Position numbers and translations under genes: made by a program. DNA of 64,000 nucleotides from Halieaceae bacterium (GTDB lineage Bacteria; Pseudomonadota; Gammaproteobacteria; Pseudomonadales; Halieaceae): positions 1,812 through 65,811 of the forward strand of contig JAHEEV010000001.1 in assembly GCA_024640505.1 (NCBI GenBank), read 5' to 3'. Of this stretch, positions 1 to 64,000 are shown one piece after another (position 1 is the first letter of the stretch; each line of letters begins with the position of its first letter). The notes beneath the pieces were generated by a model that searched no databases, had not been told where the DNA came from, and saw only the letters and a program-made list of their open reading frames with translations.

Positions 1-372
1 GAGGGTCAACCAGTGTGGCCTGCTGCGGCCGAACAGATACACCTCCGGCTCGAGATTGCCGGTATCTTCCAGCAGGCCTGCCTGGAGTTTTGCAAGGTTC
101 AGGCCCGAATCGTCGATGCCGTAGATGATGTTGCCGCAGTCGGCGCAACTGTAGCGGGTGTTGGTGTGGCCCTTGTCGGATCTGCGGCTCCAGGCCGTGA
201 GTTCCCCCTTCACGTCCATGGCGTCGGCCGGCACGATCAGGCCCATGCTGAAGGCGCTGCCGGTACGTTTCTGGCAGCTGGTGCAGAAGCAGGCGTAGGT
301 AAACAGCGGCGCGGTGTTTACCGAGAAGCTGACAGCGCCGCACTGGCAGCTGCCCTCGAACGGTATGTCCAT
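1..372 (-). CDS. GFA-domain protein (glutathione-dependent formaldehyde-activating enzyme/centromere protein V family), 3' end cut by the window
   Basis: The frame reads from an ATG at 372 to the left edge without a stop, giving 124 residues. The N-terminus has the GFA zinc pattern: C9 and C11 in SCQCGAV, then C28, C30 and C33 in CFCTSC, and C76/C79 in CADCG, as in CENP-V/GFA folds. The family name comes from the Gfa enzyme that promotes S-hydroxymethylglutathione formation. Most members of this size have no proven substrate, so the reaction is not assigned. The gene lies 15 bases downstream of an OsmC-family gene on the same strand and is probably co-transcribed with it. The pairing suggests thiol or electrophile stress, which is inference. 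The C-terminus is outside the window. Confidence 0.85.
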   Translation of the reverse strand, partial: MDIPFEGSCQCGAVSFSVNTAPLFTYACFCTSCQKRTGSAFSMGLIVPADAMDVKGELTAWSRRSDKGHTNTRYSCADCGNIIYGIDDSGLNLAKLQAGLLEDTGNLEPEVYLFGRSRPHWLTL

Positions 373-387
373 ACTGTGCCCTCCGGG

Positions 388-822
388 CTATTCCTCGACG
401 ATCTCGATCTCCAGCCGGGTCTCGGCGTTCAGCGAGTTGGCGATCGGGCAGGCCCTATGGGCTTTCTGTACCAGTCGGTTGGCCTTTTCGGTGTCTGCTC
501 CCTCCGGGATGCGGAGGGTAAGGGCAATCTCGAAAGTAGTGAAACGATTCAGTTTATCGACCCGATCCAGTGTGCCCACGGCGCGGCAGCTCACGGTATT
601 CCACTCGAATTCCGATGTCCGGGCAATGGCACTGAAGCCTACGACGAGTCCGTCCATCACCGCGGCAATCAATAACATTTCAGGGCACCATTGGTTTCCG
701 GGTCCTCCGGCTTCGACAGAGGCTGCGGTCACCAGTTGCGGGACGTCCTCGGCTTTAAGTACCACGTTGCTGCCGGCTTCAGCAGTCGCGGTGACGTGAT
801 AATCGCAGGGTAGTTGGTGCAT
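388..822 (-). CDS. OsmC-family protein, paralogue 1, without the usual first cysteine
   Basis: This protein of about 144 residues has the OsmC/Ohr fold signature: a GGPGNQW motif, a central helix after it, and RACPIANSL near the C-terminus. OsmC and Ohr are thiol peroxidases that reduce organic hydroperoxides using two cysteines. The second cysteine is present (RACPI). The first, which in the neighbouring paralogue is the C of ANCFILTF, is replaced here by glycine (MDGLVVGF), although a new cysteine appears in QWCPE. Peroxidase activity is therefore doubtful. I chose the ATG at 822 because MHQLP aligns with MQEFP of the paralogue; an in-frame ATG at 837 would add five residues. The gene sits 15 bases upstream of the GFA gene and 210 bases downstream of the second OsmC gene. 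Confidence 0.85.
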   Translation of the reverse strand: MHQLPCDYHVTATAEAGSNVVLKAEDVPQLVTAASVEAGGPGNQWCPEMLLIAAVMDGLVVGFSAIARTSEFEWNTVSCRAVGTLDRVDKLNRFTTFEIALTLRIPEGADTEKANRLVQKAHRACPIANSLNAETRLEIEIVEE

Positions 823-930
823 GTCGGTTCCCGCCATTTGATGATCCGGTACTGGCTCTATGGCCTGGCTTGGTATGCCGTCATCCCGGTCAGATATTTA
901 TGTCACTCGAGCTAAACCCCAGCAGCCACA

Positions 931-1002
931 TCATCGCAAAGCCACCAGCGCGATGGCGCTCATGCAGAGGCTGCTCACTACGATCCAGGTCAGTACGCTC
1001 AT
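931..1002 (-). other. Possible 23-residue hydrophobic ORF in the gap between the two OsmC genes
   Basis: The 210-base gap between the two OsmC genes holds one short minus-strand ORF from the ATG at 1002 to a TGA at 931. It encodes a hydrophobic peptide with the core WIVVSSLCMSAIALVAL, which could form one membrane segment. It also resembles the first helix of some ZIP-family metal transporters, so it could be a remnant, but nothing after the stop continues that match. The only purine-rich stretch upstream (AGGA) is about 15 bases from the ATG, which is too far for a good ribosome site. I see no terminator in the gap. Low confidence that it is expressed. Confidence 0.15.
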
Positions 1003-1032
1003 GCTGGGACCGCAGTCCTGCGCGCCCGCGTT

Positions 1033-1470
1033 TCAGGGCTGTACGATGATTTCGGTCACCAGTTCAGTGTCCGCCATCAGGGACTGGGTGATCAGGCAGC
1101 CTCGCTCGGCCCTGTGCAGCAGGCGCTCGGCCTTCGCCGTATCTGTCCCCGATGGCACCGTGAGTTTGGCATTAACAGTGAACCGGGTAAATCGAGTGGC
1201 TTTGTCAACCCGTTCGAGAATGCCTACGGGAGAACACTCGAGGTGGGTCCAATCCAGTTTCGAGTTCCTGGCCACGGCGCGAAAGGTCAGGATAAAACAG
1301 TTGGCGACCGTGCCGACCAGCAGATGTTCGGGCGACCACTGGTCACCCGGCCCCCCGAATTCCACAGGTGGCGCGGTAATGATCTCGGGAAAATCGCCGG
1401 CTGCCACCGCGACATGGCTATCGACCGCGGCCTGCGCCGTGGCGTGATAGTGGTGGGGGAACTCCTGCAT
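1033..1470 (-). CDS. OsmC-family protein, paralogue 2, with both cysteines
   Basis: This 145-residue protein is clearly homologous to its downstream neighbour along the whole length. It keeps GGPGDQWSPEHLL, the first cysteine in ANCFILTF and the second in RGCLITQSL, so it fits a working OsmC/Ohr-type peroxiredoxin-like hydroperoxide reductase in the cytoplasm. The start at 1470 gives MQEFPHHYHA, the usual short lead into the first beta strand, with an AGG-containing site just upstream. It follows imuA on the same strand after 56 bases. The tandem arrangement suggests a local duplication. Substrate and physiological oxidant are unknown. Confidence 0.9.
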   Translation of the reverse strand: MQEFPHHYHATAQAAVDSHVAVAAGDFPEIITAPPVEFGGPGDQWSPEHLLVGTVANCFILTFRAVARNSKLDWTHLECSPVGILERVDKATRFTRFTVNAKLTVPSGTDTAKAERLLHRAERGCLITQSLMADTELVTEIIVQP

Positions 1471-1526
1471 GGAACCTGCATCCTGATATTGGTTTGGAAG
1501 CCGGAGTATATCGCTTTTTCAACCCA

Positions 1527-2264
1527 TTATTGATAGCTGAGACACACCTTATCTTTCGCCTGTCCGCTGACTGGCCACGCCGGCAGCTCCCATAGCTGCG
1601 GTTGGTGGGGCACGTCTTCGGACGGGGGCAGATCCACGTCGATGCCCTGGTTGCCGCCGCGCTGCTTGAGGATATGGACCCGGCGGTACTCCCGCATCTG
1701 CAGGCGCAGGCCGGCGGGGGCGTGGTTGCGGGCGGCCTGGTGGGGGCGGAACAATACCGCCAGGCTGTCGCCGCCGGCGGCGGCCAGCTGCAGCTTGCGC
1801 AGCTCGCCGTAGCGGTAGTCATGTGTGCCCAGCCAGCTGAATACGGCGCTGCAGGTACTGCTGCGCAGGGCCTGCTCGGTGGCCCACAGCAGGTCCTCGC
1901 GGTTGCGGGGGTGTACCAGCAGCACTTGCCCCGTGTCGATCCCGCGGGCCGCCAGCAGGGGGGCGTAGGGCGTATAGGGCGGGGCAATGAAGACCTGCCA
2001 GCGGCCCTGCTCGCTGAGGGTTTCCATGGCGGGCAGGAACAGGCCCATGGACCCCAGGCCGCTGCCGTCGCTGAGCAGCTCGATGGTGCTGCCCAGGGGC
2101 CAGCCACCCTGCTGCAATTCGGCATCCAGGGTGCTGTAGCCGCTGGACAGGCCCTCGCCGTCGTGCCGATCGTTGTTGGCAGAGAGTAAAGTCCCGTTAA
2201 ACTGGCCGCGATGGCCCCGCCAGGTATCCTGGCGCTGAATGACCTGCTCGAGCATCGGGTTCAT
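1527..2264 (-). CDS. imuA: ImuA-like RecA-fold protein, SOS-associated
   Basis: The protein has 245 residues from the ATG at 2264, which has a CGGAGG site 10 bases upstream. It starts MNPMLEQVIQR and carries QQGGWPLGSTIELL, the typical beginning of the RecA-like domain in ImuA/SulA-like proteins. No intact Walker A GKT is visible, as is usual for ImuA. ImuA normally works with ImuB and the polymerase DnaE2 in damage-induced mutagenesis, encoded in one SOS operon. Here the next genes downstream are OsmC and GFA proteins, so imuB and dnaE2 are not adjacent. A perfect LexA-type box lies 36 bases upstream of the start. Reading further upstream in frame would run through the LexA box and a REP element, so the longer ORF is not used. 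Confidence 0.85.
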   Translation of the reverse strand: MNPMLEQVIQRQDTWRGHRGQFNGTLLSANNDRHDGEGLSSGYSTLDAELQQGGWPLGSTIELLSDGSGLGSMGLFLPAMETLSEQGRWQVFIAPPYTPYAPLLAARGIDTGQVLLVHPRNREDLLWATEQALRSSTCSAVFSWLGTHDYRYGELRKLQLAAAGGDSLAVLFRPHQAARNHAPAGLRLQMREYRRVHILKQRGGNQGIDVDLPPSEDVPHQPQLWELPAWPVSGQAKDKVCLSYQ

Positions 2265-2299
2265 GGCGATAAAACCTCCGGGGAGAATGGCCCAAAATA

Positions 2300-2315
2300 C
2301 TGTATAAACATACAG
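2300..2315 (-). promoter_or_regulatory. LexA (SOS) box upstream of imuA
   Basis: The 16 bases CTGTATAAACATACAG match the gammaproteobacterial LexA consensus CTG-N10-CAG, with CTGT and ACAG half-sites. The box lies 36 bases before the imuA start, where it would cover the promoter. Possible -35 (TTGCAT) and -10 (TACTGT) hexamers can be drawn around 2310-2340 on the minus strand. Confidence 0.85.
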
Positions 2316-2351
2316 TAGTTCGGTATCCGGAAGAATGCAAGTCCAGAAACA

Positions 2352-2433
2352 CCCGCCTGTAGGAGCCCGCTCCGCGGGCGATTTGGGAGTGGGCCTATGG
2401 AAATCGCCCGCGGAGCGGGCTCCCACAGGCGGG
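2352..2433. repeat. REP-like palindrome between imuA and holA
   Basis: Two 33-base arms (2352-2384 and 2401-2433) form an inverted repeat with one mismatch around a 16-base loop. The core is AGCCCGCTCCGCGGGCGA. Partial extra copies of the arm (GCGGGCTCCTACAG) follow up to about 2460, next to the holA stop codon. The same core occurs three times at 33171-33306, so this is a dispersed family. It resembles the REP sequences common in gammaproteobacterial intergenic DNA. It could also act as a terminator or mRNA stabiliser for holA. Confidence 0.85.
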
Positions 2434-2451
2434 CTCCTACAGAGCGGGCTT

Positions 2452-3479
2452 CTATAGAGCGGGGCGGTGCGGGCCGGTGGCGCAGAGCCCGGTGACGAGG
2501 TCTTCCAGGTTGTCCCAGGGGCGGCCATCTGCGAAGCCCTTGATACTGCCGTCGACCCGGGATGCCTGTTCCAGCAAACCGGAGAGGGTGCCGGTGCTGT
2601 GACGGGCCAGGGCCGACTGCATCAGCCCCATGCGATTTTTCCACACCCGTCGCGCATTGAGCGCCTGTTGGACCGACTGTCCCTGATCGCAGTCGACCTG
2701 TACTTCGTACAGGGTGCGGATTTCCCGGGCCAGGGCCCAGAGGACCACGGCGGGCTCAGTACCCTCGCTGCGCAGTCCATGCAGCATGCGGAGGCTGCCC
2801 GTGGCGTTGCCCCCGAGGGCGCTGTCCGCCATATCGAACAGGTTGTAGCGGGCATTATCGGAGACCGCATCGGTGATAGTCGTAGCGGTGATACGGGAAT
2901 CGGTGGCCAGGAGCTTGAGTTTTTCGACTTCCTGCACTGCTGCCAGCAGGTTTCCCTCCACCCGTTCGCACAGCAGTTGCAGGGCATCGTCGTCGATACT
3001 CATGCCGGCACTCCGTACCCGCTGCTGCAGCCAGCGGGGCAGGTTGCGGGCATCCACCGGCCAGACCTGTACCGTAGCGCCGGCCTGGTCCAGCGCCCGG
3101 TACCATTTGCTGTTGGTCGATTGCTTGTCGATCTTGCCGGCGATGATCAGCAGGACGTCGTCGCCGCTGGCCACGTCGAGGTACTCACACAGCGCCTTGC
3201 TGCCCTCCGCCCCCGGTTTGCCACTGGGGAGTCGCAGCTCTACCAGCTTGCGCTCGGCGAACAGGGACATGCTGGTGGCACTGTGCAGGAGGTCCTGCCA
3301 GTTGAAGCCCGAGACGCCGCTGTCGATCACCTCCCGGTCGCTGCAGCCTGCCTCCCGGGCGCCGCGCCGCACGAGGTCACAACACTCCTGCAGGAGCAGG
3401 GGTTCGTCGCCACTGATGAGGTAGACGGGCAGGAGCTCTTGTTGCAGTTGGCTGGCGAGTTTTTCGGGGTAGACACGCA

Positions 3480-3480
<1 letters not shown>
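2452..3480 (-). CDS. holA: DNA polymerase III subunit delta
   Basis: This 342-residue protein matches HolA in length and layout: N-terminal MRVYPEKLASQL, then SGDEPLLLQE, where the degenerate ATPase fold begins, and GNLLAAVQEVEKLKLL in the middle domain. Delta opens the beta sliding clamp as part of the gamma clamp-loader complex. The start codon overlaps the lptE stop (ATGA), and lptE in turn overlaps leuS. This leuS-lptE-holA order is conserved in gammaproteobacteria and implies one transcript. The C-terminus ends next to a REP palindrome. Confidence 0.95.
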
Positions 3481-6890
<3,410 letters not shown>

Positions 6891-6965
6891 CGGTTGGAGC
6901 GGATCGGCCGGAAAAACCCCCATACCACAATGGCGAAACAACCGAATCGGGTCCATGCTTAGGGG

Positions 6966-7331
6966 ATGCGCAAGACCAGTGACATCATCTGGCAGGATGC
7001 CCAGCACCAGGTGTTGTTCGAGATTCTTGACCTCATCAGGGAGCCGGGGGCCGATCCCCGGGTTCTGCTGCGGCTCAAGGATTACTCCGAGCACCACTTC
7101 GCCCTGGAAGAGCGGTACATGGAATTGCTGGACTTCCCCGACCGTGATGCACATATCGAATCACATGACCGTTTCCGCGCAGAGATCGAGGAAATAATGC
7201 TCGGCCTGAATAAGGCTGACCCGGTGTTCATGGGCCTCGTGGCGACATTTCTCACCGAGTGGCTGACGCGTCATGTGTTTGGGGTCGACAAGGAACTGGA
7301 AGCGTTCATCCTGGCGTCCACCGCCAAATAA
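6966..7331 (+). CDS. Bacteriohemerythrin
   Basis: This 121-residue protein is a single hemerythrin four-helix domain that holds a di-iron site and binds O2. All expected ligands can be placed: H14 in DAQHQ, H44 and E48 in HHFALEE, H63 and H67 in HIESH, and H103 with D108 in RHVFGVD. There is no signal peptide or fused signalling domain, so it is probably a cytoplasmic oxygen-binding or oxygen-sensing protein. It stands alone, downstream of the palindromic elements, and converges on lnt with 5 bases between the stop codons. Confidence 0.9.
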   Translation: MRKTSDIIWQDAQHQVLFEILDLIREPGADPRVLLRLKDYSEHHFALEERYMELLDFPDRDAHIESHDRFRAEIEEIMLGLNKADPVFMGLVATFLTEWLTRHVFGVDKELEAFILASTAK

Positions 7332-7336
7332 GCCGG

Positions 7337-8851
7337 TCAGTCGGTTTCCCGCCAGAACCCCAGGTACATCAGGATCATCAGCAGTAATCCGGTTGCGCAG
7401 CCGGCGATGATGGGCGTGGAACCGAAGCTGCTGAAGGGCGTCAGGCCCAGCATGACTTCCGCCTCTCCCACCAGCGTGGTTTCGACGAACTGCTCAGTGC
7501 GGTTAACGATCTGGCCCCGGTGGTCGATGATTGCCGAGACGCCGTTGTTGGTGCCGCGGATCAGGTAGCGACCGGTTTCCAGGGCCCGCATCTGGGCAAT
7601 CTGCAGGTGCTGCAGGGGACCGATGGATTTCCCGAACCAGCTGTCGTTGCTGATGGTGATCAACAGTTCAGACTCGCGGGCACCCCGGGCCACCTGGTCG
7701 GGGTAGACGATCTCATAGCAGATGAAGGGCGCAACCCGGAATGCCCCGGCCTGCAGCGGACCCTGATCAGCCGGCCCCGGGCTGAAGGTCGACATGGGCA
7801 GGTCGAAAAATTCGATCAGCCCACGCAGCCATCGCTCCAGCGGGACATATTCTCCGAAGGGTACCAACCGGCGCTTGTGGTAGACCCCCTCTCCCTGGCC
7901 GAGCACCATGATGCTGTTGTGGTAGATGCCCTCGCCCTGCCCGCGAAAGGGGATGCCGGTTATCACGGCGGTCTCCTCCGCCAGGGCCCGCAGGGCAATG
8001 GGGTCCAGGAACCTCCGGGCCTGCTCGTAGTAGCCGGGGATGGCAGCTTCCGGCCAGACCAGGATATCGCTGCCGAAGTGGTCGTTGCTGGCGTCCCTGA
8101 GGCGGTCCAGGATGGTCTGGTACCAGGCCGGATCCCACTTGTGCTCCTGGGGGATGTTGGGCTGGTAGAGGGCGACCGAAAGGGGCCTGTCACTGGCGTT
8201 GGCCACCCATTGAACCGGTTTCAGTACCCCGCCACCGGCCCAGAGGATGATAACGATCACGGCGTAGGTGAAGCACGCCACCCGCTGTCGGCTGCGCCAT
8301 GCCAGGAACAGGCAGCTGGCGGTCAGCGCGCAGATGAAGGAGAGCCCGTAGACCCCAAGGACCGGCGCCCAGCCGGCGATCCAGGTGTCGATATGGGCAT
8401 AGCCGAGGAACAGCCAGGGGAACCCGGTGAGTAACCAGCTGCGCAGCCACTCGAAGAGCACCCACAATACGGGGAAACCCATCAGCATGCCTCCGGGCAG
8501 CGGTCGTACGAAGCGGACATAACACCAGGCAAAGAGTGCGTGCAGCAGGGCGAGGGCGGCGCAGAACAGCGCCGTCAGGGCAGCCGCCAGGGGAGCGCCG
8601 GCATGGCCGTAGACATGTATGCTGACGTAGACCCAGGAGACGCCGCTGCCGAACAGGCCCAGGCCAAACAGCCAGCCCCGCCAGAGCGCCGCACGGGGGC
8701 TGCAGGTGCACAGCAGGTAGGCGTACAGGGCGCACCCCAGGATCCCGGCGGGCCACAGTTCGAAGGGCGCCAGTGACAGGGTGATCATCGCGCCTGCGAG
8801 CAGTGCCAGCAGCAGCAATAACATCGGATGCAGACTGGGGGAGGTGTTCAT
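7337..8851 (-). CDS. lnt: Apolipoprotein N-acyltransferase
   Basis: Lnt adds the third acyl chain to the N-terminal cysteine of lipoproteins at the periplasmic face of the inner membrane. The 504-residue protein has several N-terminal membrane segments followed by a nitrilase-like domain with the catalytic triad in order: Glu in WPEAAIPG, Lys in HKRRLVPFGEY and Cys in PFICYEIVYPD. A last membrane helix closes the C-terminus (LLLMILMYLGFW). It is the final gene of the ybeZ-ybeY-corC-lnt operon and starts 18 bases after corC, a conserved arrangement. Confidence 0.96.
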   Translation of the reverse strand: MNTSPSLHPMLLLLLALLAGAMITLSLAPFELWPAGILGCALYAYLLCTCSPRAALWRGWLFGLGLFGSGVSWVYVSIHVYGHAGAPLAAALTALFCAALALLHALFAWCYVRFVRPLPGGMLMGFPVLWVLFEWLRSWLLTGFPWLFLGYAHIDTWIAGWAPVLGVYGLSFICALTASCLFLAWRSRQRVACFTYAVIVIILWAGGGVLKPVQWVANASDRPLSVALYQPNIPQEHKWDPAWYQTILDRLRDASNDHFGSDILVWPEAAIPGYYEQARRFLDPIALRALAEETAVITGIPFRGQGEGIYHNSIMVLGQGEGVYHKRRLVPFGEYVPLERWLRGLIEFFDLPMSTFSPGPADQGPLQAGAFRVAPFICYEIVYPDQVARGARESELLITISNDSWFGKSIGPLQHLQIAQMRALETGRYLIRGTNNGVSAIIDHRGQIVNRTEQFVETTLVGEAEVMLGLTPFSSFGSTPIIAGCATGLLLMILMYLGFWRETD

Positions 8852-8869
8852 GCCCGACCGGTCGTCGGC

Positions 8870-9715
8870 TCAGTCTCGCAGGGGCCGCATGCGCAGGCTG
8901 TGGATCTTGCGCCGGTCCGCATTGATAACCTTGAACTCGAACTGGTCGATGGTGGCGGTTTCGTTGCGGGAGGGCATATGACCCAGTGCCTGGATCACCA
9001 GGCCGCCGATGGTGTCAAACTCCTCATCGCTGAATGTGGTGCCGAAGTGCTCGTTGAAATCCTCGATCGGTGTGAGCGCCTTGATGAAGTAATCGTCGTC
9101 GCTGATGCGGCGGATGTAGCGGTCAGCTTCGACATCGGTCTCGTCCTCGATATCCCCGACGATCTCCTCGAGCACATCCTCGATGGTCACCAGACCGGCA
9201 ACCCCCCCGTACTCGTCGATCACAATGGCCATATGGTTGCGGTTCTCGCGGAATTCCCTCAGCAGGACGTTGAGCCGCTTGCTCTCCGGGACGACGACGG
9301 TAGGGCGCAGCAATTCCTCTATCCTGAATTTGCTGCTGTCATTCTCGAGAATCTGCGGCAGCAGATCCTTGGCCAGGAGGATGCCGAGGATATCGTCGTG
9401 GCTTTCGCCGATCACCGGGTAGCGGGAGTGGGCGGCCTGGATGATCTGCGGCAACATCTCCTCCAGCGGGGAATCTGCCCGGATAACGACCATTTGCGCC
9501 CGGGGGATCATGATATCGCGGGCCTGCATATCGCTGACCTGCATCGCGCCTTCCATGATGCTGCGGGCGTCCTCGTCGATAACCTCGTTCTCGGCGGCGA
9601 TGGACAGCACATCTTCCAGGTCATTGCGATTGCGCGGCTCGGAGGAGAACAACTGCCCGATCTTTTCTATCCAGGATCGCTCTTCCGGCTCGTTGTCGGA
9701 TCGTTCGTCGTTCAT
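8870..9715 (-). CDS. corC: CorC/YbeX family protein with CBS pair and transporter-associated domain
   Basis: This 281-residue cytoplasmic protein has an N-terminal acidic segment, two CBS domains (around [13 protein letters not shown] and [28 protein letters not shown]) and a C-terminal CorC/HlyC domain. The last motif is the family signature. CorC-type proteins are linked to magnesium/cobalt resistance and, as YbeX, to ribosome metabolism. The start overlaps the ybeY stop by four bases and lnt follows after 18 bases. Confidence 0.95.
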
Positions 9716-10190
9716 GCTCCCGCCTGCTCCAGGACTGATTTGCTTCCGTAGGGGCAGGGATAACCGAGACCCGCCAGGATCGTCGTCTCCAGTGCCTCCA
9801 TCCGTGCCGCGTCGTCGTCCTCGACATGGTCATAGCCCAGCAGGTGAAGGGTGCCATGGACGGTCATGTGCGCCCAGTGTTCGGTCTCGTGCTTGCCCTG
9901 CTGCGCCGCCTCCCGCCGGACCACCGGTGCGCAGATCACGATATCGCCGAGCAGAGGCAGCTCGAGTTCCGGTGGCAGTTCGCTGGGAAACGAGAGTACA
10001 TTGGTCGGGCCGGGCTTGCGGCGGTACGTCTGGTTGAGCGAGGACATTTCCGCTTCATCCACCACCCGTACGGTGATTTCGACGTCCCCGGGATGACCCT
10101 GCGCGGCCAGCGTTGCCGCGATCCAGTCACGCAACTGACGCGCTTCGGGCGCGGGGGCTTCACTGGCCCGCTGGAGTGCCACCTGCAGGC

Positions 10191-10194
<4 letters not shown>
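9712..10194 (-). CDS. ybeY: Endoribonuclease YbeY (rRNA maturation/ribosome quality control)
   Basis: YbeY is a zinc-dependent single-strand RNase needed for 16S rRNA 3' processing and ribosome quality control. The 160-residue protein carries the zinc motif [11 protein letters not shown] (three histidines) near residue 115-125 and the upstream TNVLSFP segment typical of the family. It overlaps ybeZ at its start and corC at its end by four bases each, indicating translational coupling. Confidence 0.96.
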
Positions 10195-11213
<1,019 letters not shown>

Positions 11214-11252
11214 AATAACCTGTTGCCACGGCGGGCATGATTGATAAGTGTA

Positions 11253-11280
11253 AGCATATACGGGATTTTGTCGCCGTCAA
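11253..11280 (-). promoter_or_regulatory. Sigma-70-type promoter for ybeZ-ybeY-corC-lnt
   Basis: On the minus strand there is TTGACG (-35, 11275-11280), a 16-base spacer, and TATGCT (-10, 11253-11258). The -35 hexamer overlaps the stop codon of miaB (11277-11279), so the operon could be transcribed both from miaB and from this promoter. Confidence 0.5.
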
Positions 11281-12608
11281 CCGACGCTCAATACGCCGCG
11301 CAGTGAGTTCGGCAGTGCCTCGATGACGTCCACCTGCACAAACTGGCCGATCAGTGACGGGTCATCGGCAGGGAAATTGACGACCCGGTTGTTCTCCGTG
11401 CGGCCCTGCAGCTGCCCCGGATCCTTTTTCGAGATGCCCGTGACCAGGATGGTGTGGGTGCGGCCCACCATCTGCCGGCTGATCTGCTGTGCATGCTGGT
11501 TGATCCGGGTCTGCAGGATCTGCAGGCGCTGTTTCTTGGTGGCTTCATCGGTGGTGTCCGGGAGCTCCGCCGCCGGTGTGCCCGGTCTGGCGCTGTAGAT
11601 AAAGCTGAATGAGACGTCGAAACCGATCTCCTCGATCAGCTTCATGGTGGCGGCGAAATCATCGTCAGTTTCGCCCGGAAAACCGATGATGAAATCCGAG
11701 GAGATACTGATGTCGGGGCGAATTTTGCGCAGTCGACGGATCTTCGATTTGTATTCCAGTACCGTGTGCCCCCGTTTCATGGCCGCCAGGATGCGGTCGG
11801 AACCGCTCTGCACCGGCAGGTGCAGGTGATCCACCAATTGTGGAATCTGCGCGTAGGCCTCGATGAGGGCATCGGAAAACTCCACCGGGTGGGAGGTCGT
11901 GTAACGGATGCGTTCGATGCCCGGGACGCGCGCCACGAAGTGCAGCAGTTCGGCGAAGTCGACGGTCTCGCCCTCGTGGTTCTCTCCCCGGTAGGCGTTG
12001 ACATTCTGGCCCAGAAGATTCACTTCGCGCACGCCGCCGTCGGCCAGGTGCGCAATCTCGGCGATGACGTCATCCAGCGGCCGGGAAACCTCCTCGCCGC
12101 GGGTGTAGGGCACGACACAGAATGTGCAGTACTTGCTGCAGCCCTCCATGATGGAGACAAAGGCGGTGGGGCCCTCGACCCTGGGCTCGGGCAGTCGGTC
12201 GAATTTCTCGATCTCGGGGAAGCTGACATCCACCACGATGGCGCCCCCCGGGCCGCGCTGCGCCATCATCTCGGGCAGCCGGTGCAGGGTCTGTGGTCCG
12301 AACACCAGGTCCACGTAGGGGGCGCGCCGGCCGATCTCCTCCCCCTCCTGGCTGGCCACGCAGCCGCCCACGCCGATCACCAGGTCCGGGTTCTTCTGCT
12401 TCAGCTGCTTCCAGCGACCCAGCTGGTGGAAGACCTTCTCCTGAGCTTTTTCCCTTATGGAACAGGTGTTTAGCAGCAGCACGTCGGCTTCTTCCGGGTT
12501 TTCCGTGGGTACCAGGTCACAGCGCTCGCGCAGCAGGTCTCGCATACGGGCCGAGTCGTATTCGTTCATCTGGCAGCCGTGGGTCTTGATGTACAGCTTC
12601 TTGCTCAA
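11277..12608 (-). CDS. miaB: tRNA-2-methylthio-N6-isopentenyladenosine synthase MiaB
   Basis: MiaB is a radical-SAM methylthiotransferase that modifies A37 of tRNAs reading U-starting codons. The 443-residue protein has the N-terminal MTTase domain with its three cluster cysteines ([31 protein letters not shown]), the radical-SAM motif CSKYCTFC near residue 157, and a C-terminal TRAM domain. It is followed by the ybeZ operon, a conserved gammaproteobacterial order. The start at 12608 ([15 protein letters not shown]) is the standard one. Confidence 0.97.
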
Positions 12609-12667
12609 TGGGGTTCCCGGGGTGGCGGCGACGCCGCGCGCTGGTCCGTCGTTGCAAAGGGCGGGCG

Positions 12668-12673
12668 ATTATA
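12668..12673 (-). promoter_or_regulatory. Candidate -10 element of miaB (TATAAT)
   Basis: A perfect TATAAT occurs on the minus strand 60 bases before the miaB start in the divergent miaB/DUF1820 gap (12609-12792). No convincing -35 hexamer is seen at 16-18 bases, so the call rests on the -10 match and position only. Confidence 0.35.
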
Positions 12674-12792
12674 CAGATTTACCGCGTCCAAACCCAGCGG
12701 ACAGGCTGGCATTCTTGGTCTATGGTGGTAATATTGCCGCCCCCTGAAATCCGGCGCCTGAGGGCGCAGTCCACCCACCTCGAGAGGAAAGC

Positions 12793-13137
12793 ATGGCCAG
12801 AGAACCCGTCTACAAGGTGATTTTCCAGAACGGCAGCCAGCTGTTCGAGGTCTTTGCCCGCCAGATCTACCAGAGTGACATGTGGGGCTTCATCGAGGTG
12901 GAGGAGTTCGTGTTCGGTGAGCGCTCCCAGATCGTGGTCGATCCCAGCGAGGAGAAACTGAAGAACGAGTTCAGCGGGGTGACCCGCAGCTACATCCCCC
13001 TCCAGGCCATCATTCGCATCGACGAGGTGGACAAGGAAGGCAGCGCGAGAATATCCGATGCGCCCGCCACGGGCGGCAATATCGCCAGCTTTCCCTTCAC
13101 CGGCGCCCCGACGGGACAGAAGGGCAGCGAGGAGTAG
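12793..13137 (+). CDS. DUF1820 family protein
   Basis: This 114-residue soluble protein begins MAREPVYKVIFQNGSQLFEVFARQI and contains WGFIEVEEFVFGE and IPLQAIIRIDEVDKEG, the hallmarks of the DUF1820 family found across Gammaproteobacteria. Its function is unknown. The ATG has a GAGAGGAAAG site 4-12 bases upstream. It is divergent from miaB. The C-terminal 25 residues are low in conservation signals and rich in Gly, Ala and Pro. Confidence 0.85.
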   Translation: MAREPVYKVIFQNGSQLFEVFARQIYQSDMWGFIEVEEFVFGERSQIVVDPSEEKLKNEFSGVTRSYIPLQAIIRIDEVDKEGSARISDAPATGGNIASFPFTGAPTGQKGSEE

Positions 13138-13283
13138 CGGAAAACCTGTTTACGGGCAGCGGGCTCTCGCAGGTCGGAGTCCACCCTGGCGCGCATTGCC
13201 AGTCGACTGGCGTCCGGCGCCACTGATTGCCAACCTGGCAGTCGCTACTATGCTGCTCTGTGAAAATACCGGGATAGACTGTC

Positions 13284-13679
13284 ATGAAATTACCTGCCCT
13301 GACCTTGTTGGCCATGCCCCAGCGCCTTGCTGTCCGCAGCGGCGTGATGCTGCTCTTTCTTATCCACACCAGTATGCCCCTGGCCGCCAATCCGGTGCCG
13401 GCCGATGCCGCGTCCGTGTCCCGGGGCGCCCAGACCTTCCAGCAGTACTGTACGGAGTGTCACGGACGGGACGGGCGTGCCCAGGTGGACGTGATTTCCG
13501 ATGCCACGGACCTCACCGATCCCGAGGCCTATTACAGCGGCACGAGCGAGCAGGATATCTACAACAGCATCGCTTTTGGTGCCGGGGTGGCCATGCCGCC
13601 CTGGGAGTCTCAGCTCAAGAGCGAAGCAGAAATCTGGCACCTGGTGAATTTCATTCGCAGCCTGTGGGCAGATGAGTAA
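13284..13679 (+). CDS. Small periplasmic c-type cytochrome
   Basis: The 131-residue product has an N-terminal export signal with a hydrophobic core (VMLLFLIHTSMPLAA) and a class I cytochrome c domain: heme-binding CTECH (C56, C59, H60) and a likely axial Met in AMPPW. One heme is predicted. It lies 42 bases upstream of the Tat-exported TPP enzyme on the same strand, so it is a candidate electron acceptor for it in the periplasm; that is inference. The start is uncertain: a second in-frame ATG at residue 11 would give a shorter, more typical signal. Confidence 0.88.
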   Translation: MKLPALTLLAMPQRLAVRSGVMLLFLIHTSMPLAANPVPADAASVSRGAQTFQQYCTECHGRDGRAQVDVISDATDLTDPEAYYSGTSEQDIYNSIAFGAGVAMPPWESQLKSEAEIWHLVNFIRSLWADE

Positions 13680-13721
13680 CGGGCAAACCACGGACAACTT
13701 CGGTTGCAAAAGGATTCCGAG

Positions 13722-15704
13722 ATGAGCAGTGACAACAGAGCGGGCGACGACACGGGCGTGACCGACAATTCCCGGCGCGAGTTCCTGCGCAAATCCGCCG
13801 CCGGCGTGGGAGTGGCGGTGGCCGCCGGGGCCAGTGCCGGTGCATTCGCCGCGGACACTACCGACCTCGGTGAGGTTAAGATTCCCTCGATTCGCATTCC
13901 CGACGATTTCAGCGACTCCCTGGCCCAGGATGCCGCGCCGGGCAAGTTCGAGGGGCGGGGGATGAGCGGGGCCGAGGTATTCGCCCAGGTCTGCCTGAAG
14001 GAGAACCTGGCGGGCTTGTTCTGCTGCCCCGGTAACTACACCGTGATCAATGCCCTGGCAGCCGCCGGAATCCCCGCCTACGGGGGGCGTTCGGAAGGTG
14101 CGATGTGTGCCATGGCGGACGGTTTCTCCCGCGCCACGGGTGAGGTCACAGCGACCTCGGGCACGGAGGGTCCCGGTTTTACCAACATGATCATGAATAT
14201 CGCGGCAGCCAACGCCGCCCGCACACCCCTGCTGGTGCTGGCGTCCAACATGCAGCTTGCCGGAGACGACCGGGAAGCCTTCATCCAGACCGGCTACCAG
14301 CAGCCCCTCACCACGGGAATCAAGAAATACGGCAAGCGCCTCATCGACCCTTCGCGGGTCCACGAGTACGGCGGCTATGCCTTCCGCCAGCTCAAATCCG
14401 GCGTGCCCGGGCCGGTGCACCTGGATTTTCCCGCGGAGGTGGCCCGCGCGCGCTTCAAGGACCCCTCGGAGCTGAAGGATTTCTACGACAGGAGCCAGTA
14501 CCGCAGTGAATCCCGGGCGGCGCCCGCCCCGGCCGACATGGCGCAGGTGGTCAAGCTGCTCGACAACTCCCGGCGGCCGTTGATCGTGGCCGGCCAGGGC
14601 GTGTTCCAGCGCAGGGGCTGGGATGCGCTGATGCGTGTGGCGCAGCAGGGTGACATCGCGGTGGCCACCTCCGGACCGACCCGCGGCGCCTTCCCGGACG
14701 AGCACCCGCTCTGCGTGATGGCGGCACCGGATGCGCTGCTCAGCGCCGACCTGGTGATCTTTGTCGGCCAGTATTGCATGCCCAGCCCCGGTGAATACCG
14801 CTTCAACCCCGAGATCAAGACCATTCGCGTGCATCCCGAACAGGAAGACCTGGGGCGCAACTGGCCCCTGGACCTGGGGGTGGTCAGCGATGAGGCGCTG
14901 TTTCTCGAGGCCCTGGCCGACGCCGTCAGGCGCAAGAAACGCGCCCCCTGGGTCGAGGAGATCGCCACGGCGAAACAGGCCTACCAGAAGCACCTCGACG
15001 AGGTCTATCAGCTGGGGCTGGGGTACAGCGAGCAGACCAATCACCTGCACCCGGCGGTGATCGCCCGGGATACCCAGCACTTCATAGACACCGGCACGGA
15101 TGACCGTCTGGCGGTTGTCAGCGGTGGCGGCGGCTGGACCAGCGGCCTGTTTGCGGGTCGTTACCTGCGCGCCCGGCGTCCGGGACATATGATCGTGCCC
15201 GCCTACCAGTACGGCGCCATCGGCCCGGACATGTCCATGATGATGGGGGTCTCTGCCGCCGTGCAGCGCGGGGTCGGCCCGCAGAAGGGCTATGAGGGAG
15301 CGCCGACGATCTGCATCACCAGCGATGCGGGCATGGCCTACAGCCTGTTTGAGCTGGACACGGCGATCAAGTATGGCCTGCCCACCATCACCATCGTCTA
15401 CAACAACAACGCCTGGGGCGTCTGGCCCAACGCGGCCCGCTCCGCCCGCTCTATGCACATGTACCTGTTCCAGGAGAATCTGCGCTACGACCAGATGGCG
15501 CAGGGCCTTGGCGCCAACGGCGAGTACGTGCGTACCCCCGAGGAGTTCCGCGCGGCCCTGGCCCGTGCCTACAGGCTCGGCCGGGACGAGAAGGTATCGA
15601 CCCTGATCAACTGCCAGGCCCTGAAGGAGTTCACCTCCCCGCGGGACTTCCCCCCGGGTATCTCGCTGAACGCGGAGCCGGGCACGGGAGCCGTGGCCCA
15701 CTGA
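13722..15704 (+). CDS. Thiamine-pyrophosphate enzyme (acetolactate synthase/2-oxoacid decarboxylase-like) with Tat signal
   Basis: The 660-residue protein has the three-domain TPP-enzyme layout of acetolactate synthase and pyruvate oxidase relatives. The activating Glu is E125 in RSEGAMCAMADGFSRATG. The cofactor motif near the C-terminus is SDAGM (D535) followed by NNN (561-563), with the Mg-binding Asp and Asn kept although the usual GDG is changed. What is unusual is the N-terminus: SRREFLRKS with R18-R19 followed by an Ala/Gly-rich hydrophobic stretch, a clear twin-arginine signal. The protein should therefore fold with TPP in the cytoplasm and be exported. I chose the ATG at 13722, which has AAGGA upstream. 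Substrate and electron acceptor are unknown. The cytochrome upstream and the coupled gene downstream suggest one operon. Confidence 0.88.
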   Translation: MSSDNRAGDDTGVTDNSRREFLRKSAAGVGVAVAAGASAGAFAADTTDLGEVKIPSIRIPDDFSDSLAQDAAPGKFEGRGMSGAEVFAQVCLKENLAGLFCCPGNYTVINALAAAGIPAYGGRSEGAMCAMADGFSRATGEVTATSGTEGPGFTNMIMNIAAANAARTPLLVLASNMQLAGDDREAFIQTGYQQPLTTGIKKYGKRLIDPSRVHEYGGYAFRQLKSGVPGPVHLDFPAEVARARFKDPSELKDFYDRSQYRSESRAAPAPADMAQVVKLLDNSRRPLIVAGQGVFQRRGWDALMRVAQQGDIAVATSGPTRGAFPDEHPLCVMAAPDALLSADLVIFVGQYCMPSPGEYRFNPEIKTIRVHPEQEDLGRNWPLDLGVVSDEALFLEALADAVRRKKRAPWVEEIATAKQAYQKHLDEVYQLGLGYSEQTNHLHPAVIARDTQHFIDTGTDDRLAVVSGGGGWTSGLFAGRYLRARRPGHMIVPAYQYGAIGPDMSMMMGVSAAVQRGVGPQKGYEGAPTICITSDAGMAYSLFELDTAIKYGLPTITIVYNNNAWGVWPNAARSARSMHMYLFQENLRYDQMAQGLGANGEYVRTPEEFRAALARAYRLGRDEKVSTLINCQALKEFTSPRDFPPGISLNAEPGTGAVAH

Positions 15705-16186
15705 TGTCGGCCGCCACCGAGGTGGGGGATATCCTGGAGGGTTACGCCAGTCGCGGTGTATTCCGCGGGTTCAGCCGTCACCAGGGCAGGGGCGGCAAAG
15801 GTGTTTTCCGGCTGCTGTGGCATCGCGACCAGGTATTTCAGCTGGAGTTTGATAACCGCCGGCAGCGTCTGCGGATTGCCTGCGTTATCCCGGCAGTCCC
15901 CGCCGCCTCACCGATGTACCGCGACCTGAAAGCCTGGTTGAAAGGGCGCCAGGATGCAGCGCTGCCGGACCACCGCCGCTGTGACCCGGACAAGGTCTCC
16001 CTGCGGACCTACAACCGGGGAGGAGACGTGGCCCTCACCCTGACCGTACTCGACGATGACCTCGACTACGGGGTGCGGAAACTCGTCAGTCTCGTCAACG
16101 AGCTCTACCTGGACTTTCTCTCGAGTGGTCTCTACTACGACTGGCTGGTGGAAACCTTCTCCCTGGATCCGGATAACCCTTTCTAG
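15704..16186 (+). CDS. Unknown small protein translationally coupled to the Tat-TPP enzyme
   Basis: This 160-residue protein starts inside the stop codon of the TPP enzyme (TGATG), so its translation is coupled. It has no signal peptide or membrane segment. The predicted pattern is a beta-rich first half (GVFRLLWHRDQVFQLEF, LRIACVIP), a charged middle, and a C-terminal helix VRKLVSLVNELYLDFL followed by YYDWLVETFSL. This loosely recalls the YbjN / type III chaperone-like fold. A cytoplasmic chaperone or export-proofreading partner for the TPP enzyme is a reasonable guess, but I recognise no family with confidence. Confidence 0.8.
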   Translation: MSAATEVGDILEGYASRGVFRGFSRHQGRGGKGVFRLLWHRDQVFQLEFDNRRQRLRIACVIPAVPAASPMYRDLKAWLKGRQDAALPDHRRCDPDKVSLRTYNRGGDVALTLTVLDDDLDYGVRKLVSLVNELYLDFLSSGLYYDWLVETFSLDPDNPF

Positions 16187-16266
16187 ACGCCGGTCTCGCG
16201 GGTGTCCCTCCCCGTCTGATCGGGCGGCCGGACGCTGCGGCTGCTCTGCCGGCGGCGTGGCGGGAT

Positions 16267-17547
16267 TCAGTTCTCCGCCAGGCGCTGCCTGATGGAGGCC
16301 AGCTTGACACAGACCACGAAGGCTTCCACCGTGGCGCGCACGTCTTCCAGTGACGGAAAGGTCGGTGCCAGCCGGATGTTGCGATCCTCGGGGTCGCGGC
16401 CATAGGGCCAGGTCGCGCCGGCGGGGGTCAGTTTCACACCGATGGCATCCGCCAGCCGCACCACCTCCCGTGCCAGTCCAGGCCGCGTGTCAAAGGAAAT
16501 GAAGTAGCCTCCCCGGGGTACGGTCCAGTCGCCCATGCCGGTACCGGCGAGCTCCCGGTCCAGGGTCTCGAGTACGGTCTCGAAGCGGGGGCGGATAATC
16601 AGGCAGTGCCGGCGCATGTGCGCCGCCAGGTGCTCCTCACCCTGCAGGAAGCGGACGTGCCGCAGCTGGTTCACCTTGTCCGGACCGATGGTCTGGAATG
16701 CCAGGTGGGCTTTCAGGGCAGCCAGGTTGCCCGGGCTGCTGCTGAGGAAAGCCACGCCGGAGCCGGCAAAGGTGATCTTGGAGGTGGAGCCGAACTGGAA
16801 CACGCTGTCCTCGGTGCCGTGCTCTTCGCAGCGGTGCCGGATGGAGGCCAGTGCCGGTGCATCGTCGTACAGTGTGTGCACCGCGTAGGCATTGTCCCAG
16901 AATACGAGGAAGTGCTCCCCGGCGATACGCCCGAGGCGGGCGATCCGGTCCACGGTTTCGTCGCTGTACACACAGCCAGTGGGGTTGGAAAAACGGGGGA
17001 CGCACCACATGCCCTTGATCGACCTGTCCTCCCTGACCAGCGCTTCCACCTGGTCCATATCGGGTCCGTGGTCCAGCATCGGCACCGGAATCATCTCGAT
17101 ACCCAGGTGTTCGCAGATGGCAAAGTGGCGATCGTAGCCGGGGGAGGGGCAGAGGAATTTTACGGTGTCCTCATTGCCCCAGGCGGATTCCGGGCCGCGC
17201 AGGCCCTCGCTGAGGGCAAAGTCCAGGGTCAGGTACATCAGGGTCAGGCTGGAATTGCCGCCCACCAGTGTCTCTTCGGCGGGCACCCCCAGCATCGAAC
17301 CGAACAGTGCCTTCGCCTCCGGCAGCCCGTCCAGTCCGCCGTAGTTGCGCACGTCGGTGCCATCCGCCGCCCTGTAGTTGCCCTGCAGGACACCGTCCAG
17401 TGCGTCTGACAGGGCGACCTGCTCCACGCCCGGCTTCCCCCGGGTCAGGTCCAGTGACAGCCCGAGGGATCCGAGTCGCTCGTACTCTGCATCCAGTGAC
17501 GCCAGTTGTGATTCCAGCTCGCCGGCTGGCAATTGATCGATAGGCAC
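16267..17547 (-). CDS. Aminotransferase class I, aspartate aminotransferase type Ic-like
   Basis: This 426-residue PLP enzyme has SLDLTRGKPG near the N-terminus, YGGLDGLPEAK, PRFSNPTGCVYSDE, FWDNAYAVHTL and the PLP lysine in GSTSKITFAGSG. This motif set belongs to the unusual bacterial aspartate-aminotransferase family (PF12897, type Ic) and not to AspC. I chose the GTG at 17547 because GAGGAG stands 5 bases upstream; an ATG at 17586 lacks such a site. It converges on the unknown protein ending at 16186 and is divergent from the Lon-like gene. Substrate specificity cannot be read from sequence. Confidence 0.85.
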   Translation of the reverse strand: MPIDQLPAGELESQLASLDAEYERLGSLGLSLDLTRGKPGVEQVALSDALDGVLQGNYRAADGTDVRNYGGLDGLPEAKALFGSMLGVPAEETLVGGNSSLTLMYLTLDFALSEGLRGPESAWGNEDTVKFLCPSPGYDRHFAICEHLGIEMIPVPMLDHGPDMDQVEALVREDRSIKGMWCVPRFSNPTGCVYSDETVDRIARLGRIAGEHFLVFWDNAYAVHTLYDDAPALASIRHRCEEHGTEDSVFQFGSTSKITFAGSGVAFLSSSPGNLAALKAHLAFQTIGPDKVNQLRHVRFLQGEEHLAAHMRRHCLIIRPRFETVLETLDRELAGTGMGDWTVPRGGYFISFDTRPGLAREVVRLADAIGVKLTPAGATWPYGRDPEDRNIRLAPTFPSLEDVRATVEAFVVCVKLASIRQRLAEN

Positions 17548-17718
17548 GTGGGCTCCTCTATCTGCACGGGATCTGGCGGGTGGCAATCACGCTCGCCGGG
17601 AACGGAAGTATACCGCCACCCGGACCGCAGTAGTACGGGGCGCGTCGCGCCGCAGTTGAAAACCCGGCGCTCGACCACATATACAGGAAGTAATGCGGAG
17701 CGGACAGGCGCCTGAGTA

Positions 17719-20142
17719 ATGAGTGACCAAGAGCAAACAGTTGATGCGGAACTGGTGTTACCCGAAGAAGGGCAGCGGGCGCCGGCAGTGGCGGACGACG
17801 TGCTGCCCGACACCCTGTACCTGATGCCGATACCTAACCGTCCTTTCTTTCCGGGGCAGGTTCAGCCGGTAGCCATCAATCCGCAGGAGTGGGGCGCAAC
17901 CCTGCAGGAAGTCGGCAAGGCGGGCCATGGCCTGATCGGCTTGTCCTGGGTGGAGCAGGTGAGCGCGCAGGGTATGGAACCGCGCCAGTTCCCGGACATC
18001 GGCTGCGTGGTCCGCCTGCATCGCTCACCGATCGCCTCCGATCAGGCCGGACAATTCCTCGCCCAGGGCGTCAAGCGGTTCCGCATCGTTCGCTGGCTCA
18101 ACGACAAGCCCCCGTACCTGGTGCAGGTGGAGTATCCCCGCAGCCAGGGGGACAGTGATTCCGATGAGATCAAGGCCTACGCCATGGCCCTGATCAAGGA
18201 GATCAAGGAACTGCTCCCTCTCAACCCGCTTTACAGCGAGGAGTTGAAGCAGTACCTGGCTAACTTCAGCCCGAGCCAGCCCAGCCTGCTGGCAGACTTT
18301 TCCGCCGCGCTTACGACCGCGTCAGGTGAGCAGCTGCAGGAAATTCTCGACACCCTGCCATTGCAGTCACGGATGGAGAAAGTGCTGGCGCTTCTGCGCA
18401 AGGAGCGTGAGGTCGCCGAGTTGCAGGGCAAGATCACCAGTCAGGTCAATGAGAAGGTATCGGAACAGCAGCGGGAGTTTTTCCTGCGTGAGCAACTCAA
18501 GATCATCCAGAAAGAACTGGGTATATCCAAGGACGACCGCACCACCGACGTCGAGACCTTCGAGGCTCGGCTCGAAGGTCTCGATATGCCGCAGCCCGTG
18601 GCAAAACGGATCGAGGAAGAACTGCAGAAACTGTCCGTGCTGGAGACCGGCTCACCCGAGTATGGCGTGACCCGTAACTACCTGGACTGGGCCACGTCAG
18701 TACCCTGGGGAGTTTTGTCTGAAGACAACCTGGAGCTGAAACACGCGCGCCAGGTACTTAACGAACATCATGAGGGCCTCGAGGATGTGAAAAAGCGCAT
18801 CCTGGAATTCCTGGCCGTGGGTGCCTTCAAGGGTGAGATCGCCGGTTCCATTCTCCTGCTGGTGGGACCTCCGGGCGTGGGCAAAACCAGTATCGGTCAC
18901 TCGGTCGCGGACGCCCTGGGCCGCAAATTCTACCGCTTCAGCCTGGGTGGCATGCGCGATGAGGCGGAGATCAAGGGCCACCGGCGCACCTACATCGGCG
19001 CCATGCCCGGCAAGTTCGTACAGGCCCTGAAAGAAGTGGAAGTGGCCAACCCGGTGATCATGCTCGACGAGATCGATAAAATCGGCGCATCCTATCAGGG
19101 CGACCCGGCCTCGGCCCTGCTGGAAGTGCTGGATCCGGAGCAGAACAGCGAGTTCCTGGACCACTATCTGGACTTGCGGGTGGACCTGTCCAAGGTGCTG
19201 TTCATCTGCACCGCCAACCAGCTTGACACCATTCCGGGACCGCTGCTGGACCGGATGGAAGTGACCCGCCTGTCGGGTTATGTGGCAGAAGAGAAGCTCT
19301 CCATCGCCCGGAACCACCTGTGGCCAAAGCAGCTGCAGCGTCACGGCCTCCAGGAGGATCAGCTCAAAATCAACGATGCCGCGCTGAAATATGTGATTGA
19401 CTCCTACTGTCGGGAGGCCGGGGTGCGCACCCTGGAGAAGCAGATCGCCCGCATCATGCGCAAGTCGATCGTGCGCATCATGGACGAGGGTGACACCCGG
19501 CTCCGTGTCGGCAAAAAAGATATCGATGAACTGCTCGGCAAGCCACCCTTCCAGCCTGACAAGCCGGTGCGCGGGCTGGGCGTTGCCACTGGCCTGGCCT
19601 GGACGGCGATGGGCGGCGCCACGCTGCCCGTGGAGTCCTCCCAGATTCATACCCTGAACCGGGGCTTCAAGCTGACCGGACGCCTCGGTGAGGTGATGAA
19701 GGAGTCGGCCGAGATCGCCTACAGCTACGTCATTGCGCACCTCAAGGACTACGGGTGCGACCTGGATTTCTTCGACATGAGCATGGTGCACCTGCACGTC
19801 CCCGAGGGAGCGACGCCGAAGGATGGCCCCAGCGCCGGTATCACCATGGCGACGGCCCTGGTGTCCCTGGCCCGCAAGGAACGGATCAGGCGCCCCCTGG
19901 CCATGACCGGCGAGTTGACCCTGACCGGCCAGGTGCTGCCGGTGGGCGGTATCCGCGAAAAGGTCATCGCGGCGCGGCGCAGCAAGATCATGGAACTGAT
20001 CCTGCCGCACGGCAACCGGCGCGATTTCGAGGAACTGCCGGATTACCTGCGCGAGGGTATCAATGTACACTTCGCCCGCAATTACCGCGAGGTGTTCGAG
20101 TACGTCTTCCACGAGCACCGGCGGGAGAAGTCCCTGCACTAG
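17719..20142 (+). CDS. ATP-dependent Lon-type protease
   Basis: The 807-residue protein has an N-terminal Lon substrate-binding domain (PIPNRPFFPGQVQPVAI), a long helical middle, the AAA+ module with Walker A GPPGVGKT at about residue 383 and IMLDEIDKIG, and a C-terminal serine-lysine protease domain with S705 (KDGPSAG) and K748 (GGIREKV). The 43-residue spacing is that of Lon. It stands alone, without the clpX or hupB neighbours usual for the main Lon, and the N-terminal domain is divergent. It may be the second Lon of the AsrA type known from Pseudomonas. The assignment as paralogue is inference, since the rest of the genome is not visible. Confidence 0.93.
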   Translation: MSDQEQTVDAELVLPEEGQRAPAVADDVLPDTLYLMPIPNRPFFPGQVQPVAINPQEWGATLQEVGKAGHGLIGLSWVEQVSAQGMEPRQFPDIGCVVRLHRSPIASDQAGQFLAQGVKRFRIVRWLNDKPPYLVQVEYPRSQGDSDSDEIKAYAMALIKEIKELLPLNPLYSEELKQYLANFSPSQPSLLADFSAALTTASGEQLQEILDTLPLQSRMEKVLALLRKEREVAELQGKITSQVNEKVSEQQREFFLREQLKIIQKELGISKDDRTTDVETFEARLEGLDMPQPVAKRIEEELQKLSVLETGSPEYGVTRNYLDWATSVPWGVLSEDNLELKHARQVLNEHHEGLEDVKKRILEFLAVGAFKGEIAGSILLLVGPPGVGKTSIGHSVADALGRKFYRFSLGGMRDEAEIKGHRRTYIGAMPGKFVQALKEVEVANPVIMLDEIDKIGASYQGDPASALLEVLDPEQNSEFLDHYLDLRVDLSKVLFICTANQLDTIPGPLLDRMEVTRLSGYVAEEKLSIARNHLWPKQLQRHGLQEDQLKINDAALKYVIDSYCREAGVRTLEKQIARIMRKSIVRIMDEGDTRLRVGKKDIDELLGKPPFQPDKPVRGLGVATGLAWTAMGGATLPVESSQIHTLNRGFKLTGRLGEVMKESAEIAYSYVIAHLKDYGCDLDFFDMSMVHLHVPEGATPKDGPSAGITMATALVSLARKERIRRPLAMTGELTLTGQVLPVGGIREKVIAARRSKIMELILPHGNRRDFEELPDYLREGINVHFARNYREVFEYVFHEHRREKSLH

Positions 20143-20225
20143 ATCTTCCCTGTTCTGGCCGTGCACCCTGCCTGAGCGGCTATAGTCAGGGGTAGGTTCG
20201 CCGATGTTGCAGTAGGAAACGTGCC

Positions 20226-21428
20226 TTGGGCAATGACCGGTCAGACCCAGCGAAATTAAAGCGCTCTATCGGACTGGTGGGGATGGTGTTTTATGGCGTG
20301 GGCACCATCGTCGGCGGTGGTATTTACGCCCTTCTCGGGAAGATGATCGGTGCGGTGGGGGTATTCACGCCCCTCAGTCTGATGATCGCCGGCGCGGTAG
20401 CGCTGGTCAGTGCACTCTCCTTCGCAGAAATGTCGCGCCGCTTCCCCGCCAGCGAGGGGGAAGTGGCCTACGTGGACGCTGCGTTTGGCTGGCGGCGCCT
20501 GTCCCAACTGGTGGGTACCCTGGTTATCCTGACCGGGGTGGTCAGCGCGGCGACGCTGTGCGCGGCCACTGGCGGGTTTCTGCTGGATATCACCGGGGTG
20601 CCGGCGCTGGGCATGATCGTCCTGACGGCGGTTGTGCTCACTGCAATCGCCGCCTGGGGCGTCAGCCAGTCGGTTGCCGCGGTGGCACTGGTGACGATTC
20701 TGGAGGTGGGCACCCTGGTGGTGATCATCCTGCTGTCCGCCGATTCCCTGACCGCCGTGCCGCGGCTGCTCGGCCAGATGACGGGCCAGTGGGACCAGCT
20801 CGAGGGAGCAGCGTTGATGACCACCGCGTTCCTCGCCTTTTACGCTTTCGTGGGCTTCGAGGACATGGTGAACATGGCCGAGGAGGTTAGGGATGTGGAA
20901 CGTACCTTGCCTCTGGCTATCCTGATTTCGGTGGCCATTACCTTCGTGTTGTACCTGGGCGTGGCCGCGGTGGCACTCAACCTGGAAGACAGGGAGGCGC
21001 TGGCCCAGTCCAACACGCCGATGGCGCTGCTGCTTCCCCCTGATCACACCGCCGGCATAACTATCGGTGTCATTTCGATTCTCGCCGGGTTGAATGGCGC
21101 CCTGGTGCAGATAGTGATGGCGGCCAGGGTGCTTTACGGGATGGCCCGGAAGGGCATGGCCCCAGGCCGGCTTGGGGCAGTCAGCACAGCGACGCGCACC
21201 CCGTTGTTCGCGACCCTGATGGTCGGCGCGACCGTGTTGCTCCTTGCCGTCAGTTTTCCCCTGGTGGGCCTGGCCCAGGCGACCAGTTTTATCATTCTGG
21301 GGGTGTTTGCGCTGGTCAACCTTTCCCTGGTGGTGCTGCGCCGGCGCGAGGGGGGCATTCCCTGGCTGCCGGGCATTGCGGCAGCCGGTTGCGTTGCCAT
21401 GTTGACTCTGCGCCTGGCAGCTCTCTAG
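20226..21428 (+). CDS. APC-superfamily amino-acid permease
   Basis: This 400-residue membrane protein begins with LKRSIGLVGMVFYGVGTIVGGGIYALLG, the first helix signature of APC transporters, and has about eleven hydrophobic segments, including FLAFYAFVGFEDMVNMAEE, the conserved helix 6 region. APC members import amino acids or polyamines with H+ or by exchange. The predicted start is a TTG at 20226 with AGGAAA upstream; a start at the ATG at 20284 would remove part of helix 1. At about 400 residues it is slightly shorter than 12-helix members. Its stop shares CTAG with the convergent cmoB stop. Confidence 0.85.
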   Translation: MGNDRSDPAKLKRSIGLVGMVFYGVGTIVGGGIYALLGKMIGAVGVFTPLSLMIAGAVALVSALSFAEMSRRFPASEGEVAYVDAAFGWRRLSQLVGTLVILTGVVSAATLCAATGGFLLDITGVPALGMIVLTAVVLTAIAAWGVSQSVAAVALVTILEVGTLVVIILLSADSLTAVPRLLGQMTGQWDQLEGAALMTTAFLAFYAFVGFEDMVNMAEEVRDVERTLPLAILISVAITFVLYLGVAAVALNLEDREALAQSNTPMALLLPPDHTAGITIGVISILAGLNGALVQIVMAARVLYGMARKGMAPGRLGAVSTATRTPLFATLMVGATVLLLAVSFPLVGLAQATSFIILGVFALVNLSLVVLRRREGGIPWLPGIAAAGCVAMLTLRLAAL

Positions 21429-22417
21429 GCCGCCCCGCGGCGCACAGGGGCTCTTGCCGTGACAATGGCCCGGCGCGGTGCGGGATAGCCCTCGATTGTT
21501 TTGCTGCGGTCTTGCGGATCGAGAAAGTTGGCGAGGGAGTGGAAGCGCATCCAATCGGTACTGCGCTGCTCCTGTGTGCTGGTCACCGTGACGTCGATCA
21601 GTTCGGGATCACGGAAGCCAAGCTTGCGCAGCCAGCTGAGCAGCGTGTCGGTGCTGGGCAGGAACCAGACATTGCCCATTCTGGCGTAACGGCCTTCGGG
21701 AACCAGGGTTGCCCCGGGCCCGCCCTCGATCACGAGGGTTTCCAGCACCAGCTGGCCCCCGGGGCGCAGGCAGTCCCGCAATTCCTGCAGGTGATCCATC
21801 GGGGAGCGGCGGTGATAGAGCACGCCCATCGAAAACACCGTATCGAAGGCCTGCAGCTTTTCCGGAACGTGCTCGACCCCCAGGGGCAGCACCCAGATAT
21901 TGCGTTGCTGCAGGTATTTCTGCAGTGCCCAGAACTGCACCACGAACAGGGGGGTGGGGTCGATCCCGATCACTTCCGAGGCGCCCTCCCCGAGCATGCG
22001 CCAGCAGTGGTAGCCGCTGCCACAGCCGACGTCCAGTACCCGCCGGTCCTGCAGCGGGTCGATGTGGTCCTGCAATCGTGACCACTTCCAGTCCGAACGC
22101 CACTCGGTGTCGATATGTATCCCGAACAGCTCGAAAGGCCCCTTGCGCCAGGGGTGCAGTGCCATAAGACCGCTGTGCAGCTGCTCCAGGGTGTCTGCTG
22201 CCAGGGGGGAGTGGCACGACGCCGCGACCCGGGAAGCGCTCAGGTCGACACGGTCAGGCCGGATTGACGGCAGGGATTCCAGGACTGCCAGCCAGCCCGC
22301 AAGGTCCCCGTAACGCTCGTGCGACAGCCCGCCGGCGATCTGCCCTGGCAGCACTGTCGCCCAGCGATCCAGCACACTGCCGCGCCAGCGTTCGATCAGG
22401 TCCTGGTAGTCGATCAT
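21425..22417 (-). CDS. cmoB: tRNA U34 carboxymethyltransferase CmoB
   Basis: CmoB transfers carboxymethyl from carboxy-S-adenosylmethionine to 5-hydroxyuridine 34, completing cmo5U in wobble positions. The 330-residue protein has the family N-terminus HPWRKGPFELFGIHIDTEWRSDWKW and the SAM-binding motif VLDVGCGSGYHCWRMLG. I use the ATG at 22417, whose ATGA overlaps the stop of cmoA; an upstream ATG at 22459 lies inside cmoA. The stop codon overlaps that of the convergent permease. Confidence 0.95.
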   Translation of the reverse strand: MIDYQDLIERWRGSVLDRWATVLPGQIAGGLSHERYGDLAGWLAVLESLPSIRPDRVDLSASRVAASCHSPLAADTLEQLHSGLMALHPWRKGPFELFGIHIDTEWRSDWKWSRLQDHIDPLQDRRVLDVGCGSGYHCWRMLGEGASEVIGIDPTPLFVVQFWALQKYLQQRNIWVLPLGVEHVPEKLQAFDTVFSMGVLYHRRSPMDHLQELRDCLRPGGQLVLETLVIEGGPGATLVPEGRYARMGNVWFLPSTDTLLSWLRKLGFRDPELIDVTVTSTQEQRSTDWMRFHSLANFLDPQDRSKTIEGYPAPRRAIVTARAPVRRGAA

Positions 22418-23145
22418 TTCAGGGCGATAAGGGAGGCAAAATTGAAGCACTGGAACCATACGTCACAACTGCCGAAGCCGGCCGCTGCCATCCGCTCGCG
22501 ATGCCGGTCGAGTGTCTCCGGCAGCAGCACCTGTTCCAGCGCGCTCCGTTTGCGGGCGATCTCCAGGTCGCTGTAACCGTTGGCCCGCTTGAACGCGTGG
22601 TGCAGGTCGATGTTGAGCGTATCCAGGTGCGGGTCGGAAAAAGTCACTTTCTCGGACAGCACCACAATACCCCCGGGCAGCAGTCCGTCATAGATGCGCC
22701 GCATCACCGCATCGCGAACCTCGACCGGCACGAACTGCAGGGTGAAATTGAGTACCACGACCGAGGCACCGTCGATCGCCACATCTTCGAGGTCGGCGCA
22801 GACCAGCGACACCGGTGTGTGATGGGTGTCGGTTGCCACGGTGTCGCGGCAGCGTTCCAGCATGGCCCGGGAGTTGTCCACGGCGATGATCTGGCAGTCC
22901 TGCTGTTGCAGGTTCTGGCGCATGGCGAGGGTCGAGGCGCCCAGCGAGCACCCCAGGTCGTAGAGATTGCTGCCCGGCGTTGCGTAGCGACCGGCCAGCA
23001 GGCCGGTCATGGCTATGATGGTGGGGTAGCCCGGTACCGAGCGCTTGATCATGTCCGGAAAGACCCGGGCGACGCTGTCGTCGAAGGTAAACAGTCCCGT
23101 GTCCAGCACCGGATCGGTGTAAAGGGTATCTCGACTGTCGGTCAC
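22414..23145 (-). CDS. cmoA: Carboxy-S-adenosyl-L-methionine synthase CmoA
   Basis: CmoA makes carboxy-SAM from SAM and prephenate for CmoB. The protein reads TLYTDPVLDTGLFTFDDSVARVFPDMIKRSVPGY, the diagnostic CmoA N-terminus, and has DLGCSLGASTLAM as the SAM motif and LNFTLQFVP. A GTG at 23145 gives 243 residues, close to E. coli CmoA (247). An ATG at 23232 with a GGGA upstream would add 29 residues, so the start is not certain. It overlaps cmoB by four bases. Confidence 0.94.
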   Translation of the reverse strand: MTDSRDTLYTDPVLDTGLFTFDDSVARVFPDMIKRSVPGYPTIIAMTGLLAGRYATPGSNLYDLGCSLGASTLAMRQNLQQQDCQIIAVDNSRAMLERCRDTVATDTHHTPVSLVCADLEDVAIDGASVVVLNFTLQFVPVEVRDAVMRRIYDGLLPGGIVVLSEKVTFSDPHLDTLNIDLHHAFKRANGYSDLEIARKRSALEQVLLPETLDRHRERMAAAGFGSCDVWFQCFNFASLIALK

Positions 23146-23294
23146 GGTAGGTCCACGGGCCTGGGCTGGATCAAGGAATGGGGGAATAGGGCCAAAGCCC
23201 GCAATTTTAGCATGACTTTTTGAACCGGACATGCTGTATTCCCTGTGCCATAGCCGCCACAATGCGAGGACAAGCACGTCAGAGGGAGTCCGTC

Positions 23295-24122
23295 ATGGAG
23301 GCAGTTGCACAGTCGTTCGAGCCGGATCTGCGGCCACCCCGGTTGCGACACAGCATGATGGAACTGGGCCGGGTCGTGCTCGAGATAGGCAGCACTGCCA
23401 TGCTCGCGCCGATTTTGCGGACGCTGCCTGCGGGGGACGGCCATACCATCATGACCATTCCCGGCTTCATGGGCGCCGACGGATCCACCTCCCAGTTGCG
23501 CCGCTTCCTGAACCGTCGCGGCTACAATGCCATACCCTGGGGTCTCGGCCGCAATGCCGCAGAGGTGCGCTCCGAGGACATCGATGACTTCCTCGCGCAT
23601 CGGGAGAGAATGGAAGTGATCATTGCCGAGCGGGCGGAGCGGGAGTTTCGCGCCAGCGGGGGCAAGGTCACCCTTATCGGCTGGAGCCTGGGCGGACTCT
23701 ATGCGGTGGCGGTCGCCCACCGCTTTCCCCAGTGGATACGGCAGGTGATCACACTCGGCACGCCCTTCGGGGATCCGCGCGGCACGGCACTCTACAGCAT
23801 CATGGGCAGGATCTATGAGAACGAGGACGATGTGGACGAGGCCGCGCTGCAGCGCTGGGTAGAGCATACCTACAGCGGTGGCACACTGTCTGTGCCGGTG
23901 TTGACCCTGTTCAGTGAATCCGACGGGATCGTAGGGGCCGGGATCGCACAGTGCCAGGGTGATCCCCGCTACGTCACCAATATGGCGGTCATGGCGAGCC
24001 ACGTGGGCTTCCCCTTCAACCCGCTGGTGTTCGCGGTCATCGCGAATCATCTCGTAGAGCCCCACGAACGGTGGTCGATTTGCGGGAGTGATTACATCCG
24101 TCCCCTGGTCAGGCAGGTCTGA
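23295..24122 (+). CDS. Alpha/beta-hydrolase, lipase/acyltransferase-like
   Basis: The 275-residue protein has an alpha/beta-hydrolase core with the nucleophile elbow GWSLGG (Ser near residue 138), an upstream oxyanion-type segment IPGFMGADGSTSQL, and a C-terminal histidine candidate in SHVGFPFNP. The family is close to PGAP1/GrpA-like and lipase class 2 esterases. No signal peptide is seen, so it is probably cytoplasmic. The ATG at 23295 has AGAGGGAG upstream. It is divergent from cmoA and its substrate is unknown. Confidence 0.82.
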   Translation: MEAVAQSFEPDLRPPRLRHSMMELGRVVLEIGSTAMLAPILRTLPAGDGHTIMTIPGFMGADGSTSQLRRFLNRRGYNAIPWGLGRNAAEVRSEDIDDFLAHRERMEVIIAERAEREFRASGGKVTLIGWSLGGLYAVAVAHRFPQWIRQVITLGTPFGDPRGTALYSIMGRIYENEDDVDEAALQRWVEHTYSGGTLSVPVLTLFSESDGIVGAGIAQCQGDPRYVTNMAVMASHVGFPFNPLVFAVIANHLVEPHERWSICGSDYIRPLVRQV

Positions 24123-24216
24123 GCAGGCGGGGAGTCGTTCTCGGGCTGTCGGGCTGCATCCTGGCGGGCAGAAGCGCCCGTGGATGTCTCACGGAGAATC
24201 CGGACGGATCAGCGCC

Positions 24217-24405
24217 CTAGTTGGCGCTGCGAATCAGGTGCGAATCTTCGGTGCTGAGAGGGACGCCATTGCGAACCTGGGGGTAAAAGTGCGCAAAGCG
24301 CCCCCCTTCGTAGCGGGCCTGATTCTCTTCTTTCTGCTGGGTAAACCTGATGCTGCGGAGAAACTCCACCAGGCTCACTTTACCTTCATCTAATCGCTTC
24401 ATCAT
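24217..24405 (-). CDS. Small hypothetical protein (62 residues)
   Basis: This short ORF in the 381-base gap between the hydrolase and the phosphoribosyltransferase has sensible composition and codon use: charged, with DEGKVSLVEFLRSIRFTQQKEE and a Tyr/Phe-rich middle (RYEGGRFAHFYPQ). Two ATG codons stand at its start (24405 and 24402), with only a weak GAG site. The upstream DNA (24406-24503) is clearly AT-richer than its surroundings and could hold a promoter, for example TACAAT at about 24442-24447 on the minus strand. The rest of the gap (24123-24216) shows nothing recognisable. No family is recognised. Confidence 0.5.
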   Translation of the reverse strand: MMKRLDEGKVSLVEFLRSIRFTQQKEENQARYEGGRFAHFYPQVRNGVPLSTEDSHLIRSAN

Positions 24406-24503
24406 CAGCTCGATCGTACAATGATCTCTATGGGGAAATTGTAGACCGTTTTTTTCAGGCGAAGTTGTAAAAAGTACCCATCAATTGTGTGAAAAAATGG
24501 CTG

Positions 24504-25082
24504 TCAGCCCTTTGCCAGCTGCTGTTCGAGCTGATCCATCAGTCCGGCCAGGGCGGGTTTGCTGGCCCGCATTTCATCCAGGGTGAGTCCCGCGAGTTCG
24601 TGGGGGAACACCAGCCACTCGTCGGTTTCGTGGAGGAAGTAATCCGGAGGCTTTCCCGCCTGGTTGTTACCCGGCTTGAAGTAGGGCGTGGCGACCCGTA
24701 GTTCGGGTGTGCGATCGCCACAGGCGCTGCGCAGATCAGCGGCGACCTGCTGTAGCGACAGGCCCGTGTCATGGACATCGTCTACGAGCAACACACGATC
24801 CTCGCGGGCGACGCGTTCGATCAGGTAGTCCAGCCCGTCGACCCGAACCGTTTGCCCGCGCCGCCCGATACCGGTGTAGGAGGCGGTGCGTATCGCAAAG
24901 TGATCCGCGGTTATACCCAGAACATCCAGCAGTTCATGCAGCGCTGCACCCACCGGCGTGCCACCCCGCCAGATGGCGACGATGAAGGTGGGGCGGAAGC
25001 CGCTGGCGAAAACCTGCCAGCCCAGCCTGAAGGAATCCTCAAGCAGCTGCTGGGGCGATATGTAGTGTTTTTTCAGCGGCAT
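24504..25082 (-). CDS. Phosphoribosyltransferase, hypoxanthine/xanthine type
   Basis: This type I phosphoribosyltransferase of 192 residues has the PRPP-binding signature VLLVDDVHDTGLSL near residue 95 and the FIVAIWRGGTPVG loop typical of xanthine/hypoxanthine-guanine PRTases used in purine salvage. The ATG at 25082 (MPLKKHYISPQQL) is preceded by AGGCG. A GTG six codons upstream is possible. It is cytoplasmic and stands alone, divergent from pepD. Confidence 0.88.
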   Translation of the reverse strand: MPLKKHYISPQQLLEDSFRLGWQVFASGFRPTFIVAIWRGGTPVGAALHELLDVLGITADHFAIRTASYTGIGRRGQTVRVDGLDYLIERVAREDRVLLVDDVHDTGLSLQQVAADLRSACGDRTPELRVATPYFKPGNNQAGKPPDYFLHETDEWLVFPHELAGLTLDEMRASKPALAGLMDQLEQQLAKG

Positions 25083-25189
25083 GCCGGCGCCTGTGGTCAC
25101 GGATCAAATTACCATAACACAGCGTCGGGCCAGGTGGAGGCTGTTCAGTTCCGTCAGGTATAATCGCCACCCCATCGTTGGAGTCACGC

Positions 25190-26632
25190 ATGAAACCGGA
25201 CAATTATCCCTCCCAGCCGGCTCATTTGTGGGAGCACTTCTACCGTATCAGCCGGATTCCCCGCCCCTCCGGGCAGGAGGCGGCGGTGCGTCAGTATGTC
25301 ATCGATCAGGCCGAACAGCATGACTGCAGCTGGCGCATGGATGCGCAGGGCAATACCGTGATTGCCGTACCCGCCAGTCCGGGGCTTGAGCAGCGTCCGG
25401 TGGTGATCGTGCAGAACCACCTGGACATGGTGACCGTGAAGACCGAGGACAAGCAGCATGATTTTGCCAGCCAGCCGCTGGACCTGGTCGTGGACGATGG
25501 CTGGTTGCGGGCCGACCGCACGACGCTGGGGGCCGACAATGGCGTCGGCTGCGCGGCCGCCCTGGCGTTGATGACCGACGAATCCATTGCGCATCCACCG
25601 CTGGAGCTGCTCTTCACGGTGGATGAGGAGACGGGCCTGGGGGGCGCTCTCAACCTCGATGCCTCCCTGCTTTCGGGCGACCTGATGTTGAACCTCGATA
25701 CCGAGGACTGGAATGAACTCTTCGTGGGGTGTGCCGGGGGTGGCGGTTGGGAGCTGACCCGGGCCTTTGCGACTGAACCGGTCGCCGCGCAGGACGAGCA
25801 CTGGTTGCTCACCCTGAGAGGACTGGCCGGGGGGCATTCGGGCGTGCAGATCCACGAGCAGCTGGGGAACGCCATCAAGTTGCTGGGGCAGGGACTCTAC
25901 GACCAGGGGGGTATTCGCCTGGCGAGCATCGACGTTGGGGTCGCCCACAATGTCATCCCCCGGGAGGGGCAGGTGGGGTTCACCTGCCCCGCGGGCCGGG
26001 GTGCAGCGCTGGCGCAACGCCTGGATGACCTGCAGAAGGAGTGGCTCGGTTACCTCCCGGCGGCAGACAAGGGTCTGGCGCTGACCCTGCAGGCGGCCAG
26101 CTTCGAGTCGGCATTGAGCGCCCGGGATTCGCGGGTCATCCTGGATCTGGTGGCCGCCTTCCCCCACGGCGCCCAGGCCTACAGTCTGGAGCAGCCGGCA
26201 GACCTGGTGGATATCAGTATCAACCTGGCGATATTGAGGCTGGACCGGGGCAATCTGTTCCTGGAATCCAGCTTTCGTTTTTTCAACGAGGCACAAAGCC
26301 TGCCCCTGCAGCAAACGGTGCTGGCCCTGGCGGCCGCTTTCGGCCTGGAGGCCACCCCGGTGGTGGGCTACCCCGGCTGGCAGCCGGATTTCGAGAGCCC
26401 CCTGCTGGAGCAGGCCGCTACCCTGCATGAGCGCCTGTTCGGTGAGCGCCCGGCAGTGAAGGCCATACATGCGGGCCTGGAATGCGGCATACTCAAGGGC
26501 AAGAAACCCGACACGGACATTCTCTCTTTCGGGCCGACCATCCGCGGAGCCCACTCGCCGACCGAGCGCCTGTTGATAGCAACCGTACCACCCTTCTGGC
26601 AGTTCCTCCTGGCGCTGCTCGCGGATATCTAG
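25190..26632 (+). CDS. pepD: Aminoacyl-histidine dipeptidase (cytosol non-specific dipeptidase)
   Basis: PepD is a di-zinc M20-family dipeptidase that cleaves carnosine-like and many other dipeptides. The 480-residue protein has the metal and catalytic motifs in order: QNHLDMV, ADNGVGCA, DEETGLGG with the catalytic Glu pair, NLDTEDW and GGHSGVQIH. The start at 25190 has GGAG seven bases upstream. It is followed after 31 bases by an aromatic-type aminotransferase, so the two may form a small peptide/amino-acid catabolic operon. Confidence 0.95.
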   Translation: MKPDNYPSQPAHLWEHFYRISRIPRPSGQEAAVRQYVIDQAEQHDCSWRMDAQGNTVIAVPASPGLEQRPVVIVQNHLDMVTVKTEDKQHDFASQPLDLVVDDGWLRADRTTLGADNGVGCAAALALMTDESIAHPPLELLFTVDEETGLGGALNLDASLLSGDLMLNLDTEDWNELFVGCAGGGGWELTRAFATEPVAAQDEHWLLTLRGLAGGHSGVQIHEQLGNAIKLLGQGLYDQGGIRLASIDVGVAHNVIPREGQVGFTCPAGRGAALAQRLDDLQKEWLGYLPAADKGLALTLQAASFESALSARDSRVILDLVAAFPHGAQAYSLEQPADLVDISINLAILRLDRGNLFLESSFRFFNEAQSLPLQQTVLALAAAFGLEATPVVGYPGWQPDFESPLLEQAATLHERLFGERPAVKAIHAGLECGILKGKKPDTDILSFGPTIRGAHSPTERLLIATVPPFWQFLLALLADI

Positions 26633-26663
26633 GGCCACACAGGACGGCCGGAGGAACGAACGC

Positions 26664-27851
26664 ATGCTGGATCAACTGGAACAACTGCCCGCCGACCCCA
26701 TACTCGGCCTGTCCGCCGCCTGTCGCGCTGACCCCAATCCCGACAAGGTGGATCTCACGGTGGGCATCTACATGGATGAGCAGGGTGTCTGCCCGGTATT
26801 CGAGGCCATCCGGCAGGCCCAGCAGGCCCTGGTCGCGGAGGAAGTCAGCAAGGCCTATATGCCCCCCGAGGGTGACGAGGCCTTCAACCGGGGCATGCAG
26901 CGTCTGGTGCTCGGGGATGACAGCCCGGCCCTGGCGGACGGGCGTGTATCGAGTGTGCAGACGCCGGGAGGTTGCGGCGCACTGCGAATCGGGGCCGAGA
27001 TCATCCATGCAGCCACCCCGGGGGCGCGGGTATGGATCTCCGATCCGACCTGGCCTATTCACATTCCACTGGTGGGCAGTGTCGGCCTGCAGTTCGAGAC
27101 CTACCGCTATTACGACTCCGCGGGCCACAGTGTCGACTTCGACGGTATGGTGGAGGATCTCAAGGCCGCCGCGGCCGGCGACGTGGTGCTGCTGCATGGC
27201 TGTTGCCACAATCCCTGCGGGGCCGACCTGGCCCCCGGGCAGTGGGACGTGATAGCGGAGATGGCGGAGCGGCAGGGATTTACCCCGTTTATCGATATCG
27301 CCTACCAGGGCCTGGGAGACGGACTCGATCAGGATGCCGCGGGCCTGCGATTGATGGTGGAGCGGCTGCCGGAGGTGATCGTTGCCGCGTCCTGCTCCAA
27401 GAACATGGGTCTCTACCGTGAGCGCACCGGCGCTGCCATCTTCGTCTGTCGCGACCGGCGCAATGCCAGCGCCCTCACCAGCCACGCCCTGACCGCGGCG
27501 CGGCGTCTTTACTCGATGCCCCCGGCACATGGCGCGCTGCTGGCCGGGCGGGTGCTGGCCCAGGACGCGCTGAGAGAACGCTGGCAGGCCGAGCTGCTGG
27601 CCATGTGCCGCCGCATCAACGAGCTTCGGGCCCAACTGCGGCGGCAGCTGGAGGCCACCACCGGTGGGGACTTCGGTTTCATCGATCGCGAAAAGGGCAT
27701 GTTCTCCTTCCTCGGGCTGAGCCCGGTGCAGGCGCGGCGATTGCGGGAGGAGCACAGCGTCTACATGCTCGATTCCTCACGCATCAACGTGGCGGGGGTC
27801 AATGCCGCCAATATCGATTATCTCGCCCGGGCGGTGGCGGCGGTGTTCTAG
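26664..27851 (+). CDS. Aspartate/aromatic aminotransferase (AspC/TyrB family)
   Basis: This 395-residue fold-type I PLP enzyme begins ADPILGLSAACRADPNPDKVDLTVGIY, the usual family I-alpha opening, and contains LHGCCHNPCGADL, FIDIAYQGLGDGLD and the PLP lysine in SCSKNMGLYRERTG. It interconverts aspartate or aromatic amino acids with 2-oxoglutarate. Which one is not decided by sequence. GGAGGAAC lies upstream of the ATG. It probably shares a transcript with pepD. Confidence 0.92.
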   Translation: MLDQLEQLPADPILGLSAACRADPNPDKVDLTVGIYMDEQGVCPVFEAIRQAQQALVAEEVSKAYMPPEGDEAFNRGMQRLVLGDDSPALADGRVSSVQTPGGCGALRIGAEIIHAATPGARVWISDPTWPIHIPLVGSVGLQFETYRYYDSAGHSVDFDGMVEDLKAAAAGDVVLLHGCCHNPCGADLAPGQWDVIAEMAERQGFTPFIDIAYQGLGDGLDQDAAGLRLMVERLPEVIVAASCSKNMGLYRERTGAAIFVCRDRRNASALTSHALTAARRLYSMPPAHGALLAGRVLAQDALRERWQAELLAMCRRINELRAQLRRQLEATTGGDFGFIDREKGMFSFLGLSPVQARRLREEHSVYMLDSSRINVAGVNAANIDYLARAVAAVF

Positions 27852-27905
27852 AGGGTTCTGTGGAAGCTGTCGTGCCCACCTGGCGGGGGCGGGCGGCGCA
27901 GCATT

Positions 27906-29798
27906 TCAATCCTCGCCTTCGAGCTCTGCCCAGCGGGTGAAGGCCTGCTCAAGCTCGGCCTGTACGTCGGCCAGCTCCGCCAGGACCTGCTCCACTTCGT
28001 CACGGTCGCGCTGGTAGAAGTCCGCTTGTGAAACGGTCTCTTCCAGTCGCTGTTGACGCTGCTCCATGGATTCGATCAGCGCCGGCAGGCCTTCCAGCTC
28101 CCGCTGGTCCTTATAGGACAATTTCCGTTTGCCGGGACTGGGGGTCGCGGCGGGGGGCGTCTCTTTGCCGCCGCCAGCCGGGTCCGCTTTCGCCGTGTTC
28201 CCGGAGGGGTTCGCGAGGCTGAATCCGCGGGCCTCCCAGTCGCTGTAGCTCCCGGCGTGCTCGGTGATGACGCCGTCGCCTTCCAGTACCAGCAGGCTGG
28301 TGACCACGTTGTCCATGAATTCCCGGTCGTGGCTGACCAGCAGGACCGTGCCCTCGAAATTGAGCAGGATCTCCTCGAGCAGTTCCAGGGTCTCGATATC
28401 CAGGTCGTTGGTGGGTTCGTCCAGTACCAGCAGGTTGGCGGGTTTGCTGAACAACCTGGCCAGCACGGCGCGATTCTGCTCGCCGCCGGAGAGCGCCCTG
28501 GCCGGCGTGCGCACCCGGTCCGGGCTGAACAGGAAGTCACCCAGGTAGGAGATAGCGTGGCGTTTTTTACCATTGATCTCGATAAAGTCCTGGCCGCCAC
28601 AGATGTTGTCGATCAGGTTTTTATCCGGATCCAGGGTCTCCCGCAGCTGGTCCGAGTAGGCGACTTCCAGCTTGCTGCCGAATTTCACCTGGCCGGCATC
28701 CGGTTGCAGCTCCCCCAGGAGAATCTTCACCAGGGTTGATTTGCCCGCGCCATTGGGCCCGACGATGCCTATGCGATCGCCGCGCTGCACAATGGTCGAA
28801 AAGTCCCGGATGATGACCTGGTCACCGAAGGCGTGGGAGACACCCTGCAGTTCGGCCACGATCTTGCCGGACTGCCCGGCGCCCTCCACACCAAAGCTGG
28901 CGCTGCCCTGGCGCTCCCGGCGCTGGCTGCGTTCCCGGCGCATGGCTTGCAGGGCTCTTACGCGGCCCTCATTGCGCGTGCGGCGGGCCTTGATGCCCTG
29001 GCGGATCCACACCTCTTCCTGGGCCAGCTTTTTGTCGAACAGGGCATTGGCTCTCTCCTCCGCCTCCAGTTCCTGCTCACGATGGCGCAGGAACCCGGCG
29101 TAGTCGCCCCGCCACAGGCTGAGGTGTCCCCGGTCCAGTTCAGCGATACTGTTTACCACGTTCTGCAGGAAACGCCGGTCGTGGGTGATCAGGACCAGGG
29201 AGCCCCGGAAGGCTTTCAACTGCTCCTCCAGCCACAGGATGGCGGGTATGTCCAGGTGATTGGTGGGTTCGTCCAGTAGCAGGATGTCCGGTTCCGTCAC
29301 CAGGGCGCGGGCCAGGGCCACCCGTCGGCGCCAGCCACCGGAAAGTTCGCCCATGGGCGTGTCGGCGGGCAGTTGCAACTGGCTGATGGTGGTCTCTACC
29401 CGCTGCTGCAGGTTCCAGCCGTCGACGCTTTCGAGTTGCTGTTGTACCCGCGCCAGGGTGTCCATGTCCGTGTTTTCGTCCAGTACCAGCTGGTGGTACT
29501 GGCCGAGCAGTCGTCCGGTCTCCGCCAGCCCCGAGGCCACCATGTTGTAGACGCTGGTCTGGTCCGCGTCCGGCAGGGTCTGTTCCAGGCGGGCAAGGCG
29601 TGCCCCCGGCCGCAGCCAGCGCTCTCCTGAATCGGGTGGGATTTCCCCGGCCAGTATGCGCAACAGGGTCGTCTTGCCCGCGCCGTTGCGGCCCAGCAGG
29701 CCCAGCCTGTCGCCCTTGCTGATGGTCAGGTCTACCTCATCCAGCAGTACCTGGGTGCCGTAGTGAAGGCTGGCGGTGTCGAGTCGTAGCAGGGGCAT
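27906..29798 (-). CDS. uup: ABC-F protein Uup
   Basis: Uup is a cytoplasmic ABC-F ATPase acting on ribosomes and branched DNA intermediates. It has two ATPase domains without membrane parts: Walker A GRNGAGKTTLL and GPNGAGKSTLV, with signature motifs LSGGWRRRVALARAL and LSGGEQNRAVLARLF. A C-terminal coiled coil (LPALIESMEQRQQRLEE onward) is the Uup-specific feature. The ATG at 29798 gives MPLLRLDTASLHYG, the conserved beginning; an ATG at 29834 would add 12 residues. Length is 630 residues. Confidence 0.93.
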   Translation of the reverse strand: MPLLRLDTASLHYGTQVLLDEVDLTISKGDRLGLLGRNGAGKTTLLRILAGEIPPDSGERWLRPGARLARLEQTLPDADQTSVYNMVASGLAETGRLLGQYHQLVLDENTDMDTLARVQQQLESVDGWNLQQRVETTISQLQLPADTPMGELSGGWRRRVALARALVTEPDILLLDEPTNHLDIPAILWLEEQLKAFRGSLVLITHDRRFLQNVVNSIAELDRGHLSLWRGDYAGFLRHREQELEAEERANALFDKKLAQEEVWIRQGIKARRTRNEGRVRALQAMRRERSQRRERQGSASFGVEGAGQSGKIVAELQGVSHAFGDQVIIRDFSTIVQRGDRIGIVGPNGAGKSTLVKILLGELQPDAGQVKFGSKLEVAYSDQLRETLDPDKNLIDNICGGQDFIEINGKKRHAISYLGDFLFSPDRVRTPARALSGGEQNRAVLARLFSKPANLLVLDEPTNDLDIETLELLEEILLNFEGTVLLVSHDREFMDNVVTSLLVLEGDGVITEHAGSYSDWEARGFSLANPSGNTAKADPAGGGKETPPAATPSPGKRKLSYKDQRELEGLPALIESMEQRQQRLEETVSQADFYQRDRDEVEQVLAELADVQAELEQAFTRWAELEGED

Positions 29799-29966
29799 GA
29801 AGGGGGCATTGGGGCTCAGGGTTCGGGTGCGCATTCTACGCCAGTCACCCGGTGGGTGGCTATCGATGCCTCCTCGCCGGAGGGCCGGTGAAATCTATGA
29901 ATTGACTTGATAAATCCCGGGGTGAACTGCATCCTTTGCGGCCCGATCACCGACAGGCGAGGAACA

Positions 29967-31919
<1,953 letters not shown>

Positions 31920-32052
31920 GCGGCGGCTGCACCCCCATCGGGCCCCCTGTTCCATGGCCGGCCCACCGGCGGGACAGGCGGTGGCTCCCCACTCGTAAAT
32001 CGGCGCGTGATTCGGGTATCATTTCCGGCCCGAATTGCCCGGCACCCTGGCC

Positions 32053-33090
32053 ATGACGACTCCCGAACAAGCAAGATACGACCGACAGATAGCCACCTGG
32101 CTGCTGCTCTGCGCGGCGGTGATCTTCGGCATGATACTGCTGGGCGGCGTCACCCGCCTCACCAATTCCGGTCTTTCCATGGTGGAGTGGAGGCCGCTGA
32201 TGGGGGTGATACCGCCTCTCTCCGAGCAGGCCTGGCTGGAGACTTTCGAGAAGTACCAGCAATTCCCCGAATACCAGAAGGTCAACCAGGGTATGGACCT
32301 GGAGGGGTTCAAGTACATTTTCATGTACGAGTACCTGCACCGGGTACTGGGGCGACTCATCGGTGTGCTCTACCTCCTGCCGATGCTGTTTTTCCTGTTC
32401 AAGGGCCGGGTCAGGCCCGGTCTGGCACCCAAATTGTGGGTGCTGTTCGTCATGGGTGGTTTCCAGGGGCTGCTGGGCTGGTACATGGTCAAGAGTGGCC
32501 TGGTCGATAAACCGGATGTCAGCCAGTATCGTCTCACCGCCCACCTGGGGGTCGCTGTGGCCATCTACGGCTATATGCTGTGGGTTGCTTTCGATCTGCT
32601 CTTTCCCGCCGGGTCGACCTACCGGGTGGCCGCCAGGCCCTATGCCGGCTGGTCGCTCGTGCTGGTGGGGCTGGTCTACCTGATGATTCTGTCGGGCGGC
32701 CTGGTGGCAGGTACGGATGCAGGTTTTTCCTACTCTACCTGGCCGTTGATGGGGCCCACATTGATTCCCGAGGGCCTCTACAGCGGGACGCCCGCCTGGC
32801 TGGCCGCCTTCGAGGATGTCACCACTATCCAGTTCAACCACCGGATGTTTGCCTATCTGTTGTTTGTCCTGATCAACCTGTTTGCGTGGCTGGTATTTCG
32901 CAGTGAGGCCGGTGGTCGCTCGCGCCCGGCCGCCATCCTGCTGGCGGTTGCTCTGCTGGTGCAGGTGACCCTGGGTATCAGCACCCTGCTCCTGCACGTG
33001 GCGGTACCCGTGGCAGCGGCCCACCAGGGCGGGGCTGTGCTGTTGCTGTCCGCCATGGTGTTTGTCAGTCACGTTCTCGTTCGCCAGTAA
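32053..33090 (+). CDS. ctaA: Heme A synthase (CtaA/COX15, proteobacterial type)
   Basis: COX15/CtaA oxidises the C8 methyl of heme O to make heme A for aa3-type cytochrome oxidases. The 345-residue membrane protein has eight predicted helices, LLGGVTRLTNSGLSMVEWRP after helix 1, YEYLHRVLGRLIG with one heme-ligand His, LTAHLG, and the second-half copies FNHRMFAYLL and AAHQGGAVLL. It lacks the extracellular Cys pair of Gram-positive CtaA. The presence of heme A synthesis without ctaB or oxidase genes nearby is noted. The ATG at 32053 is preferred over one at 32035. Confidence 0.94.
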   Translation: MTTPEQARYDRQIATWLLLCAAVIFGMILLGGVTRLTNSGLSMVEWRPLMGVIPPLSEQAWLETFEKYQQFPEYQKVNQGMDLEGFKYIFMYEYLHRVLGRLIGVLYLLPMLFFLFKGRVRPGLAPKLWVLFVMGGFQGLLGWYMVKSGLVDKPDVSQYRLTAHLGVAVAIYGYMLWVAFDLLFPAGSTYRVAARPYAGWSLVLVGLVYLMILSGGLVAGTDAGFSYSTWPLMGPTLIPEGLYSGTPAWLAAFEDVTTIQFNHRMFAYLLFVLINLFAWLVFRSEAGGRSRPAAILLAVALLVQVTLGISTLLLHVAVPVAAAHQGGAVLLLSAMVFVSHVLVRQ

Positions 33091-33170
33091 GTTACCCGGG
33101 ATTCCTCTCCACCGGGCGGCATGATTGGGTCTACACTACGGGTTCGCATAGCGATGTGTAGCGCCAGCCT

Positions 33171-33306
33171 GTAGTAGGAGCCCGCTCCGCGGGCGATCGA
33201 ATCTCCGAACCTCGCCCGCGGAGCGGGCTCCTACAGATGGGATTTGCCGGAAATCGCCCGCGGAGCGGGCTCCCACAGGCAAGCTCCTACAGGCAAGCTC
33301 CTACAA
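33171..33306. repeat. REP cluster, three copies, between ctaA and tdh
   Basis: The 19-base core seen at 2361-2381 occurs three times: forward at 33178-33196 and reversed at 33212-33232 and 33254-33275. The first two form a hairpin with 23-base arms (33174-33196 and 33212-33234) and a 15-base loop. After the third copy come two direct repeats of AAGCTCCTACA(G/A)G (33281-33306). The cluster fills most of the 249-base gap before tdh. Confidence 0.88.
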
Positions 33307-33339
33307 GCGGCATATACCGGATTGCACCCGGGGGAGAAT

Positions 33340-34365
33340 ATGAAAGCACTGGTAAAAAAAGAAGCCACTGAGGGCCTCTGGCTGGAGGATGTGCCCGAGC
33401 CCGAGATCGGTATCAATGACGTGCTGATCAAGATAAAGCGAACCGCTATCTGCGGCACCGACCTGCATATCTACAACTGGGACGCCTGGGCGCAGAAAAC
33501 CATTCCCGTTCCCATGGTCGTGGGCCATGAATTCGTTGGCGAGATCGCTGCGGTGGGGGCCAACGTCAATGACTTCCGTCCCGGGCAGATCGTGTCGGGA
33601 GAGGGACACGTGGTCTGCGGTCGCTGCCGCAACTGTATGGCGGGGCGCCGTCACCTCTGCGCCCATACCAGCGGCATCGGTGTCGACCGGCCAGGCGCGT
33701 TTGCCGAATACCTGGCACTGCCCATGTCCAATGTGTGGGAGCACCGGCCGGGTATCGACCTGGATGTGGCGGCCCTGTTCGACCCCTTCGGCAATGCGGT
33801 TCACACGGCCCTGAAGTACGACCTGCTCGGTGAGGATGTGCTGATCACCGGGGCCGGTCCCATCGGGGTGATGGCTGCCGCCGTCTGCCGGCATGCCGGG
33901 GCGCGGCACGTGGTGATTACCGATCTGGTGGACGGGCGGCTCGAACTGGCGTCCAGAATGGGGGCGACCCGCACCGTCAATGCCGGCCGGGAGAGCCTGG
34001 CTGAGGTGCAGCAAAAACTGGGCATGGAAGAGGGCTTTGACGTGGGGCTGGAGATGTCCGGCAGTCCCCGGGCCTTCAACGACCTGCTGGCCAACATGTG
34101 CCATGGCGGCAGGGTGGCCATCCTGGGTATTCCCGGAGAAGATTTCGCCATCGACTGGAACACCGTGATCTTCAACATGCTCACGCTGAAGGGCATCTAT
34201 GGACGGGAAATGTACGAGACCTGGTACAAGATGTCGGTGATGATCGAATCCGGCCTGGACATCTCACCCGTGATCACCCACCGGCTGCATTACACGGATT
34301 TTCAGCAGGGATTCGATGTCATGAACGCGGGGGAGGCCAGCAAGGTCGTCCTCAACTGGGAGTAA
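33340..34365 (+). CDS. tdh: L-threonine 3-dehydrogenase
   Basis: Tdh oxidises L-threonine to 2-amino-3-oxobutyrate with NAD+. The 341-residue medium-chain dehydrogenase has the catalytic zinc region [11 protein letters not shown] and GHEFVGE, the structural-zinc motif CGRCRNC followed by a fourth Cys in RRHLC, and the NAD motif GAGPIG. The true start is the ATG at 33340 with GGGGGAGA upstream; an in-frame ATG at 33244 lies within the REP cluster. kbl follows after 4 bases. Confidence 0.96.
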
Positions 34366-34369
34366 AGAC

Positions 34370-35560
34370 GTGTACGAGCGATTCCAGGCCTATCTGGCCG
34401 ATGAACTGGCAGGGATAGAGCAGGCCGGGCTGACCAAGCACGAGCGGCTCATCACCACCCCCCAGGGGGCCCATGTGGGGGTGCAGGGCGGGAAAGAGGT
34501 ACTGAACCTGTGCGCCAACAATTACCTGGGTCTGGCCCAGCATCCGGACGTCAACGCGGCCGCCGCCCGCGGGCTGCACGACTGGGGTTATGGCATGGCC
34601 TCCGTGCGCTTCATCTGTGGCACCCAGACATTGCACAAGCAGCTGGAGGAGAAGATCAGCGGATTCCTCGGCACCGAGGACACGATTCTTTACCCGTCCT
34701 GTTTCGATGCCAACGGGGGGCTGTTCGAAACCCTGCTGGGCGAGGAAGATGCCGTAATCTCCGACGAACTGAACCACGCCAGCATCATCGACGGGATCCG
34801 TCTCAGCAAGGCCCGGCGCTATCGCTACCGCAACAATGACATGGCGGACCTGGCGGTGCAGTTGCAGGCGGCCGACGCGGCCGGTGCCCGCTTCAAATTG
34901 ATCACCACCGACGGTGTATTCTCCATGGATGGAACGATCGCCCGGCTGGACGAAATCTGCGACCTGGCAGAACAATATCATGCCCTGGTCCATTTCGACG
35001 ACTGCCACGCCACGGGCTTTCTGGGCGGGGGCGGTCGCGGTACCCACGAGCTGCGCGGCTGCATGGACCGCGTGGATATCATCACCGGTACCCTGGGTAA
35101 GGCGCTGGGTGGCGCCAGCGGCGGCTTCACGGCCGCCCACGGGGAGATTGTCGCGCTGCTGCGCCAGCGATCGCGCCCCTACCTGTTTTCCAATACGGTG
35201 GCGCCACCGGTGGTGGCGGGCGCCATCAGGGCAATCGAACTCGTGGGGGAGGCACCGCAGCTGCGGGACAGGTTGCATCGCAATACCGGGTTGTTTCGCG
35301 ACGGGCTCAGGAAGCAGGGCTTCGAGCTGCTCCCCGGGGAGCACCCCATTATACCGGTCATGCTGCACGAGGCGCCGCTGGCGGCGCGATTTGCCGAGGC
35401 CGTGCTGGAGCAGGGAGTCTATGTGGTGGCGTTCTCGTACCCGGTGGTTCCCCGGGGTAAGGCGCGAATCCGCACCCAGATGTCAGCGGCGTTGACGGAC
35501 GATGACCTGGAACTGGCGCTGGAGGCCTTCCGAAGAGCGCGGGAAACGGTGGGAATGTAG
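34370..35560 (+). CDS. kbl: 2-amino-3-ketobutyrate CoA ligase (glycine C-acetyltransferase)
   Basis: Kbl splits the Tdh product with CoA into glycine and acetyl-CoA. The 396-residue alpha-oxoamine synthase has [29 protein letters not shown] and the PLP lysine in [13 protein letters not shown]. It starts with a GTG 4 bases after the tdh stop, so the pair is an operon. The order tdh-kbl is the reverse of E. coli kbl-tdh. It converges on a small gene 8 bases away. Confidence 0.96.
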
Positions 35561-35568
35561 GCGGCGGG

Positions 35569-35805
35569 CTACCAGAAATCCGGTGACTTGTCGTCCTCGC
35601 GGCGCCCGTGAGTCTGCCGGCGGTCTTCCTTGCTCAGTTCAAACCGCACATCCAGGCGCCGGTCGTGGCCGCTGCGACGGTTGTCGCGGCGGCGTTCCGG
35701 GCCCACGTACTTCTTCTTCGCCGTTTTTTTGTCCTTTTCGTCACCTTCACTGTAGATGACTGGACTCATGTCTCGCGCTTCGAAATGTGCTTTTTCAGAG
35801 GACAT
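35569..35805 (-). CDS. Small charged protein with RRR-x-NRRSGHDRR-type motif
   Basis: This 78-residue protein has an excellent ribosome site (AAGGAGG, 7 bases before the ATG). It is very basic in the middle: KKYVGPERRRDNRRSGHDRRLDVR, then EDRRQTHGRREDDKSPDFW. Short proteins with GPERRR...NRR...DRR repeats are common in proteobacteria, and the arginine motif recalls the N-terminus of PilZ-type c-di-GMP sites, but no full PilZ domain is present. Function unknown. It is convergent with kbl. Confidence 0.75.
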   Translation of the reverse strand: MSSEKAHFEARDMSPVIYSEGDEKDKKTAKKKYVGPERRRDNRRSGHDRRLDVRFELSKEDRRQTHGRREDDKSPDFW

Positions 35806-35856
35806 GACAGCAACCTCCTTTTTTCGTCGTTGGCCACATTTGATTTAGTTTGGCCC

Positions 35857-35881
35857 AAAAAAAGGGGTTTGACACCCCTTT
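35857..35881 (-). terminator. Rho-independent terminator after kshA
   Basis: On the minus strand the hairpin AAAGGGGT / ACCCCTTT (35874-35881 with 35861-35868, 5-base loop) is followed by a run of seven T. It sits 52 bases downstream of the kshA stop, so it should end leftward transcription from the Rieske gene. Confidence 0.8.
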
Positions 35882-35932
35882 ATTGCACTTAAACGCGAAT
35901 TCCTGTGAGGTGACTCACAAAAGTGGCCAGAT

Positions 35933-37036
35933 TCAACCCCTTGCGGCAATCACCTCCTCCACGCTGGGGCCCTCCACGGTGACGTGTTCCCTGGCCCGGA
36001 CCTGGTCTTCACGGATATCGGCGACGTCGGTCATGAACTGGCTGTACCACTTTCGCACCAGGTGTATGGGGCCGTCGCCATCGCACATGAGCGGGTTGTC
36101 GATAAGGCACTTGTTGTTCCAGATGGCGACATCCTGGTGGAAGGATTCGAGGTTTTTCTCGGTGTACTCTTCCACCATGGCCTTGTTGCCGGCCTCGGAC
36201 TGGGCGGGATCCTTCTTCATCATGACGCCGAAATTGATGATGAAGTTGTTCATGTCCACCGGGATATGGCTGACCAGCAGGTGTACCTTCATCGGGTGCC
36301 CGTCCATCTCACCGGTCATGGTGGTGGTCATGTAGGCGGGGCCCTCATAGGTGGCCACGCTGGTGATGAGGCCCTGCTCGCCCTCGGTGAGGATCTCGTG
36401 GCCGCCCACCATGTGCTGGATGAAGACGTGCCCCTCCATGATGTTCTTGAAGGATTTGACCGAGGAGTAGTGAATCGGGCCGAAGTGGGCCATGTCCGCC
36501 ATGTTGTCGACCAGTTCCCGGCCCTGGGAGGCGATGGGGATGGCCGCCATCTCCCAGTCGGTCCATTCGCCGGAGTACCAGTCCTCCATTTTTTGCGGCT
36601 CCTGCTCGGGAATAGGCTCGTTGCCCTCGGGGTCCTGCCACACGAATACCAGTCCGTTCTTTTCCAGAACCGGCCAGGACTTGATCACCGCCTTGTCAGG
36701 AATCTTGTTGGCGTAGGGAATGTGGTCGCAGACACCGTCGGCACCCCAGCTCCAGAGGTGAAAGGGGCAGAGCACCGAGTTGCCTTTCACCTCGCCGCCA
36801 CAGAGATCGCCACCCATGTGCGGGCAGTAGGCATCGAGGATGTGAACCTCGTTATCAACCCGCCCCCGGTAGGCCACCAGCCGGGTACCGAACGCTTCCA
36901 GCTTGCGAGGCTTGTGGCTCACGCTGGCGGAATTGCCGATCACATACCAGCCCCGGGCATAGCGTTCGGGGCGCGGTTCTGCCTTGATCACGTAGGGCTG
37001 GCGCTTCTGTCCGGTATTTTTCTCGATGACTGTCAT
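35933..37036 (-). CDS. kshA: Rieske oxygenase, 3-ketosteroid 9-alpha-hydroxylase (KshA)-like
   Basis: The 367-residue protein has a Rieske [2Fe-2S] domain with C71-x-H73 in CPHMGGDL and C90/H93 in CPFHLW, and a catalytic domain with the mononuclear iron motif D181, H184, H189 in DMAHFGPIHY. The spacing and the CPHMGGDL/CPFH pair match KshA, the oxygenase that hydroxylates C9 of 3-ketosteroids and opens ring B. Cholesterol 7-desaturase-type relatives are an alternative. It needs a reductase (KshB), which is not in this window. A perfect FNR-type box lies about 105 bases upstream, and a terminator follows. The hsaA-like gene is next upstream, supporting the steroid assignment. Confidence 0.85.
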   Translation of the reverse strand: MTVIEKNTGQKRQPYVIKAEPRPERYARGWYVIGNSASVSHKPRKLEAFGTRLVAYRGRVDNEVHILDAYCPHMGGDLCGGEVKGNSVLCPFHLWSWGADGVCDHIPYANKIPDKAVIKSWPVLEKNGLVFVWQDPEGNEPIPEQEPQKMEDWYSGEWTDWEMAAIPIASQGRELVDNMADMAHFGPIHYSSVKSFKNIMEGHVFIQHMVGGHEILTEGEQGLITSVATYEGPAYMTTTMTGEMDGHPMKVHLLVSHIPVDMNNFIINFGVMMKKDPAQSEAGNKAMVEEYTEKNLESFHQDVAIWNNKCLIDNPLMCDGDGPIHLVRKWYSQFMTDVADIREDQVRAREHVTVEGPSVEEVIAARG

Positions 37037-37134
37037 GACTCTGGTACTCCGGTGGAATGCGAATTCAGTATTTTCAATTATCCGCTGCCCGCAGACCGCC
37101 TTCCATGGCCTTCCGGGCGGGGGATCCGCTTATA

Positions 37135-37148
37135 TTGATTCAGATCAA
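37135..37148 (-). promoter_or_regulatory. FNR/Anr-type box upstream of kshA
   Basis: TTGATTCAGATCAA matches the FNR/Anr consensus TTGAT-N4-ATCAA perfectly. Its centre is 105 bases before the kshA start. A possible -10 (GATAAT, 37077-37082 on the minus strand) would put the site near -71, a position used by class I FNR promoters. The regulator itself is not in the window. Confidence 0.7.
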
Positions 37149-37149
37149 A

Positions 37150-37179
37150 GGGGGCGGTTCAATGGGTGAAACCACCCCC
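37150..37179 (-). terminator. Hairpin downstream of hsaA, next to the FNR box
   Basis: Ten-base arms 37150-37159 and 37170-37179 (GGGGGCGGTT with AACCACCCCC) pair with one mismatch around a 10-base loop. On the minus strand only TTT follows, so it is a weak terminator candidate for hsaA. It abuts the FNR box of kshA. Confidence 0.45.
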
Positions 37180-37193
37180 GCGTTGCGTTCTGC

Positions 37194-38381
37194 CTACAGG
37201 AAGAAGTCACCGTTCTCCAGTCCCATCATGGTGCCGCCCACGTTGCGGCCGAACTTGAAGGGATTGTTCGCCACGTGCTGGCGGCCGGCATTGATATCGA
37301 GCCAGGCGCGGTTGAGGGGGTGATCCCGGAAGATCCCCTGGGCGCCGCAGGCATTGAACATCAGGTTGATGGCGTCGGTACATTTGCGCGATACCAGCGC
37401 CGCGTCGAAGCGCATCTTGATGCGCTCATCCAGCGGCAACTCCCCGCCCTGTTTGGCCACATCCACCATCCGGTCGAAATTGCGGAACATGATGGTCCGG
37501 CACTCGTCCACGGCGGCAATGCACTCCGCCAGGGCCATCTGAGCGTCGGGGTCACTGGCAATCTTGTTGCCATCGTTGAGGCCCACCCGCTCCCTGTTTA
37601 CCGCCACGTAGCTGTCGATCACGCCCTGCAGGCAGCCGATGCTGGAGGAGGAGACGGCGCGCACGAAGATCTGGCCGAAGGGCAGGCGGAAGATATAGTG
37701 ATCGTTTACCGCATTGCCGGGGCTGTTGCACTCGAAACCGTGGATGGAGCGGTGCGTGCGGTATTCGGGTACAAAAGCGTCCCTGACCGTGATGTCGTGG
37801 CTGCCGGTGCCCTCCAGCCCGCTGACGTTCCAGTTGTCCACGATCTCGTAGTCGCAGCGGGGTACCAGGAAGGTGCGGTAATCCGGTGCCTCACCCGCGT
37901 TCTTCGGGGGTACCATGGCGCCCAGGAAGGCCCAGTCGCAGTGCTTCGACCCGGAGGAAAAGCCCCAGTGGCCGGACAGCCTGTAGCCCCCCTCGACGTG
38001 CTCCACCTTGCCCACGGGCATATAGGAGGACGAGATCAGGGTGGCATCGTCCTCGCCCCAGACGTCCTGCTGGGCCCGGTCGTCGAACAGGGCGAGCTGC
38101 CAGTTGTGGATGGCCACCACACCCAGTACCCAGGCGGTGGACATGCACCCCTCTGCCAGGATCATCTGAACCTTGAAGAAAACTTCCGGGTCCAGTTCGA
38201 AGCCGCCGTAACGGGCCGGTTGCATGATGCGGAAGAACCCCGCCTCCTGCATGGCCTGTACCGTGGCTTCAGGGAGTTGACCGAGGGCGGCGGTCTCTTC
38301 GGTGCGTTCGCGAAGGGCGGGAACCAGGTTGCGGGCGGCCTTGTAGAGCTGGTCGGCCTGGGTCAGTTGGGGCGCGTTCAT
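37194..38381 (-). CDS. hsaA: Flavin-dependent monooxygenase, HsaA-like (3-HSA hydroxylase oxygenase component)
   Basis: HsaA hydroxylates 3-HSA, the secosteroid phenol formed after ring B opening, using reduced flavin from HsaB. The 395-residue acyl-CoA-dehydrogenase-fold protein shows HNWQLALFDDRAQQDVWGED, ISSSYMP, GHWGFSSGSKHCDW and GLEGTGSHDI, closely like actinobacterial HsaA. No acyl-CoA dehydrogenase catalytic Glu context is evident. The ATG at 38381 (MNAPQLTQ) follows a GAGGAAT-type site; ORF sequence upstream of it is not needed. The reductase HsaB is absent here. A perfect FNR-type box lies about 113 bases upstream, matching that of kshA. Confidence 0.87.
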   Translation of the reverse strand: MNAPQLTQADQLYKAARNLVPALRERTEETAALGQLPEATVQAMQEAGFFRIMQPARYGGFELDPEVFFKVQMILAEGCMSTAWVLGVVAIHNWQLALFDDRAQQDVWGEDDATLISSSYMPVGKVEHVEGGYRLSGHWGFSSGSKHCDWAFLGAMVPPKNAGEAPDYRTFLVPRCDYEIVDNWNVSGLEGTGSHDITVRDAFVPEYRTHRSIHGFECNSPGNAVNDHYIFRLPFGQIFVRAVSSSSIGCLQGVIDSYVAVNRERVGLNDGNKIASDPDAQMALAECIAAVDECRTIMFRNFDRMVDVAKQGGELPLDERIKMRFDAALVSRKCTDAINLMFNACGAQGIFRDHPLNRAWLDINAGRQHVANNPFKFGRNVGGTMMGLENGDFFL

Positions 38382-38487
38382 GGGCAATTCCTCGCAGTGG
38401 GTCGTCAGTACGCTGTCCACTATCGGGGTTGCCCGCGCGCCCCACATACCCCAAATCGGCTAAACGGCTGCGGGATACGAAAATTGC

Positions 38488-38501
38488 TTGATCTGGATCA
38501 A
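38488..38501 (-). promoter_or_regulatory. FNR/Anr-type box upstream of hsaA
   Basis: TTGATCTGGATCAA is a perfect TTGAT-N4-ATCAA palindrome centred 113 bases before the hsaA start and 19 bases from the end of the LapD-like gene. With the kshA box it implies shared control of both oxygenases by an Anr/Fnr-family regulator. Confidence 0.7.
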
Positions 38502-38520
38502 TATTCGGCGGCTCTTCCCC

Positions 38521-40443
38521 TCAGCCGCCGGGCAGTTTGATGGCGGGACCCGTGGCCCCATCGGCGCCCAGTTCCCGGAGTGTGTTCCACTCCGCTTCGC
38601 TGCCGACACCGTCGCCAATCACCTGGAGGCCTGCGGCATGACCCATTTCGCACAGGGTTCGCAACAGGGCCTGGTTGGGCACATTGCTGTCGATATCACG
38701 TATGAATGCGGCGTCCACCTTGACGTAGTCGAGGTCGACATCCTGTAGCTTGCCCAGCCCCGCCAGCTGGTGACCCAGGTGTTCGATCCCCACGCTGCAG
38801 TCGTGGTCCTTGGCCCGCGAGCACAAGCGCTCGAAATTGGCGAGGTGGCGCAGGGCTATATTCTCCGGCAACTCGATGGACAGGCGGGGGGCGGCAGCAG
38901 AATAGGTCGACAGCCGCTCATTCAGCCAGGAGAGGAAACCCGACTCGACGATGGAAGTTATTGACAGGCTGACGCAGAGCGGCTCGTCGGTCTGCACGAT
39001 GTGCTGCAGGGCGAGGTCGATGAGCTGCTGGTCTATGTCACCGGAGAGCTCCAGTCGCTTGACCCAGGGCATGAAAACGTCCGCTGCAAGGACCTCGTCT
39101 TCCCACGCGAGGCTGACGGTGCACTCGTAGTGGAGCAGTTCGCCCTCGCGCCCGACCACGGGCGTGCGCACCAGGGAAAAGCGGTGTTCCCGCTGCGCCT
39201 GGAGGATTATCCGGCGCCACTGGTCCAGCTGCTCGCGGATGGGTTTCATCTGGATGTCGCCCTTGTGGGAGATGCTGATGGCGGATTCTCCCTCCCGGTC
39301 GACGGCGAGCAGGGCGCCGTCCAGGCGATTGAGCAATTCGCTTACCGTATCCCCCCGGATGATCCGGGTGAAGGCACCGGGCAGTGCGACGTCCCCGGGG
39401 AGGCCGTGGCTTTGCAGGGCCTCGCGGAGGATTGCCTGTGCATTTTTTGCGGTCTCCTCCTCGTCGAACTCACCCGGAGCGAGCAGGGCGAAGTCAGAAC
39501 CGTTGAGCCGGGAGGCAGACCAGCCACTATGTTGCCTGACCAGGCGATTCAGTTCTGCGCCCGCTTCCTTGAGCATCGCATCGATGGCATTGCGGCCGTA
39601 CACCTGGTTGAGCTGGGCCAGGCCGCGCAGCCTGACGAGGCTCAGGCTGGTCGCGTTTTTGTCACTCCGGCTTTCTATCGCTGCGGCAACCCCCTGCAGG
39701 AAGGGCTCGCGGTTCAGCAGCCCCGTAATCTTGTCGACCCGGGACTCGCGCTGTAATTTGTCCGCGCGCCGCGATTCCTGTCGCAGCATCTCCTGAAACT
39801 TCTCCGGCAGCGCGTTCAGGGAACGGGCCAGGGGTTGCAGCTCAGGGGTCGCCGGCTCGGGACTGGCTTCGAATCGCCCTGCGGCAAACCCTTTAACCTG
39901 ATCCGCGAAGTCACCCAGCGGTCGCAGGGAGCTGGCCAGGAGGCGGTTGTAGAGCAGGCCGGCAAGCAGCAGGGCACCGAGGAACAGCAGGGCGAGGTTA
40001 CGGAAGATACCCTGGAGTCCGTCATAGGCATGACGCGTATGGTGGCGCAGGGTCAGCGTGCCCAGCTGGCGCTGCTCCGCGATGACCGGCGCGACGCCGG
40101 CTTCCGCCTCGATGGGGAACAGTCCCCCGAGGAGGGCGGCAGCGCCGGATGCCGTCGACCGGTCCTCAAGCAGGATATCCGGTGCGCCGTCGGCTCCGTC
40201 AAAGCGGATCATTTCGTAGAAGCCGGTATCAAATTGCGTGGCGATGGTCGTTTCCAGCTGGTTTTCGTCCCGGGCGGAGGCCGCCAGGGTCAGGGCGAAC
40301 AGTGCCGCTGCCTCGGCGTTGTGAATGCGCAGCTGGTCGGCCATGTAGGAGCGGGCTGACAGGCCGGTGACAATCACGCAGCCCGCGAAGAGGAGTGCCA
40401 ACAGCACGCTGCTTGCCAGCCAGATTCTTTTGGATAGCGACAT
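38521..40443 (-). CDS. LapD-like degenerate GGDEF-EAL c-di-GMP receptor, membrane-bound
   Basis: The 640-residue protein has an N-terminal membrane helix, a periplasmic LapD/MoxY-type domain (about residues 30-150), a second helix (LALLFLGALLLAGLL), a HAMP segment (LRPLGDFADQVKGFAAGRFE), then GGDEF and EAL domains. Both are degenerate: the GGDEF loop reads NGSDF, and the EAL signature is replaced by ECT in LLHYECTVS. It should therefore bind rather than make or break c-di-GMP, as LapD does when it sequesters the periplasmic protease LapG to keep adhesins on the surface. No lapG or adhesin gene is in the window, so the LapD role is inferred from domain order. Confidence 0.8.
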   Translation of the reverse strand: MSLSKRIWLASSVLLALLFAGCVIVTGLSARSYMADQLRIHNAEAAALFALTLAASARDENQLETTIATQFDTGFYEMIRFDGADGAPDILLEDRSTASGAAALLGGLFPIEAEAGVAPVIAEQRQLGTLTLRHHTRHAYDGLQGIFRNLALLFLGALLLAGLLYNRLLASSLRPLGDFADQVKGFAAGRFEASPEPATPELQPLARSLNALPEKFQEMLRQESRRADKLQRESRVDKITGLLNREPFLQGVAAAIESRSDKNATSLSLVRLRGLAQLNQVYGRNAIDAMLKEAGAELNRLVRQHSGWSASRLNGSDFALLAPGEFDEEETAKNAQAILREALQSHGLPGDVALPGAFTRIIRGDTVSELLNRLDGALLAVDREGESAISISHKGDIQMKPIREQLDQWRRIILQAQREHRFSLVRTPVVGREGELLHYECTVSLAWEDEVLAADVFMPWVKRLELSGDIDQQLIDLALQHIVQTDEPLCVSLSITSIVESGFLSWLNERLSTYSAAAPRLSIELPENIALRHLANFERLCSRAKDHDCSVGIEHLGHQLAGLGKLQDVDLDYVKVDAAFIRDIDSNVPNQALLRTLCEMGHAAGLQVIGDGVGSEAEWNTLRELGADGATGPAIKLPGG

Positions 40444-40563
40444 GATGATTTTCTCGCAATGGATAAACTTGTTCTGGTCGTTCTTCTGGTGCGGGCGACC
40501 CTCTGGCTTTCCAGTATCGCAAATACCCGTCGAATTTGTTAGGGCCGTATTGCCAAGCGGTTC

Positions 40564-41232
40564 TCAGATTGAGCAGGCGCAGATACGGCTGAGGTGGCTG
40601 TAGGGCAGGCCCGATGCTTCATGCCACTGGTTGAACACACCCTGGATAATGCCCAGTTCCCGCTTGGTGCCAGGATTGTCCGAGATGTCGGCACCGGCGC
40701 GCTGCAGGCAGCGGGTCACGTCCCCGGTCATGATGAAGGTATCCCTGCCCATCTCGCGCAGGACGCGCTGGCCGGTCATGCCTCCCAGCCGGCTGCCGTG
40801 CTTTTTCATATGGGCGAACAGGCCGACCAGGTCGCTGGAGGGCCAGTTCGCCACGAACTTCCCGAAGCTGCCATGCTGCTGCGCCACCTCCAGAATGTAG
40901 CGGGCATTCTGCTGCACCGCGACCACCTTCTGGCGGTTGCGAATGATCCTGGTGTCACTGGCGATACGATCGATCTGCTCCGGGCTCAGCAATACGATCC
41001 GGTCCGGCGGGAATCCGAAGAACACCGTCTCGAAGCCCTCCCATTTGTTATCCACCACACGCCAGACGAATCCCGCCTGAAACACACAGCGGGTCATCTG
41101 CGCCAGAAAGCGATCATCGCCGGTGCCCGCCAGTGCCCTGGTGCTGCGCACCTTCGGCATCAGTCGTTGCAGTGCGGCTTCGCCGCCCTTGCGTTCACAG
41201 GCCTGGCCGTAGATATCACTGAAGCTTTTCAT
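40564..41232 (-). CDS. DNA-3-methyladenine glycosylase I family protein
   Basis: This 222-residue helix-hairpin-helix glycosylase-family protein shows FLAQMTRCVFQAGFVWRVVDNKWEGFETVFFGFPPDRI and IIRNRQKVVAVQQNARYI, the Tag-like (COG2818) core. Tag removes 3-methyladenine from alkylated DNA. Compared with E. coli Tag, the N-terminal metal-binding CGW start is missing, and the C-terminus is a different Cys-containing tail (RICACS). The family is clear but the exact substrate is not. Confidence 0.8.
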   Translation of the reverse strand: MKSFSDIYGQACERKGGEAALQRLMPKVRSTRALAGTGDDRFLAQMTRCVFQAGFVWRVVDNKWEGFETVFFGFPPDRIVLLSPEQIDRIASDTRIIRNRQKVVAVQQNARYILEVAQQHGSFGKFVANWPSSDLVGLFAHMKKHGSRLGGMTGQRVLREMGRDTFIMTGDVTRCLQRAGADISDNPGTKRELGIIQGVFNQWHEASGLPYSHLSRICACSI

Positions 41233-41330
41233 GGCGGATGCGGGCCCTTCCCGGTGGCCTTGCTGATATGATTCCAGTATAGACAGGGTAGCGGGGAGCG
41301 CTTACAGGTGTGACTCAATGTTGAAGTGCC

Positions 41331-42365
41331 ATGAATGAGGGCGGGAAAGTGTCCATCGAGAGTCAGCTGGAAGTCAGCGTCGGATTGACCCAGGCGGTCA
41401 TGGAAGCGCTGCGCGGCCTCGGCGTTGCGGATGTCGAGAGTCTTCTCTCCCAGGCTGGAATCGATCCGCGACTGCTGGAGAAGCCCGAAAACCGGGTCCC
41501 CTTCGAGCGGCAGCAGGCGTTGTGGGGACTGGCTATAGAGCGCACAGGTAGCGCTGATTTCGGGCTGCATTTCGCGCGCTGCATCCAGCCCACCAACTTT
41601 GGCCTGCTGGGGTACATGGCCATGAACTACCGGACTATCGGGGAGTGCTTCGATGCCATCGTTCACTACCAGTTCCTGGCCGGGCAGGGCGGTGAGTTCT
41701 CACAGCAGCGCGAGGGCGGGTTCACGGCACTGTGTTATACCCCGATCAACGCCAGTCACCCGGTATCCGCCCAGCGGGTCGTGGGCCTCCTGGCCGCCGC
41801 CGTCAGTTTCGGGCGCTGGCTGGTGGGTGAGGCGTTCCAGCCCCTGCGCGTGGAGTTCGTTCACGCTGCGCCCCCGGAGACGGCGGCCTATGAAGAGTAT
41901 TTCGCCTGCCCCGTCAAATTTGGTCGGCCTGTCAATCGCCTGCTGTTTGACGACAGCGTCACGACCCTGGCCATACCGAATGCCAGCGAGGAGCTTTTGC
42001 TGCTGCTCAGTGAGCGGGCCAATCGCCTCTTGGAGAACCAGTCGCAACGCTCCGGATTAGCCGGTCGCGTCGCCAGTCTGCTGGCGACGCAGCTGGGCGA
42101 CAGGCTGCCGGACAAGTCCCTGATCGCCGCGCAGCTGGGCATGAGTGAACGCACCATGCAGCGCCGCCTCAAGGGGGAGGGCACCAGCTACCAGGCGATA
42201 CTGGACAATACCCGCCACTACCTGGCCCGGGAGCTGCTCAGGAGTACACGGGTGCCCCTGGCCGACGTGGCCCTGCAGCTGGGATTTTCCGAGCCCAGCA
42301 CGTTTTTCCGCGCCTTCAGGAAGTGGGAGGGGATCACCCCGGGGCAGTTCCGCGAAGGCGTATGA
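41331..42365 (+). CDS. AraC-family transcriptional regulator (Arabinose_bd N-terminal domain)
   Basis: The 344-residue protein has an N-terminal ligand-sensing domain of the OruR/ArgR-like AraC group (VPFERQQALWGLAIERTGSADFGLHFA) and a C-terminal pair of helix-turn-helix motifs: LIAAQLGMSERTMQRRLKGEGTSY and LADVALQLGFSEPSTFFRAFRKWEG. It is divergent from the glycosylase gene and ends 9 bases from the end of the PQQ operon, with which it converges. It is therefore a plausible regulator of that operon, though convergent placement makes this weaker. Confidence 0.92.
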   Translation: MNEGGKVSIESQLEVSVGLTQAVMEALRGLGVADVESLLSQAGIDPRLLEKPENRVPFERQQALWGLAIERTGSADFGLHFARCIQPTNFGLLGYMAMNYRTIGECFDAIVHYQFLAGQGGEFSQQREGGFTALCYTPINASHPVSAQRVVGLLAAAVSFGRWLVGEAFQPLRVEFVHAAPPETAAYEEYFACPVKFGRPVNRLLFDDSVTTLAIPNASEELLLLLSERANRLLENQSQRSGLAGRVASLLATQLGDRLPDKSLIAAQLGMSERTMQRRLKGEGTSYQAILDNTRHYLARELLRSTRVPLADVALQLGFSEPSTFFRAFRKWEGITPGQFREGV

Positions 42366-42374
42366 GCACGCGCC

Positions 42375-44354
42375 CTACGGCCTGACCCGGTAGGCGAGCA
42401 GGACGTTACCCGGCAGCTGGCCGAACATGGAGTAGCCCGACTGGACGTAGAGCCAGCCGTCGGCGATCGTCTGCCCGTCCACGTCGATAGCGCCGCCGTG
42501 GCCGCTGATGCCATTGCCGGCTTCGATCGGCACCGCGGTATTGGTTTCCCACAGGACCCTGCCCGAGGCCGCGTCGAAGGCGCGCAGCCTGCCGTCGAGG
42601 CCGCCGCTGAAGACCAGGTCCGGCGTCGCTGTCGTCGCCGCCGAGAGGCCGTAGTAGAAGGAGCAGCGGTATTGCCCCGCCAGATCCTGCTTCTGGCCGG
42701 AGCGCATATTCTCCAGGCCGATGCCGAGGCGGTTCGCTTCATCCAGCTCGCAACCCCGTTGCGCGTCATATCCCCACAGCACCCGGCCATCCGCCAGGTT
42801 GAGGGCGTGGAGGCCGGGCTTGGGCACGTAATCCGGCCTGTCCCGCTCGGGATCCGCCGCCGCTACGAACAGGCGATCGCCGGACAGGGACATCCCCCAG
42901 TGCACGCCGCCGTTGGTGGTGGTCCGGGCCAGGTCGGGACCGATGGCCGCGTGGCTGACCCGGGTCGTCCACACCACTTCGCCGTCCCGGCCAGCGGGAT
43001 CGGGGTCCAGGGCCCAGACGTCGCCGGACTTCTGTCCGGCCAACAGCAGCTCCCGGCCATCGGGCAGTTCGGCGAGGATGATGGAGGCGCCGATATCGAA
43101 GTCACCGCCGGCGTTGCGCGGGCAGTTGGGTCCATCGTTGAGGCAGGCGGCGTTCCAGGCGTCCTGCGCCGTCGCCTGGAAGCGCCAGACGAGTTCGCCG
43201 CTGTCCATGTCCAGGGCGATCACCGCATCGGAGGTCTCCGTGGCCGGGTGTGACAGGTTCTGGCCGGTGCCTATGTAGATGCGGTTGCGCCGGGTGTCGA
43301 TGGTGGGCGTGCTCCACACCGAGGCACCGGAGGGGCCGTACATCTCCCGGCCGTCCGTGCCGGTTTGCTGCAGCGTGGCCTCGGGCGTGGCGTGCCAGGT
43401 CCACAGCTTGTCGCCGCTGGCGGCCTGCAGGGCCATGACACCGCCGTGCGCGTGGCAGCAGACATGGGACGAACTGCCAGCCGCCGCGGCCTCGTAGGAA
43501 GAGACCGGGACAAATAGTGTGTCCTGGTGATAACTGATCGACCCGGTAATGACCGAGGTGTCGAACAGCCGGGCGTCCTGCTGCCACACCTTTTCCAGGG
43601 TGGAGGCATCCATGGCGTAGATCGAGGCCATGGAGTCGGCGAACACCAGCAGTTGCCGGCCGCTGTCCAGCGTGGCCACCGTGATGGCCGAGCGAATGCC
43701 GCTGAGCACCTCGGTGTGGTTGCGGATGCAGCCGCTGTGCCGGTCGATGGCATAGAGCTTGCCGGTCTTGTCACCGAAATAGAGGGTGTCCCCGATGATG
43801 GCCGGCTGGGAACGCATGTCCGTCACCTTGGGGAATGCCAGGCTCCAGGCCAGTTCCAGCGTGTTCACGTTGTTGCGATCGATGCCCGACTTGTCCGCGG
43901 GGACGAAGCGCCGGTTGTGGTTCCCCAGACCCCAGTTGGCCGCGTACTCCGTGGTGTCCGCCGTCGGTCCGTCGGCGCACCCGTGTTCCTCGATCCACGT
44001 TTCCGGGGGAGCGGAACCGGCCAGGTAGACGGCAATCAGGCCCCGCTCCTGTTTGCTCAGGTGGGCTGCCATGGGCTGCATCTTGCCGAACTCAAGGGCA
44101 ACCATCACGGTCTCCTTGGAGAAACCGGAGAGAGCCTCCCGCGAGGGCGCGTGCATGGCCGGGTTGTCGTGGCAGCTGGCGCAATGCTTTTCAAACAGCT
44201 TTTCACCGAGGTATTCCAGCGGCAGCTTGTCGGCGTGCCGCATGGCGAAGGATTCGAGGTTTTTTGCGGGCGATTCCATCAGCAGCAGGCTCACGCCGCC
44301 GGCTATCAGCAGGGCAGTGAGGAGGAGGGCGGCGATGGCGAACAGTTTTTTCAT
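42375..44354 (-). CDS. PQQ-dependent dehydrogenase with N-terminal cytochrome c domain, polyvinyl-alcohol dehydrogenase-like
   Basis: The 659-residue protein begins with an export/anchor helix (LLLTALLIAGGVSLLL), then a heme c site CASCH (C58, C61, H62), then a PQQ beta-propeller with repeated YAID/ALDxxSG strands. A vicinal Cys pair stands in SHVCCHAHGG, as in alcohol-type quinoproteins, and SDAVIALDMDSGELVWRFQATAQDAWNAAC is typical of polyvinyl-alcohol dehydrogenase. It should oxidise an alcohol in the periplasm and pass electrons through its own heme. The substrate need not be PVA. The ATG at 44354 lies 19 bases after the upstream PQQ gene. It is the last gene of a three-gene operon. Confidence 0.88.
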   Translation of the reverse strand: MKKLFAIAALLLTALLIAGGVSLLLMESPAKNLESFAMRHADKLPLEYLGEKLFEKHCASCHDNPAMHAPSREALSGFSKETVMVALEFGKMQPMAAHLSKQERGLIAVYLAGSAPPETWIEEHGCADGPTADTTEYAANWGLGNHNRRFVPADKSGIDRNNVNTLELAWSLAFPKVTDMRSQPAIIGDTLYFGDKTGKLYAIDRHSGCIRNHTEVLSGIRSAITVATLDSGRQLLVFADSMASIYAMDASTLEKVWQQDARLFDTSVITGSISYHQDTLFVPVSSYEAAAAGSSSHVCCHAHGGVMALQAASGDKLWTWHATPEATLQQTGTDGREMYGPSGASVWSTPTIDTRRNRIYIGTGQNLSHPATETSDAVIALDMDSGELVWRFQATAQDAWNAACLNDGPNCPRNAGGDFDIGASIILAELPDGRELLLAGQKSGDVWALDPDPAGRDGEVVWTTRVSHAAIGPDLARTTTNGGVHWGMSLSGDRLFVAAADPERDRPDYVPKPGLHALNLADGRVLWGYDAQRGCELDEANRLGIGLENMRSGQKQDLAGQYRCSFYYGLSAATTATPDLVFSGGLDGRLRAFDAASGRVLWETNTAVPIEAGNGISGHGGAIDVDGQTIADGWLYVQSGYSMFGQLPGNVLLAYRVRP

Positions 44355-44373
44355 GACAGGGTTTCCGGTGTCG

Positions 44374-46296
44374 TCATTCCGGCAGGGCGAATGCGTACAG
44401 GTAGTCGCCGTAGCCCCGCTGGAACATGTGGTGTCCGCCGGCATTGATCACCACGTACTGGCGGCCGCGGTACTCGTAGGTCATCGGTGTGGCGCTGGCA
44501 TCCACTGGCAGGGTGTACTGCCAGAGCGTCTCCCCGTCTGCCACGTTGAAGGCGCGAATCTGGCGGTCCATGGTAGCGCCGATGAAGAAGAGGCCGCCCG
44601 CCGTGCCGATGCCACCGCCCAGGTTAGGGGTGCCCCATTCGATGTGAAAGGGAGCCGTTACGGGCCCCATTTCGTGCACAGAGCCGAGCGGCGTCTCCCA
44701 CAGGATGGTCCCGCCCTGCAGGTCCACCGCCACCAGCTTGCCCCAGGGCGGCGGGTTACAGGGGATGCCCAGAAAGGATTGCAGGCTGCCGATCTCGATG
44801 GTGTAGGGCGTACCCTGCATGGTGACCTGCATGCGGTGACCGTGGGCGGGGTGATCGCTTTTGAGTGAGCCCGGGTCGATCTCTTCGGGTGTGGGAATCA
44901 GGCGTCCGGTGAACGCGACGTTGTTGACGTTGACCAGCAGGATTCCGCTATCCCCGAGCAGGGCACCGCCGCCCCAGTTGGGGCCGCCCAGACTGCCGGG
45001 GTACATCAGGGTCAGCTGCTCGCTGGTGGGGGTGAACAGGCCCAGGTTGTTGAGCGCCGCCAGCTGGTCGGCGCAGTGACCGCGGTCGAAGGGGGTCAGT
45101 CCCCAGGCGTCCGCGGGCATCAGGAACGGGTCCAGCAGCTGCGGGGGCGCGATGGGCTTGGGCTGGTGCGTGGCGGCCTGTTCCCCGGGGATCGCCGAGG
45201 GCGGCACCGGCTGTTCGGTGATTTCCCACAGGGACTCGCCCGTGAGGCGGTTGAACACGAAGACGAAGCCCTGCTTGGTCAGCTGCGCCAGGGCGGGTAT
45301 GCGTTGGCCGTTCTTGTTCCACTCGAACAGGATGGGCTGGGCGGGGGTGTCGTAGTCCCACAGGTCGTGGCGCACATGCTGGAAGTGCCAGCGCACTTCG
45401 CCGGTGGCCAGGTCCAGGGCCACGACGCTGTTGGCGTAGAGACCATCTCCGGCGCGCTCGACGCCGTAGTAATCGGGTGAGGCGGCGCTGGTGGGCAGGA
45501 ACAGCAGGCCGTTGGCGGCATCCACGGACATGGGTGCCCAGACGTTGGCGGAACCGCTGTGCTCGTGGCCCAGCAGGGGATCGAACTGCCACAGTAGCGT
45601 ACCGGTCAGTGAATCGAAAGCCTGCACGGTGCCCCGCGGGGTGGTAGCGCGCGCGAAATCGACCACGGTGGAACCGACCACGACCACCCCGTTGGCGACG
45701 ATGGGTGCCGAGGAGTTGCTGACGTCTCCCGGTTCGTAGCCCTCCGCCCCGTGCAGTGCGACGACGCCGCCCTCGCCGAAACCCGGGCAGGCGGAGCCGT
45801 CCCTGGCATCGATGGCCCAGAGTCTGCGGTCGTGGGTGGCCAGGAACAGGCGGTGCCGGCAGCGGGCGTCTTCGGACAGGCGCGGCTCCTCCCGGTAGCT
45901 GACTCCCCGGCACCGGAAGGGCCGGTCCCCGCGGCGATCGATCCGGGGATCGAACTCCCAGCGCTGCTCGCCGGTGCCCGGGTCCAGGGCAATGACGCGG
46001 TTGAAGGGCGTGCAATAGACCAGCGACTCCCCCGCTGCGTCCGGCAGCAGGATCGGCGTGCTCTGGGTCGAGGTCTTCTTCATCTCCTCGCCGTATGTCG
46101 CCATGTCGCCGCTGCGGGAGATCCAGGCAACCTCCAGATCGGCCACGTTGTCGCGGTTGATCTGCGCCAGGGCGGAATAGTGACGGCCTCCCTGGTCGCC
46201 ACCGTAGTAGAGCCAGTCCCGCTCCCCGGCAAGGGCAGAACCGGCGGCAAGCAGGGCCAGCAGTGCCAGTGCCTTTGGCCAGAACTCAGGGCGCAT
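44374..46296 (-). CDS. Periplasmic PQQ-dependent dehydrogenase (membrane glucose/quinate dehydrogenase type, soluble)
   Basis: The 640-residue protein has a cleavable signal (ALALLALLAAGSALA), then WLYYGGDQGGRHYSALAQINRDNV, the typical first propeller blade of the Gcd/quinate group. RHDLWDYDTPAQPIL holds the catalytic Asp region and KQGFVFVFNRLTGESLW the conserved Lys. Unlike E. coli Gcd it has no five-helix membrane anchor, so electrons must go to a soluble or separate carrier. The ATG at 46296 overlaps the end of the Vgb-like gene by 11 bases. Substrate is unknown, likely a sugar, polyol or alcohol. Confidence 0.9.
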   Translation of the reverse strand: MRPEFWPKALALLALLAAGSALAGERDWLYYGGDQGGRHYSALAQINRDNVADLEVAWISRSGDMATYGEEMKKTSTQSTPILLPDAAGESLVYCTPFNRVIALDPGTGEQRWEFDPRIDRRGDRPFRCRGVSYREEPRLSEDARCRHRLFLATHDRRLWAIDARDGSACPGFGEGGVVALHGAEGYEPGDVSNSSAPIVANGVVVVGSTVVDFARATTPRGTVQAFDSLTGTLLWQFDPLLGHEHSGSANVWAPMSVDAANGLLFLPTSAASPDYYGVERAGDGLYANSVVALDLATGEVRWHFQHVRHDLWDYDTPAQPILFEWNKNGQRIPALAQLTKQGFVFVFNRLTGESLWEITEQPVPPSAIPGEQAATHQPKPIAPPQLLDPFLMPADAWGLTPFDRGHCADQLAALNNLGLFTPTSEQLTLMYPGSLGGPNWGGGALLGDSGILLVNVNNVAFTGRLIPTPEEIDPGSLKSDHPAHGHRMQVTMQGTPYTIEIGSLQSFLGIPCNPPPWGKLVAVDLQGGTILWETPLGSVHEMGPVTAPFHIEWGTPNLGGGIGTAGGLFFIGATMDRQIRAFNVADGETLWQYTLPVDASATPMTYEYRGRQYVVINAGGHHMFQRGYGDYLYAFALPE

Positions 46297-48064
46297 GGGC
46301 GACCTCTCCGGCACTCTCTGGCAGGGGGGTGATGCGCAGCAGGGTGGGTACGCCACCCTCCGACTGCCAGGTGGGAAAGTGGGAGTTGGTGGTATAGATG
46401 GCCCCGTCTTCCTCCGCGATCTCGATATCGCGGGTGAAGAAGCGCTGGCGCGGCATGGGATAGACCTTCCAGCTCTCGCTGGCGATATCGAAGGCCAGGA
46501 TGGTGTCGGACTGGTTGCCGTTCACCCATACGGTGCCGCGCTGGCGATCCACGTTCAGGGCGTAGGGCAGTTCGTTCACCACGGGCAGCTCATAGTGGGA
46601 GAACACCTCCGTCCTCGGGTCGTACTTCACCAGCAGGGAGTCCTGGAAGGCGACGATCCATACGTTGCCGTCAGCATCCACCCGCAGGCGCCGCGGCCCC
46701 TGGTAGGGGAAGTCTATCATTGTGATCTCGTCGGTTTCGGGGTCGATCCGGGCCAGGTCGTTGGCGTAAAGCCGGGCTGCCCAGACGATTCCGTCGGGTG
46801 CCACGTCGATGCCGTAGGGCATGGGCAGGCCGGTGGATTCCCGGTCCGGTGAAGGCATGGGCCGGTTCTCCGGGTCGAAGCTGAACATGATCGGCAGGGA
46901 CTTGAAGATCAGCCACTCCATGAAACCCCGGGCCGGCAGGTCGTACATCTTGAAGGTTCCCGTTGTGCGGTCGAACATGGCGACCTGGGAGGAGAGGGCG
47001 TTGGTGAACCATACCCGATCCTGCTCATCCGTGCGGATGGTGTGTGGATAGTAGCCCTCCGGCATGTCGTGAATGATGAACTGCTTGGTCTTGACGTCGA
47101 ACTCCAGCAGCGACTGCTGCATGGAGGGCGTGATGAAGATGTTGCCATCCTTTTTCGAGTAGGCGAATGAGTGAACACCCATGTAGTTGTGCATCTTGGG
47201 GAACACCTGGAAACGGTTGCCCAGGATGCCCCCCAGGGGCGTGCCCTCGGGGTGGGGCACCTTGTAAACCGTATACTCACCGGTAACGGGGTCCAGTTCG
47301 TAGATGCGGTCGAACAGGTTGTCACCGACATAGATATAGCCGTTGGGATGGAGCAGGAAGTCGTGCATCTGGGAGAAGCCGTCGCCGATCGGCCACTCGG
47401 TCATCTCGATGTCGGACAGGTGGTTTTCCCAGGGCCGCGGCTGGGGCACACGCTCCGGGCTTTCCCGCAGCTCGCGGTATTCCTCTTGCAGCAGTCGCGC
47501 CACCTGCTGGTGGTCGTCGCCCGGCAGCCGGGCCCCATAGGTGTTCATCCGTTCGATGACGCTGAGCCACTGTTCTTCCGTGCGCTCGTTGCGCATGAAG
47601 GGCGAGGCCTGCTGGTGGCAGAAGGCACAGTTCAGCTGGAAGCTTTTCTTGAGCGCCTCGTCACCGCCAAAATCCAGCTGTGACAGCCACACATTGGAGG
47701 GGAAGCTGGCGATATGCTGCTCCGGGGTCATCGGCTGCAGGACCAGCTCACCCTCGATGGCGGGGAAATAGGCATCCACGTAGCCCTGCGCCCGGGCGCG
47801 GTAGCGCACCGGCTTTCCCGGCTCGTCGAAAGCGACCTCGCCACGGGCGTCGGTGAAGCGTGTCACGACCGTGGCCGTGGTATTGGTGACACCGTGTGGC
47901 GCGTAGCCGTCGTCACTGAGGTCCGCCTCGGGTTGAGACACGGGCGTGCGGGTCACCATGACCTGGCCCAGGGGCTCGCCCCGGGGATTCTTTACCACCA
48001 GCGTGGCGGCGTGGCTGGCGGGTGCCACCAGCAACAGGCCAACCAGAAAGGTTCTCAAACGCAT
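46286..48064 (-). CDS. Vgb/NHL-type beta-propeller with an N-terminal heme c site
   Basis: The 592-residue protein has a signal peptide (MRLRTFLVGLLLVAPASHA), an N-terminal carboxypeptidase-regulatory-like beta domain (about residues 20-110), a heme c motif CAFCH (C146, C149, H150), and a long propeller of streptogramin lyase (Vgb)-like repeats: GDNLFDRIYELDPVTGEYTVYKVP, GYYPHTIRTDEQDRVWFTN, GIDVAPDGIVWAARLY. The canonical lyase function is doubtful; with two PQQ dehydrogenases downstream it more likely binds a substrate or relays electrons. It is the first gene of the operon, after a 104-base gap from the P450. Confidence 0.85.
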   Translation of the reverse strand: MRLRTFLVGLLLVAPASHAATLVVKNPRGEPLGQVMVTRTPVSQPEADLSDDGYAPHGVTNTTATVVTRFTDARGEVAFDEPGKPVRYRARAQGYVDAYFPAIEGELVLQPMTPEQHIASFPSNVWLSQLDFGGDEALKKSFQLNCAFCHQQASPFMRNERTEEQWLSVIERMNTYGARLPGDDHQQVARLLQEEYRELRESPERVPQPRPWENHLSDIEMTEWPIGDGFSQMHDFLLHPNGYIYVGDNLFDRIYELDPVTGEYTVYKVPHPEGTPLGGILGNRFQVFPKMHNYMGVHSFAYSKKDGNIFITPSMQQSLLEFDVKTKQFIIHDMPEGYYPHTIRTDEQDRVWFTNALSSQVAMFDRTTGTFKMYDLPARGFMEWLIFKSLPIMFSFDPENRPMPSPDRESTGLPMPYGIDVAPDGIVWAARLYANDLARIDPETDEITMIDFPYQGPRRLRVDADGNVWIVAFQDSLLVKYDPRTEVFSHYELPVVNELPYALNVDRQRGTVWVNGNQSDTILAFDIASESWKVYPMPRQRFFTRDIEIAEEDGAIYTTNSHFPTWQSEGGVPTLLRITPLPESAGEVAHAP

Positions 48065-48168
48065 GTCATGCTCCCGGAATTTTCAACCGGAGCATTATTC
48101 CACTACAGGCGCTGACAGGCATTGGCCTAGCGCGACCATCGGGGTGGCAATTCGCGCCAGCCGTCCGA

Positions 48169-49410
48169 TCAGCAGTTGGTGCTGAGGAGCAACCGCTTGA
48201 ACACGATGGCGTTGTGGTCGTCCGGATCGCGCACCGGCTCCTCCGCCAGTTCCACGTCGGGGAAGCGCCGGAACAGCTCGGTGAGGGTGAGGTAGAGTTG
48301 CCGCTTGGCGAGGGCGGCGCCGATGCAGTAGCGCGGGCCGTACCCGAACATCACATCGGGATCGAAGACCCGCTCCACGTCGAATCGCTCCGGCTCGTCA
48401 TAGTAGTCCGGATCCCAATCCTTCAGGTGGGGCATCATGAGGACCATCACGCCCTTGCGCAGGTGCTCGCCCATGAACGCCATGTCCCGGGGCGCGTAGC
48501 GTGCAAATCCCATTTTCGAGGAGACGCCCCAGCGGTTGATCTCGCTGAACGCATTGGAAAAGGCCTCCGGCGACGCCAGCGCCCGGGCCACCTGGTCCTT
48601 GTGCTTCAGCAGGCAATAGACAGACCACTGCTGGGCGACCAGGGTGGTGTCCGCCCCGGCGCCGATCAGGGCGAGGATCAGGGTAATGATGTCGCCCTCC
48701 TCGAATCCCTCGTGCTGTGCCTCGATCTTCAGCAGGGTGCTCAGGAAGTCGTCCTGCTCCGGCGCTTCGCGCCGCTCGGCAATCACCTGCCGGATGATGT
48801 CAATGGCCCGGTTGCTGTCCTGTCGCGCGCTTTCGCGCTGCTCATCGGAGATGGTGGGATTCCAGGTCTCGGTAAAGGTGAGAATGACCTGCTTGATATC
48901 CGGCCAGTACTTTTCCGGGATGCCCACCATCCGCGTGATGGAGATAAAGGGAATGTGGTTGGCAACTTCCGCGATGTAGTCGAAGGTCTCGGGTTGTCCC
49001 AGCTCATCGAACAGCTTCTTCACCTCCGGCTCGATCTTGCGCTGGATGTTATCCACCACGTTGCGGGAGAAGGCCGGCGCCGTGACCCGGCGCACCAGCC
49101 GGTGGTGGTCGGCGTCAGCCAGCAGACTGTGCCCGATCATGGCCCGTTCGAAGTTGCTCCACTGGTCCTCCGGGGGACGTTGGGGCGCAAACTCCCAGTC
49201 GTAAAAGTCCGAGGAGAGGGGTTCCTCCTTCCAGCAGGCCATGATGTCGTCCATGCGCGTCATGATCCAGGCCTGCCAGGGTTCGTACCACACCAGCGGG
49301 CCGCGCCGGGCCAGGGCCAGGCACTGGGGCACCGGGTCCAGCATGTATTCCCGGGAATGGGGGTTGAACAACTCCTGGATGGGAGGCAGGTTTTCAGCGG
49401 CATCCGCCAT
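48169..49410 (-). CDS. Cytochrome P450
   Basis: This 413-residue soluble bacterial P450 has the I-helix oxygen-binding motif GAGADTT, an ExxR-type EINR segment (FSEINRWG), and the heme-binding FGYGPRYCIG with the thiolate Cys at residue 362. It hydroxylates an unknown substrate using ferredoxin electrons; no ferredoxin or reductase gene is adjacent. The ATG at 49410 has AGGAGG 9 bases upstream, which is better than the in-frame ATG at 49464 inside the promoter palindrome. Proximity to the PQQ operon on the same strand (104-base gap) suggests a hydroxylation-then-oxidation route. Confidence 0.93.
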   Translation of the reverse strand: MADAAENLPPIQELFNPHSREYMLDPVPQCLALARRGPLVWYEPWQAWIMTRMDDIMACWKEEPLSSDFYDWEFAPQRPPEDQWSNFERAMIGHSLLADADHHRLVRRVTAPAFSRNVVDNIQRKIEPEVKKLFDELGQPETFDYIAEVANHIPFISITRMVGIPEKYWPDIKQVILTFTETWNPTISDEQRESARQDSNRAIDIIRQVIAERREAPEQDDFLSTLLKIEAQHEGFEEGDIITLILALIGAGADTTLVAQQWSVYCLLKHKDQVARALASPEAFSNAFSEINRWGVSSKMGFARYAPRDMAFMGEHLRKGVMVLMMPHLKDWDPDYYDEPERFDVERVFDPDVMFGYGPRYCIGAALAKRQLYLTLTELFRRFPDVELAEEPVRDPDDHNAIVFKRLLLSTNC

Positions 49411-49455
49411 GGCATTTTCCTCCTGCAGGCCCCGGCCGGACCCGTTGATCAGAAA

Positions 49456-49483
49456 AGTATACATCTGTATACCTTTTTAACAA
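49456..49483 (-). promoter_or_regulatory. P450 promoter with an embedded operator-like palindrome
   Basis: On the minus strand, TTGTTA (49478-49483), a 16-base spacer and TATACT (49456-49461) make a fair promoter. A 16-base palindrome GTATACA-N2-TGTATAC (49457-49472) overlaps the spacer and -10. Its form fits a TetR-type repressor site, so the P450 is probably repressed until an inducer binds. No TetR gene lies within the window. Confidence 0.6.
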
Positions 49484-49526
49484 GCCAAAAATTAGCGCAT
49501 GGCCTGGGGGTGCATTAAAAGCAGCA

Positions 49527-49602
49527 GGCAGTCACGAACCCGTTTTTCCCCGTAAGCGAATGAACTTTTGAGCGAATGGGGGGAAACGGGTTGGTGACTG
49601 CC
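49527..49602. repeat. Long imperfect hairpin between malQ and the P450 promoter
   Basis: Arms 49527-49553 and 49576-49602 pair over 27 bases with few mismatches or wobbles (GGCAGTCAC and GTGACTGCC at the ends, CCCGTTT and AAACGGG inside). The 22-base loop carries GCGAATG, repeated at its edge. There is no U-tract, so it is not a standard terminator. It might be a MITE remnant or a structured RNA 3' of malQ. Confidence 0.6.
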
Positions 49603-49662
49603 GGGCGCAATAAAGCGAAACAGCCTACCCAGGTGCGAAGCGTCGGACCGGCGCACCCCCGG

Positions 49663-51150
49663 TCAGGGAGCCAGGCGATCGTAGTAGGCGAGCTTTTCCC
49701 GGATGCGCGCCCCCAGCCCGGCCGGAACCTGCTCCCAGTCAAAGCGCCACAGCCAGTTGCCCTCGGTAGTGCCGGGCGTGTTCATGCGATCGGCAGCGCC
49801 CAGTTCGAGAAAATCCTGCCAGGGGACGACAGCGGTCAGGCAGGGAGACGCCATGGCCTGGCAGATCAGCATCCACGGCATACCTTCCGGGGGATTGTTG
49901 TAATAGCGGTAGACCTGGCCCTGCAGTTCCTCATCGAGACTCTCGAACCAGCCCAGGGTGGTGTTGTTGTCATGGGTGCCCGTATAAACGATATCGCCGA
50001 TCTGGTGCCGGTGACTGAGATAGGGGTTCTCCGGGTTGCCGTCGAAGGCGAACTGCAGGATGACCATCCCGGGCAGGGAAAATTCTGCGCGCAGGGCTTC
50101 CACTTCCGGCCCGATGGTACCGAGGTTCTCGGCCACCAGGCACAATTGGGGATACTGGTCCCGGACCGCCTGCAGCAATTGGTGGCCCGGCGCTTTCACC
50201 CAGTGGCCCTCCCTGGCTGAGACCGCGTGGGCGGGAATGTCCCAGTAGGCTTCCAGGGCCCGGAAGTGATCGATGCGGGCGATGTCGAATTCGCGGGCCG
50301 CCGAATCGAAGCGTTGCAGCCACCACTCGAAGCCCGTCCGCTGCATCTTTTCCCAGTCATACTGGGGGTTGCCCCACAGCTGGCCCTCACTGCTGAAATA
50401 GTCCGGTGGCACGCCGGTAACCGAGATCGGTGCGCCTGTCTCATCCAGGTTGAACAGGTCCTGGTGAGCCCAGACATCGGCGCTTTCCATGTGAACGTAG
50501 ATCGGGATGTCCCCGAACAGGGTGATGTCGCGCTCTTTGGCATACTCGCGCAGTTCATGCCACTGGCAATTGAACACGAACTGGCGAAAGCGCAGGTTGG
50601 TCAGGGTTTCGGACACCTCCCGCGCCATCCGGTCGCAGGCCCGGGGTTCGCATTTCCGCAGACTCTCGGGCCAGGTCGCCCAGGGGCGCCGGTCGAAAGC
50701 GTCCCGGAAGGCCTGGAAGCGCACGTAGTCCTCCAGCCAGAAGGTGGAGGCGCTGAGGAATTCGCCGTAGGCCCCCACCATGGAATGTTCCGTGGCGACT
50801 TCCGCCTCGCGAAAGAACGCCCGGGTTGCCTGGTCCAGGGCCCTGCGTTTGGCCTCGGGAGACGACCGCCCGGCCTCGGCCTGAGGAGCTGTCAGCCAGC
50901 CGCGCTCCACCAGCCACTGCAGGTCGATGAGATCCGGGTTGCCGGCGTGCACCGAAAAGGACTGGTACGGGCAGCGGTCATCATGCGTGGGCCCCAGTGG
51001 CAGCACCTGCCAGATGCTGAGCCCGGCTTCGGCGATCAGGTCGACGAAGCGGCGCGCCGAGGCTCCGAAGGTACCGCAATAGCCCGGTCCCGGCAGACTG
51101 CTGGGGTGCAGCAGGACGCCCGCCCTGCGCCGGTCGAGCATATGGCTCAT
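49663..51150 (-). CDS. malQ: 4-alpha-glucanotransferase (amylomaltase)
   Basis: MalQ transfers glucan chains between maltodextrins and releases glucose, helping to recycle glycogen-derived oligosaccharides. The 495-residue GH77 protein starts RRRAGVLLHPSSLPGPGYCGTFG and has the catalytic motifs ARIDHFRALEAYWDIPA (nucleophile Asp), LVAENLGTI (acid Glu) and TGTHDNNTTLGWF. The start overlaps the GH57 stop (ATGA). It is the last gene of the leftward glycogen arm. Confidence 0.95.
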   Translation of the reverse strand: MSHMLDRRRAGVLLHPSSLPGPGYCGTFGASARRFVDLIAEAGLSIWQVLPLGPTHDDRCPYQSFSVHAGNPDLIDLQWLVERGWLTAPQAEAGRSSPEAKRRALDQATRAFFREAEVATEHSMVGAYGEFLSASTFWLEDYVRFQAFRDAFDRRPWATWPESLRKCEPRACDRMAREVSETLTNLRFRQFVFNCQWHELREYAKERDITLFGDIPIYVHMESADVWAHQDLFNLDETGAPISVTGVPPDYFSSEGQLWGNPQYDWEKMQRTGFEWWLQRFDSAAREFDIARIDHFRALEAYWDIPAHAVSAREGHWVKAPGHQLLQAVRDQYPQLCLVAENLGTIGPEVEALRAEFSLPGMVILQFAFDGNPENPYLSHRHQIGDIVYTGTHDNNTTLGWFESLDEELQGQVYRYYNNPPEGMPWMLICQAMASPCLTAVVPWQDFLELGAADRMNTPGTTEGNWLWRFDWEQVPAGLGARIREKLAYYDRLAP

Positions 51151-52844
51151 CCGTGTTGCTCGACGCCGTGACGCATGACCCCGCCTTTCGCAGGGTCGCC
51201 GCCGCCGTGGGAAATGACATCAGCCAGGTGTGGCGGAGCTTCCACATTCATCAGTTGGTAGAGATTGGCCAGGTGCATGCGGTAGAGCTGGTCGAACTGG
51301 CTTACCGTCGCCGACGGATTGTAATCTCCGAACCACCAGAACCAGTCCGAGCCCTCGCAGATCGCCAGCTGCTGCTCTGCGGCCGCCAGCTCCTCCGCGG
51401 TGAGGCTGCCTGCGGCGACCTGCCGGTCGAACACCTGCTTGGCCTCGACCAGGAGCTCCCAGGCCCGGTTCTTCCCGGGGTCTCCAATCCAGGTGGAAAA
51501 GGTCCCGTAGACCCAGCTGCCGGCAACCAGTGTTTCCTCATGGGCTGGCTGCGCAGGGTGGTTTGCCAGGAAATTGCTGAAAGTGGTCAGCGTCAGTCCG
51601 GGATGTGCCGCCAGGGCCTCGTACAGCTGATTGAGGAAATAGTGGCCATTGCGGGGGTAGTACTCCCACGCATTTTCACCATCGAGGATGATGGTAATGA
51701 GGCAGTCGTCACGGTCCGGGCAGACATCGGCAATGTTTTCCATATGCCCGATCAGGTTGCCGACCGCGTCCTCGGCGTGCCAGTCCGAGTAGGTGAAACC
51801 GATCAGGTCCGATAATCCGTCATCCCGGAACATGCAGTTTACGGTGGCCTCGCCGAAGCGGTAGACGCGGTGACTGCAGGCCTTGCTCTCTGCGTCGTGG
51901 CTGTTGGCCAGCACGTTGCCGCCACTGGCTACCCATTCGAAGCCGCTGTCCGAGAAAAGCTGCAGTGCCTCCTGGCTGACGCCACCCTCGGAGGGCCAGA
52001 GTCCGACGGGGTTGAATCCGAAGGCCTGCTCGAAGACCTCCCGACCCCGCTGCAGCTGCCAGCGGCAGCGTTCGTCGCCGCCGGGGTAGTGTGTGGATAC
52101 CGGCAGGCTGACATCGGGCATGGCCTCCCTGGCCGATTCCATGTCGAGCAGCAACGGTATGATCGGGTGGGCATAGGGGCTCATGCAGAGCTCCACCTTG
52201 CCCTCCTCCGCAAGGGCGCGGTAGCGGGGAATGATCGAATCCATCAGCTCGAGGATGATCTGTAGCAGTTCCCGCCGGTCGTGTACCGTGTAATTGGCGG
52301 CCTTGTCCTGCAGTTTGCGAATGCGTGGATCCTGGCGGCGCGCCGATTCCGCCATCCACCCCAGGTGGTACCAGACCAGCAGGTCCGCCAGGAACTGGTT
52401 GGAGGCGTAGATCACCGTTTCCGGATGCTCTTCATACCACTCGGCCATCGTGGCGAGGTGGTGGTAGGGTTTAAAGCGCTCGATGATGCGCTCGCGGTTC
52501 GCCCGCAGGCAGGCCCGCATCAGTTTCAGCCGCTCCTGTGGGTCCCCCGGCAGCGCCGGCTCTGACAGCTCTCCCAGCAGCGGATCGCGGATGGCGCCGT
52601 GACCGTTCAGGTAGCCGCTGATCTGCTCGACATAATCCTCTATCTGTTCCAGGAGGATGGGCGCGAAGTTGACCACGGCTCTTGCGCCCGGCACGGCTTC
52701 GAGATGGGCAGCCATGTCCACGTAGTCCTTGATGCCGTGCAGGTAGGTCCATGGCAGGTGGATCTTGCCGCTGCGCAGGTCACGATACTCCGGCTGGTGC
52801 ATGTGCCAGCACAGCACCACGCTCATGGGTCTCTCAACGGGCAT
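51147..52844 (-). CDS. GH57-family glycoside hydrolase (alpha-amylase/alpha-mannosidase-like, COG1449)
   Basis: The 565-residue protein has the five GH57 regions, including the opening [19 protein letters not shown] with the nucleophile Glu, and [11 protein letters not shown] with the acid Asp. Bacterial GH57 proteins of this length sit in glycogen loci and are thought to cleave or branch alpha-glucans; the exact action is not established. The first ATG (52844) overlaps glgC by 11 bases and has AGAGG upstream; an alternative start is the ATG at 52826. It is translationally coupled to malQ. Confidence 0.88.
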
Positions 52845-54105
52845 AGTGCAGCCTCTGGCCCATCATCTCCGGTGTCACCAGTACCACACCGCCTTCGGAC
52901 AGGTGAAACCGCCGGGCATCTTCAGCCGGGTCGACCCCGATCCGGGTTTCCGGGGGGATCACGCAGCCCTTGTCGATGATCGCCTTGCGGATCACGCTGT
53001 GCCGGCCAATCTCCACGTCCGGGAAAATCACCGAGTCTTCGATCTCGCAGTAGGAGTGCACGTCCACGTTGCTGAACAGCACCGAGTGCCTGACCTGGGA
53101 ACCGGAGACGATGCAACCGCCGGCCACCATGGAGTCCACCGCCATGCCCCGCCGTCCCTCGTCGTCAAAGACGAATTTGGCGGGCGGTACCTGGTCCTGG
53201 TAGGTCCAGATAGGCCAGCCTCTGTCGTAGAGGTTCAGTTCCGGGGTGATGCCGGCCAGCTCCAGATTGGCCTGCCAGAAGGCGTCCACCGTGCCTACAT
53301 CCCGCCAGTAGGCGGGCCGGCCGCTGGGTGCGAGCCGGAACGGGAAGGCGGTGACTTTCAGGCGCTGGATGACGTCAGGGATGATGTCGCCGCCGAAATC
53401 ATGCTTGGATCCGGCAGTCTCGGCGTCGCTCAGCAATTCGTCGATCAGCACCTCGGTACGGAATACATAGATCCCCATGGAGGCCAGGGCCAGCTTGTCG
53501 TTGCCCGGCATGGGCTGTGGGTTTTCCGGCTTCTCGGCAAATTCGGTGATGCGGTTCTCCCCGTCCACCGCCATGACGCCGAAGGCAGGGGCATCCTCGA
53601 TCGGCACCTCGATACACCCCACGGTGATGTCGGCGTCGGAATCCGCGTGGGCGGCCAGCATGGTGCCGTAGTCCATCTTGTAGATATGGTCGCCTGCCAG
53701 GATCAGGACGTACTCGGGATTGTGCATGCGGATGATATCGATATTCTGGTAGATGGCGTCCGCGGTTCCCTCATACCAGGAGGTTTCCAGACGCTGCTGG
53801 GCGGGCAGGAGTTCCACGAACTCCCCCAGTTCGCCGCGCATGAATCCCCAGCCCCGCTGCACGTGCCGGATCAGGCTGTGTGCCTTGTACTGGGTCAGTA
53901 TGCCCACCTTGCGGATCCCCGAATTGACACAGTTCGACAAAGGGAAATCGATAATCCGGAACTTGCCGCCAAAGGGCACCGCGGGCTTGGCCCGCCACAT
54001 GGTGAGCTGCTTGAGCCGCGACCCCCGCCCCCCGGCCAGCACCAGTGCCAGGGTGTTGCGGGTCAGCAGGCTGACGTAACGCGCCGAGTCCTGTTGTTCC
54101 GTCAT
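52834..54105 (-). CDS. glgC: Glucose-1-phosphate adenylyltransferase (ADP-glucose pyrophosphorylase)
   Basis: GlgC makes ADP-glucose and pyrophosphate from ATP and glucose-1-phosphate, the committed step of glycogen synthesis. The 423-residue protein has [15 protein letters not shown] with the nucleotide-binding loop, [25 protein letters not shown], and the left-handed helix C-terminus. Allosteric binding of glycolytic intermediates is usual in the family. It is the first leftward gene, divergent from glgB across a 120-base promoter region. Confidence 0.96.
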
Positions 54106-54170
54106 TACAGTTTCGTTGACCTGGTCTCTGGTTAGCTAGGGGTTAATTGATTACTATCAAACTACATTGT

Positions 54171-54183
54171 GGACAGTTTGTCC
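54171..54183. promoter_or_regulatory. Palindrome in the divergent glgC/glgB promoter region
   Basis: GGACAGTTTGTCC is a 5-base inverted repeat with a 3-base centre, in the middle of the AT-rich 120-base gap. It is a candidate operator for both arms of the glycogen locus. I recognise no specific regulator family from it. Confidence 0.35.
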
Positions 54184-54225
54184 GAAATTTTCCTCTTTTG
54201 GTATGACATAAATCAGCGAATAGTG

Positions 54226-56421
54226 ATGAAACCGATCTCCACCGCGCCCACCAAGGGTAACGATGTACGTCGTGTGCTGCAGGGTCGCCACCACGATCCC
54301 TTCGAAGTGCTGGGCAGCCACCGCGAAGGGTCCGGCTGGGTGGTGCGTGCCCAGCTGCCGGGCACGGCAGAGGCCCGGCTTGTGGTGGGGCAGGACACCG
54401 TTGAGATGGAGCGCTTGCCGGAGACCGACTTCTTCACCGCCCGGCTCGAGGGCAGTGTATGCCCGTCCTACCGCCTGCGCTGGCGGCAGGGTGAGGGCGA
54501 TTGGCGGGAAGCGGAGGATCCCTACCGGTTCGGGCCAATTATCGGCGATCTGGACCTGCACCTGTTCGCGGAGGGCAGGCACCACCATATCTACCGGGTA
54601 CTGGGCGCCCATCCCTGTGAACATGAGGGCGTGGCCGGCGTGCGTTTTGCCACCTGGGCCCCGAATGCCGGGCGCGTCAGTGTGGTGGGCAATTTCAACC
54701 GCTGGCACGGACTGGCACACCCGATGCGCGTGCGTGGACAGAGTGGCGTATGGGAGCTGTTCATCCCCGGCCTGGTTGCCGGCGAGACCTACAAGTTCGA
54801 GGTGCTCGACGCCAACGGCAAACTGCAGTTGAAGGCTGATCCCTACGGCAATCGCTTTGAAATGCGGCCGGCCAACGCTGCCCTGGTGTGTGGTGACTCC
54901 GCGTTCGAGTGGGGCGATAGTGCGTGGCTGGAACAGCGCGCCGCCTGGGATTGGCAGCACGCCCCGGTGTCCATTTACGAATTTCACCCCGGTTCCTGGC
55001 GGCGGGACGAACAGGGTAACTTCCTGAACTTTCGCGACATGGCGGAGCTGTTGGCAGACTACGTACTGGGGCTGGGCTTCACCCATGTGGAGCTGCTGCC
55101 TATCATGGAGCACCCGCTGGATGACTCCTGGGGATACCAGTGCACCGGTTACTTTGCCCCCAGCCAGCGCTTCGGCAGCCCTGACGATTTCCGCTATTTC
55201 GTGGACCTGCTGCACCGGCGCGGCATCGGGGTGATCCTGGACTGGGTGCCGGCCCATTTTCCGCGGGATGCCCACGCACTGGCGCGTTTCGACGGGACGG
55301 CCCTCTATGAGCACGAGGACCCGCGGCGCGGCGAGCATACCGACTGGGGCACCCTGATCTTCAACTACGGCCGGAACGAGGTGAAGAACTTCCTGCTGGC
55401 CAGCGCCAACTACTGGCTGGAGGAGTTTCATCTCGACGGCCTCAGGGTGGATGCCGTGGCCTCCATGCTGTACCTGGATTATTCCCGCAAGGCGGGCGAG
55501 TGGGAGCCGAATATCCATGGCGGCCGGGAGAACCTGGAAGCCATCGAATTCCTGCGGGAGCTGAATGCGCTGACCCATGGTCGCCACCCGGGAACGCTGA
55601 CCATCGCCGAGGAATCCACCGCCTGGCCCCAGGTCACCCGCCCGACCTGGGTCGGGGGGCTGGGTTTTTCCATGAAGTGGAACATGGGATGGATGCACGA
55701 CACCCTGAGCTACATGTCACATGAGCCGATCTACCGGCAGTTCCATCACGACCAGCTCACCTTCGGCCTGATGTACGCCTTCACGGAAAATTTCCTCCTG
55801 CCCTTCTCCCACGATGAGGTGGTGCATGGCAAGAAGTCCATGCTGGGCAAGATGCCCGGCGATGAGTGGCAGCGCTTTGCCAACCTGCGGCTGCTCTACA
55901 CCTACATGTACACCTATCCCGGCACCAAGCTGTTGTTCATGGGCAGTGAGTTCGGCGAGCCCGGCGAATGGCGCCACCAGGGCCAGCTCTCCTGGTGGCT
56001 GCTCGATCAGGCGCCCCACCGCGGTCTGCAGCAGCTGGTGTCCGACCTGAACCAGCTGTACCGCTCAGAGCCCAGCTTTCATCGCCAGGAGTTCACCCCA
56101 GAGGGCTTCGAGTGGATCGATTGTCATGACAGTACCCAGTCGGTTTTGAGCTATGTGCGCCGTGACGGCAGCGACTACCACCTGGTGGTGCTCAATTTTA
56201 CCCCGGTGGTGCGCCGCTTCTACCGTATCGGGGTTCCCGACGCGTGCACCTATCACGAGGTATTCAATTCGGACTCACACTATTACGGTGGCAGCGATGT
56301 CGGTAACGGGCTGCCGGTGGAGAGCGAGGACACGCCCTGGATGGGGCGCTCCCACTCCATCAGCCTGACGATACCGCCGCTGGGTGCGCTGGTGCTGAAG
56401 CCCGCTGCCGGGTGCAACTGA
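54226..56421 (+). CDS. glgB: 1,4-alpha-glucan branching enzyme
   Basis: GlgB introduces alpha-1,6 branches into glycogen. The 731-residue GH13 protein has an N-terminal carbohydrate-binding domain ([12 protein letters not shown], then [18 protein letters not shown]), and catalytic motifs [18 protein letters not shown] (nucleophile Asp), IAEESTAWP (acid Glu) and [13 protein letters not shown] use the ATG at 54226; the ribosome site is weak, and an upstream in-frame GTG at 54169 is possible but would put the palindrome inside the gene. glgA follows after 4 bases. Confidence 0.96.
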
Positions 56422-56425
56422 TCCG

Positions 56426-57862
56426 ATGAAGCTGCTGTTCGTCGCCAGCGAGGCGTTCCCGCTGGTCAAGACCGGTGGGCTGGCGGATGTCGCCGGCAGC
56501 CTGCCGGCAGCCCTGGCGGAAGAGGGTGTGGAGGTGCGCCTGCTGTTGCCCGCCTACCAGAGTGTGCTGGAGAGTGTCAGCCAGGCGGAGCTCGTGGCTG
56601 AACTGGAGCTGGCGGGAACCGGGATCCGAATCCTGCAAACGGTTCTGCCGGGCACGGACGTGGTGACCTGGCTGCTGCAGCACTCCAATTTCTCCGACCG
56701 TCACGGCAACCCCTATCACGACGCCCACGGCGACCCGTGGCCCGACAATGCGGATCGGTTCATGCTGCTGTCGCGTCTGGCGGCGCTGATCAGTACCGAG
56801 GATACTGCGCTCGGCTGGCGGCCGGATGTGCTGCACTGCAACGACTGGCATACAGCCCCTGCCATCGCGCTTGTCCATCTCAGTGCGCGGCGGCCGCTCA
56901 CCGTATTCACCATTCACAACCTGGCCCACATGGGCATCTTCGACCGGGATACGTTCAACCGGCTGCATTTACCGCAGCAGCTGTGGGACGACGGGAGCAT
57001 GGAATTCTACGGTCAGTGCAGCTTCATCAAGGGCGGGCTGGTTTTTGCCGACTACATCACGACCGTGAGCCCGACCTACGCCGATGAGATCTGCCGCGCC
57101 CCCGGCGGCATGGGCCTGGAAGGTCTGCTGAGCCATCGCCGTGACCGCCTGTCGGGCATCCTCAACGGCATCGATAGCAATGTGTGGGACCCGGGGAATG
57201 ACACCCACCTGGAATACGTCTACGACGTGGAGTCCCTCGACAGGAAGGCACTCAACAAGAGCGCTCTCCAGGCGGCCATCGGGCTGGAGCAGGTCGCGGA
57301 CCGGCCGTTGATCGGCTTCATCGGACGGCTGGCGGAACAGAAAGGGCTGGAGCTGATGTTGCCGGTGCTGGAGGAGATCCTCGCCATCCCGGCGCAACTG
57401 GTTCTGCTGGGAACGGGAGAGGCGGAGTACGAACATGCCCTGGGCACGCTGGCGGTTTCAAATCCCGGCACCATGGCGGTCGTGCTGGCCTATAATGAGA
57501 CCCTGGCTCACCGGATCGAGGCGGCAGCGGATATATTCCTGATGCCATCGCTGTTCGAACCCTGCGGGCTCAACCAGCTGTACAGCCTGCGCTATGGGAC
57601 ACTGCCGCTGGTGCGGGAAGTCGGAGGCCTGGCAGACACGGTGGTGGATGCCGATGCCGCCAACCTGGCGGCGGGCAGTGCTACCGGTTTTATGTTTCGT
57701 GAGCCCGACGCGGCCGAGCTTCTCGCCACGGTGCAGCGAGCTACCGCACTGTGGCACGACGGGGCTGCCTGGAAGCGGATGCAATTGACGGCCATGCAGC
57801 AGGATTTTTCCTGGCAGCGAAGCGCCCGGCGCTATCTGGAACTGTATCGTTCCGACAACTGA
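56426..57862 (+). CDS. glgA: Glycogen synthase (ADP-glucose type)
   Basis: GlgA extends the glucan using ADP-glucose from GlgC. The 478-residue GT5 protein begins MKLLFVASEAFPLVKTGGLADVAGSLP with the KTGG ADP-glucose-binding loop, has HCNDWHTAPAIAL, and a C-terminal domain with MPSLFEPCGLNQLYSLRYGTLP including the catalytic Glu region. It lies 4 bases after glgB and 20 bases before glgP, forming one operon. Confidence 0.96.
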   Translation: MKLLFVASEAFPLVKTGGLADVAGSLPAALAEEGVEVRLLLPAYQSVLESVSQAELVAELELAGTGIRILQTVLPGTDVVTWLLQHSNFSDRHGNPYHDAHGDPWPDNADRFMLLSRLAALISTEDTALGWRPDVLHCNDWHTAPAIALVHLSARRPLTVFTIHNLAHMGIFDRDTFNRLHLPQQLWDDGSMEFYGQCSFIKGGLVFADYITTVSPTYADEICRAPGGMGLEGLLSHRRDRLSGILNGIDSNVWDPGNDTHLEYVYDVESLDRKALNKSALQAAIGLEQVADRPLIGFIGRLAEQKGLELMLPVLEEILAIPAQLVLLGTGEAEYEHALGTLAVSNPGTMAVVLAYNETLAHRIEAAADIFLMPSLFEPCGLNQLYSLRYGTLPLVREVGGLADTVVDADAANLAAGSATGFMFREPDAAELLATVQRATALWHDGAAWKRMQLTAMQQDFSWQRSARRYLELYRSDN

Positions 57863-57882
57863 GATTGAGGTAGGAAAAGGCA

Positions 57883-60429
57883 ATGCCCGGTTCAATATTT
57901 CCGCTTGAAGTACAGCCCCGTATCCCGAAGCAGCTCGATCGCCTGCCCGAACTGGCCGACGACCTGATGTACAGCTGGGAGCGTTCCATGCGTTCCCTGT
58001 TTGTCCGCCTGGACAGGGAACTGTGGGAGGCCTGTGGTCATAACCCGAAGGCGTTCCTGCGCCGGGTCTCCCAGCACCGCCTGGACGAAGCGGTGCAGGA
58101 CCGCTCCTACATGGAAGACTACCGGCGGGCCATCGCCGCCTACGACTCCTACCGGGAACACCGCGGCCGGCCGGAACTGGCGGAGCTGTTCGATCCGCAG
58201 GAGGACCTTATCGCCTACTTCTGCCTGGAGTTCGGCTTTCATGAGAGCTTCCCCATCTATTCGGGGGGACTCGGCATCCTGGCGGGCGACCACTGCAAGG
58301 CTGCCAGCGACGTGGGCCTGCCCTTCGTGGCGATCGGTCTGCTTTACGACATGGGCTACTTCACCCAGATCATCGACGGTCACGGTCACCAACAGGTCAC
58401 GCACACGCGCTCCCATCCGCACGACCTGCCCGTCAGGCCGACCCTGACGGAGTCGGGCCAGCACCTTACGCTGGAGCTCGAATTCCCCGGGCGCGTTCTC
58501 AAGGTGCGGGTGTGGACCGCACAGGCCGGTCATATCCGGCTGTACCTGCTGGACACCAACATTCCCGATAATTCCGAAGCGGATCGCGCCATCACTCACC
58601 AGTTGTACGGCGGCGACCGGGAAATGCGCCTGCAGCAGGAACTGGTACTGGGCGTCGGGGGAGTGAGGGCCCTGCGGGCACTGGGGCTGCGCCCCACGGT
58701 ATGGCATATCAATGAAGGCCACGCCGCCTTCCAGTTGCTCGAGCGCTGTCGCTTCCGCATGCAGGAGGGGATGGATTTCGAGACCGCCAGGGAACTGGTG
58801 GCGGGGGGCACGGTCTTCACCACCCACACACCGGTGCCCGCTGGCCACGATATCTTCGACAAGCACCTCATCGAGAAGTATTTTGCCCCGGTGGCCGAAT
58901 CCCTGGGCCACACTATCGACAGCATTTATGCCCTTGGCGCCAACCATGGGCCCGGTTTCAACATGACCAGCCTCGCACTGCGCGGCTCGCGATTCCACAA
59001 CGGCGTGAGCCGCATTCACGGCGAGGTCGCCGCGGAGATGGAGGCCGGTGTCTGGCCGCAGATTCCCCACGAGGAGAATCCCATCACCCACGTCACCAAC
59101 GGGGTTCACCTGCAGACGTTCCTGGCCCGGGACTGGGTCAGCCTGTTCGACCTGCGCTTCGACGACTGGCGCAACGAGTTGCTCAATGAGGAGTACTGGG
59201 AGCGGCTGGATGAAATCCCCGACTTTCATTACTGGAGTATCCACAAGGCCCTCAAGCAGCAGTTGCTGCGCCGGGTGCATGAACTGGTGCTCAATCAGCA
59301 GCAACGCAATGGGCTGAGCGACGCCATGATAGAGCGTATGGTGCGCTTCGTCGCAGACCCGGACAGCGACGTGCTGGTGATGGGTTTCGCCCGGCGTTTC
59401 GCAACCTACAAGCGCGCCGCCATGCTCTTTGCCGAGCCGGAGCGCCTGGCCCGGGTGCTCAACGATCCCGAGCGGCCGGCCATCGTCATCTTTGCCGGCA
59501 AGGCGCACCCCCACGACCAGCCGGGGCAGGACCTGATCAAACAGATCCACGACTACTCGCTGCACCCCGATTTCATCGGCAAGATCATCCTGCTGGAAGG
59601 CTATGACATGTCCCTGGCCCGGCATATGGTTACCGGCGTCGACGTGTGGCTCAACACCCCGGAATACCCCCTCGAGGCCAGTGGTACCTCCGGCCAGAAG
59701 GCGGGACTCAATGGTGTGGTCAACCTCAGCGTGCTGGATGGCTGGTGGGGCGAGGGCTACAACGGCCACAACGGCTGGGCGATCACGCCGCGGGACTCCC
59801 AGTTCAACGAGGAGCACCGCCACTGGGAGGAGGCCAACGATCTGCTCAACATCATCGAACATGAAATGCTGCCGCTCTACTACCGGCGCGATGGCGGGGG
59901 CTACTCGTCCGAGTGGGTCGAGCTGTCCAAGGCTTCCATGAAATCCACGATCCCGCGGTTCAATGCCCAGCGAATGCTGATGGATTATGTCCACAAGCTC
60001 TACTGGCCCGCGCGCCAGCAGCGACGCAGGCTGGAGGCAAACGGCGGGCAGCTGGCCCGTGAGCTCGCTCACTGGAAACACCGTGTACGTGACGCCTGGC
60101 CGGGGGTCGTGGTCCAGCTGATGCTGCAGCCGCCAGCGCACCTCTATCATGACGAAAAAATACTGCTGCAGGTGAGAGCCGACCTGAATGGCCTGTCGGC
60201 ACAGGATGTCAGGCTGGAATGCCTGTTCGGACGACAACAGCCCGATGGCAAGTTCGAGTTGAAGCAGCAGGCAGAACTTTCGACCACGGGAGAAAGCGAT
60301 GGTTACACGCAGTTCGAGATTGAGCTGGCGCCGGAAATCGCCGGCCTGCAGTATTACAAATTGCGTATGTACCCGTATAGCGACGCCCTCAGCCATCCCT
60401 TCGAAACCGGGTGCATGATCTGGATATGA
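57883..60429 (+). CDS. glgP: Alpha-glucan (glycogen/maltodextrin) phosphorylase, DUF3417-containing
   Basis: This 848-residue GT35 enzyme releases glucose-1-phosphate from alpha-glucans with inorganic phosphate. It has the DUF3417 N-terminal region (LPELADDLMYSWERSM) found in the Thermotoga-type phosphorylases, FCLEFGFHESFPIYSGGLGILAGDH, THTPVPAGHD, and GTSGQKAGLNGVVNLSVLDGWW with the PLP-binding lysine. It belongs to the shorter-N-terminus bacterial group, not the E. coli GlgP/MalP group. The start has AGGAAAAGG upstream. It closes the rightward glycogen operon. Confidence 0.94.
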   Translation: MPGSIFPLEVQPRIPKQLDRLPELADDLMYSWERSMRSLFVRLDRELWEACGHNPKAFLRRVSQHRLDEAVQDRSYMEDYRRAIAAYDSYREHRGRPELAELFDPQEDLIAYFCLEFGFHESFPIYSGGLGILAGDHCKAASDVGLPFVAIGLLYDMGYFTQIIDGHGHQQVTHTRSHPHDLPVRPTLTESGQHLTLELEFPGRVLKVRVWTAQAGHIRLYLLDTNIPDNSEADRAITHQLYGGDREMRLQQELVLGVGGVRALRALGLRPTVWHINEGHAAFQLLERCRFRMQEGMDFETARELVAGGTVFTTHTPVPAGHDIFDKHLIEKYFAPVAESLGHTIDSIYALGANHGPGFNMTSLALRGSRFHNGVSRIHGEVAAEMEAGVWPQIPHEENPITHVTNGVHLQTFLARDWVSLFDLRFDDWRNELLNEEYWERLDEIPDFHYWSIHKALKQQLLRRVHELVLNQQQRNGLSDAMIERMVRFVADPDSDVLVMGFARRFATYKRAAMLFAEPERLARVLNDPERPAIVIFAGKAHPHDQPGQDLIKQIHDYSLHPDFIGKIILLEGYDMSLARHMVTGVDVWLNTPEYPLEASGTSGQKAGLNGVVNLSVLDGWWGEGYNGHNGWAITPRDSQFNEEHRHWEEANDLLNIIEHEMLPLYYRRDGGGYSSEWVELSKASMKSTIPRFNAQRMLMDYVHKLYWPARQQRRRLEANGGQLARELAHWKHRVRDAWPGVVVQLMLQPPAHLYHDEKILLQVRADLNGLSAQDVRLECLFGRQQPDGKFELKQQAELSTTGESDGYTQFEIELAPEIAGLQYYKLRMYPYSDALSHPFETGCMIWI

Positions 60430-60454
60430 GACCGGGAAAACAGGCCGAACTGAC

Positions 60455-61726
60455 GTGAGCAGACCCGCGAGGCTGTTGTGCTTGATCGCCCTGGCGGCAC
60501 TGGTGCCCCCGTTGGCACACGCCAGTGGCGCCGGGGACAGCTTTACTCGCCACACGTTGCTGCTCATCCTGATGATCACCCTCGCGGATGTCTGCGGCTT
60601 TCTTTTCGAGCGTATGGGGATGGCCGAGATCCTGGGCGAGATCTACGCCGGCATCCTGCTGGGTAACCTGGCCCTGGTGGGCATCGATTACCCGGTCGGG
60701 GAATTACTGCGCACCAGCGAATTCATGCAGTACTCTTCCGAGCTGGCCCTGGTGTTGCTGCTGTTCCTGGTGGGCCTGGAATCCGACATGAGTTCCCTGC
60801 TGCGGGCGGGGCGCAATGCCGTCGCCGTGGCAGTGGGTGGGGTGGTGATGCCCATTGGGCTGGGGATCGGTGCCGCCGCGTTGCTGGGCTTCGCCGACGG
60901 CCTCCAGGGCTGGTTTGTGGGCGCGATGCTCGCCGCCACGTCGGTGGGCATCACTGCCAAACTGCTCGGGGAGAGCGACCTGGTCCAGACGCCGTCCGCG
61001 GAAGTCATACTGGGTGCGGCCGTGATCGATGACGTACTGGGTATCATGCTGCTGGCGGTCCTGGCCAGTGTGGCCTCGACCGGCGATTTCTCGGGCGGTG
61101 ACCTGGCCTGGATTATCCTCAAGGCGGTGCTGTTCTTCGTCGGTGCCGTGTTTATCGGGCAGAAACTGATGCCCGGGGCCGTGCAGGTGGTCTCGCTCAC
61201 CAAGCACTCCAGTTTCTGGACCGGATTTGCCCTCTGCCTGGCCCTGGCCTTCGCCCAATTGGCGGCCTATGCGGGGCTGGCCCCGCTGATCGGCGCCTTT
61301 GTGGCCGGGCTGCTGCTGGATGACGTCTACTTCCGGGTCGGTCAAGCTCTGGACAAGCATCGGCTGGAGGAGTTGGTCAAGCCGATCAGTGACATCATGA
61401 TCACCATATTCTTCGTGGGGATCGGTGCCCAGGTGAAGTTGGATACGCTCGCCTCTCCCAAGGTATTGCTGATTATCGTGACCCTCACGGTTGTGGCCGT
61501 CATCTCCAAGGCTGCGGCCGGATTCCTGGCCAGGGGCAAGGAGTATGACCGGCTGGGCATAGGATTCGGCATGATCCCGCGGGGCGAGGTGGGCCTGGTG
61601 TTTGCAGCCTATGCTCTCAGTCATGGGGTGTTCTGCTGCGAAACCTACTCCGCCCTGGTGATGGTGGTGCTGCTGACCACCCTGGTAGGACCGATTTTGC
61701 TGAAACCGCGACTGGCCCATTTCTGA
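60455..61726 (+). CDS. CPA2-family monovalent cation/proton antiporter
   Basis: The 423-residue membrane protein has about twelve hydrophobic segments and the CPA2 signature sequences: LGEIYAGILLGNLALVGI, LLLFLVGLESD, SVGITAKLLGE, GAAVIDDVLGIMLLAVL (with the transport Asp pair) and GMIPRGEVGLVFAAYAL. It exchanges Na+ or K+ for H+ at the inner membrane. It begins with a GTG at 60455, 25 bases after glgP. The N-terminus has a cleavable-looking signal, which is not unusual in this group. Confidence 0.92.
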   Translation: MSRPARLLCLIALAALVPPLAHASGAGDSFTRHTLLLILMITLADVCGFLFERMGMAEILGEIYAGILLGNLALVGIDYPVGELLRTSEFMQYSSELALVLLLFLVGLESDMSSLLRAGRNAVAVAVGGVVMPIGLGIGAAALLGFADGLQGWFVGAMLAATSVGITAKLLGESDLVQTPSAEVILGAAVIDDVLGIMLLAVLASVASTGDFSGGDLAWIILKAVLFFVGAVFIGQKLMPGAVQVVSLTKHSSFWTGFALCLALAFAQLAAYAGLAPLIGAFVAGLLLDDVYFRVGQALDKHRLEELVKPISDIMITIFFVGIGAQVKLDTLASPKVLLIIVTLTVVAVISKAAAGFLARGKEYDRLGIGFGMIPRGEVGLVFAAYALSHGVFCCETYSALVMVVLLTTLVGPILLKPRLAHF

Positions 61727-61794
61727 TGGTGCACCGCTTTCACACAACGGTCATGATCCCTGGTGTAGACTGGTTTGTCTGAAGTGAGGTTACC

Positions 61795-62577
61795 GTGAGT
61801 GCGCCAAGACTTTACCTGTCGCTGATACCCCAGGCGCTGATCGCGTCGATGCTGGATCCCGAGTCCTTCGGCCGCTACTACGCGGTGGGCTCCAAAGTAA
61901 ACTCGCGGGGCGAGGCCATCTTTTTCGAAGTCGACCCGGCGGGCATACCGGCGGGAGAGTTTCCCCTCAATCTCATCGATGAGCGCTGTGTTCCCAAGGC
62001 GGATGGCAGCCCGAAGAAATCCGTCTACCTGGGGATTTACCGCGTACTGTCCAGGATTCCTGTTTCTGCGCTGGGCAGGCTCTACCTGGTGACCCGGGAC
62101 GGGATCACGCTGGAGTTGTCCCGGTCCGAGTACATTCGCGAGCCGGAGCGGCAGGCGCACCTGTACCAGGAGTTCTGCCCTATCAGTCCCATGGTGGCGA
62201 GCTGCCTTGAGCCGAGGGAATTCTGCCTCTCCATTACCGATACCTCGCGGCCGGTCCACGTGCCCCGTATCGTATTCTCCCAACTGCATCTGCGGGGTCT
62301 GGCCAGCGATCCCGAAAACGGCGAGGCCCGCGATCTTCCCTATCCGAACCTGCCGCATATACGGGACGTGCTCGCGTCGCTGTTGGCCAGCGACGAAAAG
62401 AAAAGCAAGCTGGTGCTGAAACAGGTCAATGAAGGCGTTTTTTACCGTACCATTCGCGGCGGTTTCTACGTGGGGGACCAGGAGGATTTTGCGTTCTACG
62501 GGCTGCCCGACGAGGAAGAGCTCGAGAGGGATCACTACGCCTGGTGGCGCTCCGCGCAGATGCCCTACCTGGGATGA
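61795..62577 (+). CDS. Conserved unknown protein, 260 residues
   Basis: This soluble protein has no signal peptide or membrane helix and no family I recognise. It starts with GTG at 61795 (MSAPRLYLSLIPQALIASMLDPESFGRYYAVGSK); GAAGTGAGG lies 5-13 bases upstream. It has a compact mixed alpha/beta pattern with motifs SPMVASCLEPREFCLSI and GGFYVGDQEDFAFYGLPDEEELERD. Its position between the antiporter and the pyrophosphatase may mean a role in ion or energy balance, but this is a guess. Confidence 0.8.
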   Translation: MSAPRLYLSLIPQALIASMLDPESFGRYYAVGSKVNSRGEAIFFEVDPAGIPAGEFPLNLIDERCVPKADGSPKKSVYLGIYRVLSRIPVSALGRLYLVTRDGITLELSRSEYIREPERQAHLYQEFCPISPMVASCLEPREFCLSITDTSRPVHVPRIVFSQLHLRGLASDPENGEARDLPYPNLPHIRDVLASLLASDEKKSKLVLKQVNEGVFYRTIRGGFYVGDQEDFAFYGLPDEEELERDHYAWWRSAQMPYLG

Positions 62578-62673
62578 CGTCGGGTAGTACAGCGCGCTGT
62601 AGGGTGGTGTCTATGAGGCAGGGAGAGCCGGGTCCGCGAAGGGGCCGCACGTTGTTAGGGAAGCGACAGACCT

Positions 62674-64000
62674 ATGATTGAACCCATGTTCTGGCTGGCA
62701 CCGGCCGCCGCTCTCACCGGGCTGTTGTTTGCCGGGTTTTTCTTCCTGGAGATGAAGCGGGAGGACGAGGGTACCGAGACCATGCGCACCATCGGGGCGC
62801 ATGTGCGCGAGGGCGCCATGGCCTATCTGCGCCAGCAGTACCGCATCATGGTGCTCGTCTTCCTGGGCCTCGCGCTGTTGTTTGCGCTGCTCGCCTACGG
62901 TCTGGGCGTGCAGAACCCCTGGCTGCCGTTTACCTTTCTTGGCGGCGGTTTCTTCTCCGCCCTGGCCGGCTACCTGGGCATGCAGACCGCCACCCTGGCT
63001 TCCACGCGAACAGCGGCCGCGGCTCGCACCTCCCTGGAGCGGGGTTTGCGCATCTCTTTCCGCAGCGGGGCGGTGATCGGACTGGTGGTGGTGGGTCTGG
63101 GTCTGGGCAATCTGGTCGTCTGGTTTCTACTGGTCAATGCGCTGACTCCCGGGTCCGCCGACGACGGCCACCGGATGGTGCTGGTTACCACGTCGGTACT
63201 CACTTTCAGTATGGGCGCGTCCCTGCAGGCGCTGTTCGCCCGGGTCGGGGGTGGCATCTATACCAAGGCGGCGGACGTGGGTGCCGACCTGGTGGGCAAG
63301 GTGGAGGCGGGCATTCCCGAGGACGATCCGCGTAACCCGGCGGTGATCGCGGACAACGTGGGCGACAACGTGGGCGATGTGGCGGGCATGGGGGCGGATC
63401 TGTTCGAGTCCTACTGTGGTTCGATTCTGGCTGCCTGTGCCCTGGGTGCGGCCGCCTTCGTCGGCGACACCGCGCTGCAGGCCCGTGCCGTCAGCGCGCC
63501 CTTCGTGATTGCCGGGCTGGGCATTCTCCTGTCGATACTCGGGGTATTCCTGGTAAGGACCTCCGAGGATGCGGACCAGAAAGATCTGTTGCAGGCTCTG
63601 TCCCGGGGGATCTACACCAGTGCCGCGCTGGTGGTTGTGGCTTCCCTGGGGGGGCTGTACCTCCTGGATATGCCGAATCTGTGGGGCACCTGGGGCGCCG
63701 TGATCACCGGGCTGGTTACGGGTATTGTCATCGGTCGAGCGACCGAGTATTCCACGTCCCCTTCTTTCAGGCCCACCCGTTCGATCGCGGAGTCGGCGGA
63801 AAGCGGGCCGGGCACTGCCATCATTTCCGGCATTGGCGTGGGCATGCTCTCTACCGCGGTGCCGGTCATGGCCGTTGTGGTCGGCACGCTGCTGGCGTTT
63901 CTCTGCAGCGCCCAGTTTGACGTCGGTAATGTCACCCAGGGTCTTTATGGCGTGGCCATAGCGGCGGTGGGCATGCTGTCCACCCTGGGCATCACCCTGG
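62674..64000 (+). CDS. hppA: Membrane proton-translocating pyrophosphatase, cut by the right edge
   Basis: HppA couples PPi hydrolysis to H+ (or Na+) export across the inner membrane. The visible 442 residues have several membrane segments and the PPi-binding motifs GGGIYTKAADVGADLVGKVEAGIPEDDPRNPAVIADNVGDNVGDVAGMGADLFESY. The ATG at 62674 (MIEPMFWLAPAAALTG) is used; the frame stays open to the edge. The residue that separates K+-dependent from K+-independent types lies beyond the window, so ion specificity is undecided. It is preceded by a 96-base gap without clear features. Confidence 0.94.
   Translation, partial: MIEPMFWLAPAAALTGLLFAGFFFLEMKREDEGTETMRTIGAHVREGAMAYLRQQYRIMVLVFLGLALLFALLAYGLGVQNPWLPFTFLGGGFFSALAGYLGMQTATLASTRTAAAARTSLERGLRISFRSGAVIGLVVVGLGLGNLVVWFLLVNALTPGSADDGHRMVLVTTSVLTFSMGASLQALFARVGGGIYTKAADVGADLVGKVEAGIPEDDPRNPAVIADNVGDNVGDVAGMGADLFESYCGSILAACALGAAAFVGDTALQARAVSAPFVIAGLGILLSILGVFLVRTSEDADQKDLLQALSRGIYTSAALVVVASLGGLYLLDMPNLWGTWGAVITGLVTGIVIGRATEYSTSPSFRPTRSIAESAESGPGTAIISGIGVGMLSTAVPVMAVVVGTLLAFLCSAQFDVGNVTQGLYGVAIAAVGMLSTLGITL

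Follow-up and report, generated by a model that had tools for sequence, protein, structure and literature searches.

Enzymes that depend on ThDP (TPP) are normally cytoplasmic, and their chemistry, the breaking and making of bonds next to a carbonyl group, is regarded as belonging to that compartment. Pyruvate oxidases of the PoxB type, which are ThDP enzymes supplying electrons to respiration, are flavoproteins of the cytoplasmic side. The fold of TorD is all-helical, and the torC gene of the torCAD operon encodes a c-type cytochrome. Class I type III secretion chaperones have an acidic pI.

In the TorA-TorD and DmsA-DmsD systems, a cofactor enzyme is exported folded by the Tat pathway and a dedicated protein is encoded in the same operon; TorD is encoded in torCAD together with its Tat substrate, according to an excerpt of PMC6708511. 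An excerpt of PMC5398634 gives the rule for class IA type III secretion chaperones that the chaperone gene adjoins the cargo gene, and describes YbjN proteins as having the same fold without a known secretion role.

We compared these systems with a locus in the window, by which we mean the whole stretch of 64,000 nt from Halieaceae bacterium (contig JAHEEV010000001.1) that was analysed. Its three genes may form one portable module for extracytoplasmic ThDP chemistry. We put at slightly above one half (about 0.52) the probability of a scheme in which a dedicated chaperone matures the ThDP enzyme, Tat carries it to the periplasm and cytochrome c oxidises it there. The parallel with TorA-TorD and DmsA-DmsD lies in the proposed export of a folded cofactor enzyme and in the presence of a dedicated protein and a c-type cytochrome in the same gene group, whereas those enzymes use a molybdenum cofactor and the module enzyme uses ThDP.

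Layout and distribution of the three-gene module

The earlier note had described a cytochrome gene, a TPP enzyme of Tat-exported type and an overlapping small gene, and both their coordinates and their order were confirmed. A one-heme cytochrome c, a ThDP enzyme with a Tat signal and a 160-residue protein occupied positions 13284-16186:

12793..13137, + strand: DUF1820 gene (PF08850), left border of the module site, outside the module
13284..13679, + strand: one-heme c-type cytochrome (ATG at 13284, stop at 13677-13679; PF13442, 1.3e-12; hydrophobic N-terminal export signal)
13710..13714, + strand: likely ribosome-binding site AAGGA for the ATG at 13722, read from the sequence
13722..15704, + strand: Tat-type ThDP (TPP) enzyme, 660 aa, of a 72-locus family
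13722..13850, + strand: predicted twin-arginine signal peptide, residues 1-43, with SRREFL at 13770-13787 and a probable cleavage site behind AFA (judged by eye)
14094..14096, + strand: codon of the catalytic glutamate E125, invariant in the family alignment
15704..16186, + strand: 160-aa partner protein without a signal peptide, with a predicted fold like that of T3SS chaperones and YbjN
16267..17586, - strand: gene that we take to be aminotransferase-like, right border of the module site, outside the module, placed by neighbourhood comparison with relatives

The listed reading frame of the enzyme opens with TTG at 13704, an in-frame alternative; the ATG at 13722 has AAGGA seven bases upstream, gives 660 aa and matches the residue numbering used before. 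The gap between the cytochrome stop codon and this ATG was 42 bases. The partner ATG at 15704 overlapped the enzyme TGA (15702-15704) by one base, and the partner is probably translationally coupled to the enzyme in this genome.

The module was conserved but sporadic, occurring in four phyla, and its site was empty, with the DUF1820 gene adjoining the aminotransferase-like gene, in 7 of 23 loci of relatives (one in the same genus). In the co-occurrence check that had been proposed, Tat signal, cytochrome and third gene were found together across the four phyla. Pseudohalioglobus lutimaris HF004 (L037) is among the carriers of the module. In 16 genomes picked for carrying the enzyme, all 18 partner genes adjoined one of the 21 enzyme copies (by coordinates). 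The partner was found in 3 of 381 genomes of the order: that of the window, one other with the enzyme, and one with a weak partial match. The pairing of enzyme and partner genes is well supported.

Twin-arginine motif and enzyme family

A twin-arginine motif was found in 74 of the 76 relatives examined, comprising all 72 main-set loci of the four phyla and two of the three copies added later; the scan that yielded 70 of the 72 required exact peptides inside the enzyme, and so diverged relatives without the motif may have been missed. Among 75 family copies at 49-84% identity, 74 kept the motif, and the Rhizobium plasmid relative, at 55% identity, was without it. The clear signal reported earlier was borne out, both arginines being conserved without exception in an alignment of 38 members. 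The same note had named as its refutation close homologues that mostly lack the Tat signal or the cytochrome; the counts went the other way, and the two motif-less relatives also lacked the cytochrome and the third gene.

An AxA-like cleavage site (loose pattern) was present in 66 of 73 rows scanned, a moderately hydrophobic stretch follows the motif as judged by eye, and the source genome has a TatC gene. Among 20 other ThDP enzymes of the same and related genomes, an RR-like string occurred in the extended upstream frame of four, and by eye none was placed as in a signal peptide. The usual location of ThDP enzymes would suit an ordinary cytoplasmic enzyme, with an N-terminus that does not function in Tat export and a neighbouring cytochrome gene that has nothing to do with it. 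The conservation of the arginine pair in 72 of 72 loci, the frequency of the AxA-like site and the lack of any such signal in the 20 other enzymes make that highly improbable. As judged from these sequences, export of the enzyme to the periplasm by Tat is well supported. In limited literature searches, several combinations of Tat or twin-arginine with thiamine matched no paper; among the papers listed for other combinations, excerpts of PMC3403918, PMC8124467 and PMC3306737 mention the two for different proteins.

The first motif-less relative (L135) is encoded on a Rhizobium plasmid, close to a peptide synthetase gene; in the tree it stood beside the Tat family (support 90/67, long branches). 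The second (G1357:C143) is a third copy in one acidobacterial genome. Since it is 69-70% identical to the Tat-bearing L049 and L058, its motif was probably lost secondarily, as far as sequence identity can tell. Both relatives lacked the Tat motif, the cytochrome and the partner in the flanking DNA examined, a joint absence that rests on these two cases, and both retained the catalytic Glu and Asp. Retention of the catalytic residues where the partner is absent suggests that the partner is tied to export rather than to catalysis.

The enzyme matched TPP_enzyme_N, TPP_enzyme_M and TPP_enzyme_C, all above the curated cut-offs. Besides R18 and R19, the residues E125, D535 and N561 were invariant in the 38 aligned members, and N562 and N563 nearly so, in agreement with the earlier claim that E125, D535 and N561-563 are retained. 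Glutamate filled the E125 column in all 15 other ThDP enzymes aligned, and the columns of the Mg/ThDP (GDG...N) motif also aligned.

The acetolactate synthase-like label given before was not upheld: by sequence the enzyme is nearer the lyase/ligase branch, its nearest solved relatives being BbmA, 2-hydroxyacyl-CoA lyase, oxalyl-CoA decarboxylase and benzaldehyde lyase. The best match among solved proteins was BbmA (8x3x, titled ThDP-dependent HKA synthase), about which the literature matches listed held no paper. Scores stayed below the equivalog cut-offs for the acetolactate synthase large subunit (TIGR00118, 164.7 bits against 538.35) and for oxalyl-CoA decarboxylase and 2-hydroxyacyl-CoA lyase (TIGR03254, 106.7 against 739.4; NF058623, 139.7 against 600). 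In the fold comparison, lyases and ligases topped the list together with acetohydroxyacid synthase. The four nearest relatives share with the enzyme three ThDP domains, the catalytic Glu, the Mg/ThDP motif and the fold (Z 33-36), at about 19-26% identity in the aligned structure. Compared with these four, the module enzyme has in addition the Tat signal and a conserved I-x-I-P leader, its nucleotide/FAD-site loop is shortened, and it is paired with a cytochrome and a partner.

In 9 of 9 family rows, the middle-domain loop at the presumed FAD/ADP site, which we take to be the FAD/nucleotide-site loop, lacked 8 residues relative to acetolactate-synthase-like paralogues and BbmA; of the 15 other ThDP enzymes aligned, six also fell 1-6 residues short there. 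A loop of the length expected of FAD-dependent ThDP oxidases and synthases was thus not seen in any of the nine rows compared, which makes a flavin relay of the pyruvate-oxidase type less likely. Whereas the PoxB type carries flavin, the candidate acceptor for the module enzyme is a periplasmic cytochrome.

The partner protein and its predicted fold

With candidates limited by gene position and length, 65 of the 67 loci that could be tested had a partner gene close to that of the enzyme; the two without it (L095 and L099) nevertheless had the Tat motif. A hydrophobic N-terminus was absent in 45 of 45 partner proteins. The AF2 model of the partner (pLDDT 94.2) was alpha/beta with six strands, and thus, as predicted, unlike the all-helical fold of TorD and DmsD. 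By manual count, 26 of the best 29 fold rows were T3SS chaperones or YbjN-like proteins. The match was modest: the best Foldseek E was 2e-3, with none at or below 0.001, and the best Z was 8.2, a level possible without kinship according to the tool (2plg, 8.2; YbjN, AmyR and DR1245, 6.1-7.2). The proposal that the third protein is a chaperone therefore gained a predicted fold resembling that of secretion chaperones, at modest scores.

The partner resembles type III secretion chaperones of class IA (Spa15, SycT, CesT, InvB) in predicted fold, at the modest scores above, and is like them in its small size and in having a gene that adjoins that of the cargo. The module cargo, in contrast, has a Tat signal, and the partner had no sequence match in PDB or Pfam. 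Nor do partners tend to be acidic (median pI 7.75, n = 45; 17 of 45 below 6.5; 6.8 in the window), and acidity was therefore dropped as support for a chaperone role. The YbjN family (YbjN, AmyR, DR1245) is likewise similar in predicted fold; however, YbjN was absent from the 8 Pfam families that the 45 members matched at E up to 0.1, and the partner is tied to one enzyme gene.

The small protein could instead be a structural or regulatory subunit, either an exported hitchhiker bound to the enzyme or a cytoplasmic YbjN-like regulator. The lack of a signal-peptide-like N-terminus in all 45 members, the predicted fold common to DR1245, 2plg and AmyR (AmyR being described without a secretion role in an excerpt of PMC5398634) and the one-to-one pairing with the enzyme would all suit such a subunit. 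We nevertheless consider it unlikely, given that the two motif-less relatives kept their catalytic Glu and Asp with no partner gene in the DNA examined, and that L095 and L099 bear the Tat motif with no local partner. As a maturation chaperone, the partner would bind the enzyme precursor. The conserved I-x-I-P leader was rejected as its binding site, because the motif-less and partner-less acidobacterial copy still has the leader.

Three unusual readings were discarded. An 812-aa enzyme-partner fusion in L101 crossed unknown bases with a shifted frame, and the long N-terminal extensions of L063 and L076 came from an out-of-frame reading and from crossing masked bases, respectively.

The cytochrome, a possible electron route and neighbouring genes

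Of the 71 loci (among 72) that could be tested, 64 had a cytochrome homologue as the gene immediately preceding that of the enzyme. All 64 homologues had a single CxxCH, as did the cytochrome of the window, and 60 had a hydrophobic stretch ahead of it. The six members of one acidobacterial clade, and L030, had no cytochrome gene next to that of the enzyme, and the cytochrome is thus not indispensable. In the reading that we favour, the enzyme would be oxidative and pass electrons to the cytochrome, and its substrate would be a 2-oxoacid, an aldehyde or an acyloin.

The kinship with lyases and ligases, which holds in sequence and, together with acetohydroxyacid synthase, at the top of the fold comparison, and the 8-residue shortening of the presumed FAD/ADP loop would also fit a periplasmic lyase, decarboxylase or carboligase that is not oxidative. 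The cytochrome would then serve a dehydrogenase that acts on the product or the substrate, for example one of the PQQ dehydrogenases encoded nearby in some clades. Nineteen of 72 loci had a gene resembling those of PQQ dehydrogenases (cluster C2, with one annotated member); it was, however, absent from the examined DNA of the other 53, the window included, whereas the cytochrome was directly upstream in 64 of 71. We regard this as fairly unlikely, though less so than the subunit role above.

If the enzyme is oxidative, it would fold and load ThDP and Mg in the cytoplasm, because ThDP is there and Tat carries folded proteins. The partner would attach to the precursor, perhaps to its signal peptide, and delay it until folded, a role like that of TorD and DmsD but performed by a protein folded like a type III secretion chaperone. 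Once folded, the enzyme would leave through Tat, and the cytochrome would exit through Sec and acquire heme in the periplasm. There the enzyme would form a Breslow-type intermediate from its substrate, and the adjoining cytochrome c would accept electrons singly and pass them to the respiratory chain, so that substrate import would be unneeded. Benzaldehyde lyase oxidises aldehydes given an added oxidant, according to an excerpt of PMC12352684, which fits single-electron steps.

More tentatively, and at odds somewhat short of even, the loci may represent a widespread unnamed family of periplasmic ThDP cytochrome c reductases, in which heme rather than flavin or iron-sulphur pulls single electrons, together with a new class of Tat maturation chaperones on the type III chaperone fold. 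That fold would then have been taken over, independently, by a second secretion route. If the family is exported, 2-oxoacids or acyloins need not be taken up before bacteria oxidise or cleave them, and ThDP would join the cofactors carried by Tat. With the partner, the idea that a secretion-chaperone fold can serve Tat can be put to the test in a small system, and the copies jointly without signal, partner and cytochrome are natural built-in controls. Coupling of a periplasmic ThDP enzyme to a cytochrome would also provide a handle for electrode-driven biocatalysis.

A biosynthetic or protective role, in which the module acts in the synthesis or breakdown of a secreted natural product, would agree with the title of BbmA as an HKA synthase and with the position of the Rhizobium plasmid relative among NRPS, AMP-binding and PPTase genes, although that relative may act so in the cytoplasm. 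No synthetase was present among 20 annotated neighbour proteins of the Tat family (many other clusters being unannotated), and we consider this role distinctly improbable.

Recurrent neighbours differed between clades, so no common substrate follows from them and a common pathway was rejected. With one member per cluster annotated, loci of OM182-like Gammaproteobacteria had a PQQ dehydrogenase and a molybdopterin dehydrogenase, those of Holophagales-type MAGs had penicillin amidase, TPR and UnbV/ASPIC proteins, and those of Bryobacterales had a PF04199 cyclase-like protein, an amidohydrolase and an epoxide hydrolase. A DUF3604 neighbour (one member annotated) was found in L044 and L045.

Gene layout and genomic site

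The three genes lay as the earlier note had described, a cytochrome gene followed by an enzyme gene whose end overlaps the frame of a 160-residue protein:

13284-13679, + strand: one-heme c-type cytochrome (window sequence)
13710-13714, + strand: AAGGA upstream of the enzyme start (read from the sequence)
13722 (ATG) to 15704, + strand: ThDP enzyme, with three ThDP domains, each above cut-off
15704-16186, + strand: 160-residue protein, its ATG sharing one base with the enzyme TGA

The enzyme frame had a second in-frame start (TTG 13704) upstream of ATG 13722, but the latter is the likely start because of the AAGGA. Profile searches with the third protein returned no Pfam family above cut-off and no NCBIfam family.

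In the same genus, a DUF1820 gene was followed by the cytochrome and enzyme genes in all four enzyme-bearing genomes (window included). When 23 loci were compared, the DUF1820 gene adjoined the aminotransferase-like gene in 7 of them (the fifth genome of the genus, G001, and six other relatives), and the remaining 12 showed neither arrangement within the sequence read. In the window, the aminotransferase-like gene came directly after the third gene, and the 3.1-kb gap contained the three module genes and no other evident content. The module is a discrete unit. Its left flank (8870-12608) carried a MiaB-like gene and three more genes on the - strand, which appear to encode PhoH/YbeZ, YbeY and CorC-like proteins.

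The enzyme family and its twin-arginine motif

Exact matching of two enzyme-internal peptides (MCAMADG and [TA]NMIMNI), with one genome per species, recovered 70 relatives with 52-84% identity. Record titles and taxonomy assigned them to Pseudomonadota (Halieaceae, OM182, Pseudohongiella, Burkholderiaceae and Dechloromonas), Acidobacteriota, Planctomycetota and Hydrogenedentota. Going by their titles, 68 of the 70 records are MAGs. The distribution was sporadic: 5 of 38 near relatives carried the enzyme. Surveys by taxon found it in 3 of the order's 390 genomes (E 1e-60), in one of 369 genomes from the class, namely that of the window (1e-50), in 2 of 398 from the phylum (1e-50) and in 1 of 248 from the family of genome G884 (1e-60). 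Two or three copies per genome were observed in G1357, G1358, G1359 and G022.

Full-length members scored at least 655 bits and the next ThDP enzyme among the 38 near relatives at most 135 bits, and no ThDP enzymes of intermediate score were found at the thresholds of the order, class and phylum surveys. This gap in score sets the family apart from other ThDP enzymes. The closest solved proteins by sequence were BbmA, 2-hydroxyacyl-CoA lyase, oxalyl-CoA decarboxylase and benzaldehyde lyase. Fold comparison of the enzyme model (pLDDT 77; residues 1-56 and 177-203 below 50) gave the same four, with acetohydroxyacid synthase and glyoxylate carboligase as near ties (Z 33-36).

The twin-arginine motif of the claimed Tat signal recurred in nearly all family members. 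RR-x-[FL]-hydrophobic preceded the enzyme domain in 72/72 loci (the window, the 70 relatives and locus L030), 69 of them with the strict [STN]RRxF form, and RR was invariant across 38 aligned members. The 72 loci exclude fragments lacking the N-terminus (G055 and the second copy of G022). They also exclude three more copies, of which G093 and G1359:C129 carry the motif and G1357:C143 does not. Of 20 other ThDP enzymes, drawn from the same genomes or related ones, four had an RR-like string within an extended upstream frame, and none had a plausible Tat-type signal as judged by eye. A TatC gene was found in the window's genome. The enzyme is very probably exported by Tat.

The motif was missing in two relatives:

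22263-24134 of G1357:C143:18000-28000 (locus L148), - strand: third enzyme copy of acidobacterial genome G1357, without Tat motif
L135:7920-9761: Rhizobium leguminosarum plasmid p3 relative, 55% identical, without Tat motif

The first was 61% identical to the window enzyme and 69-70% identical to the Tat-bearing L049 and L058, and retained the catalytic Glu, Asp, the Ala-rich stretch and the I-x-I-P leader. Neither cytochrome nor partner was found in its 10-kb locus; the two partner genes of G1357 adjoined its two other enzyme copies. Because its nearest kin carry the motif, this copy probably lost motif, cytochrome and partner, and is probably relocated or decaying. The Rhizobium relative had no I-x-I-P leader and no cytochrome or partner within 8 kb; its neighbors were peptide-synthetase (NRPS), AMP-binding, dioxygenase and PPTase genes. 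The tree placed it next to the Tat family (support 90/67, long branches). It looks cytoplasmic and may be a natural-product ThDP enzyme similar to BbmA. Motif, partner and cytochrome were thus absent together in both relatives, which are two cases only; more motif-less copies may exist because the scan demanded exact peptides.

The partner gene and its predicted fold

The partner gene was near the enzyme in 65 of the 72 loci, or 65/67 after removal of five contig-end cases (this and the cytochrome count are of loci, many closely related). It was truly missing at two testable loci, L095 and L099, the latter with a partial enzyme match, and lay upstream of the cytochrome in L048. The 16 whole genomes picked for carrying the enzyme contained 21 copies of it and 18 partner genes. 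By coordinates, 18/18 partner genes adjoined an enzyme copy; the partner-less copies were those of G093 (contig end), G1359:C58 (L095) and G1357:C143. Within the order, the partner was found in 3 of 381 genomes: the window's, the enzyme-bearing G055, and G267, in which the match was partial (53 positions) and no enzyme occurred within the 14 kb read. We put the probability that the small protein is a dedicated partner of the exported enzyme at roughly 85%. Where an enzyme copy lacked a neighboring partner gene (e.g., L095), another copy in the same genome could have one. The G267 match (L134:6899-7069) was low-scoring, covered the C-terminal third, and may be a remnant or a distant relative.

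None of 45 partner proteins had a hydrophobic N-terminus. The AlphaFold2 model (45 sequences; pLDDT 94.2) consisted, in order, of a helix, four strands, a helix, two strands and two helices. Foldseek ranked a chain from the ExsC-ExsE complex first, at E 2e-3, with no match ≤ 0.001. In a second fold comparison (Z 6.1-8.2), type III secretion system (T3SS) chaperones or YbjN-like proteins filled, by our own count, the first 14 rows and 26 of the first 29; phage T4 MotA accounted for the remaining three. Here 2plg is assigned to the YbjN family following PMC5398634, and 8q8o provisionally to the YbjN-like set following PMC10948618. Because scores were low, this likeness is a fold prediction and not proof of kinship. 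Class IA T3SS chaperone genes adjoin cargo genes, and YbjN proteins share the fold with no known secretion role (PMC5398634). Genes for Tat chaperones such as TorD accompany those of the cargo, whose maturation the chaperones assist (PMC6708511). We somewhat favor a chaperone role for the partner, as the earlier note had proposed.

The cytochrome and proposed electron transfer

Immediately upstream of the enzyme, 64 of 72 loci had a cytochrome homologue with a single heme motif, or 64/71 testable (L046 had only 175 bases upstream). The only cytochrome-less loci were L030 and a six-member Acidobacteriota clade (L092-L097), whose sister L100 has the cytochrome; in L095, a related ORF approximately 2 kb upstream of the enzyme carried two heme motifs. 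This clade kept the Tat enzyme, and L092, L096 and L097 kept the partner. Members of a glyoxalase-family cluster (C53; annotation from L097) followed at short distance in L092 and L100, and lay farther away in L097.

The enzyme kept the catalytic Glu and the ThDP/Mg motif. Its middle domain lacked eight residues relative to the G-M-H-G loop of acetolactate-synthase-like paralogues (so labeled by eye), a loop also 1-6 residues short in 6 of 15 other ThDP enzymes. In those paralogues the loop presumably contacts FAD. The shortening therefore casts doubt on a flavin relay and favors direct one-electron transfer, in which the cytochrome would take electrons from the ThDP intermediate. One of the nearest relatives, benzaldehyde lyase, oxidizes aldehydes with added oxidant, which the authors of that work ascribe to sequential single-electron transfer (PMC12352684). 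The module's own cytochrome may accept electrons from the enzyme in this way, a proposal to which we give even odds; its main rival is that the enzyme is a non-oxidative lyase and the cytochrome serves another enzyme. Overall, the observation of the earlier note was confirmed, and its interpretation was mostly borne out where testable. A PQQ dehydrogenase gene was just ahead of the module in one locus (L044:3-1085), and a DUF3604 gene was just behind it in another (L045:10521-12491), with the same cluster also in L044.
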